Shown here: piece by piece, positions 1-33,569 of the stretch
How the letters are laid out: each line of letters starts with the position of its first letter
Numbering within the stretch: position 1 is the first letter of the stretch
IMG/VR virus record: IMGVR_UViG_3300032288_003433
Span: 1-33,569 of that record
From: a virus
Length of the DNA stretch: 33,569 nucleotides
Reading direction: 5' to 3' (one strand)
Translations under genes and position numbers: made by a program
The notes under the pieces: generated by a model
What the model saw: only the letters and a program-made list of their open reading frames with translations
The model's database searches: none
Told to the model about the DNA's origin: nothing

Positions 1-30
1 TCCTTTTTCTCCCCGATCCAAACAAAACGA

Positions 31-42
31 GGTTCGAGAACC
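31..42. repeat. Palindrome GGTTCGAGAACC before terS
   Basis: The two 5-bp arms GGTTC and GAACC are perfect complements around a GA centre, ending one base before the first start codon. The only Shine-Dalgarno-like bases (GAGG, 29-32) run into its left arm, so a protein bound here or an mRNA hairpin could limit terS translation. Near-identical cores (GGTTCGAACC, GGTTCGGACC) occur in the large inverted repeat at 26981-27037. An operator role is inference. Confidence 0.35.
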
Positions 43-43
43 G

Positions 44-343
44 ATGAACACAGACAACTACGGCAGAAATCGAACAGCGATCGAAGAAATGCTCGCAGCT
101 TTGACCGACGCAGGCCGGCTCGAAAATGTGGATTCGGCGCGTGTTGCGATGGTGCGTGCGTTGGCTGACGCTGTGGATCAAGACCCGACGAACGCTTCAC
201 TGTGGCGTGAGTATCGTGCCGCTGAGATTTCGTTGAGGGAGGTGGGTGTGAGTGACGATGACGGCTTCAAGGAACTTCTCGAGTCTTTGTCTTCCGAGGT
301 GGGCAACAAGCCCAACGCCAGGAAGAAGAAATCGGGGTCATGA
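44..343 (+). CDS. terS: Terminase small subunit (probable)
   Basis: Predicted 99-residue protein that would recognise the packaging site and bring the phage DNA to the large terminase. The assignment comes from position (directly upstream of TerL), size, and a central helical segment around residues 26-66 (SARVAMVRALADAVDQDP, then ASLWREYRAAEISL) that resembles small terminases of actinobacteriophages. The C terminus is very basic (NARKKKSGS), as expected of a DNA-contacting tail. The ATG has only a weak GAGG upstream, inside a palindrome. The 3' end overlaps the likely start of TerL. No catalytic motif is expected in this family, so the call relies on context plus general similarity. Confidence 0.7.
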   Translation: MNTDNYGRNRTAIEEMLAALTDAGRLENVDSARVAMVRALADAVDQDPTNASLWREYRAAEISLREVGVSDDDGFKELLESLSSEVGNKPNARKKKSGS

Positions 344-1664
344 GATAGCGGCTGTTGCGAAGCAGTTAGGTCAGCCGTTGATGCCGTGGCAGCAGATGGT
401 TGCGGATGTGGCTAGCGAGGTTGATGAGCGGACTGGTTTGCCGGCGTTTCGTGAGGTGGTGGTGACTGTTCCGCGTCAGTCGGGGAAGACGACGTTGGTG
501 TTGGCGTGGGAGTTGCATCGCTGTTTGATGTGGGGTCGGATGCAGCGTGTGGCGTATACGGCTCAGACGGGGTCTGATGCTCGCCGGAAGTTGATTGATG
601 ATCAGGCGCCGATGTTGTTGGGTTCTCCGTTCAAGGCTGCGGTGGACAAGGTGCATAAGGCGCAGGGTAATGAGGCAATTGTTTTCAAGAATGGGTCGAG
701 GATTGATGTGTTGGCTTCGACGGATTCTGCGGGTCACGGTCGCACACTTGATTTGCCGATCCTTGACGAGGTGTTTGCGGATGCTGATGATCGGCGTGAG
801 CAGGCGTTGTTGCCGGCGATGGCAACTCGTCCGGATGCGCAGCTGTTCGTGGTGTCGACGATGGGGACTGAAGCGTCGAGTTATCTGAACCGTAAGGTGG
901 AGACTGGCCGGTCGCTGGTTGTCGAGGGCGCTAATTCTGGGCTGGCATATTTCGAGTGGTCGGCGGATGTGGCGGCGGATATTGATGATCCGAAAACGTG
1001 GTGGTCGTGTATGCCGGCGTTGGGTCACACGATTTCGGAGGACACTGTGCGTCATGCTCGCACGACGATGTCCGAGGGCGATTTTCGTCGGTCGATGTTG
1101 AATCAGAAGACGGTGTCTGATGAGCGTGTGATTCCGGTGTCGGTGTGGGAGTCGGCGTGTGCTGATGATGTGCGTCCGGAGGGCAAGTTCCGGTTTGGGT
1201 TTGATGTGAATTCGGAGCGGTCGGCGGCGTCGATCGTGGTCGCTGATGGTGATGGTCGTGCTGAGCTGATCGAGTTCCGTGAAGGTCTCGGCTGGTGTGT
1301 GGAACGGCTGACGGAGTTGGCGAAGAAGTGGGATGCGGAGATCGTCTTGGATTCGTTTGGGCCTGCCGGCTCGTTCGCTGATGAGCTGGTGGCTCGTGGT
1401 GTTCGCGTTGTGAGATATTCGACGCGTGAGATGGCTTATGCTTGTGGCAGTTTGTTTGACAGGCTTGCTGATGGTCGTGTGAAGGTTCGTCGACATGTGT
1501 TGTTGGATTCGGCTGCGGCGGGTGCTCGGCGCAGGTCGACTGGTGATGCGTGGGTGTGGGCGAGGAAGGATGGGGATACGGATGTGTCTCCGTTGGTTGC
1601 GTTGACGTTGGCTGCCGATGTGAAGGGTGCAGCCCCGGTTGAAGTGTGGGTGGATTTTGATTAG
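252..1664 (+). CDS. terL: Terminase large subunit
   Basis: ATPase and nuclease motor that pumps DNA into the prohead and cuts it. The Walker A motif is PRQSGKTT (about residues 74-81), preceded by the adenine-contact segment LMPWQQM typical of TerL; Walker B is LPILDE (about 168-173). The C-terminal half carries an RNase H-like nuclease region: FGFDVN near 317, a second acidic strand IVLDSFGP and a final acidic segment near DGDTDVSP. The start is uncertain. GTG 252 and ATG 258 both lie inside terS in another frame; TTG 378 or ATG 381 would avoid the overlap but remove the conserved GHEIAAVAKQLGQPL stretch that TerL proteins of this type carry before PWQ. I therefore favour the overlapping start. 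The body of the gene is strongly G/T-rich. Confidence 0.95.
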   Translation: MTMTASRNFSSLCLPRWATSPTPGRRNRGHEIAAVAKQLGQPLMPWQQMVADVASEVDERTGLPAFREVVVTVPRQSGKTTLVLAWELHRCLMWGRMQRVAYTAQTGSDARRKLIDDQAPMLLGSPFKAAVDKVHKAQGNEAIVFKNGSRIDVLASTDSAGHGRTLDLPILDEVFADADDRREQALLPAMATRPDAQLFVVSTMGTEASSYLNRKVETGRSLVVEGANSGLAYFEWSADVAADIDDPKTWWSCMPALGHTISEDTVRHARTTMSEGDFRRSMLNQKTVSDERVIPVSVWESACADDVRPEGKFRFGFDVNSERSAASIVVADGDGRAELIEFREGLGWCVERLTELAKKWDAEIVLDSFGPAGSFADELVARGVRVVRYSTREMAYACGSLFDRLADGRVKVRRHVLLDSAAAGARRRSTGDAWVWARKDGDTDVSPLVALTLAADVKGAAPVEVWVDFD

Positions 1665-1668
1665 AAGA

Positions 1669-1812
1669 GTGATCGGTTCGATGTTGCAGGTCGCCGGGTT
1701 GCTGGTGGGGTCTGTGGCTGGGTATATGATTTATCCGGCTGTTGGTGGGCTAATCTTGAGCGCAGGTTTGTTTACGTTCGGTTTGGCGCTCGAGAAGTCT
1801 GGTGATGTCTGA
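1669..1812 (+). CDS. Small two-helix membrane protein between TerL and portal
   Basis: A 47-residue reading frame from GTG 1669 (or 43 residues from ATG 1681), fitted exactly between the TerL stop and the portal start, with which it shares TGATG. Almost the whole protein is hydrophobic: two predicted membrane helices around MLQVAGLLVGSVAGYMIY and PAVGGLILSAGLFTFGLAL, then a short charged tail EKSGDV. I do not recognise the family. Possible roles are a membrane-associated assembly factor or a small lysis-type protein; its place in the packaging operon argues for co-expression with head genes. The tight fit and coupled stop/start support it being real. Confidence 0.55.
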   Translation: MIGSMLQVAGLLVGSVAGYMIYPAVGGLILSAGLFTFGLALEKSGDV

Positions 1813-3131
1813 TGTTGGTGAATCTTCGCCGTAAGCCAGTCGAAGAGCGCAGTGCGTTCTCCTGGCCTGATTATCTCCGTTTGGTTGAGCAGTTTTCGTT
1901 CAATGGGATGCAGTATGTGGCTCCGAGCGGGAATGTTGAGGAGATGTCGGCGTTGCATGGCGGTCGCAATCCGATTGTGGCTGCGTGTATTGCGGTGCGT
2001 TCGCTGGTGTTTTCTGAGGTTCGGTTTGTGTTCCAGGCGTATTCGAATGGTCGTCCGGGGAACATGTTCGGGAACGAGTCGTTGGGGATTTTGGAGCGTC
2101 CGTGGCTGTCTGCGACGACGGGTGATCTGTTGGCTCGTATGGAGGTTGACGCGAGCCTGTATGGGAATTCGTATTGGGTGCGTCCGAACGGTGTCGGTGA
2201 GCTGATCCGGTTGAATCCGACGAAGGTGATTATTGCGTCGGCTGATGTTGTTGATGCTCAGACTGGGATGCCGTATGGTCGCAGGCTTGTCGGCTATTCG
2301 GTGGTTGATGATCAGCATAAAGAGATCGCATTTTTTGAGCCGTCTGAGGTGGCGCATTATCGTCCGCTCGCTGATCCGGATCATCCGTTCCGTGGTCGTT
2401 CGTGGTTGTCGACGGTGATGACTGATGTGAGCGCCGATAACGAGATGACGACGTATAAGCATGCGTTTTTGCGGAACTCTGCGACACCGAACATGGTCGT
2501 GAAATTCGATCCCGGCATCTCTGAGGAGGCATACAAAAAGTTCAAGGAGCGTCTCGAGGCCCGCCATCAGGGTGCCGCTCAAGCGTTCAAGACTCTCTAT
2601 CTGGGTGCTGGTGCCGACATCAAACTGGTTGGTGCGAACCTTGAGCAGTTGAATTTCAAGTCGGTGCAGGGCGCCGGTGAGACTCGTATCGCAGCTGCTG
2701 CTGGTGTGCCGGCGTCAATCCTCGGTATTTCAGAGGGGTTGGCTGGGTCGGCGTTGAACGCTGGGAACTATACGGCGGCTCGTCGCAGGTTTGCTGATGG
2801 GACGATGCGTCCGTTGTGGCGTGCTGCTTCGGGTGCGTTGCAGAACATTGTTCCGCCTCCGTCCGGTGGGGTTCGCTTGTGGTATGACGATCGTGATGTG
2901 TCGTTCTTGCAGGAGGACGTTTTGGATGCTGCGGATATTCGTGGCAAGGATGCGACAACGATGCGCACACTCGTCGACGGCGGGTTCGATCCGCAGTCGG
3001 TGATCGATGCTGTGACGACTGGCGATATGAGTTTGTTGACGCACAGCGGAACTTTGTCGGTGCAGTTGCAGCCGCCTTCGACTGAATCTCCGGATGAGGA
3101 TTCTTCACCGGATGATGAGGACGACGTCTGA
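1812..3131 (+). CDS. Portal protein, HK97-like
   Basis: A 439-residue protein that forms the dodecameric ring at the DNA entry vertex of the head. It fits the phage_portal/HK97 gp3 family in length, in its place between TerL and maturation protease, and in sequence: the helical N-terminal region HGGRNPIVAACIAVRSLVFS, the beta-rich wing with YGNSYWVRPNG, and the segment GVPASILGISEGLAGSALN that precedes the tunnel-loop/C-terminal helices in this family. The C terminus is acidic and Ser/Pro-rich (ESPDEDSSPDDEDDV), probably disordered. The start overlaps the previous stop and the stop overlaps the next start, indicating translational coupling through the head operon. Confidence 0.93.
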   Translation: MLVNLRRKPVEERSAFSWPDYLRLVEQFSFNGMQYVAPSGNVEEMSALHGGRNPIVAACIAVRSLVFSEVRFVFQAYSNGRPGNMFGNESLGILERPWLSATTGDLLARMEVDASLYGNSYWVRPNGVGELIRLNPTKVIIASADVVDAQTGMPYGRRLVGYSVVDDQHKEIAFFEPSEVAHYRPLADPDHPFRGRSWLSTVMTDVSADNEMTTYKHAFLRNSATPNMVVKFDPGISEEAYKKFKERLEARHQGAAQAFKTLYLGAGADIKLVGANLEQLNFKSVQGAGETRIAAAAGVPASILGISEGLAGSALNAGNYTAARRRFADGTMRPLWRAASGALQNIVPPPSGGVRLWYDDRDVSFLQEDVLDAADIRGKDATTMRTLVDGGFDPQSVIDAVTTGDMSLLTHSGTLSVQLQPPSTESPDEDSSPDDEDDV

Positions 3132-4612
3132 TGCCATATTTCGTGACACAGGATTCGCCTGACTGTTCCGGTTGGGCTGTCGTCAAGGACGACGGTGAGG
3201 TCATGGGTTGTCATGGCACGAAAGGCGACGCCGTCGACCAGATGGTTGCTATCTCGTTGGCTGAGGATATTGAGCCTGGTGGGGAGCGGTCGTTGACTCG
3301 TGAACTTCCCGACAACTATCGGCCTGCGATCTCCGACGATGTCCCTGAGGGTCGAGCGTGCGGGAACTGTCTGCACTACAACGAGGCGATGGTGAACGAG
3401 GATGGCGTCCGAGTGTGGTGCAACCTGTGGGAAGACTGGGTGCGCGGCGATCACTATTGCAATCGTTGGGAGCCGGCAGCCCGCTACAACAACGATGACG
3501 AGGAAGAGGAACGTCAGGTTGATCTGAGTGTTCCTGAATACATTCGTGATGCAGCTGCTCGAGGGCTTGAGTTGCGTGCTGAGGGTTTCGGTGGTGACGG
3601 TCTGGTTGATCGGACGATCCGTGAAGCACGTCTCATGGCGGACGGTCAGATTTCTGAGGACAAGGTGATTCGGGCGAACGCATGGGGATCGCGTCATGCG
3701 GTCGACCTCGAGGCACCACAGAACTCGGATGCCGGCAACGACGACTGGCCGGGTGCTGGTGCTGTCGCCCACTATCTGTGGGGTATCAACCCGTTGAACC
3801 CGCAGCCGGCACGCGACTGGTTCGCACGAAAAGCAGAACAGATACAAGCAGAACGATCTGAAAACCAGGAGGGGTTGACAGAAAAGGAAGAAGAGATGGA
3901 AGACACCGAATTCCGATTTGAAGCCCCAAAAGACAACCTCGTCCGCCAGGTGGAGTTCCGAGCCGAACCGTCAAACGACGGCCTCACCCTCGAAGGGTAC
4001 GCGGCGGTGTTCAACGAATGGACCGAAATTGACTCCTATGAGGGTTCGTTTCTTGAGCGGATCGCCCCTGGTGCATTCAAAAAGACGATCTCGGAGCGCA
4101 TGCCGGTGCTCCAGTTCGATCACGGAACGCATCCGCTGATCGGCTCCATTCCGCTCGGTGTCATCACCAACATCAAAGAAGACTCACACGGATTGCGCGT
4201 CAAAGCACGCCTGTCCGACAACTGGCTGATTGAGCCGGTGCGCGATGCCATTCGTGACGGTGCTATTCAAGGCATGTCGTTCCGTTTCCGTGTCATCAAC
4301 GAAAACTGGGTGCGCGGCAAGAATGGACCAGAGCGCACAATCACCGAGATAGCATTATTCGAGGCCGGACCCGTGGTCTATCCGGCGTATGAAAAAACTT
4401 CAGTTGGGGTTCGAAGCCGAGAGGTTCTCACTTCGCTCACCGATCCTGAAGTGCGAGGCGAAATCGCCAAGCTACTCACATACGGCACCGACATACAGGC
4501 CGCCGAGACCACAGAAACGGACGAGCCGCGAGAGCACTCGACGAGAACCAAAGCACAACGCCAGGCAATCGCCAGGCTTACCCTCCAAAGGACCCAAGAT
4601 GAAGATCACTGA
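3131..4612 (+). CDS. Multi-domain head maturation protease (HK97 U35-type C-terminal domain)
   Basis: At 493 residues this is about twice the usual prohead protease. Residues 1-50 form a small domain (YFVTQDSPDCSGWAVVKDDG) seen at the front of some actinophage head proteins. Residues 77-110 hold four cysteines in a metal-site pattern (CGNC ... C97 ... C110). Residues 130-240 form a further domain with WGSRHAVDLEAP. The protease domain runs from about 260 to 430: QFDHGTHPLIGS carries the candidate catalytic His (331 or 334) and AIQGMSFRF the candidate Ser383. The enzyme would cleave capsid delta-domains during head maturation. Base composition changes from G/T-rich to A/C-rich near 3.85 kb, where an internal ribosome site occurs, so the protease may also be made alone. 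The C-terminal 60 residues are charged and overlap the capsid gene start. Confidence 0.88.
   Translation: MPYFVTQDSPDCSGWAVVKDDGEVMGCHGTKGDAVDQMVAISLAEDIEPGGERSLTRELPDNYRPAISDDVPEGRACGNCLHYNEAMVNEDGVRVWCNLWEDWVRGDHYCNRWEPAARYNNDDEEEERQVDLSVPEYIRDAAARGLELRAEGFGGDGLVDRTIREARLMADGQISEDKVIRANAWGSRHAVDLEAPQNSDAGNDDWPGAGAVAHYLWGINPLNPQPARDWFARKAEQIQAERSENQEGLTEKEEEMEDTEFRFEAPKDNLVRQVEFRAEPSNDGLTLEGYAAVFNEWTEIDSYEGSFLERIAPGAFKKTISERMPVLQFDHGTHPLIGSIPLGVITNIKEDSHGLRVKARLSDNWLIEPVRDAIRDGAIQGMSFRFRVINENWVRGKNGPERTITEIALFEAGPVVYPAYEKTSVGVRSREVLTSLTDPEVRGEIAKLLTYGTDIQAAETTETDEPREHSTRTKAQRQAIARLTLQRTQDEDH
3867..3898 (+). promoter_or_regulatory. Possible internal ribosome binding site and start for a protease-only product
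   Basis: AGGAGGGG at 3867-3874 is the strongest Shine-Dalgarno match in this gene. It abuts an in-frame TTG (3875) and is followed by AGGAAGAAG (3885-3893) and an in-frame ATG (3896, Met256). Starting there gives about 238 residues, the normal length of a stand-alone HK97-type prohead protease. Whether it is used is inference. Confidence 0.45.
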
Positions 4613-5987
4613 ACTTCGTTCCAAGGTGGAGGCGCTGAAGGCCGAAATTGAGTCTCTCGCCGCCATCGAAAACATCACCGCAGAAGACGACGCCCGCCTG
4701 TCCGCTGCTCTCGACGAGTTCGAGGCACGCAACGGCGAACTGTCCGAAGTTGAGGCACGTCAGGCACGCATCGAGGCAGCGAAGGCTGTCACCGTTGAGC
4801 GCGCTGCCGGCTTCGACGCCCCGCAGATCATGAAGAAGACCGACGTCGCTGTTGATGTTCGTTCCGCTTCGCGTGGCGAAATCCGTGACGCCGCCCTCAA
4901 GATTCTTGAGAGCAACGCTCGTGGACTCGGAACCCATCAGGTCGACAACGTCGACAAGCTGATCAACACCCGTTCCGAACTGCTCGACGGTGGCGTCATC
5001 GCCAAGCGTCTTCTCCTCACCGAGAATGGCGCATACCGTTCGGCTTTCGTGAAGGCGTCGACCCAGCAGAACCCTGCGTTCACCAACGAAGAGGCCAACG
5101 CGATCAACGAGTTCCGTGCAGCCGCCATCAGCCCCGATTCGGCTGGCGGATTCGGTTTGCCGGTCCTCATCGACCCGTCGATCATCCTCACGAGCGGTGC
5201 CGCTGACGCCCCGATCCTCAACATTGCACGCGTGGTCACGATCACGACCGATGAGTGGAAGGGTGTTTCGTCCGCTGGTGTCGCATGGTCCTATGACGCT
5301 GAAGCTGTCGAAGTGTCGGACGATGCTCCGACTCTTGCCCAGCCGAACGTGCTCACCTACAAGGCTGCAGGATTCATTCCTTACAGCCTCGAGGTCGGCA
5401 TGGACTACCCCGGCTTCGCCGAGGAAATGCGCCGTCTGCTCGACGCAGGCTACGTCGACCTCGTCGCCAAGCAGACGATGACAGGCACCACGCCGGTCGG
5501 TATCTTCACCGCTCTCGACGCCAACACGAACGTCGAAGTGGTTGTGACCACCGACGGTGCGTTCGGCGCTGTTGACTTGCTGAAGGTTTGGGGCGAACTC
5601 CCCGAGCGTTACCGCAGCCGTGCAACGTGGGTCATGTCCACCGATGTGGAGAACGAGATTCGTACGTTCTCGTCGACGTCGAGCGGCGCCTACTACACGG
5701 TCAACCTGCGTGAAGGTGGCACCGGCACCCTGTTCGGACGTCCGGTCGTTTTGAGCGATTACGCTCCGACGTTCACCGGCACCACAGGAGCCGCCAACAT
5801 CCTCTGCGTTGGTGACTTCAGCAACTACGTCATCGCCCAGCGTGCCGGTATGAGCCTCGAGTTCATCCCGCAGTTGTTCGGTGTCACGAACGGTCGTCCG
5901 ACCGGACAGCGTGGTTGGTATGCATATGCTCGTCACGGCTTCGACTCCGTGAACGACAATGCGTTCCGTTTGCTGCAGAACACCTGA
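4599..5987 (+). CDS. Major capsid protein, HK97 fold
   Basis: A 462-residue capsid subunit. The first ~75 residues (MKITELRSKVEALKAEIESL...) are a charged coiled coil matching the HK97 delta/scaffold domain, which the upstream protease would remove. The rest is the shell domain, with features typical of HK97-family MCPs such as the segment SAGGFGLPVLIDPSI before the spine helix and a C-terminal part with RAGMSLEFIPQ and RPTGQRGWYAYARHGFDSV. I chose ATG 4599 because it follows AAAGGA at good spacing and starts the coiled coil; an upstream ATG at 4389 in the same frame would add low-quality sequence lying inside the protease gene. Codon use shifts to C-ending codons, unlike the flanking G/T-rich genes, as expected for the most highly expressed protein. 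An intrinsic terminator follows. Confidence 0.93.
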   Translation: MKITELRSKVEALKAEIESLAAIENITAEDDARLSAALDEFEARNGELSEVEARQARIEAAKAVTVERAAGFDAPQIMKKTDVAVDVRSASRGEIRDAALKILESNARGLGTHQVDNVDKLINTRSELLDGGVIAKRLLLTENGAYRSAFVKASTQQNPAFTNEEANAINEFRAAAISPDSAGGFGLPVLIDPSIILTSGAADAPILNIARVVTITTDEWKGVSSAGVAWSYDAEAVEVSDDAPTLAQPNVLTYKAAGFIPYSLEVGMDYPGFAEEMRRLLDAGYVDLVAKQTMTGTTPVGIFTALDANTNVEVVVTTDGAFGAVDLLKVWGELPERYRSRATWVMSTDVENEIRTFSSTSSGAYYTVNLREGGTGTLFGRPVVLSDYAPTFTGTTGAANILCVGDFSNYVIAQRAGMSLEFIPQLFGVTNGRPTGQRGWYAYARHGFDSVNDNAFRLLQNT

Positions 5988-6009
5988 TCGTTCACAGCAA
6001 CAGGCTTTT

Positions 6010-6049
6010 GAAGCCCAGGGCCGTTATGGTCCTGGGCTTCTGCCTTTTT
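6010..6049 (+). terminator. Rho-independent terminator after the capsid gene
   Basis: Perfect 10-bp stem GAAGCCCAGG (6010-6019) and CCTGGGCTTC (6031-6040) with an 11-base loop, followed by TGCCTTTTT. It lies 22 bp after the capsid stop and should end or attenuate the head transcript before the small head protein and sugar cassette. Confidence 0.85.
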
Positions 6050-6113
6050 AGGGCAGTCTCACATTTCGACTTCGTCTGGTTGCTAGGGTTCTCGGTGACT
6101 TAGGAGGTCGATG

Positions 6114-6368
6114 ATGGCAGCTGCTGTTGTGTTCGCTCGTCAGTCTTGTTCGATTACGGACAAGTCCGGTTTGAAGGTTCGTTTGGTTGAGGGGGACGCT
6201 TGGGCTGGTGATGATCCTTTGGTGAAGTCTCGCCCCGATCTGTTTTCGGTGTTACCGCCGGTTGTGCGTCGTTCCGGGCCGGCTGTGCGTGATGTCGAGG
6301 TGCCGGTTGAGACGGCTTCGGCGGAGCCTGGTGTGAAGAGGGCGGTGAAGCGTGCCGGCTCGAAGTGA
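6114..6368 (+). CDS. Small head-region protein downstream of capsid
   Basis: An 84-residue protein (85 if ATG 6111 is used). AGGAGG at 6102-6107 sits three bases from ATG 6111 but six from ATG 6114, so I prefer the second. The motif VRLVEGDAWAGDDPLVKSRPDLFS, followed by a Pro/Val-rich region and a basic tail (GVKRAVKRAGSK), resembles a small protein often found immediately after the capsid gene in actinobacteriophages. Its biochemical role is not established as far as I know; a head-associated or connector accessory role is inferred from position. It is the first gene after the terminator, and a TAGGGT element at 6084-6089 could be a promoter -10. The 3' end overlaps the glycosyltransferase start by 17 bp. 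Confidence 0.75.
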   Translation: MAAAVVFARQSCSITDKSGLKVRLVEGDAWAGDDPLVKSRPDLFSVLPPVVRRSGPAVRDVEVPVETASAEPGVKRAVKRAGSK

Positions 6369-7722
6369 TGTTCTTGTCGGATATTTGCATCCTCATGAGG
6401 TGAGCACCTCGTTCCACAAGTCGTTGATGGCGCTTGTTGGTTGGGATATGTCGCATGATCGTCGTTTGAATGGTTGGGCGTCAATCAAGTGTGCGTCTGG
6501 TGGTATCCCTGAGGGACGCAATGAACTTGCCAAAGCGATTCTGAATTCTGAGTGTGAGTGGCTGTTCATGGTGGACGCCGATATGGGTTTTGAACCTATG
6601 GCGTTGGATCAACTGTTGTCGATCGCTGATCCGGTGAAACGTCCGATTGTTGGCGGCTTGTGTTTCGCCCAGCGTGAAGCGTTCGATGACGGTTCTAACG
6701 GTTTCCGTTGTGTGCCTCGACCAACCATTTTTGATTGGGTTCAGCATGATGACGGGCATTGGCGGTTCACTGGTCGTTCTCATTTTCCGGTGAACGCTTT
6801 GGTGGAGTCAGCTGCTACTGGTGGGGCGTTCATTGTTATTCACCGTTCGGTGTTTGAGAGGATTCGGGACAGCGAGGGTGAATGCTGGTTTGATCGGGTA
6901 CGAGGTACTGATGGGTCGCTGATCGGTGAGGACATCAGTTTCTTTGTGCGATGCCAGGCCTTGGATATCCCGCTGTTCATTCATACTGGGATTCGCACGA
7001 CTCATTTGAAGAATCTGTGGTTGGGTGAGTCGGATTTCTGGCAGTCGTTTTATGCGCCACCAGCCACCGAAGAGGTCGATGTGATTATTCCGGTGTTGCA
7101 TCGCCCTCAGAATGTGGAGCCGTTGATGCGTTCGTTGCGTGCGTCAACAGGTTTGGCAAAGGCATGGTTTGTGTGTGAGAAAGGGGATGAGGTTGAAGCT
7201 GCTGAGGTGGAGCGTTGTGGCGGGAATGTGCTTTTTTATTCTGGCAGTTTTGCGGAAAAGGTCAATTTCGCCTTCGGTGCCTGTGAGTCTCCGTGGGTTT
7301 TCTTGGCCGGAGATGATGTCCGATTCCGACCTGGCTGGCTAGATCAATCTCAGGAGGTCGCTCGCCGTTATCAGGCTGAGGTTGTCGGCACGAACGATTT
7401 GGCGAACCCTCGAGTGATGCGTGGGGAACATGCGACACACATGCTTATCTCAAGGGATTATGTGTTGAATCGTGGTGCGTCGTGGGATGGTCCTGGGATT
7501 GTCTGTCATGAGGGTTATCACCATTGGTTTGTGGATGATGAGATTGTGTCTGTGGCGAAGCAGCGCAAAGTGTTCCAGATGGCGTTGGGTGCCGAGGTGG
7601 AGCATCTTCATCCGATGGTTGGCAAGGCTGCGAATGATGATGTTTACGATAAGGGTGCGGAGAAGTCGGCTGAGGATGAGAAGCTGTTCAAGGCTCGCTA
7701 TCGGAAGTTTGCGGTGAAGTGA
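6352..7722 (+). CDS. Two-domain glycosyltransferase (tandem GT-A-like)
   Basis: A 456-residue cytoplasmic protein with two glycosyltransferase-like halves. The N-terminal half (about 1-235) has a GT-A layout: LFMVDADMG with a DAD metal/nucleotide-sugar motif at residues 75-77, then TGGAFIVIHRSVFERI and IGEDISFFVRC, where GED would supply the acceptor-side acid, and a final HTGI..THLK histidine region. The C-terminal half begins as a new GT2-like fold (VDVIIPVLHRPQNVEPLMRSL, from 242) with FLAGDDVRFRPGW (GDD at 320-322) as its acidic motif. The gene starts with GTG inside the preceding gene and is translationally coupled to the epimerase. Between capsid and connector genes, virion protein glycosylation is the most likely purpose; cell-wall modification is the alternative. 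Confidence 0.82.
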   Translation: MPARSDVLVGYLHPHEVSTSFHKSLMALVGWDMSHDRRLNGWASIKCASGGIPEGRNELAKAILNSECEWLFMVDADMGFEPMALDQLLSIADPVKRPIVGGLCFAQREAFDDGSNGFRCVPRPTIFDWVQHDDGHWRFTGRSHFPVNALVESAATGGAFIVIHRSVFERIRDSEGECWFDRVRGTDGSLIGEDISFFVRCQALDIPLFIHTGIRTTHLKNLWLGESDFWQSFYAPPATEEVDVIIPVLHRPQNVEPLMRSLRASTGLAKAWFVCEKGDEVEAAEVERCGGNVLFYSGSFAEKVNFAFGACESPWVFLAGDDVRFRPGWLDQSQEVARRYQAEVVGTNDLANPRVMRGEHATHMLISRDYVLNRGASWDGPGIVCHEGYHHWFVDDEIVSVAKQRKVFQMALGAEVEHLHPMVGKAANDDVYDKGAEKSAEDEKLFKARYRKFAVK

Positions 7723-8549
7723 TGGATCGGGTTTTGGTGACTGGTGGCGGCGGCTTTATCGGTCGGTTTGTGTTGGATGAGTTGCATGCTCGAGGGTTTG
7801 AGCCGGTGCCGTTTGATCAGCCGAACGATGTTTGTGATGTGGCTGATGTGCAGTTGGCGTTGGATGGTTGTTCTGCGGTCATTCATTTGGCTGGACGTTT
7901 GGGGACTGCGGAGACGTTCGGTGTGGAGCATGAGACGGCTCGGGTGAACATTCTTGGTGCTCTGGTGGTGGCTGATGTGGCTGGCCAGTTGGGTGTGCCG
8001 ATGGTGCAGATCGGGACTGGCCATAAAGGACAGGCGAACCCGTATGCGATCACCAAGGCGTGTGCTGAGGATTTGCTGTTGGAGCGTGCGAAGGTGACGG
8101 GGCAGCAGATTTCGGTGGTGCGTGCGTTTCATGCGTATGGTCCTGGGCAGAAGATGTGTGCTCCTCATGGGCCGTCGCCGGTGCGCAAGATCATTCCTTC
8201 GTTTGTGTGTCGAGCGTTGACTGGCATGGACCTCGAGGTGAACGGGTCGGGGGAGCAGATCGTCGATTTGGTGCATGTGGCTGATGTTGCGTCGGTGTTG
8301 GTTGATGCTTTGGAGTTGCCGTTTGGTCGTGTGTATGACGCTGGTACGGGGCGTGGCTTGTCAGTTTTGGAGGTGGCTCGGACGGTGATCGATTTGTGTG
8401 ATTCGTCGTCAAAGATTGTTCATGTGCCGATGCGTGATGGTGAGCCGGAGTTTTCTCGGGTTGTTGCTGAGGAACCTCGATGTGAGCGTTTGTTCCCGTT
8501 TGGGATGTTGGAAACGATCGGCTATTACCGGCAGAAATTAGAGCTGTGA
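7722..8549 (+). CDS. NAD-dependent sugar epimerase/dehydratase (extended SDR)
   Basis: A 275-residue nucleotide-sugar modifying enzyme. The Rossmann motif is VTGGGGFIG (near residues 6-14), followed by the SDR-typical VIHLAGRLG and the catalytic pair in NPYAITKACAE (Tyr-xxx-Lys). VVRAFHAYGPGQ matches the usual substrate-side region of UDP/dTDP-sugar epimerases, and IVDLVHVADVASVLVDAL is the conserved C-terminal segment. Some members are shorter or longer; about 275 residues is slightly short but complete. ATG 7722 overlaps the previous stop (TGATG), making it preferable to GTG 7719. Sitting between glycosyltransferase genes, it probably makes or converts the donor sugar they use. The exact sugar cannot be read from the sequence. 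Confidence 0.9.
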   Translation: MDRVLVTGGGGFIGRFVLDELHARGFEPVPFDQPNDVCDVADVQLALDGCSAVIHLAGRLGTAETFGVEHETARVNILGALVVADVAGQLGVPMVQIGTGHKGQANPYAITKACAEDLLLERAKVTGQQISVVRAFHAYGPGQKMCAPHGPSPVRKIIPSFVCRALTGMDLEVNGSGEQIVDLVHVADVASVLVDALELPFGRVYDAGTGRGLSVLEVARTVIDLCDSSSKIVHVPMRDGEPEFSRVVAEEPRCERLFPFGMLETIGYYRQKLEL

Positions 8550-9193
8550 AAGTTACGGTTGTTTCGGCGGTGTTCGGTCGTTATGACGAGCCGGTGTTTG
8601 TCGAGCAGACGGTTCCGTGTGATTATGTGTTGTTGACCGATGGTGAGGTTTTGACGCCGTCTGGGTGGACTCATCGGGTGATGAATCCTGGTTATTTTGC
8701 GCCGAGGTTTGTGGCGAAACGTCCTAAGTGTGAGCCGTGGAAGTTCGCTGATGGTGACGTGTTTGTTTGGTTGGACGGGTCGATTGAACCTCGAGCCGAT
8801 CTGGTGGAGTCGATGTTGGGTTGTTTGGGTGATGAGGACCTGGCGATTTATCCTCATCCTCAGCGGTCGTCGATTATTTCGGAGGCTCGGGCGTCGATGC
8901 CGTTGCCGAAGTATGACGGTCAGGATGTGATGGGGCAGGCCCGGCATTATGTGGATTCCGGGCATCCTGATGATTGGGGTTTGTGGGCTGCAGGGTTGTT
9001 TGCTGTTCGGGATACGGAACGCACAAGGTTGATGGGGCGCCGCTGGTTGGAAGAGATTGAGCGGTGGACTTTGCAGGATCAGATTTCTTTGCCGTTTGTG
9101 TTGCGTGAGGTCGGGTTGTGGCCGGCTTCTTTGAAGGGCAGCCAACTGGGGAATCCGTTGTTCAAGATTCGTCGGCACGCTGATCAGACGTGA
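8546..9193 (+). CDS. Glycosyltransferase-like protein (TOD1/DUF616-like)
   Basis: A 215-residue protein starting at a GTG that overlaps the epimerase stop. The pattern is that of TOD1/MUCI70-type (DUF616) glycosyltransferases: VVSAVFGRYDEP at the N terminus, AKRPKCEPWKF before DVFVWLDGSIEP (WLDGS at 75-79), then IYPHPQRSSI, and late DWGLWAAGLFAVRD with a DQISLPF acidic segment. The Asp in LDGS probably takes the place of the DxD motif. No membrane segment is visible. As part of the four-gene cassette it would add a sugar to the same glycan as its neighbours. The family assignment is from motif memory and not an alignment. Confidence 0.72.
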   Translation: MKVTVVSAVFGRYDEPVFVEQTVPCDYVLLTDGEVLTPSGWTHRVMNPGYFAPRFVAKRPKCEPWKFADGDVFVWLDGSIEPRADLVESMLGCLGDEDLAIYPHPQRSSIISEARASMPLPKYDGQDVMGQARHYVDSGHPDDWGLWAAGLFAVRDTERTRLMGRRWLEEIERWTLQDQISLPFVLREVGLWPASLKGSQLGNPLFKIRRHADQT

Positions 9194-9801
9194 GCACTGT
9201 CGGCATTTTTTCGTGTCAGTTCAACGGCTGGTATGAGACGTTTTTGCCAGGCTGGTTTGATGCGTGTTTGGCGACTGGCGCCGATCGGATCGTGTTGGTG
9301 TCGGATCGGGATCGCGATGTGCCGAAGGGTGTGAAGTTGCAGGTGGTGGATGCTCCGGCTGGTGTTGGGGCGCCGTTCTTTTTGAATCAGGCTGTTCAGG
9401 CGTTGGGGACGGACTGGTGTTGGAATATGGATATTGACGATCTGATTTGTGCTGATTCGGTGGATCAGGTGCGGTTTGTGGATGGGGATGTGTGGTGTGC
9501 TGGGATGCGCACGACGGAGGGTGCGGTGTATATCCCTCGAGGTATTACCGCTGAGCGGGTTCTTGAATCTGACCGGAATTATGTGAATGCCGGGTCTGCG
9601 TTCCGTCGGGAGGTGTGGGAGGAGGCTGGCGGGTATCCGGATGTGCGGTTGTATGACTGGGGGTTGTGGCGTCGGCTGGCTCGAGTCGGGGCAGAGTTTG
9701 TGTGTTCTGGGCGGGTGGATTATTTGTATCGGATGGGCCATGAGTCGTTGAGTTTCCGTTCGGAGACGTCGGCGGATAGGGCTGAGGTGCTGGCGCTTTA
9801 G
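9190..9801 (+). CDS. Glycosyltransferase, GT-A fold
   Basis: A 203-residue protein from GTG 9190, overlapping its predecessor by four bases. An N-terminal strand and loop (VGIFSCQFNGWYETFLPGWFDACLATG) and DWCWNMDIDDLI (MDIDD at 80-84) give the DxD motif of GT-A enzymes, and AGSAFRREVWEEAGGYPD is the typical GT2 acceptor-site region. DYLYRMGHESLS closes the domain. At 200 residues it is a minimal catalytic domain with no linker or anchor. It is the last gene of the sugar cassette; 37 bp later the connector gene starts after a possible TATGAT -10 element. Confidence 0.75.
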   Translation: MSTVGIFSCQFNGWYETFLPGWFDACLATGADRIVLVSDRDRDVPKGVKLQVVDAPAGVGAPFFLNQAVQALGTDWCWNMDIDDLICADSVDQVRFVDGDVWCAGMRTTEGAVYIPRGITAERVLESDRNYVNAGSAFRREVWEEAGGYPDVRLYDWGLWRRLARVGAEFVCSGRVDYLYRMGHESLSFRSETSADRAEVLAL

Positions 9802-9837
9802 CGTATGATGGTTGGGGTTTGATGCTGGAAGGTGTCT

Positions 9838-10449
9838 ATGGCGAATCTGTGTGATTCTGATGATGTGAAAGAGGCGTTGGGGATTCCGATTCCGGACAGC
9901 GTCGATGACACGCGTATCGAGTTGGCGTGCTCAGCTGCGACTCAGATGATCCAGCAGTATTGTCAACGCCAGTTCACGACGGACGACACGGCGACTGCTC
10001 GGGTTTATGTGCCAGAGGATTCTTTCCTGGTTTTCACCGAGGACTTTTATACGACGACTGGTTTGATCGTGCAAACGGATTCCGGGTTGGATGGAACGTG
10101 GGCGCAGACGTGGACGTCAACGGATTATCAGTTGGAACCGTTGAATCAGGAGACGTTCGGTGAGGCGTGGCCGTACCATACGATCCGTCCCATCGAGTCG
10201 TTGTGGTTCCCGATGGATTACGGGCGGGTGACGGTGAAGGTGACGGCGAAGTGGGGTTGGGCTGCGATCCCGTCTGCGGTGAAGCAGGCTGCGATCTTGC
10301 AGGCGATCACCATTTTCAAGTCTGCTGACGCCCCGTTCGGTGCGACCCCGTTCGCTGATACTGGCATTTTGCGGTTGCGGTCGGCGTTGCATCCGACAGC
10401 TGCCGCTTTGGTGCAGAACTATCGGAAAGACCCGGTTGGGGTTCTCTGA
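9838..10449 (+). CDS. Head-tail connector (adaptor) protein
   Basis: A 203-residue protein that should bind under the portal ring. The N-terminal part (LCDSDDVKEALGIPIPDSVDDTRIELACSAATQMIQQYCQRQF) is the helical pattern of gp6/gp15-type connectors, where SAATQMIQQYC is the characteristic helix; a beta-rich middle (TSTDYQLEPLNQ) and the WGWAAIPSAVKQAAILQAITIF helix follow, all typical of this family. ATG 9838 is preferred over GTG 9832 because GGAAGG lies at correct spacing. It resumes the structural operon interrupted by the sugar genes and is coupled by TGATG to the next gene. Confidence 0.85.
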   Translation: MANLCDSDDVKEALGIPIPDSVDDTRIELACSAATQMIQQYCQRQFTTDDTATARVYVPEDSFLVFTEDFYTTTGLIVQTDSGLDGTWAQTWTSTDYQLEPLNQETFGEAWPYHTIRPIESLWFPMDYGRVTVKVTAKWGWAAIPSAVKQAAILQAITIFKSADAPFGATPFADTGILRLRSALHPTAAALVQNYRKDPVGVL

Positions 10450-10859
10450 TGGCTGTTGCGACCGTCAGCGAGGTCTCTAAGGCCCTCAGGAACGCTCTGG
10501 GCGAGATCGACGGGCTGAGGGTGGTGGAGTACATCCCGGACAGTTTGAACCCGCCTATGGCGACTGTAGGGGTCGATACGGTCAATTATCACGGTGCGTT
10601 CCGTGGCGGCAACCCCAGTTACGCTTTTACGGTTTCTGTGGTGGTCGCCAGGTCATCGGACCGGATCGCTCAAAAACGCCTGGATGACTATCTGTCGTAT
10701 GAGGGCGCCCAGTCGATTCGGGCTGCCATCGAGAAGGACCCGACGTTGTGCGACACCGTCCAAACGTGTCAGGTGGTGTCGGGTGGTAACATCATCAACA
10801 TCAATGTGAACGACGTCTTGTATTTGTCGGTGGAGTTCGTAGTTGAGGTGTATGCCTGA
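10449..10859 (+). CDS. Tail terminator/completion-like protein
   Basis: A 136-residue protein with the length and alternating helix/strand pattern of phage tail terminator or head-completion proteins: an N-terminal helix (TVSEVSKALRNALGEI), a Pro-containing strand DSLNPPMATVGVD, a central FTVSVVVARSSDRIAQKRLDDY and a final strand LYLSVEFVVEVYA. It lies where siphoviruses usually keep the terminator, between connector and tail tube. It would cap the tail tube and interface with the head. There is no single diagnostic residue, so the call is from position and pattern. Confidence 0.65.
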   Translation: MAVATVSEVSKALRNALGEIDGLRVVEYIPDSLNPPMATVGVDTVNYHGAFRGGNPSYAFTVSVVVARSSDRIAQKRLDDYLSYEGAQSIRAAIEKDPTLCDTVQTCQVVSGGNIININVNDVLYLSVEFVVEVYA

Positions 10860-11038
10860 TGAGCCAGTCGATGAAATATAAGATTGTTGGGCGTCGAGGT
10901 CTTGGCGTCTACAAGTGTGGTCAGATTGTTGACGGCGACGATCTGGCTGGGGTCAACATTCAGGCTTTGCTTGATGGAGGCCACATCGTCGTCGAAACTC
11001 CGAAGCACAACCCAGTTTCCGTGAAGGAAGAGGAATAA
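10859..11038 (+). CDS. Small protein before the tail tube gene
   Basis: A 59-residue reading frame, ATG overlapping the previous stop (TGATG), ending three bases before the tail tube start. The sequence MKYKIVGRRGLGVYKCGQIV ... LLDGGHIVVETPK suggests a small beta-barrel (SH3-like) followed by a charged tail. Comparable small proteins occur next to tail tube genes in actinophages, function unknown. The last codons (GAAGAGGAA) also act as the ribosome binding region of the tail tube gene, which supports coupling. Confidence 0.65.
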   Translation: MSQSMKYKIVGRRGLGVYKCGQIVDGDDLAGVNIQALLDGGHIVVETPKHNPVSVKEEE

Positions 11039-11041
11039 ATC

Positions 11042-11449
11042 ATGGCAAAGCTCGTTTTCAACAATCCGAAGATCACGATCAACTCGGTCGATTTGACGGA
11101 TCGTATCGCTCAGGTTTCGTTGGACATGACGTTCGCTGAGGTCGAGACGACCGCTTTCGGCAACACGGCTGTGACCAGGGTTGCCGGCCTCGGTGACCAT
11201 TCGTTCTCCGCTTCATTCCACCAGGATTTCGCTACCTCTGAAGTTGAGGCGACGATCTATCCGCTGCTCGGCACGACCACAGAAGTGACGGTCAAGCCGG
11301 TCAATGTGACCACGGCGACCGACAATCCGCTGTACACGTTCACGGTGTTGGTGTCCGAGTGGGCGCCGGTGTCGGGTGCTGTCGGTGAGCTGCTGACCGC
11401 CGATGTGTCGTGGCCTGTTTCGGGTGGGATCACCAAGACAACCGTCTGA
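11042..11449 (+). CDS. Major tail (tube) protein
   Basis: A 135-residue beta-rich protein: IAQVSLDMTFAEVETTAFGNTAVTRVAGLGDHSFSASFHQDF is the pattern of short siphovirus tail tube proteins, in which the 'T-x-FG' and 'G-L-x-D-x-S' segments follow one another. It is directly upstream of the chaperone gene with its frameshift site, the expected place for the tube subunit. Predicted to polymerise into hexameric rings around the tape measure. AGGAAGAGG lies upstream of ATG. No C-terminal Ig-like extension is present, so this is the minimal form. Confidence 0.85.
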   Translation: MAKLVFNNPKITINSVDLTDRIAQVSLDMTFAEVETTAFGNTAVTRVAGLGDHSFSASFHQDFATSEVEATIYPLLGTTTEVTVKPVNVTTATDNPLYTFTVLVSEWAPVSGAVGELLTADVSWPVSGGITKTTV

Positions 11450-11470
11450 TCTGATTAGGAGGGACTCAGA

Positions 11471-11758
11471 ATGAGTGGTGTTTCGGGTGTCGGTTTGCGT
11501 GTTGAGCATGCCGGCGAACTTATCGATGTGAAGATCACGCCTCGAGCGGCGGTCAACTTTGAACGTCATTTCAAAATGCCGTTCACGAAACTGTTCAATG
11601 ACGATCGGTCAATGGAGCAGATTTACTGGTTGGCGTGGGAATGCGTCCGTCTGTCTGGTCGTGTTGTAAAGCCGTTTGATGGTTGGCTTGAGGAACTCGA
11701 GAATGTGGGTTGGCAGTTCGAAAATGAGGAACCCGCCCCTTTAGACGAAACAGAATAA
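11471..11758 (+). CDS. Tail assembly chaperone, short form (gpG-like)
   Basis: The 95-residue unshifted product. It should coat the tape measure protein during tail assembly and is absent from the finished virion. It has a very strong ribosome site (AGGAGGG, nine bases before ATG). The sequence (ITPRAAVNFERHFKMPFTKLFND ... QIYWLAWECVRLSG) matches the pattern of actinophage tail assembly chaperones, which carry a W-L-A-W helix in this position. It ends in an acidic stretch ENEEPAPLDETE, and the slippery site lies just before the stop. Position between tail tube and tape measure supports the call. Confidence 0.88.
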   Translation: MSGVSGVGLRVEHAGELIDVKITPRAAVNFERHFKMPFTKLFNDDRSMEQIYWLAWECVRLSGRVVKPFDGWLEELENVGWQFENEEPAPLDETE

Positions 11759-11913
11759 AGCAGTCCTATATTGGGCTGGTCGCTCAGGTCGCTGTCGAGA
11801 CTGGAATAGGTCCGAACGATCTGTTGGACGCACCACCTGAAGTGTTCGACGCCATTGTTGATTATCTTCGTCAGCGGAACGTGGAGTACAATAAAGCGGC
11901 GAAAGGCAAATAA
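11471..11913 (+). CDS. Tail assembly chaperone, -1 frameshifted long form (gpGT-like)
   Basis: After decoding Pro-Leu at the slippery heptamer, a -1 shift continues with RRNRIKQSYIGLVAQVAVE and ends EYNKAAKGK at a TAA (11911-11913), adding about 56 residues and giving roughly 147 in total. The -1 frame is open only from 11728 onward and has no good independent start, while its sequence contains the Y-I-G-L-V-A and D-L-L-D-A-P motifs usual for the T domain, including a segment DAIVDYLRQRN. The long form is known in other siphoviruses to bridge tape measure and tube subunits. TAATG couples it to the next gene. Confidence 0.85.
11737..11743 (+). promoter_or_regulatory. Programmed -1 ribosomal frameshift site CCCTTTA
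   Basis: The zero-frame reading is C-CCT-TTA, the canonical X-XXY-YYZ arrangement, so both tRNAs can re-pair on CCC and TTT after slipping back one base. It lies 13 bases upstream of the zero-frame stop codon at 11756-11758. I do not see a strong stimulatory hairpin immediately downstream. Confidence 0.85.
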
Positions 11914-12293
11914 TGGCTGCTACTCCGACGTTTGAGATTGAAGGCTTGAACAAGCTTCTTCGTGCTTTGGAGAAGTTGGATGATGCTGCCAAAGAGTCTT
12001 TCAAGGAGGCTGGGCATCGGGTTGGTCGGTTTGTCGCGGAGAAGGCTCGCGATGAGTCGCCTGTGTTGTCTGGTCGTTTGCGTCAGACGATCCGTCCTGT
12101 GAACACGTCTCGCGGTGCGAAGATCAGGGCTGGCGGTTCTCGAGTTCCGTATGCCGGACCGATTCATTTCGGTTGGCGGAAACACAACATCAAACCGAAC
12201 CAGTTCATGTATCGGGCGGTTGATAAGTCGGTCGATGAGGCTGTGGAAGTGTATTTGGCGGAGGTTTATACGATTTGGAATAGGAACGTCTGA
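11913..12293 (+). CDS. HK97 gp10-like neck/tail protein
   Basis: A 126-residue protein with the marks of the HK97-gp10 family: an N-terminal helix (FEIEGLNKLLRALEKLDDAAKESF), ARDESPVLSGRLRQTIRP (the conserved SPVLSGRLR block) and YAGPIHFGWRKHNIKPNQF (the Y-A-x-x-x-H-F-G block with Pro-Asn/Gln-x-F), then a helix VDKSVDEAVEVYL. These proteins usually close the connector or complete the neck. Here it lies between the chaperone and tape measure genes, away from the connector genes, which is unusual. Start and stop overlap both neighbours. Confidence 0.85.
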   Translation: MAATPTFEIEGLNKLLRALEKLDDAAKESFKEAGHRVGRFVAEKARDESPVLSGRLRQTIRPVNTSRGAKIRAGGSRVPYAGPIHFGWRKHNIKPNQFMYRAVDKSVDEAVEVYLAEVYTIWNRNV

Positions 12294-14014
12294 TGGCCGC
12301 TAAGTCTGCTTCTCTTACAGTCAACATCATTGCTGAGGCCGCTAAAGCCAAGGCTGGGTTGAAAGAGGCTGAGACAGCGTTCGGTCGTTTCCGTCGTGAG
12401 GTGAACGAATCCCAGGGGGCGATGGGGAAGTTCCGCACTATCTCTGGGTCGGCGTTTGATTATGTGAAGGCGAACGCTGTCGGGTTCGCTGCGAGCGCTG
12501 GTGCAGCTATCGCCGCTTTCGCTGTGAAGTCCGTCAAAGATTTTCAGGATTTGGCGTTGGGTGCCGGCAAGTTCGCTGATGCCACCGGACTTGCTGTTGA
12601 GGATGCCTCACGGTTCATCGAGGTCGCCGGCGATATCGGTGTTGAGGCTGGAACGATCGAAAAAGCGTTCAACTTTATGAACAAGACGTTGGGGAACAGC
12701 CCTGAACTGTTCCGCCGGCTCGGTGTCGATATTGCGTATGCGTCGAACGGTGCAACTGATATCAACGACACGTTCTTGAATGTTGTTCGCCGTTTGAACG
12801 AAATTGATGATCCTGCGAAGAGGGCGGCGACTGCGACTCAACTGTTGGGTCGTGGTTGGGCTGAGTTGTCTGAGTTGATCACGATGGGGTCGGATGAGTT
12901 GGCGGCAAGTTTGGCGTCGGTCGCTGATTCGAAGGTGATTGATGAGGAGGAGGTTCGTAAGGCCAGGGAGTTTCGTGCTGCTGTTGACGAGTTGACGGAC
13001 AGGTTTGAGGGTTTTGCGAATCAGTTGGGTGAGAAGGTTGTTCCTGCTCTGACTGAGGTTTTGAAGTTTGTTGATTTGATTTCGGGTGGCGATATTTCTG
13101 GTGGGGCGTTGACGAGGATCGCTGAACGGTTTGATGATGATGATTTTGTTGATGGTATTCAGCGTGCGATGGAGGAGCAGGAGAAGCTGAATGAGGCGTG
13201 GAAGACGGGGTATCGGGCGCAGATTGATGCTCAGAGTGCTTCTGCGCAGTTGAAGATTTCGATGGAGCAGCAGGCGGCGGCTGTTGAGGCGGCACGTTTG
13301 GAATGGGATGCGTTCCGAAATGGTTTGAATATCAAGGCTGAGTCGATTCGGATTGTGCAGGATATTGAGTCTTTCCGTACGAAGTGGGCTGGGGCGACGG
13401 ATGAGGCGAAGCGGAAGAGTCGTGAGTATCAGTTGGAGTTGCTTGCGATTCAAACGCAGTTGGCGAATTCGGCGTTGGCTATTGCTAATTTGGCGACGAC
13501 GGCGCAGAATACGCGTATCCGGTTGTTGATTGAGACTGGCCAGTTGGAGCATGCGTTGTCACTGATTGGGGCGATTCGGGCTGGCATGAATAGTTTGGCT
13601 GGAGCTGTGACCCCGGATCGTGTGGAGAGGATTGTCGGTGGTTATGTGCCGCCTGTTCAGACTCCAAGAACAACGCCGCCGCCGCCGCCGCCTCGACCTG
13701 GCGGTTTGGGTGGGATCGGACAGCTGCGACAAACGCCGAGGGTTGGTGGGGTTGTGCGGATGGCGACAGGTGGGACGGTCACTGGTGCTGGTATGGCCAT
13801 GGTCGGTGAGGAAGGCCCAGAGTTGGTGACGTTGCCTCGTGGGGCGTCGGTGATTCCGTCGATCCCGACTCGACAGATGTTGGGTGGCGGTCAGGTGTTG
13901 AATGTGTATATTCAGGCTGGTTTGGTGTCGACGCCGGATCAGGTTGGGGCGCAGATCATTGATGCGATTCGGCGTGCGGAACGGCGTTCCGGTCAGGTGT
14001 TTGCGAGCGTATGA
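12293..14014 (+). CDS. Tail tape measure protein (short)
   Basis: A 573-residue, mostly helical protein that sets tail length. The N-terminal region (LTVNIIAEAAKAKAGLKEAETAFGRFRREVNESQ) is the usual coiled start; a hydrophobic Ala/Gly-rich segment (VGFAASAGAAIAAFAVKSV) lies near 62-80. Long amphipathic helices follow, then a poly-proline linker (TTPPPPPPRPGGLGG, near 460). The C terminus has the very common tape measure motif GEEGPELVTLPRGASVIP and a final helix. At 573 residues it predicts a short tail, about 85 nm at 0.15 nm per residue, before any processing. No lysozyme or peptidase domain is visible. Confidence 0.92.
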   Translation: MAAKSASLTVNIIAEAAKAKAGLKEAETAFGRFRREVNESQGAMGKFRTISGSAFDYVKANAVGFAASAGAAIAAFAVKSVKDFQDLALGAGKFADATGLAVEDASRFIEVAGDIGVEAGTIEKAFNFMNKTLGNSPELFRRLGVDIAYASNGATDINDTFLNVVRRLNEIDDPAKRAATATQLLGRGWAELSELITMGSDELAASLASVADSKVIDEEEVRKAREFRAAVDELTDRFEGFANQLGEKVVPALTEVLKFVDLISGGDISGGALTRIAERFDDDDFVDGIQRAMEEQEKLNEAWKTGYRAQIDAQSASAQLKISMEQQAAAVEAARLEWDAFRNGLNIKAESIRIVQDIESFRTKWAGATDEAKRKSREYQLELLAIQTQLANSALAIANLATTAQNTRIRLLIETGQLEHALSLIGAIRAGMNSLAGAVTPDRVERIVGGYVPPVQTPRTTPPPPPPRPGGLGGIGQLRQTPRVGGVVRMATGGTVTGAGMAMVGEEGPELVTLPRGASVIPSIPTRQMLGGGQVLNVYIQAGLVSTPDQVGAQIIDAIRRAERRSGQVFASV

Positions 14015-15222
14015 GTACGCCGACGATCAAATTGATGTCGGGTATTCCGGTTCAACTTGATCCGGCGACCGTCTTCATGTTGGACTCTGTCGACTGGGGT
14101 GTCCTTGATACAGACATTCTTGCCGGCGAAGTTGACTCGGAGTTCGTCGCCCCAGTCCAGTCGATCACGATTTCTCGAGGTCGTTCCCGCCAGTTGGACA
14201 GATTCAACTCTGGGTCGGCAACCATCAACTTTTATAACGCTGACCGCAAACTTGATCCGTTGAACGAGGCGTCGGAGTATTACGGCAAGATTGTTCCTCG
14301 TTTGCGTTTCAAAATTTTGGCGAACGATATTCCGATCTATTCGGGGTATGCGACCGACTGGGATTTTGGCTATGACATCACCGGCAAGGATTATGCGACC
14401 GCATACTGCTCGGACGCTTTCACAGTCCTCGGAAACATTTCGTTCCCTGTAGAGACGCCTCCTGCTGGTGCTCCTGGCCCAACTTTGGATTGGGCGCTCA
14501 ACTATTTCTCGTTCACAGGCGACATCAACTTTGACAATGGGAACGCCACTTTGGGTGCATTTCAAATTGATGAGGGCACACAACTGTTGGATTTCATGTT
14601 CCAAGTCCAGAAATCGGATGCCGGCAAACTGTTCGTGGATGCTGACAGCACGATTCAATATGTGGATCGGTTTGGTCGAGGGAACGCAGCTGAGGTTTCT
14701 TTCGCTGATGACGGGACTGGTGTCCCGTACATGTCTTTGTCAAATGAATATGGTGACGAGCTGCTGTATAACGATGTGATTGTGACGTCGCCGGCTGGGA
14801 CTGTTGAGCGTTTCCGGCAGGATTCGATCGACCAGTTCGGGTTGTCGGTGCTGTCGTATACGGATGTTTTGAATGCGGACACGATTGATTTGGGTTCTTT
14901 GGCGGACAGGTTCTTGGAGTTGTATCAGTTCCCGAAGGTTCGGTTTACTGGTCTTTCTGTCGAGTTGAACGGACTGTCGTCGACAGTTGTGGATGATCTG
15001 TTGAATTTGGATTTGGCGGATTTGGTGTCGGTGAAGAAGACGTTTGCGACTGGGTCTCCTGGGTCGGTCACTCAGGAATTGTTTGTTTCTGCGATCACTC
15101 ATCGGATTCGACCTGATTCGCATGTGATCGAGTTTTCTTTTGAACCGAATCCGTTTCTGGCGTATCTCCGTTTGGATGATTCGACGTTCGGTAAGATCAC
15201 AGATGTCAATGTTTTGGGCTAA
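14011..15222 (+). CDS. Distal/minor tail protein
   Basis: A 403-residue protein starting at ATGA inside the tape measure stop. Beta-rich, with VQSITISRGRSRQLDRFNSGSATINFYNADRKLDP, a sequence pattern characteristic of actinophage minor tail proteins (tail-tip hub/Dit-like), followed by PRLRFKILANDIPIYSGYATDW and a long mixed domain with LLDFMFQVQKSDAGKLFVDADSTIQY. It probably forms part of the tail tip or baseplate hub that connects tube and fibres. The C terminus ends in SHVIEFSFEPNPFLAYLRLDDSTFG, typical of the same family. Confidence 0.8.
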   Translation: MSTPTIKLMSGIPVQLDPATVFMLDSVDWGVLDTDILAGEVDSEFVAPVQSITISRGRSRQLDRFNSGSATINFYNADRKLDPLNEASEYYGKIVPRLRFKILANDIPIYSGYATDWDFGYDITGKDYATAYCSDAFTVLGNISFPVETPPAGAPGPTLDWALNYFSFTGDINFDNGNATLGAFQIDEGTQLLDFMFQVQKSDAGKLFVDADSTIQYVDRFGRGNAAEVSFADDGTGVPYMSLSNEYGDELLYNDVIVTSPAGTVERFRQDSIDQFGLSVLSYTDVLNADTIDLGSLADRFLELYQFPKVRFTGLSVELNGLSSTVVDDLLNLDLADLVSVKKTFATGSPGSVTQELFVSAITHRIRPDSHVIEFSFEPNPFLAYLRLDDSTFGKITDVNVLG

Positions 15223-15231
15223 GGAGAAATA

Positions 15232-15759
15232 ATGGCTGCTTTTGGTTCGTTTGTTGCCGGTCAGGTGTTGACTGCCGCCGAGTTGAATGCTGCCGGCACT
15301 TGGCAGGATTACACGCCTTCGTGGACTCAGTCTGCGACGATCAGCAAAACGGTGAACTGGGCTCGATACACGCAGTTCAACAAGATTGTGATGGGTTCGG
15401 TGAAGATGACAGCGACGAGTGCCGGAACTGCAAACAACAAAGTTCTTGTTGGGTTGCCTGTCGCTGCTTCGTCAAATAATTTCATAGTTGGGACAATGAA
15501 TTATGGTGACGCAAGTTCATCAAATTTAACAACATTGCCTTTTAATGCTTATTATGAATCTTCAACAACTATTTCATTTTTTGTCGGTCGTACTGAAACA
15601 AATTCAACATCTATGACTTTGCCAGATATTAATGGTGGTCCTGCAGGCTCAGAAAGATTCGGACAAAATTATACGAATAGACTCGGTAGTTCAGTCACTG
15701 GTATCACTGTTGCTTCTGGCGACATTATCTACGTCCAGTTCATGTACGAGGCCTCCTGA
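15232..15759 (+). CDS. Tail protein with a swapped AT-rich C-terminal part
   Basis: A 175-residue protein. The N terminus (FGSFVAGQVLTAAELNAAGTWQDYTPSWTQS) is a common virion-attachment motif in phage tail-associated proteins; the rest is a beta-rich receptor-binding-like domain (FNKIVMGSVKMTATSAGTANN ... TTLPFNAYYESSTTISFFVGR). From about 15470 to 15690 the DNA is clearly richer in A and T than anywhere else in the window (for example TTCATTTTTTG, CAAATTTAACAAC), while the first third keeps the local G/T-rich style. This looks like a domain gained by recombination. It sits upstream of the lysin gene, with TGATG overlap. Confidence 0.7.
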   Translation: MAAFGSFVAGQVLTAAELNAAGTWQDYTPSWTQSATISKTVNWARYTQFNKIVMGSVKMTATSAGTANNKVLVGLPVAASSNNFIVGTMNYGDASSSNLTTLPFNAYYESSTTISFFVGRTETNSTSMTLPDINGGPAGSERFGQNYTNRLGSSVTGITVASGDIIYVQFMYEAS

Positions 15760-16454
15760 TGCTTTTCCCGTCGGGTTATGGCACGACGATGGTTGATATT
15801 GATGAGCTGTTCAAGAGGCATCATGGGTCGAAGATGCATCCTGAGTATGCGCGTCGGCTTCGAGCCTGGCTGATCTCGAAGGAAGGCCGGATCGGGATTG
15901 GTGGTTCGTGGCGGGCTGTTCAGCCGGTAAAACCGGGGTTCGCCCCTCCGGGTAAGAGTTTTCATGAGAGCCAGGAATTCAAGTCTGGTACTTGGTTCGC
16001 AGCTGTTGATTTGGTGCATGTGAATCCTGGCGGCAAGCATCGTGCACCCACTTGGGATGAAGTTCCGAAGAAGGGTTCGCAGGAAGCGAAACGGTGGGGT
16101 TTGCATTGCAATGTAACGAGGCCGTCGGAGCCGTGGCATATTCAACCGATCGAACTGGATGGGTTTGGTGGTTGGGTGCGTGCCGGCCGTCCGGAACCAC
16201 AAGCCGGGTATCCGCTGCCTGGTGCAGCTCTGGCACCTGTTCCGCCGGCGTTGGTGTTCGCGTATCCGGGTCAGCCGTTGCGTCTCGGGTCGAAAGGTGA
16301 CGCTGTGAAACTGGTTCAGGCTGTGGTGGGGGCAACAGCTGACGGCGATTTCGGTGTCGCGACCGACCGGCGTGTCCGAGCATGGCAGAAGCAGCGTGGC
16401 ATGTTTGTGGATGGTGTTGTTGGGCCTGTGACGTGGAAAGCCATGTTTGGCTGA
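15759..16454 (+). CDS. Endolysin: M15-type peptidase plus peptidoglycan-binding domain
   Basis: A 231-residue cell-wall hydrolase. Residues ~15-145 fit the zinc-dependent M15 (VanY/D,D- or L,D-peptidase) fold: GKSFHESQEFKSGTWFAAVDLVHV gives the first His (69) and Asp (84), and EPWHIQPIE gives the second His (127) with Glu124 before it. A Pro/Ala linker (155-165) leads to a PG_binding_1 domain (LRLGSKGDAVKLVQAVV ... GDFGVATDRRVRAWQKQRGM ... VGPVTWKAMFG). No signal peptide, so release would depend on a holin; three membrane protein genes follow directly. ATG 15789 is an alternative start. Confidence 0.9.
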   Translation: MLFPSGYGTTMVDIDELFKRHHGSKMHPEYARRLRAWLISKEGRIGIGGSWRAVQPVKPGFAPPGKSFHESQEFKSGTWFAAVDLVHVNPGGKHRAPTWDEVPKKGSQEAKRWGLHCNVTRPSEPWHIQPIELDGFGGWVRAGRPEPQAGYPLPGAALAPVPPALVFAYPGQPLRLGSKGDAVKLVQAVVGATADGDFGVATDRRVRAWQKQRGMFVDGVVGPVTWKAMFG

Positions 16455-16460
16455 GATGCC

Positions 16461-16706
16461 GTGGATGAGAATCTGCAATGGTATTCGTGGTGGCGTGCCG
16501 GCGGCAGATTGAACATTGATGACGGTCGTATCGATCTCATCTATCGCAGTCATCCGGAGTTGGACTCCAATAGGGATGCGGTTCTGCTAAATTCGGAGGA
16601 TGCCGAAGAATTGAGATGGCTGGACTGTGAGATAGGGATAGAACATCTTGCAGGTCGGCATCGACGTTCCGGTTGTCCGTTCGGATGTTTATTTCGGGAA
16701 AGGTGA
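16461..16706 (+). CDS. Small acidic protein of unknown function
   Basis: An 81-residue frame from GTG between the endolysin and the next membrane protein. The first half is acidic and contains YSWWRAGGRLNIDDGRIDLIYRSH and EDAEELRWLDCEIG; the second half is Arg/Cys-rich (RHRRSGCPFGCLFRER). No ribosome site is obvious at the start, but the frame fills the gap exactly and ends six bases before the next ATG. I do not recognise it. It could be a lysis accessory or a spurious frame. Confidence 0.5.
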   Translation: MDENLQWYSWWRAGGRLNIDDGRIDLIYRSHPELDSNRDAVLLNSEDAEELRWLDCEIGIEHLAGRHRRSGCPFGCLFRER

Positions 16707-16711
16707 AAGGT

Positions 16712-16942
16712 ATGCCGCCGTGGAAGCATCGTCGCCGGCTTATTTACGCCACCTGCATCCTGGCTGCTGGCATGATCGTGTTTGCAGCTGCGACGTTCCG
16801 TTCGGACACGAATGTTGCAACCCAGTTGATTGTCGGCGGGGTCAGCCTGCTGTCGATCACGTTGACCGCATATACGGGCTTTGCGACGTTTGAGGACACC
16901 CGGTTGTGGAACTCTCAGAAAGAGGATGAGCATGTTGAATAA
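16712..16942 (+). CDS. Small membrane protein, holin candidate 1
   Basis: A 76-residue protein from an ATG preceded by GAAAGG. A basic N terminus (MPPWKHRRR) is followed by two hydrophobic helices, LIYATCILAAGMIVFAAATF and ATQLIVGGVSLLSITLTAYT, joined by a short polar loop, and a charged C terminus (NSQKEDEHVE). That topology fits class II holins or holin-associated membrane proteins of actinophages. It is placed directly downstream of the endolysin and overlaps the next membrane protein. Confidence 0.7.
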   Translation: MPPWKHRRRLIYATCILAAGMIVFAAATFRSDTNVATQLIVGGVSLLSITLTAYTGFATFEDTRLWNSQKEDEHVE

Positions 16943-17174
16943 GGACGATTTGTTGGTGTCTTTGAAAAGGACGTTGATTCCGGTGGTGGTCGGTTTGGTT
17001 GCCGGGTCGTTCTTGGCTGGCTATGTCGATCCGGACGCTTTGGAGAAGGTTGTGTCGGGTGCGATCACCGCCACCTACTATCTGCTCGTCAGGGTGTTGG
17101 AGGCGAAGGTTCCGGCGTTCGGTTTGCTTCTCGGTTCGAAGAAGCAGCCGGTGTATATGGAGCCTGTGAAGTGA
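16932..17174 (+). CDS. Small membrane protein, holin candidate 2
   Basis: An 80-residue protein. ATG 16932 has GAGG six bases upstream; ATG 16926 is possible but too close to it. Sequence: a charged N terminus (MLNKDDLLVSLKRT), a hydrophobic helix LIPVVVGLVAGSFLAGYV, an amphipathic/hydrophobic second helix near VVSGAITATYYLLVRVLEA, then a basic tail. The arrangement of TM, DPDALEKVVSGAITATYYLLVRVLE and tail is familiar from actinophage holins of about this size. Of the three candidates this one looks most like the pore-forming holin. Confidence 0.72.
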   Translation: MLNKDDLLVSLKRTLIPVVVGLVAGSFLAGYVDPDALEKVVSGAITATYYLLVRVLEAKVPAFGLLLGSKKQPVYMEPVK

Positions 17175-17175
17175 C

Positions 17176-17376
17176 ATGGAAGCGCTTATCGCTCCGGTTC
17201 TTGTCGCGCTTATCGGAGGGCCAGTCATGTTCTTTTTGCATCGGTTCGATCGACGCAACACTGATCAGCATGCGAGCAATATGGGTGTGTTGACGAACAT
17301 TGAGAAGAAGGTTGACCGTTTGGATGAACGGATGGATGACCATTTTGAGTGGCATATGACGAAAAAGGACCGCTGA
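17176..17376 (+). CDS. Single-helix membrane protein with coiled coil, holin candidate 3
   Basis: A 66-residue protein: one N-terminal membrane helix (MEALIAPVLVALIGGPVMFFL), a basic stop-transfer region (HRFDRRNTDQ), then a short coiled coil (VLTNIEKKVDRLDERMDDHFEWH). The layout matches class III-like or DUF2746-like holin-associated proteins of mycobacteriophages. It might pair with the preceding holin candidate or act as an antiholin. Stop overlaps the next ATG (TGATG). Confidence 0.68.
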   Translation: MEALIAPVLVALIGGPVMFFLHRFDRRNTDQHASNMGVLTNIEKKVDRLDERMDDHFEWHMTKKDR

Positions 17377-17729
17377 TGGGTTGTGTTGCAGGCCAGTACA
17401 ACATTGTCGCTGATCAGGGTGCGACGTTTTCCCGCAATTTGCATTGGGAGGATTCGTCGGGTAATCCGATCAATGTGACCGGATATTCGGCGCGTATGCA
17501 GGTTCGTGAACGGTTCGTTTCGACGACTCCGGTGTTGTCGTTGACGTCCCCGACGCAGATTGCGTTGGGTGGTTCGTCGGGGACGATTGTGGTGACTGTG
17601 TCTGCGACGTCGATGGCGTCGGTGTCTGCCGGCGATTATGTGTATGACTTGGAGATGGTTGCCAGTAATGGTGTGGTGACACGTCTTTTGCAAGGTTCGT
17701 TCAAGGTTCGTCCTGAGGTGACTCGATGA
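17376..17729 (+). CDS. Small beta-rich tail-fibre-linked protein (BppU N-terminal-like)
   Basis: A 117-residue protein. I chose ATG 17376, which overlaps the previous stop, over an in-frame ATG at 17355. The sequence ([39 protein letters not shown] ... [30 protein letters not shown]) has the Ig-like pattern of the N-terminal domain of upper baseplate proteins (BppU), which hold fibres to the baseplate. Immediately upstream of the collagen-like fibre and coupled to it by ATGA, it probably anchors that fibre. Function is inferred from fold pattern and neighbours. Confidence 0.65.
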
Positions 17730-20143
17730 GTGTTGACTCCAATGATGAGCCGTATGTGGTGATTGTTGACGAAACAGTGAATTCTGTTGTCGTTGAGGAT
17801 GGGTCTAATACGGTTGTTGTTGAGGAGTTGTCGAATGAGGTGACGGTTGTTGCTCCGGGTGCTGCTGGGGCGCTCGGCTATTACGGGGCGTTTTTCTCGG
17901 ATCAGGATCAGCAGGCGGCGGCTGTTGATACTGCGACTGCGATGACGTTGAACAATACGGCTGAGGCGAACGGCATCAGTATCGTTTCGAACTCGAGGAT
18001 CACGTTCGCCTATCCGGGTACTTACGATTTGCAGTTTTCGGCGCAGCTGCATCATCGTGGTGGTGGCGGCAACGGTGTTGAGATCGATATTTGGTTGGCG
18101 AAGAACGGCACGCCGGTCGCTGATTCTGCGACGAAACTGGTGATCCCGAAGAACGAATATCAGGTCGCAGCCTGGGATTTCTTGTTGACGCTCGAGGCCG
18201 GCGATTATCTTGAGCTGATCTATCGGGTCACGAACGTCGACATCGTTCTTGAGCATGGTGTCGCTGACGGGGTTCCTGTTGATACGCCATCTCTGCTCGT
18301 GAACGTCATGCAAGTCATGTATACGCAGGTGGGTCCTCAGGGTGCGACCGGCGCCCAAGGTGCGCAGGGCGCTCAGGGTCCGCAGGGTACAGGTATCACG
18401 ATCCTCGGTTCGTATGACACGTACGCCGAGTTCATCGCAGATCATCCGACGGGTAATGCTGGGGACGGCTATCTGGTTGCCGGCGACCTGTATGTGTGGG
18501 ATTCGGTCAACAACCAATGGAACAATGTTGGTTCCATCGAGGGACCGCAGGGTCCGCAGGGTGCGACTGGCGCGCAAGGTTCGCAAGGTCCGCAAGGTGC
18601 TCAGGGTGGTCAGGGTCCGCAAGGTATCGCCGGACCGCAAGGAGAAACTGGTACGCAAGGTCCCCAAGGTGCCCAGGGCCCTCAAGGGTTGACAGGTCCG
18701 CAAGGAACGACTGGCGCTCAAGGCCCGCAAGGTTCCGCTGGACCTCAAGGAGCGCAAGGTGCGACTGGTGCTACTGGTGCGACTGGCGCCCAAGGCGCTC
18801 AAGGCGCTGACGGTGCTCAAGGTGCTCAGGGTCCGCAAGGCACCCAAGGCGATCAGGGTCCTCAAGGTGCTGCCGGCCCTCAAGGTACTGATGGTGCTCA
18901 GGGCCCTCAAGGTGCGCAAGGTCCGACTGGACCTCAAGGTTCTGCCGGTCCGCAAGGAGCTCAAGGAGCTGCAGGCCCGCAAGGTGACACTGGCGCTCAA
19001 GGTCCCCAAGGACCACAAGGCGCTCAAGGAGCGACCGGACCTCAAGGTGCGACAGGGTCACAGGGTCCTCAGGGTGCGCAAGGCGCCGAAGGTCAATCAA
19101 CGTCGTTCTACGACTATCTGGTCAAGACGACTTCAACGTCGGGTGATCCAGGCTCAACGTTTCTGATTTACAACAATGCGACTCAGACGAGCGCAACACA
19201 AATCAACATTTCGCATATTGACTCGGACAATGTTGATATCGATATTTTCTTGGCGTTGATCGCAGACAACGATGTTCTGATCATTCAGCATGTCACGAAT
19301 TCGGGTGACTTCCAAAAGTGGGAAGTGAACGGCACGCCCACGATGCAAACCGGCTACGTCGAGATTCCGGTGACGCTCCTCGATTCTGGTGGGACAGGCA
19401 CAACAAACTTCAGTAACAACGACGATGTGTTTTTAGCGTTGTCTTTCCAGGGTGCTCAGGGTCCTCAGGGTGCCCAAGGTGCGACGGGTCCTCAAGGTGC
19501 GACTGGTCCGCAAGGTTCGACTGGTCCGCAGGGTGATACGGGTCCGCAGGGACCGCAGGGTGATACTGGTGCTCAAGGGGCGCAAGGTGCGACTGGTCCT
19601 CAGGGTGCGACTGGTCCTGCCGGTCCGCAAGGTGATACTGGTCCGCAGGGTGCGACAGGTCCGCAGGGGGCACAGGGGGCGACAGGACCGCAAGGTCCTC
19701 AAGGTGACACAGGCGCACAGGGTCCACAGGGACCACAAGGCGATACAGGCCCGCAGGGTTCTACTGGTCCGCAAGGTTCTCAGGGTCCTCAGGGAGCAAC
19801 TGGACCGCAGGGTGATACAGGTCCGCAAGGAGCGACAGGTCCGCAGGGTCCTCAAGGTGCTGATGGTCCCCAAGGTCCGCAAGGTACTCAGGGTCCTCAA
19901 GGGGCGCAGGGGGCGCAAGGCCCTCAGGGTCCGCAGGGTTCTGCCGATTCTGGGACATTGACCACGAAAGGTGATTTGCTGACTCGTACCTCGAGTGCGT
20001 TGGTGCGTCTGCCGGTTGGTGTTACGAACGGTCATGTGTTGACCGTAGACTCGACGACGAACGAGGGCATCAAGTGGGCTGCCGCTACTGGCGGCGTACC
20101 TGATGACGATCAGAACATTCTCGCCAATCAGGTTTTCAGCTAG
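17726..20143 (+). CDS. Collagen-like tail fibre
   Basis: An 805-residue fibre protein. Layout: residues 1-45 acidic beta segment; 47-200 a globular beta domain ([12 protein letters not shown] ... [19 protein letters not shown] ... [13 protein letters not shown]) resembling C1q/TNF-like jelly rolls; 203-223 a short Gly-X-Y run; 224-271 a small domain ([22 protein letters not shown] ... [16 protein letters not shown]) often found between collagen blocks; about 273-457 collagen block; about 458-574 a second beta domain; about 576-739 collagen block; then a C terminus with [27 protein letters not shown] and [10 protein letters not shown], a common phage fibre element. Triplets are mainly [12 protein letters not shown]; lysine is absent from the repeats, so the triple helix would rely on Gln/Thr/Asp. 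Thr in the third position could be O-glycosylated. Confidence 0.9.
18542..19096 (+). repeat. Collagen-like triplet repeats, block 2
   Basis: About 185 residues of uninterrupted Gly-X-Y coded by imperfect 9- and 18-bp DNA repeats around GGTCCGCAAGGTGC. Synonymous third bases vary widely, suggesting old expansion or recombination between copies. The repeats also keep other frames open, so alternative ORFs here are not genes. Confidence 0.9.
19450..19941 (+). repeat. Collagen-like triplet repeats, block 3
   Basis: About 164 residues of Gly-X-Y, richer than block 2 in the GDTGPQGPQ unit. The DNA is near-repetitive with block 2, so length variation by recombination and assembly collapse are both possible here. 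Confidence 0.9.
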
Positions 20144-20152
20144 GAGCGCATC

Positions 20153-20518
20153 ATGGCAACTTTCAGCAAGATCACGTTGACGAACTCGACGGACGGCAGG
20201 GCGATTCTGTTGACCGGAACGACCACAGGTTCAGCGAACACGATCCATACTGCGAGTTCTACAGCCACGACATTTGACGAAATTTGGTTGTACGCACAAA
20301 ACACTGATACGACTGCACGAAAGTTGTCTGTTGAATGGGGTAGCAACAGCGCTCCTGGCGATTTGATCGAGTTGACGATTCCTGCTGAAGCGGGCCTTGT
20401 GTTGGTCACACCAGGGTTGGTGTTGAAGGGGAACTCGACACCGTTGACGGTGAAGGCGTTTGCTGCTTCTGCGAGTGTTGTGACGATTCATGGGTATGTG
20501 AACAGGATTACGGCGTGA
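20153..20518 (+). CDS. Small beta-rich structural protein after the fibre
   Basis: A 121-residue protein (TFSKITLTNSTDGRAILLTGTTTGSANTIHTASS ... FDEIWLYAQNTDTTARKLSVEWG ... TVKAFAASASVVTIHGYVNRI). The Thr/Ser-rich, strand-rich pattern matches small virion proteins found near phage fibres or as head decoration. A Shine-Dalgarno-like AGGAG lies 6-8 bases upstream of ATG. I do not recognise a named family with certainty; a fibre accessory or decoration role is inferred from position. Confidence 0.65.
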   Translation: MATFSKITLTNSTDGRAILLTGTTTGSANTIHTASSTATTFDEIWLYAQNTDTTARKLSVEWGSNSAPGDLIELTIPAEAGLVLVTPGLVLKGNSTPLTVKAFAASASVVTIHGYVNRITA

Positions 20519-21363
20519 GTAGACGGGAACGGGATCAGGCTGGCGGTTCTATCGGCAGGTTCTATAGTCCGCCGCAGTATGTGAATCGTGGTGTGGTGTG
20601 GTCTACGACTGGTTCTCCGACTGTTACGACTGACGGTAATTTCACGGTTGTTCAGTGGTCGGGTAACGGGTCGCTGGTTGTTGATTATGGCGTGTTGCGC
20701 GATGTTCAGTTTCTTCTGGTTGGTGGCGGTGGATCGGGTGCAAGCAGTTCAAGCAATAACCGTAGTGGAGGTGGCGGCGGTGGCGGAACTTTGAGTCCTG
20801 CTTCAACGCAAGGTATTTCTTTGCAGCCTGGCACTTACAATGTTGTGATCGGTGTCGGTGGTACTGGCGGAACCGGCGAAGGCCCTAGGGGTGGAAACAG
20901 TTCGTTCGGTGATTTTACCGTGAGTGGCGGTGGCGGCGGGGCTTCTGGTAACCAACTTGTGTCAACAGCCGTCAACGGCGGTTCGGGCGGCGGCGGTCAA
21001 AGTACCAGCGGTATTGGATTTGCAGGTCAGGGAAACAATGGTGGCACGGGTATTAGCACTGGTTCTGGTGGTGGTGGCGGCAAAGGTGCTGTCGGTGCAA
21101 ACGGAACAACAAACACTGGCGGCAATGGTGGGGCTGGTGTGACATCGAGCATCACTGGAACCTCTCTTGGATATGCGGGTGGTGGCGGAGGTGCAGGTTC
21201 TACAACAAACGGAACTGGCACCGATGGCGGCGGCAATGCAGGCACAAACACGGCTACAGCAGGGGTGCGAGGTGGAGGCGGTGGCGGTGTCAACAGAACT
21301 ACCGGCACCCCTTCGGGCGGCAACGGCGGTGACGGCACACTCGTACTCAGGATTCCGCTATGA
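20515..21363 (+). CDS. Glycine-rich adhesin-like tail tip protein
   Basis: A 282-residue protein from GTG 20515, coupled to its neighbour. Residues 1-70 form a conventional domain (FYSPPQYVNRGVVWSTTGSP ... VVQWSGNGSLVVDYGVLRDVQFLLVGGGG). The rest is dominated by glycine runs (GGGGGGG, GGGGGASG, GSGGGGGKG, YAGGGGGAGS) separated by Thr/Ser/Asn loops, and ends DGTLVLRIPL. This is the pattern of polyglycine-II sandwich adhesins such as gp38 of T-even-like phage S16, where the loops between Gly strands contact the receptor. V-x-F-L-L-V-G-G-G-G-S-G before the Gly region and G-G-D-G-x-L-x-L-R at the end are the usual family borders. Likely receptor-binding. Confidence 0.78.
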   Translation: MSRRERDQAGGSIGRFYSPPQYVNRGVVWSTTGSPTVTTDGNFTVVQWSGNGSLVVDYGVLRDVQFLLVGGGGSGASSSSNNRSGGGGGGGTLSPASTQGISLQPGTYNVVIGVGGTGGTGEGPRGGNSSFGDFTVSGGGGGASGNQLVSTAVNGGSGGGGQSTSGIGFAGQGNNGGTGISTGSGGGGGKGAVGANGTTNTGGNGGAGVTSSITGTSLGYAGGGGGAGSTTNGTGTDGGGNAGTNTATAGVRGGGGGGVNRTTGTPSGGNGGDGTLVLRIPL

Positions 21364-21551
21364 AAATATATTCATACCAAGTCCAAGACGGCATTGTGAT
21401 CGACGGGACAGTTAGCGATGGAACTTGCGCCGCAGAATGGCTGATGGAAGTCAAAGGCGGTTTCTGGGTTGACACCGAAACACCAGCATGGATCGGTGGA
21501 ACCTGGGACGAGATCAACGGCTTCCAGCCGCCAGCACCGCCAGCCGAGTAG
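21360..21551 (+). CDS. Small fibre-associated protein
   Basis: A 63-residue protein with ATGA overlap to the adhesin gene. The sequence (MKIYSYQVQDGIVIDGTVSDGTCAAEWLMEV ... FWVDTETPAWIGGTWDEINGFQPPAPPAE) is beta-rich with a Pro-rich end. Small proteins of this type often follow phage fibre genes as assembly factors or tip pieces; I cannot assign it further. After it the base composition of the + strand switches from G/T-rich to C/A-rich. Confidence 0.6.
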   Translation: MKIYSYQVQDGIVIDGTVSDGTCAAEWLMEVKGGFWVDTETPAWIGGTWDEINGFQPPAPPAE

Positions 21552-21560
21552 CCTGCGGGC

Positions 21561-22337
21561 ATGATCTCGGTCGTCACCTGCACCTACAACACCCCCGCCG
21601 ACACCCTCGCCCGCACATGGGCCTCACTCAAAGCCCAAGAATACGAAGACTGGGAATGGGTCATCCTCGACGACTCCCCCGGCTGGAACACATGGCATCA
21701 GCTGTACGGATTCTGCGCTGACGAACGATACCGGGTTCGCATCTACCGACCGCACGTCCCCTCCGGCGGGAACATCGGCAAAGTCAAACGGGACGCCTTC
21801 ATGCTCGGCTACGGCAACATCCTCGTCGAGATGGACCACGACGACGAATTGACCCCAGATGCCCTCAATTTCGTCGCTAAGGAGTTCCACGACGGAGCTG
21901 CGTTCGTGTACTCAGACTGGTGCGAAATCCTCCCCACAGGCGAATCTGGCAGGTATCCCGACGGCTGGGCGTTCGGCTACGGGGATCATTATTGGGATGA
22001 GGAGCATTCCGTGTGGGCGATGAAAGCCCCGCCGATCAACCGGACCACCATCAACCACATCGTCTCAGCGCCGAATCATTTGCGAGCGTGGGACGCCGGC
22101 CTCTACCGCAACCTCGGTGGTCACAGCCCCGATTATCCGATAGCAGACGACTACGAACTGGTCGTCCGCACCGCACTCCAAACCGAACTGATTCACCTGC
22201 CGAAAATGCTGTATAAACAGCATATTGGGGCGCACACAGCGCAACGGCAACGCAACAACCTCATCCAACAGCTCGTCGCTCAGATCAGCGCCGAACACAA
22301 AGACACATTGGATTCCCGGTTCGGTCCTCTCCTGTAA
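21561..22337 (+). CDS. Family 2 glycosyltransferase next to the fibre module
   Basis: A 258-residue GT-A enzyme. The nucleotide-binding start MISVVTCTYNTPADTLARTWASL is classical for GT2, as is EYEDWEWVILDDSP. The metal motif is EMDHDDEL (DHDD near 93-96), and IADDYELVVRTAL supplies the acceptor-side ED-like region. HLRAWDAGLYRNLGG is the usual acceptor-proximal helix. No membrane segment is visible, so it acts in the cytoplasm. Directly downstream of fibre and adhesin genes, it may glycosylate a tail protein. There is no ribosome site; a TAGCCT element seven bases before the ATG would, as a -10, give a leaderless mRNA, which is common in actinobacteria. Confidence 0.85.
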   Translation: MISVVTCTYNTPADTLARTWASLKAQEYEDWEWVILDDSPGWNTWHQLYGFCADERYRVRIYRPHVPSGGNIGKVKRDAFMLGYGNILVEMDHDDELTPDALNFVAKEFHDGAAFVYSDWCEILPTGESGRYPDGWAFGYGDHYWDEEHSVWAMKAPPINRTTINHIVSAPNHLRAWDAGLYRNLGGHSPDYPIADDYELVVRTALQTELIHLPKMLYKQHIGAHTAQRQRNNLIQQLVAQISAEHKDTLDSRFGPLL

Positions 22338-22382
22338 GACCTTCGGTTGGGTAGCCTGACCGTGAACCTGTGAGGAGGGGTT

Positions 22383-22616
22383 ATGGGGTTGATGGACGAC
22401 ATCAAATCGGTCTCCATGTCTGCCGGCTGCAAAGTCGCAACATGGATCGCTGGTCTCGACAAGTCATATAGGGCTGAAGTGTTGGAGGCATTGGCTTCCG
22501 ATTTTCCGTCGAGGACGATTTGGCGGGTGATTGTGGCTCGGGAGGGCATGGTGTTTTCGGAGTCGGTGTTTTCGCGTCACAGGAAGGGGGAGTGCGGCTG
22601 TGGGATTCAAGGATGA
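22383..22616 (+). CDS. Small putative DNA-binding protein
   Basis: A 77-residue protein with a strong ribosome site (GAGGAGGGG before TTATG). The sequence GLDKSYRAEVLEALASDFPSRTIWRVIVAREGMVFSESVFSRHRKGECGC has a helix-turn-helix look, in which the last helix SESVFSRHRKGEC would read DNA, and resembles small actinophage proteins that precede nucleases. The Cys-Gly-Cys end may bind metal. Its 3' end overlaps the metallophosphoesterase start. Function is inferred only from the pattern. Confidence 0.6.
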   Translation: MGLMDDIKSVSMSAGCKVATWIAGLDKSYRAEVLEALASDFPSRTIWRVIVAREGMVFSESVFSRHRKGECGCGIQG

Positions 22617-23661
22617 GTTAGAGCAGTCAACGGATCGTTCCGGTTTGGAGTTGGCGAAGGTTCGCCGACAGCGTGACAGCCTCCAAGGTGAGGTGATGCA
22701 TCTGGCGGAGAAGGTCGCTGATTTGGAGCGCACGTTGGGGTTTGTGGAGCAGGCGCAGGATTCTGTGCTTGATCCGCCGAACTGGTTGGCGCCTCGAGGG
22801 TCCGGGAAGAAGAAGCATGCGACTCTTGCGCTTCTGTTGAGTGACACCCATTTTGATGAGGTTGTGATTCCGGAGGAGGTCGGCGGGCTGAACAAGTATG
22901 ACCGTCGGATCGCAGAGCTGCGCCTCAAAATGTGGGCTGACAATGCCACAAAAATGGCACGACATTATCTGTCCGGCATCACCTACGACGGTGTCGTCGT
23001 CATGTTGGGTGGCGACATTTTCTCTGGCGACATCCATGAGGAACTTGCCCAGACGAACGCTGACACGATGCTGGGTTCTGTGTTGCATTGGTCGGAGCAG
23101 ATCAGCGCCTGTCTGCTGATGTTCGCTGACGAGTTCGGCAAGGTTCATGTGCCGTGTGTTGTCGGGAACCATGGGCGTATGTCGAGGAAACCGAGGATGA
23201 AACTGCGAGCCAGGACGAACTTTGATTGGCTGCTCGGCAAGATGATCGAACGGCATTTGGGACATGACAAGCGGTTCACGTTCGACATCTCCGAGAACGC
23301 TGACACGCTCGTGCAGATTTACGGTCACGGACATCTCCTCACCCACGGCGACCAAGTCAGCGGTGGCGGTGGGATCGGTGGTATCTGGCCGCCCATCATG
23401 CGCATGAGAGCCAGGAAAGCCCAACGAGCGATGGATATCGGACAGCCGTTCGAAACCCTCTGGATGGGTCACTGGCATCAGTACATCTCGACCCCGTACA
23501 TGATCGTCAACGGCTCCACCAAAGGACTTGACGAATACGCTTGGCTGAACAACTTCGGTTTCGAGGTCCCCCAACAGGCTTTGGCGATCGTCACCCCGGA
23601 GCACAACATCACCATCCAGGCTCCCGTATTCTGTAGTGACAAGGCCAAAGAGAAGTGGTGA
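22600..23661 (+). CDS. Metallophosphoesterase
   Basis: A 353-residue calcineurin-like phosphoesterase. I chose GTG 22600, which has AGGAAGGGGG upstream and overlaps the previous gene. Residues 1-50 form a coiled coil (SGLELAKVRRQRDSLQGEVMHLAEKV). The metal-site motifs are in order: LLLSDTHFDE (D82, H84), MLGGDIFSGD (D139), VVGNHGR (N190, H191), LLTHGD (H249) and MGHWHQY (H291, H293). All seven metal ligands are present, so it is likely active on a phosphodiester, probably DNA or RNA. Similar proteins occur in actinophage replication regions. The coiled coil suggests an oligomer or a partner. Confidence 0.88.
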   Translation: MGFKDELEQSTDRSGLELAKVRRQRDSLQGEVMHLAEKVADLERTLGFVEQAQDSVLDPPNWLAPRGSGKKKHATLALLLSDTHFDEVVIPEEVGGLNKYDRRIAELRLKMWADNATKMARHYLSGITYDGVVVMLGGDIFSGDIHEELAQTNADTMLGSVLHWSEQISACLLMFADEFGKVHVPCVVGNHGRMSRKPRMKLRARTNFDWLLGKMIERHLGHDKRFTFDISENADTLVQIYGHGHLLTHGDQVSGGGGIGGIWPPIMRMRARKAQRAMDIGQPFETLWMGHWHQYISTPYMIVNGSTKGLDEYAWLNNFGFEVPQQALAIVTPEHNITIQAPVFCSDKAKEKW

Positions 23662-23664
23662 GCG

Positions 23665-23931
23665 ATGACCGAATATCAGCCAGTGAACGCCACCGACCTC
23701 TGCTCACAAGCAGTCTTCGACCTCTGGCCTGACACCGTCCCCGTCCATGGAATCACCATCATCGACGCCATCCGCCCCGACGGACACCACGGCTTGCACG
23801 TCGTCCACGACAACGCAGTCCCCATCTGGGTTCTCATTGGCATGCTCAAATGCGTCACCGCCGACCTGGAAGCCCGTTGGGTTGGCGAAGACTACATCGG
23901 ATTCCTCGAGGACGACGATGAAGAAATCTGA
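23665..23931 (+). CDS. Acidic protein of unknown function
   Basis: An 88-residue protein whose ATG follows the metallophosphoesterase stop by three bases. Sequence: DLCSQAVFDLWPDTVPVHGITIIDAIRPDGHHGLHVVHDNAVPIWVLIGMLKCVTADLEARWVGE and an acidic end FLEDDDEEI. It looks like a compact alpha/beta domain. I do not recognise a family. Overlap with the following gene suggests co-translation. Confidence 0.65.
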   Translation: MTEYQPVNATDLCSQAVFDLWPDTVPVHGITIIDAIRPDGHHGLHVVHDNAVPIWVLIGMLKCVTADLEARWVGEDYIGFLEDDDEEI

Positions 23932-24184
23932 CTACGTCTACGTCATCTGGAAAGACGCCCACCAGGTCACAGACGCCTGGACCCACCTCGACGAGCTCGA
24001 TACCGAACCGATCATTGTCCGGTCGATCGGGCTGCTACTTCCAGGCGTCAAAAAAGGACATGTTTGTATCGCGCAAAGTATTATTGAGGATGAACATACG
24101 GTCGACAATGTGCTCGCCATACCGGAGGAAATGGTGATCAACGTCTACCACGTTTCGTGCGACGACAACCTTTCGTTGCCATAG
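23918..24184 (+). CDS. Small protein of unknown function
   Basis: An 88-residue protein from the first ATG that overlaps the preceding stop region. Sequence: YVYVIWKDAHQVTDAWTHLDELDTEPIIVRSIGLLLPGVKKGHVCIAQSII, a strand-rich start with VYVIWKDA resembling small phage proteins that carry a W-x-D/E-A signature. There is a short A/T-richer stretch near 24060-24100. No function can be assigned. It is the last gene before the hairpin and promoter at 24.2 kb. Confidence 0.62.
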   Translation: MKKSDYVYVIWKDAHQVTDAWTHLDELDTEPIIVRSIGLLLPGVKKGHVCIAQSIIEDEHTVDNVLAIPEEMVINVYHVSCDDNLSLP

Positions 24185-24217
24185 TTCCCGGTCAATTGCT
24201 GCTGACCTGGGCGTCCG

Positions 24218-24244
24218 GCCCGCCTGTCCCCTCCGCAGGCGGGC
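24218..24244 (+). terminator. GC-rich hairpin, possible U-less terminator
   Basis: Perfect 9-bp stem GCCCGCCTG/CAGGCGGGC with a 9-base loop, 33 bp after the preceding stop and just upstream of a promoter. There is no T-run after it, so it could be an actinobacterial hairpin-only terminator or a protein/RNA structure. Confidence 0.45.
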
Positions 24245-24260
24245 TGTTGACGTTTATGAC

Positions 24261-24289
24261 TTGATTTCCTCCCACGCTTTCTGTAGCGT
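24261..24289 (+). promoter_or_regulatory. Promoter with inverted repeat over the -10
   Basis: TTGATT (24261-24266), 17-bp spacer, TAGCGT (24284-24289) fit an actinobacterial SigA-type promoter (TANNNT -10). CACGCT (24274-24279) and AGCGTG (24285-24290) are perfect inverted arms over the spacer and -10, where a repressor would block polymerase. It would drive the small membrane protein, zinc-finger-like protein and transglycosylase. Confidence 0.45.
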
Positions 24290-24314
24290 GACCCGCATAG
24301 GGAAGGGAGACCCG

Positions 24315-24404
24315 ATGATCACAAATGTGATGCTTTACTGTCTGCTCGGCGGCATGGCCGCCCTGTTCATTCTCGAAATGGCAGGGTTCCGTGATGATGA
24401 CTGA
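24315..24404 (+). CDS. 29-residue membrane peptide
   Basis: A very short frame with a good ribosome site (GGGAAGGGAG) and an ATG 25 bp after the proposed -10. The product, MITNVMLYCLLGGMAALFIL then EMAGFRDDD, is a single membrane helix with a short acidic tail. Such mini-proteins occur in phage lysis or superinfection modules. Its 3' end overlaps the next start. It is too short for confidence from coding statistics, and the call rests on ribosome site, overlap and position. Confidence 0.5.
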   Translation: MITNVMLYCLLGGMAALFILEMAGFRDDD

Positions 24405-24549
24405 CAGACCTGTCCGTTGTATCAGCTGCGGACTTACGTTCATATCCACCGCCGTTTATCTTCACCCGACCCACCGTTGTGTGGTGTCGAGGCATCCGTC
24501 GGCTCGTCAGCCGGCGTGGGTGAAAGTAAACCGACAGAAAGGTTCCTGA
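24394..24549 (+). CDS. Small zinc-finger-like protein
   Basis: A 51-residue frame (ATG 24394 or 24397) that bridges exactly from the membrane peptide to the transglycosylase, sharing overlaps with both. RCISCGLTFISTAVYLHPTHRC contains Cys-x2-Cys followed by His-x2-His-x-Cys, a probable zinc site; the rest is basic (HPSARQPAWVKVNRQKGS). It could bind nucleic acid. Short Cys-x2-Cys proteins of this kind are common in actinophages without known function. Confidence 0.5.
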   Translation: MMTDRPVRCISCGLTFISTAVYLHPTHRCVVSRHPSARQPAWVKVNRQKGS

Positions 24550-25025
24550 TGTTCAGTTCACTTGTTGCGTTTGCGTTGCTGTCACCTGGCTATTACGCCG
24601 ATCCTGTCCTCGAGTTACCGGAGGAACCGATCGAGCAGTCGATCCCGTTCCTCGGCCCGCAGGAAGAGTTCTTCGGTGAGGTGATTACGCAAGACAAGTG
24701 TGTGGAGTGGACTGCGACAGCATTGAGCGCCGGCTGGGAACCTGCCGATCTGCCGAAACTGATGCGGATCATGTATCGGGAATCACGCTGTCTGCCGGAC
24801 GCATGCGGCGAAACGGACAGTCCGCATCTGCGCAAATGTCGTGACTGGGGACTGATGCAAATCAACGATTATTCGTGGAAGCGGATCATTCGTGAGATGG
24901 GTTGGGACATCGAGGAGATGCATGATCCGATCGAAAACTTGCGGTTCGCTCGCTGGCTGTTTGAGTACAGCCGAGACCGCAATGGTGATGGTTGGCATCC
25001 GTGGAGGCCGGTCAAGCAACCGTGA
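24549..25025 (+). CDS. Lytic transglycosylase/lysozyme-like protein with export-like N terminus
   Basis: A 158-residue protein. ATG 24549 overlaps the upstream stop and has AAAGG at good spacing. The N terminus MFSSLVAFALLSPGYYA is a short hydrophobic segment like a signal peptide or anchor without basic residues. The catalytic domain is lysozyme/SLT-like: LMRIMYRESRC has the conserved Glu (ESR), followed by CRDWGLMQINDYSW (GLMQIN is the hallmark of transglycosylases) and ENLRFARWLFEYS with GWHPW. It should cut the glycan strand, complementing the peptide-cutting M15 endolysin eight kilobases upstream. It may be a lysis enzyme acting from outside the membrane. Confidence 0.85.
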   Translation: MFSSLVAFALLSPGYYADPVLELPEEPIEQSIPFLGPQEEFFGEVITQDKCVEWTATALSAGWEPADLPKLMRIMYRESRCLPDACGETDSPHLRKCRDWGLMQINDYSWKRIIREMGWDIEEMHDPIENLRFARWLFEYSRDRNGDGWHPWRPVKQP

Positions 25026-25034
25026 CACAGCCTC

Positions 25035-25063
25035 TTGACAGGGTGCAGAAAGTGAGATAGAAA
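25035..25063 (+). promoter_or_regulatory. Promoter upstream of the nuclease operon
   Basis: Consensus -35 TTGACA (25035-25040), 17-bp spacer, -10 TAGAAA (25058-25063). It lies in the only gap between the transglycosylase and the nuclease gene and is the best -35 in the window. It may start the early/replication transcript. Confidence 0.5.
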
Positions 25064-25083
25064 CCGACATGGAGGGGAACACA

Positions 25084-26619
25084 ATGGCAGCAGATTTTGT
25101 TAGAGACCGATGGGGTAGACCGCTGATCACACCGGCAGACGGTGGGAAGCCGGTCGCATACACCCGTTTCTCATCACACGGACAGGTCCTCGAGGACCGG
25201 TTCGGGTTGGAGAAATGGAAGATCAGGACAGCAGCGTTGGGCCTTTCGGCACGACCCGACCTGCTCGCTCAGGTTGCGGCATGCGACCCTGATGACAAAC
25301 AGAGACTCGATGAGATCATGGGTCAGGCGTTGGAGGCTGGCGGCGGGTCGATCGGCGCGAACCTCGGCACAGCGTTGCATGAGTTCACCCAGCGGTTTGA
25401 TTTGGGTGAGTTGAGCCTGGCGGATATTCAGGAGCCGTGGCGGTCCGACGTCGCCGCCTACGCGGACACACTCAAGCGTTTCGACCTGACGCCGGTGCGC
25501 GAGCTGATCGAAGTGAACCTGGTGAACGACGAACTGCAGCTGGCCGGAACCGCTGACAGGTTCTACCGTCGCTCCGACGGCAGGCTCGTCTGTGCTGATC
25601 TGAAAACAGGTAAGGCGATCGGTCCGAACCCGCTCGCCTACGCAGTCCAGTTGACTGCCTACGCCCACTCCATGCTTTACGACGTGGAGAAAGGCGCAAG
25701 GTATCCGATCGGAGACGTCGACCTTGACGACGGCATCATCGTCCACCTCCCAGCGCAGAAAGCGTCATGCACGCTGTATCGGGTGGATTTGAAGATGGCG
25801 ATGGACGCCGCATGGGTTGCTACAGGCGTCCGTGGCTGGCAGAAACGCAAAGGACTGGTGCAGGTCATCCCGACCCCAGAGAAGGCCGTAGAGACGATTC
25901 TGGAGGCGTTTCCGGGGACTGTGGTGGAGGATGAGCCGACCCGCAACGACTGGCTACGAGCACGCATCATCGCCCTCGCCGCCAACCCTGCAGCGAAGTC
26001 TGATCTGAACGCATTGTGGCCGGAGGATTTGCCGAAACCGAAACTGTCCGCCACCTACACCGACGACCAGATCGACAGGATCGTCGAGATCGTCGCCAGC
26101 CTGGAAGACACCCACAACCTCGGGTTCTTCCCGATCGACCCGAAACAGCCGAAACTTGTTCCTGAGCCGGCACCGAAAACAGTCGTCGTGAAACCTGAGC
26201 CTGTCGACGAAGGGCGCACCATCACCGACGAAGAGCTTGAGGAGATCAAACAGCAGATGGCAACCTGCCCACCAACCGGACTTGCCTATATCAACCGGAT
26301 CACCACACAGGCAGCCGACGCCGGACACTCCATCAGCCTGCGCATGCTCCCATCACAACGCCGATATCTTCTCGCCTCAGCCCTCTTCATGATGGCCGCA
26401 CAACTTGAAGTCTCAGGCGAAGAAGACATCCTCGACGCCATGATCACCCACATCGCACCCGACCTGAACGGCGACACACCCGGCGCCATCCTCGGTCGCA
26501 TGACAATCGCACAAGCTGAACAACTCGAGCATCTCGCCATCGAGGTGTACAGCTGTACGAAACAAATAACCATTGATGAAACAGGATTCATCACCTTTAC
26601 ACAAGGAGCAACCACATGA
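25084..26619 (+). CDS. RecB/Cas4-like PD-(D/E)XK exonuclease
   Basis: A 511-residue nuclease. ATG 25084 is chosen because GGAGGGG precedes it at the right distance; ATG 25069 lies upstream of that site. Motifs: ANLGTALHEFTQRF (His99, the RecB-family motif I), LAGTADRFYRR (Asp158), LVCADLKTGKA (Asp172, Lys174: the D-x-K core), and YAVQLTAYAH (Gln189, Tyr193: motif QxxxY). This is the arrangement of RecB/Cas4-type nucleases. The C-terminal third (from about 380) is helical and charged. It has no helicase domain. Partner is probably the OB-fold-like protein with which it overlaps; together they resemble an exonuclease/annealing or DNA-protection pair. Involvement in recombination and degradation of host DNA are both possible. 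Confidence 0.88.
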   Translation: MAADFVRDRWGRPLITPADGGKPVAYTRFSSHGQVLEDRFGLEKWKIRTAALGLSARPDLLAQVAACDPDDKQRLDEIMGQALEAGGGSIGANLGTALHEFTQRFDLGELSLADIQEPWRSDVAAYADTLKRFDLTPVRELIEVNLVNDELQLAGTADRFYRRSDGRLVCADLKTGKAIGPNPLAYAVQLTAYAHSMLYDVEKGARYPIGDVDLDDGIIVHLPAQKASCTLYRVDLKMAMDAAWVATGVRGWQKRKGLVQVIPTPEKAVETILEAFPGTVVEDEPTRNDWLRARIIALAANPAAKSDLNALWPEDLPKPKLSATYTDDQIDRIVEIVASLEDTHNLGFFPIDPKQPKLVPEPAPKTVVVKPEPVDEGRTITDEELEEIKQQMATCPPTGLAYINRITTQAADAGHSISLRMLPSQRRYLLASALFMMAAQLEVSGEEDILDAMITHIAPDLNGDTPGAILGRMTIAQAEQLEHLAIEVYSCTKQITIDETGFITFTQGATT

Positions 26620-26957
26620 GCATCTGGGACGACCCAGGCATCGCAAACAACTCGGACTACATCAAGTTCGAAAACCAAGGGGACACCGCCAGCGGGGTCA
26701 TCGTTGACATCGGCATCCAAACCTGGGCTGACGGCTCAAAGTCCCCGAAACTCGTCCTCCGCACCACAACCGGAGACCGAGTCCTCACCGCCAGCCAGAT
26801 GCAACTGAAAAGCAAACTGGCAGAACTCCGACCGAATGTTGGTGACACCATCAAGGTGACGTTGACCGGGGTCGAGAAGTTGACTGGCGGCAAGACCCTC
26901 AAGAAGTTCGATGTCGTCGTGAAGGCCGGCAAGCCGGCTGACGATGACCTGATCTGA
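26616..26957 (+). CDS. OB-fold-like protein, probable ssDNA-binding partner
   Basis: A 113-residue protein with ATGA overlap to the nuclease gene. Sequence features: YIKFENQGDTASGVIVDIGIQTW then KLVLRTTTGDRVLTASQMQLKSKLAELRPNVGDTIKVTLTGVEKLTGGKTLKKFDVVV. The five-strand alternation and the V-G-D-x-I-x-V-x-L-T-G strand look like an OB fold, and the acidic end (ADDDLI) resembles the tip of SSB-like proteins. Such proteins sit beside Cas4/RecB-like nucleases in actinophages. Binding of single-stranded DNA is inferred. Confidence 0.7.
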   Translation: MSIWDDPGIANNSDYIKFENQGDTASGVIVDIGIQTWADGSKSPKLVLRTTTGDRVLTASQMQLKSKLAELRPNVGDTIKVTLTGVEKLTGGKTLKKFDVVVKAGKPADDDLI

Positions 26958-26980
26958 CACTCTTCCGCCGAGTGTCAGCC

Positions 26981-27037
26981 GGCCCGGTTCGAACCGCATC
27001 GTGGTCTCCCCTTCCCTGTGAAGGTTCGGACCGGGCC
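26981..27037. repeat. Large inverted repeat with 15-bp arms
   Basis: Left arm GGCCCGGTTCGAACC (26981-26995) and right arm GGTTCGGACCGGGCC (27023-27037) pair over all 15 positions as RNA, one as a G-U wobble, around a 27-base pyrimidine-rich loop. The left arm itself contains the 10-bp palindrome GGTTCGAACC. It fills most of the 120-bp gap between the OB-fold gene and the next small gene. No T-run follows. Possible roles: attenuator, RNA processing site, or dimer-protein operator. Confidence 0.75.
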
Positions 27038-27077
27038 ACCCAAAAGCAAACCCAAAGGGGAAAGGAAGGGGCAACCA

Positions 27078-27218
27078 ATGAACATCACCAAAAAAGACGT
27101 GACCGCCATCCGCAAAATCATTCGGCACATCCACACGTCCGATCCGACAATCCAAAAAGAGGTGCTGCGCATCGACGCACTCCTCGAAAACCTGCTCAAC
27201 CGCAAGGAGGACAAATGA
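27078..27218 (+). CDS. Small helical protein
   Basis: A 46-residue frame with ribosome site AAAGGAAGGGG well placed before ATG. Sequence MNITKKDVTAIRKIIRHIHT ... EVLRIDALLENLLNRKEDK: a basic helix followed by an amphipathic helix, as in small DNA- or protein-binding phage factors. Stop overlaps the next ATG. Function unknown. It begins a series of very short coupled genes. Confidence 0.6.
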   Translation: MNITKKDVTAIRKIIRHIHTSDPTIQKEVLRIDALLENLLNRKEDK

Positions 27219-27463
27219 GCGAAAACGCAGAAACCCAGTATTACCAGTCAGTCGTCGACGACCTCCAGGTCGCCATCGAACGAGCCAACGAGAAAATCAC
27301 GCAGCTCTCCGAAGAACGAGTGCTACTCAAAAAGATCAAGTCGACCGCCGAACTGTATTTGGCGTCCCTCAAAGAGGAATCCAACCTTGACGAAGGCTTC
27401 CTGACCATTGAACTGGCGAAGGATTTGAAGGCGTATCAGCAGTTCGTGAAGGAGCACTCATGA
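27215..27463 (+). CDS. Coiled-coil protein
   Basis: An 82-residue protein, ribosome site AAGGAGG before ATG. Almost all is coiled coil: YYQSVVDDLQVAIERANEKITQLSEERVLLKK and STAELYLASLKEE, then a final helix LAKDLKAYQQFVKEH. It may form a dimer that interacts with the next membrane/coiled-coil protein. Function unknown. Overlap ATGA with the downstream gene. Confidence 0.65.
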   Translation: MSENAETQYYQSVVDDLQVAIERANEKITQLSEERVLLKKIKSTAELYLASLKEESNLDEGFLTIELAKDLKAYQQFVKEHS

Positions 27464-27639
27464 ACCCGCTCCTCATCCCCATGCTGATCGTCGCCATCAG
27501 CCACATCGGACTCGCCGTCGTCGTCACACGACTCCAAGACAAAAACTCTGGGCTACGCACATCCAACGTCATCCTCCGCAAACGCCTTGAAGTGCTCGAG
27601 GACGAACTGCGGTTCTTCTCCGGAAGGCTCAAGAAGTGA
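27460..27639 (+). CDS. Membrane protein with cytoplasmic coiled coil
   Basis: A 59-residue frame from ATG 27460, overlapping the previous stop. A hydrophobic N-terminal helix (LLIPMLIVAISHIGLAVVVT) is followed by a charged coiled coil (LRKRLEVLEDELRFFSGRLKK). It has the form of a small one-pass membrane protein with the coil inside the cell. Its 3' end overlaps a further small membrane peptide. Superinfection or membrane-localised replication roles are possible; none is shown. Confidence 0.6.
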   Translation: MNPLLIPMLIVAISHIGLAVVVTRLQDKNSGLRTSNVILRKRLEVLEDELRFFSGRLKK

Positions 27640-27719
27640 AACGGTTCCTGGCCGGCCTGATCACCGGCATCGCTGCTCTCCTCACCTTCGGGTTCACCCA
27701 GGATCGGAGACGACGATGA
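27636..27719 (+). CDS. 27-residue membrane peptide
   Basis: A GTG-started frame overlapping genes on both sides by four bases. The product MKRFLAGLITGIAALLTFGF then TQDRRRR is a single hydrophobic helix between basic ends. The double overlap makes it plausible despite its size. Confidence 0.45.
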   Translation: MKRFLAGLITGIAALLTFGFTQDRRRR

Positions 27720-28027
27720 GTGACACCGACGACATGGTGATCCGCATCAACGAACAGGCTGCCATCATGCTCGCCTGGGCGAACCGATATCGGATGCTGA
27801 AACTCAACGCAATGCAAGCCGTCTTCCAACGAGCCGGCGAAACCCTCATGGACGCCGCCGAATATGTGCGTGCCCTCGACGACCGCTACCAGACAGCACA
27901 CCGAGGGCACACCATCTACCGGACAGTCGCCAACGACCTGAACAAAGAACTCGAACGCATCGAACAACGCTCCATCAGCTACACGCTCGTACGCATCTTC
28001 CGCATCATCCGCAACTTCTACAAATGA
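27716..28027 (+). CDS. Helical protein of unknown function
   Basis: A 103-residue protein from ATG 27716. It is almost entirely helical: DDMVIRINEQAAIMLAWANRYRMLKLNAMQAVFQRAGETL and then YRTVANDLNKELERIEQRSISYTLVRIFRIIRNFYK, with a very basic end. No motif is recognisable. The basic C terminus may bind nucleic acid. It overlaps the WhiB gene start. Confidence 0.65.
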   Translation: MSDTDDMVIRINEQAAIMLAWANRYRMLKLNAMQAVFQRAGETLMDAAEYVRALDDRYQTAHRGHTIYRTVANDLNKELERIEQRSISYTLVRIFRIIRNFYK

Positions 28028-28323
28028 ACCAGCCTGCGGATCGCACATGGATGAAACAAGGATCATGCCGAGGCATGGACCCCAACCTGTTCATGCCGCT
28101 CCGAGGCGAAAACAAAAAAACGAAACGAGCCAAAGACATCTGCCGGCAATGCCCAGTCATCAACCAATGCCGAGACTACGGACTAGAACTCGCCCAAAAC
28201 TATGACACCCACGGCATCTTCGGAGGATTGACCCGACAGGAACGATCGGCAAGACTGCGAGAAGCCGGCCTGTCCGTCCGCCGATCATCGGACAGCATAC
28301 CTCGACTGGACATGAAATGGTGA
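28024..28323 (+). CDS. WhiB-family transcription regulator, first copy
   Basis: A 99-residue iron-sulfur regulator. The four cysteines of the [4Fe-4S] site are C15 (GSCRG) and C39-x2-C42-x5-C48 (CRQCPVINQC). The turn motif HGIFGGLTRQER is the G-[IVY]-[WF]-G-G element of WhiB proteins, followed by a basic tail (RSARLREAGLSVRRSS). Phage WhiB proteins such as WhiBTM4 act on host WhiB-controlled genes (cell division, superinfection exclusion). WhiB is restricted to Actinobacteria and their phages, so this gene fixes the likely host group. Confidence 0.9.
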   Translation: MNQPADRTWMKQGSCRGMDPNLFMPLRGENKKTKRAKDICRQCPVINQCRDYGLELAQNYDTHGIFGGLTRQERSARLREAGLSVRRSSDSIPRLDMKW

Positions 28324-28649
28324 ACCCACAGAAACGCAAAGGAGACAACGCCGAACGAGAACTCGCCAAGCAGCTCTCCGATTTGCTTGGGTTCACGATC
28401 CGCCGTAAGTTAGGTGCCGGACGGCAAGACGACGAAGGGGACCTCGACGGCTTACCTGACTGCACAGCACAAGCAAAGAATTACAGCGATGTTCTGCGGG
28501 CGATCAATCAAGGATTACAAGACCTCGAGAGGCAGCAAACCAACTCGAAAGACACCCACGCCGTCCTCTTCGTCAGACGACGAGGCGGACAATGGATCGC
28601 CATACAAACATTGGAGCAATGGTCAACAACATTCAGAGAAACACTCTGA
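28317..28649 (+). CDS. Resolvase-like PD-(D/E)XK nuclease
   Basis: A 110-residue protein overlapping the WhiB stop. Motifs: KRKGDNAERELAKQL (Glu14 in the first helix), IRRKLGAGRQDDEGDLDGLP (Asp in GDLDG), then CTAQAKNYSD, where Q-x-K takes the place of the E-x-K core. The end (HAVLFVRRRGGQWIAIQTLEQW) is the usual last strand and helix. Size and layout resemble Hjc-type Holliday junction resolvases and actinophage 'resolvase-like' proteins; Gln in place of Glu is known in parts of the superfamily. It probably cuts branched DNA before packaging. Confidence 0.78.
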   Translation: MVNPQKRKGDNAERELAKQLSDLLGFTIRRKLGAGRQDDEGDLDGLPDCTAQAKNYSDVLRAINQGLQDLERQQTNSKDTHAVLFVRRRGGQWIAIQTLEQWSTTFRETL

Positions 28650-28667
28650 AATCCCAAGGAGGGGACA

Positions 28668-28988
28668 ATGAGAAACAGATATTGGCAAGCGACAGTCCGC
28701 AACAGGACAGAAGTGGTCGACCTTGAGTATTACGTCGATGGCGACGAAATGCAGGTGAGTTGGATCAACCAACACGGCAATTTGCAGATTCCGAAAGAAG
28801 TGCAGGACCGCACCCCGAAAGGCGCTAAAAGCACCCATCGAATCTGGGTGGCGTTCTTTGAAGGGAACCATCAGATTCTCATTGACTGGTTCATCAAAGA
28901 CGACCAAGTGACGATCGCATACCGTTCGCTGACCTGCGACTCATGGCAGGCCCCGAACACTTGCGTGGACCTCAGAGGTGCCGCATGA
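28668..28988 (+). CDS. Protein of unknown function, beta-rich
   Basis: A 106-residue protein after a good ribosome site (AAGGAGGGG). It alternates short strands with Trp residues: YWQATVRNRTEVVDLEYYVDGDEMQVSWINQHGNLQIP, IWVAFFEGNHQILIDWFIKDDQVTIAYRS. It has the look of a small beta-barrel or sandwich. I do not recognise the family. Overlap with the next ATG indicates an operon. Confidence 0.6.
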   Translation: MRNRYWQATVRNRTEVVDLEYYVDGDEMQVSWINQHGNLQIPKEVQDRTPKGAKSTHRIWVAFFEGNHQILIDWFIKDDQVTIAYRSLTCDSWQAPNTCVDLRGAA

Positions 28989-29209
28989 TGGACATCGGCG
29001 TTCCGATCTGTGACGACTGCAAAGCCGTCCGACCCGGCTTCTGCCAACGATGCACCTACCTCATGACCAACATGAGACGCTGGCGCAAAGTCGCAGAACT
29101 CATCCACGCAGACAACTGCACCCACCGCAAATCCGACTCAGGAACAGGATGCAACACATACCTCGAGGGCATCTACAACGACCTTCGAGCACAGGAAGGG
29201 GAATCATGA
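28985..29209 (+). CDS. Zinc-ribbon protein
   Basis: A 74-residue protein (ATG 28985 or 28988). C9-x2-C12 (ICDDCKA) and C20-x2-C23 (GFCQRCTY) form a zinc-ribbon site; NMRRWRKVAELIHADNC and GTGCNTYLEGIYNDL follow, with two more cysteines. It may bind DNA or serve as a small protein adaptor. Both ends overlap neighbours by a few bases. Confidence 0.65.
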   Translation: MMDIGVPICDDCKAVRPGFCQRCTYLMTNMRRWRKVAELIHADNCTHRKSDSGTGCNTYLEGIYNDLRAQEGES

Positions 29210-29499
29210 ACACTCGACAAGCGCTTCTCGGTGAAGCCATCAGGCTCGTCACCGGCGACCGCAACAACCAGTACGGCCCGCCAACACAAGACTTCGACCG
29301 CACCGCCATCCTCTGGTCCGCCTACCTTGACGGTCGGCGCATCCTCCAAGCCCATGATGTCGCAGCCATGATGATCCTGTTGAAACTATCCAGGATCAGC
29401 TGGGACCCGAAAAACCGTGACTCATGGACCGACATCGCCGGCTACGCAGCCTGCGGATACGAATGTGTGGAGGGCGATCATGGCCGGCATCAAAGCTGA
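29206..29499 (+). CDS. DUF6378-type protein
   Basis: A 97-residue protein from ATG 29206. The sequence EAIRLVTGDRNNQYGPPTQDFDRTAILWSAYL, then HDVAAMMILLKLSRISWDPKNRDSWTDIAGYAACGYEC, is the characteristic core of a family common in phages and annotated DUF6378; the pattern of conserved acidic residues in helices resembles all-alpha NTP pyrophosphohydrolase (MazG-like) folds, but activity is not established here. It could adjust nucleotide pools. The stop region overlaps the HTH gene start. Confidence 0.8.
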   Translation: MNTRQALLGEAIRLVTGDRNNQYGPPTQDFDRTAILWSAYLDGRRILQAHDVAAMMILLKLSRISWDPKNRDSWTDIAGYAACGYECVEGDHGRHQS

Positions 29500-29704
29500 A
29501 CGACTCCCCATCGAACCGCTCGAGGAATTCATGAACGCCGACAATGTTCTCCACATGGCACGCATGCTCAAAATGAACCCTGCGAACATTCACCGTTGGC
29601 GTCGAGAAGGCGGCATCCCCGTCTACAAAGCCGACCAGATCGCCTGCAAAACACTCGGCGTCCACCCCGCCTACATTTGGCGCAAAGAATGGGTCTCACG
29701 ATGA
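29480..29704 (+). CDS. Helix-turn-helix DNA-binding protein
   Basis: A 74-residue protein. NVLHMARMLKMNPANIHRWRREGGIPVYKADQIACKTLGVHPAYIW has the arrangement of small Cro/MerR-like HTH domains: helix 2 (HMARMLKM), turn, recognition helix (PANIHRWRREG), then a wing-like segment G-I-P-V-Y-K-A-D. It is the only clear repressor- or excisionase-like protein in the window. It may control the early promoter at 25.0 kb or the operator-like repeat at 24.27 kb. Overlaps the second WhiB gene. Confidence 0.75.
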   Translation: MAGIKAERLPIEPLEEFMNADNVLHMARMLKMNPANIHRWRREGGIPVYKADQIACKTLGVHPAYIWRKEWVSR

Positions 29705-30144
29705 CCGGAATAATCGAAGAATTCAGCAACGTCCGCAAACCAGAATTTTATGGACGAAACCTGTGCGCAGGACAAATGAACCTGTTCGTCAGCCTCAACA
29801 AAACTGATGTTGCGAAAGCCAAAGCGATTTGCAAACAATGCCCAGTGAAAGACGCCTGCCTTGAGTACGGCATCCGACTCCCCTGGGACACCATCGGTGT
29901 TTACGGAGGCAAAGGCACCTACACGCTTCGACCACTCCGATCCAAATATCGAAAAGAAAACAAGATTGTCGAAGCCGAAAAGAAACGCATCAAATACGGC
30001 AAATTGGTGCAACAAATCCCTCACGGCACATATTCGGGATACATCCGCCACAAACAACTGCGCCAACCACCCTGCGACGAATGCAAACAAGCCAACGCCA
30101 AATACATGGCCGACTACCGATATAAGAAACGAAACGCCAAATGA
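29701..30144 (+). CDS. WhiB-like protein with C-terminal CxxC domain, second copy
   Basis: A 147-residue protein from ATG 29701. The Fe-S ligands are C22 (NLCAG), C44-x2-C47-x5-C53 (CKQCPVKDAC); DTIGVYGGKG is the WhiB turn. Unlike a standard WhiB it continues for about 60 residues: a basic linker (RPLRSKYRKENKIVEAEKK) and a second motif PHGTYSGYIRHKQLRQPPCDECKQANAKYMADYRYKK with Cys-x2-Cys. This extra domain occurs elsewhere in actinobacterial and phage proteins and probably binds metal and DNA. It differs clearly from the copy at 28.0 kb. The stop overlaps the primase start. Confidence 0.85.
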   Translation: MTGIIEEFSNVRKPEFYGRNLCAGQMNLFVSLNKTDVAKAKAICKQCPVKDACLEYGIRLPWDTIGVYGGKGTYTLRPLRSKYRKENKIVEAEKKRIKYGKLVQQIPHGTYSGYIRHKQLRQPPCDECKQANAKYMADYRYKKRNAK

Positions 30145-32798
30145 CTCTTGAAAGCAGCAGCACCCCGATGAGCAGCACACTCGACGAAGCAATCAACCTC
30201 GCCAAACACGGCTACCGGATCATCCCCATCAAACCGGGACAGAAACACCCGGGCATGAACTCATGGCAAACACACGCCACCACCGACTTCGAGATCATCC
30301 GCAACTGGTACACCGGACTCTATGCCGGCTACGGGATCGGCATCGCCCCCGGACCATTTGGCGAGCAGCATCTTTTCGTTCTCGACATCGACGAACACGG
30401 AATCTCCGGCTCCGACACACTCCACGAACTCGAAGACTCCTACGGCAATCTGCCGCCAACCGTCACCACCCTCACCGGCAACGGAGGACAACACCTCTAC
30501 TTTTTGGCACCCCACGAAATCCGCAACGACCAAGCAGCCAAAGTCGGGCCAGGCATCGACATCCGAGGCACCGGCGGACAAGTCCTCGCACCCCCAACCA
30601 TCCACCCGAACGGACAGCCGTATCGGTGGGCGATCGGATTCTCACCCGACGAAATCCAGCCCGCAGAAGCCCCCAGATGGCTCCTCGCCCTCATCACACC
30701 CAAACCAGCCCCAGAACCCGTCAGAAGCGAAAATAGGGGCATCTGGGACGAAATAGACGACAGCCCCGCAGCCCAATACAACCGAGACACCAACTGGATT
30801 GATCTCCTCCAAGCCGACGGATGGACGCTCGAGCGAACCGACCGCACCGGCGAACAACACTGGATTCGCCCAGGCAAACAAACAGGCACGTCTGCCACCG
30901 TCGGCTGGCAAGGCAAAGACATCCTCAAAGTCTTCACCAGCTCACTCGAATGGCTCCCCGAAGGCGCCTACACCCGCTTCGGCTACACAGCCTGCCGACA
31001 CCACAACGGCGACAGATCAGCCTTCGCCAAAACACTCACCAAACAGCCACACATAACGCCACCCGTCATGCAAGCAGCCGCACCAGACGACGACTGGCAG
31101 CCACCAACCCCCATCACCCACACCCACCAGCCACCAGAATTCCCCACACACGTCCTCCCCACCTGGATCACCAACCACACCCAACAAATCGCAGACGACA
31201 TCCAAGTCGCCCACGACCTCCCCGCCAACCTCGCCCTCGCAGCACTCTCCATCATCGCCCTCGGCAACACCACCATCACCTACCCACGGCAACGCTGGAC
31301 ACAACCACTCAACATCTACACCGCCATCGCACTCCCACCATCCGCCGGCAAAACCCCAGCCAAAAACGCCATCTTCAAACCACTCGAAGAATACGAACAT
31401 GAACGCATGGCCGAAGCACGCGCAGCACACAAGCAATACGAATCAGAATCCCGCATGCTCGACAAACGGCTCAAAGACTACGAAGACAAAGAAGCCCGAG
31501 CCACAGGCCCCACCGACGAAATCCGAGCCAACAAACACCAAACCATCCTCGACATCGCCAACCTCACCAAACCATCCCAAGGCCGGCTACTCGTCGACGA
31601 CACCACCACCGAAGCCCTCGGACAAACCCTCGCAGACAACAACGGCTCAATCGCCCTCGTCTCAGCCGAAGGCGGACTCTTCGACCGCATCGCCGGCATG
31701 TACAACGACGGCACCGCCAACCTCGACCTCTACCTAGAAGCATGGTCAGGCGGCAGATACGTCGTCGACCGCATCAAACGAGAATCCATCCAAATCCCCT
31801 CCGCCAACCTCGTCATCGCCACCACCATCCAACCCCAAACCCTCGACGAAATCGGCGCCCGCAAAAACTTCGCTGGCAGAGGACTCACCGCACGATTCCT
31901 CCTCACCACACCCCACACCAACGTCGGCATCCGAGACCGCCTCAAAGAAACCATCGGTGATCCACAAACCGAACAGCACTACCACAACACCATCCTCACC
32001 CTCGCCCGCCGACACCACAACACCCGCCACGAACTCACCATCAGCCCCGAAGCCTCACACCACTACGCCCAATGGGACCAACACCTCGAAAACCAGCTCG
32101 CCCCCGGCCAACCCTACGAACACCTCGCAGAATGGATCGGCAAACTCCGAGCCAACACCCTCCGCATCGCCGGCCTCCTCCACATCGCATGGCACCAACC
32201 AGACACCACCATCAACCTCCAAACCATGCAAGACGCCATCGAACTCGGCAACTACTACCTCACCCACATGACCATCATCACCGACCAATGGGGCACCGAC
32301 GAAACCACCGCCAAAACCCTCAAACTCGCCCGATGGATCGAACGCACCAACCCCGAACCATTCACCATCCGAGACCTCATGCGCAAACACCGACGCACCC
32401 TCACAACAGCCGACGAAACCATCCCCATCCTCCACCAACTCATCGAACACGGATACATCCGACCCCTCTTCGACGGACCCATCCTCGGCGGCCAACGACG
32501 CGGCAAAACCCCACAACTCTTCCAACCCAACCCCCTCGCATGTGACGGACGTCAAATGTCACCCTTGTCGCCCGAGCAAATGTCGCGCATGTCGCCAAAT
32601 GTCACCACAGTTATCCACAGCCCCGAAATGTCCCAGCCTGTGGATAAACCCCCCCAAATGTCGCGCATGTCGCGCATGTCGCCTAAGGGGGGAATTGAAC
32701 ACTCTCTCTCTCTAGAAATAAAGAACTCTGAACCCCCCACCCCCGGTGACAAGCGCGACAAGCGCGACATTTCCCACGACCTCGGAAACCTCTTCTAA
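30141..32798 (+). CDS. Primase-polymerase with DUF3987/helicase-like domain
   Basis: An 885-residue replication protein. Residues ~15-205 are an archaeo-eukaryotic prim-pol domain: FVLDIDEHG (catalytic D82, D84), GNGGQHLYF (His118) and GIDIRGTGGQVLAPP (D140). A linker domain follows (TNWIDLLQADGWTLE ... HWIRPGKQTGTSATVGW). From about 345 to 790 lies a DUF3987-type ATPase-like region with a P-loop-like PPSAGKTPAKNAIF near 398-411 and a GSIALVSAEGGLFD element. The last ~85 residues (MSRMSPN, QMSRMSRMSPK, GDKRDKRDIS) are low complexity and are coded by the origin-like repeats, so they seem dictated by DNA function. ATG 30168 is an alternative start. The gene is extremely C/A-rich on the + strand. 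With no DNA polymerase gene visible, it may prime for the host polymerase or synthesise DNA itself. Confidence 0.9.
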   Translation: MTLESSSTPMSSTLDEAINLAKHGYRIIPIKPGQKHPGMNSWQTHATTDFEIIRNWYTGLYAGYGIGIAPGPFGEQHLFVLDIDEHGISGSDTLHELEDSYGNLPPTVTTLTGNGGQHLYFLAPHEIRNDQAAKVGPGIDIRGTGGQVLAPPTIHPNGQPYRWAIGFSPDEIQPAEAPRWLLALITPKPAPEPVRSENRGIWDEIDDSPAAQYNRDTNWIDLLQADGWTLERTDRTGEQHWIRPGKQTGTSATVGWQGKDILKVFTSSLEWLPEGAYTRFGYTACRHHNGDRSAFAKTLTKQPHITPPVMQAAAPDDDWQPPTPITHTHQPPEFPTHVLPTWITNHTQQIADDIQVAHDLPANLALAALSIIALGNTTITYPRQRWTQPLNIYTAIALPPSAGKTPAKNAIFKPLEEYEHERMAEARAAHKQYESESRMLDKRLKDYEDKEARATGPTDEIRANKHQTILDIANLTKPSQGRLLVDDTTTEALGQTLADNNGSIALVSAEGGLFDRIAGMYNDGTANLDLYLEAWSGGRYVVDRIKRESIQIPSANLVIATTIQPQTLDEIGARKNFAGRGLTARFLLTTPHTNVGIRDRLKETIGDPQTEQHYHNTILTLARRHHNTRHELTISPEASHHYAQWDQHLENQLAPGQPYEHLAEWIGKLRANTLRIAGLLHIAWHQPDTTINLQTMQDAIELGNYYLTHMTIITDQWGTDETTAKTLKLARWIERTNPEPFTIRDLMRKHRRTLTTADETIPILHQLIEHGYIRPLFDGPILGGQRRGKTPQLFQPNPLACDGRQMSPLSPEQMSRMSPNVTTVIHSPEMSQPVDKPPQMSRMSRMSPKGGIEHSLSLEIKNSEPPTPGDKRDKRDISHDLGNLF
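32554..32772. other. Candidate replication origin (iterons, DnaA boxes, A-rich stretch)
   Basis: Direct 9-bp units of the ATGTCGCGC type lie at 32580-32597 (two in tandem) and 32658-32684 (three in tandem), with looser copies AAATGTCACC (32554, 32597) and AAATGTCCC (32626). Between them are DnaA boxes TTATCCACAG (32611-32620) and CTGTGGATAA (32638-32647), perfect and opposite. Next is an A-rich, CT-repeat stretch (32691-32731) that could be an unwinding element. Inverted copies GCGCGACAA and GCGCGACAT follow at 32753-32770. Everything sits inside the coding region of the primase C terminus. Function is inferred. Confidence 0.7.
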
Positions 32799-33472
32799 TG
32801 CCATCCACACACCCCGCCTACAAAGGACCCTGGCCCCGCATCCGAAAAGCCATCCTCGAACGCGACCAATACACCTGCCAAATCGCAGGACCCAAATGCA
32901 CCACCACAGCCACCCACGTCGACCACATCATCCCCGTCACCCAAGGCGGAGCCTGGTACGACCCCACCAACCTCCGAGCCTCCTGCCCCAAATGCAACTA
33001 CGCACGCATCGACAGAACCCAACACGACCGCTGGCAAACCAGCCCCACCCGAATCACCCTCGTCATCGGACCACCCCACATCCCAAAACAACCCCACATC
33101 AAACCCAACCCCACCGACCTCATCATCGACTACGACAACATCGCAGAAGCACTCACCATCGACGGCACACCCAACCCAGCACTCCACAAAGCCGCACTCA
33201 AAGCAAGGGGAGCAATCCTCGGGGAACTACAACGGGGACGCATCAAAGTCCCCGCCGCCTGGATCATCTCCAGCAACCCAAACGCAGAGAGCATGTTCCC
33301 CCACCACACCATCCAACTCATCGACCCAGGCTTCGACGAAGCCCTCCGCCACATCCAAGCCGGGCTACGGGCAGGCACCATCAGGGACAGGGAGGCGGAA
33401 CGACTGCTGGTCAACTGGTACCGGGTCAGGAAGGGAGGCAAAGCGGAGGCCCCCACCAGCCGTCAATGGTGA
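32798..33472 (+). CDS. HNH endonuclease fused to a degenerate P-loop domain
   Basis: A 224-residue protein. Residues ~5-75 form an HNH nuclease: YTCQIAGPKC and CPKCNYAR are the zinc cysteines, THVDHIIPVTQGG the HNH His pair, and DPTNLRASC the Asn. From ~85 the sequence follows the P-loop kinase/ATPase-like domain often joined to HNH in actinophages: ITLVIGPP, DLIIDYDNIAEAL, AWIISSNP, and IQLIDPGFDEAL. But where GPPGAGKST is expected it reads GPPHIPKQP, so nucleotide binding is probably lost. An HNH protein beside the terminase is known to assist packaging-site cleavage in several phages. Across the window ends it would be the neighbour of terS. TAATG couples it to the primase gene. Confidence 0.88.
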   Translation: MPSTHPAYKGPWPRIRKAILERDQYTCQIAGPKCTTTATHVDHIIPVTQGGAWYDPTNLRASCPKCNYARIDRTQHDRWQTSPTRITLVIGPPHIPKQPHIKPNPTDLIIDYDNIAEALTIDGTPNPALHKAALKARGAILGELQRGRIKVPAAWIISSNPNAESMFPHHTIQLIDPGFDEALRHIQAGLRAGTIRDREAERLLVNWYRVRKGGKAEAPTSRQW

Positions 33473-33569
33473 AACAAACATGCTTGCAAACTCTTTTTCC
33501 TCACATGCACTACCGTGGACAGGGAGGGGGCACCCCTCGCGACGGGTTTTGGAACGGCGCCAGGACAGA
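33473..33569. other. Non-coding right end, possible packaging site and promoter
   Basis: No gene is visible. The stretch holds a T-run (CTCTTTTTCC), a -10-like TACCGT (33511-33516) without a well-spaced -35, and a 6-bp inverted repeat GAGGGG/CCCCTC with a 3-base loop (33524-33538) followed by GCGACGGGTTTT. Together with bases 1-43 it would lie between the HNH and terS genes if the ends join, the usual position for cos or pac. I see no terminal repeat shared by the two ends. Confidence 0.4.

Follow-up and report, generated by a model that had tools for sequence, protein, structure and literature searches.

A probable iteron-type replication origin inside the 3' end of a phage Prim-Pol/DUF3987 primase-helicase gene

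The window analysed here, from an uncultured phage, is an entire IMG/VR virus record of 33,569 bp. Its left part carries terminase, portal, capsid and tail genes, and its right part carries exonuclease and WhiB-like genes. Two genes of WhiB-type regulators (28024–28323 and 29596–30144) lie just 5' of the primase-helicase gene and point to an actinobacterial host. A glycosyltransferase, an epimerase and more glycosyltransferase-like genes are located at 6352–9193 and 21561–22337, some of them amid the structural genes. Neither a DNA polymerase nor an integrase was seen among the ORFs scanned, a subset of those in the window; one "DNA polymerase" family name matched the repetitive tail-fibre gene and is weak context. 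The right end of the record is occupied by a single ORF (32798–33472) which matches both HNH endonuclease and terminase small subunit and adjoins the element described below.

The primase-helicase gene (30141–32798, plus strand) encodes a protein of 885 aa, the proposed initiator. Both of its Pfam domains are above the cut-off, namely Prim-Pol (PF09250, E = 3.9e-40, aa 17–180) and DUF3987 (PF13148, E = 2.4e-87, aa 355–713), and its PHROG match is DNA helicase/primase. According to Foldseek, the N-terminal part of the AlphaFold2 model resembles pRN1 primase and the middle part resembles MCM helicases; the resemblance to helicases is remote, with a TM of about 0.25 across the full-length protein and a pTM of 0.50 for the model, and the sequence search against solved structures gave the pRN1 primase domain as the sole match. 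The secondary structure of the model contains a winged-helix domain at aa 721–796 (32301–32528, plus strand; helices 721–736, 743–749 and 757–769, strands 773–775 and 793–796), which is proposed to read the iterons. Disorder begins at aa 803, just short of the first iteron, and the tail of aa 803–885 (32547–32795, plus strand; pLDDT below 50) is encoded by the element. Judging by the model, the initiator is predicted to be an MCM-like AAA+ helicase with a C-terminal winged helix binding dsDNA. In the available text of Kazlauskas et al. (PMC5862659) DUF3987 is a predicted helicase found beside primases, and a C-terminal winged helix is suggested as origin reader.

The 3' end of this gene (32554–32772) contains all the elements listed for it in the preliminary description: iterons, looser and inverted copies, two DnaA boxes and a CT/A-rich stretch. 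The iteron units are 9 bp long and in frame with the gene. Exact ATGTCGC(G/C) units occur five times in the forward (32580, 32589, 32658, 32667, 32676) and once in the reverse orientation (32763–32770), and TGTCRC is found at eight forward (32557, 32566, 32581, 32590, 32600, 32659, 32668, 32677) and three reverse sites (32746, 32755, 32764). The density of TGTC(A/G)C is 11 per 219 nt at 32554–32772 vs at most 4 per 219 nt outside 32300–33000. The left iteron group consists of five copies of (A/T)TGTC(G/A)CNN (32556–32607, plus strand). It is followed by a DnaA box TTATCCACA (32611–32619, plus strand), a looser iteron ATGTCCC (32628–32634, plus strand) and a second TTATCCACA box on the minus strand (32639–32647). 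These are the only two exact DnaA boxes in the 33.6 kb, and their 10-nt forms are separated by 17 nt.

The right part of the element is an inverted repeat, which was unstressed in the earlier reading. Its arms of 37 nt (32656–32692 and 32736–32772) are 81% complementary and fold far better than shuffled sequences (z = -7.75). In this symmetric core, three iterons followed by a G tract are separated by the 43-nt spacer from a C tract followed by three inverted iterons. The left arm holds three exact tandem iterons (32658–32684, plus strand) within a 50-nt block (32655–32704) identical in relative L129, as well as the G6 tract (32687–32692, plus strand), which pairs in the fold with the C tract past the spacer; the inverted iterons of the right arm are at 32744–32770 (minus strand). 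The CT/A-rich spacer (32693–32735), the proposed melting site, has a GC content of 37% vs 56% window-wide, and 1.0% of the 43-nt windows are equally low; it is moderately AT-rich only, which counts against its reading as part of an origin. In the whole-genome repeat scan the best matches of the window belong to the tail-fibre region, so the element is not singled out by repeat count alone. Symmetry, place and conservation do mark it out.

The search for relatives, with a four-row alignment as query, covered viral and genome contigs and yielded 160, from phages, Streptomyces and Firmicutes; scanning viral contigs with a single protein gave none, and an eight-row alignment was too diverse for the search. 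The nearest relatives (32–67% identity) retain 9-bp iterons on both sides of a CT- or A-rich spacer within the coding tail, while the iteron sequences vary by clade (ATGTCGCGC, GTGTCGCGC, ATGCGCGCC, GTCATGCGC). A motif-free repeat test compared the top 7-mer count on both strands, over the 500 nt that begin where the conserved core ends, with all other windows of the same locus. The 3' window of the gene beats every control window in 66 of the 150 loci and is not strictly on top in 84; these are not 150 independent tests because the set includes near-copies. GACAAAA is a typical repeat unit of the Firmicutes elements, and CACAGAA of those in Streptomyces. In independent records, a like layout is present after the DUF3987 genes of the Streptomyces plasmid NZ_CP107792, the gut phage PV036412 and Javan191, as well as after the D5-type helicase gene of Arthrobacter phage PeggyLeg03. 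As judged from these sequences, the layout is kept by many relatives though the repeat sequence and the encoded protein keep changing.

Loci with three tandem TGTCGC units were also sought by pattern, and leads were kept if they had an array, reverse copies and a replication gene (L046, L011, L058, L072 and L082); many other loci, including collagen-like tail genes and chance runs, were dropped as unrelated. TGTCGC arrays with inverted copies lie beside DUF3987 genes of phages outside the close clade (L082:2723–3447, where the spacer is TATATA, L011:5716–6440, L058:50–774 and L072:3869–4593). At L026:1356–2080 clusters of TGTCGC and GCGACA occur together with a perfect DnaA box and an A/T-rich stretch, ~3 kb from a Prim-Pol match; this looks like another origin, located away from the end of the Prim-Pol gene. 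The array at L091:2877–3601 is placed 3' of a gene for Prim-Pol and AAA_25, so the TGTCGC motif also accompanies another helicase family.

Aligning related phages had been proposed earlier as a check for DNA-level conservation with constrained synonymous sites, and the alignment does indicate selection at the DNA level. The 50-nt block of the core shared by the window and L129 is the longest exact run in the entire gene, while the tail protein is less conserved between them than the core protein. Between L129 and L130 the third-position differences are low in the tail (0.085 vs 0.15–0.22 in the core), and the amino-acid differences are 0.104 in the tail vs 0.033–0.071 in the core. The reading frame of the repeats differs among relatives (MSRMSR, NVAHVAHV, RHARHAR). 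The iteron classes cluster on the protein tree with 3 changes vs a shuffled mean of 5.6, and a count as low was obtained in 5 of 200 shuffles. Since the iterons change along with the protein tree and the frames differ, selection in the clade of the window acts on the DNA.

In 7 of 9 genomes, differently permuted contigs included, the circular detrended GC skew, another check proposed in the preliminary description, reaches its minimum 0.5–1.1 kb downstream of the array, though part of the pattern may stem from the conserved order of genes and the C-richness of the primase gene. The array, the layout in the relatives and the DNA-level conservation support the earlier proposal that the 3' end of the primase-polymerase gene holds an iteron origin. 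By far the best account of 32554–32772, and one in which we have high confidence, is that of the phage replication origin, served by the phage's own MCM-like Prim-Pol/DUF3987 primase-helicase. The repeats, boxes, location, DNA-level conservation, domain content and tip are all visible in the sequence; iteron binding, melting, direction and docking we infer. Copies of the protein would bind the 9-bp iterons via the winged helix (aa 721–796), form hexamers on both sets of iterons, which point in opposite directions, and melt the CT/A-rich spacer between them. The proteins would then load as MCM-like helicases, the Prim-Pol domain would prime, and the replicative polymerase would be supplied by the host. 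In the sub-clade of the window, the two DnaA boxes next to the left iteron group probably bring in host DnaA as an aid or for timing. The gene would read through the origin into a disordered tail, the tip of which probably docks a replisome protein.

It had been proposed that host DnaA opens this origin together with the phage protein. In a stronger form, DnaA would be the true initiator, binding the boxes and melting the spacer, with the iterons auxiliary or regulatory. The boxes are indeed tied to the origin: exact boxes number 13 in 7.2 kb of tails vs 3 in the 201.6 kb around them, an enrichment of about 120-fold confined to part of the clade, and of the 15 exact boxes in nine whole genomes, 11 are no more than 170 nt from the array. 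At least one is present in every row of the nearest sub-clade (the window and L129–L134), and also in L140/L142. However, exact boxes are absent from the array-bearing relatives L135–L138, L141 and L143–L148, an origin driven by DnaA would be expected to have more than two boxes, and the generality belongs to the iterons. Thus the boxes stand near the iterons, as in a DnaA-dependent iteron origin, but they are not general among array-bearing relatives. From the enrichment and the patchy presence it follows that they are real parts of the window's origin and not of the origin type. Because relatives with full arrays have no exact boxes, host DnaA is a helper at most; the likely initiator is the phage's own helicase, and DnaA in that role is unlikely.

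The remaining explanations fare worse. Terminase sites often carry repeats, and the next gene in the window has the HNH and terminase small subunit match, as a packaging site (cos/pac) read by this neighbour would suggest. But the array stays where the next ORF is not HNH-like (L132, L140, L141, L143, L144, L147 and L202), a like layout exists on a Streptomyces plasmid and the iteron class tracks the primase-helicase tree, which makes packaging very improbable. To an operator array autoregulating the replication gene or later genes, with no origin, we would give just as little credit: iterons often serve as operators too, but this array is at the 3' end, distant from the gene start, its spacer is symmetric and of the melting type, and an element in a similar place is the annotated origin of phage Sfi19. 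A coding repeat, in which the protein tail (MSRMSRM) is selected and the DNA symmetry is incidental, would fit a frame that is open all through and a conserved tip. It can hardly be credited at all, since the inverted copies encode another peptide, the repeat peptides of relatives differ while the DNA iterons persist, and silent positions are constrained.

The proposed origin is followed in the gene by the C-terminal tip HDLGNLF (32775–32795, plus strand), a proposed docking motif. Phe-ended tips were found in 8 of 13 tail lineages (GNLF, GEIF, LGLF, TGLF, RPF, LNF, MHF, ELF). In the controls the figures are 7 of 191 for other ORFs of the clade loci and the window, and 1 of 106 for distinct relatives that lack a tail. 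Sixteen tails run for 53–122 codons with no in-frame stop, although a stop about every 35 codons would be expected from composition; as the first stop defines the tail end, the fair claim is that every tail exceeds the expected mean length. The suggestion that the tail (MSRMSRMSP) is a by-product of the DNA element is incomplete, for in this clade the frame stays open to a tip that is usually Phe-ended. This suggests a replisome-docking tip past the origin. The tip in this clade, usually Phe-ended and often preceded by acidic residues, probably serves in docking a replisome protein; SSB tips and clamp-binding motifs are precedents for C-terminal docking, as is the acidic tail of T7 gp4. The latter is described in PMC12593628. 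More tentatively, and with slightly less than even confidence, we propose for this actinophage clade an origin placed between the initiator's DNA-reading domain and its C-terminal docking tip, the F-terminal peptide capturing a part of the host replisome. Such a position would put ~250 bp under dual constraint, from the DNA iterons and from the open frame.

An origin inside its initiator gene in a phage with no polymerase of its own had been thought notable. No polymerase was indeed found among the ORFs scanned, but the arrangement itself is known from lambda O. Lambda O is neither a helicase nor a primase, it requires P and host DnaB, and its iterons are not 3'-terminal. Profile scans of the window gave no domain match to an O-type protein recruiting host DnaB through P; the likeness is in the iterons lying inside the initiator coding sequence. 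Origins of Rep_3-type iteron plasmids also combine iterons, DnaA boxes and an AT-rich tract; the initiator family and the helicase fold differ from those of the window. In lambda ori, four iterons lie within the coding sequence of O (PMC11447400).

The closest resemblance is to SaPI Rep and SCCmec Cch2, whose C-terminal domains bind iterons directly downstream of their own genes (PMC7581432). There, as in the window, the gene of the initiator helicase has short iterons right at its 3' end and the primase is fused or nearby (PMC7581432). The window also has two iteron sets flanking the 37% GC spacer, and its initiator agrees with the MCM-like AAA+ type carrying a dsDNA-binding domain at the C-terminus, by predicted fold only. 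In contrast, the ATPase of SaPI Rep and SCCmec Cch2 is DUF927 or D5/Primase_Cterm, and their origins lie after the gene, whereas the origin of the window is inside the reading frame and has DnaA boxes. The window's origin would thus work like a SaPI origin but is not filed there because its initiator is DUF3987. In Streptococcus phage Sfi19 (AF077306) a rep_origin is annotated at 5231–5531, over the end of the primase gene, and inverted and direct GTTACT-type repeats surround an AT/GA-rich tract there. Unlike the window, Sfi19 has a Pox_D5-type helicase, a gene overlap of only 29 bp and no perfect DnaA box in the stretch examined. No described DUF3987 origin was found in the limited set of literature searched; to the PrimPol-PV1/DUF3987 mobile-element proteins in the available text of PMC5862659 the present analysis adds located origins and iteron classes.

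Primase-helicase genes with an origin at the 3' end are therefore known already (SaPI, SCCmec, Sfi19). The new points are this variant, in which an origin of the DUF3987 group is taken into the reading frame, and its breadth. DUF3987, a "domain of unknown function", is common in phages, plasmids and islands, and the iteron array that recurs where its gene ends would give a general rule for finding the origins of such elements. The natural pairs of winged helix and iteron, in at least four sequence classes, may serve as material for decoding recognition. With its dual coding, the tail would be well suited to a clean test of constraint acting on DNA and protein at once, as well as of the coupling between the phage helicase and the host replisome.
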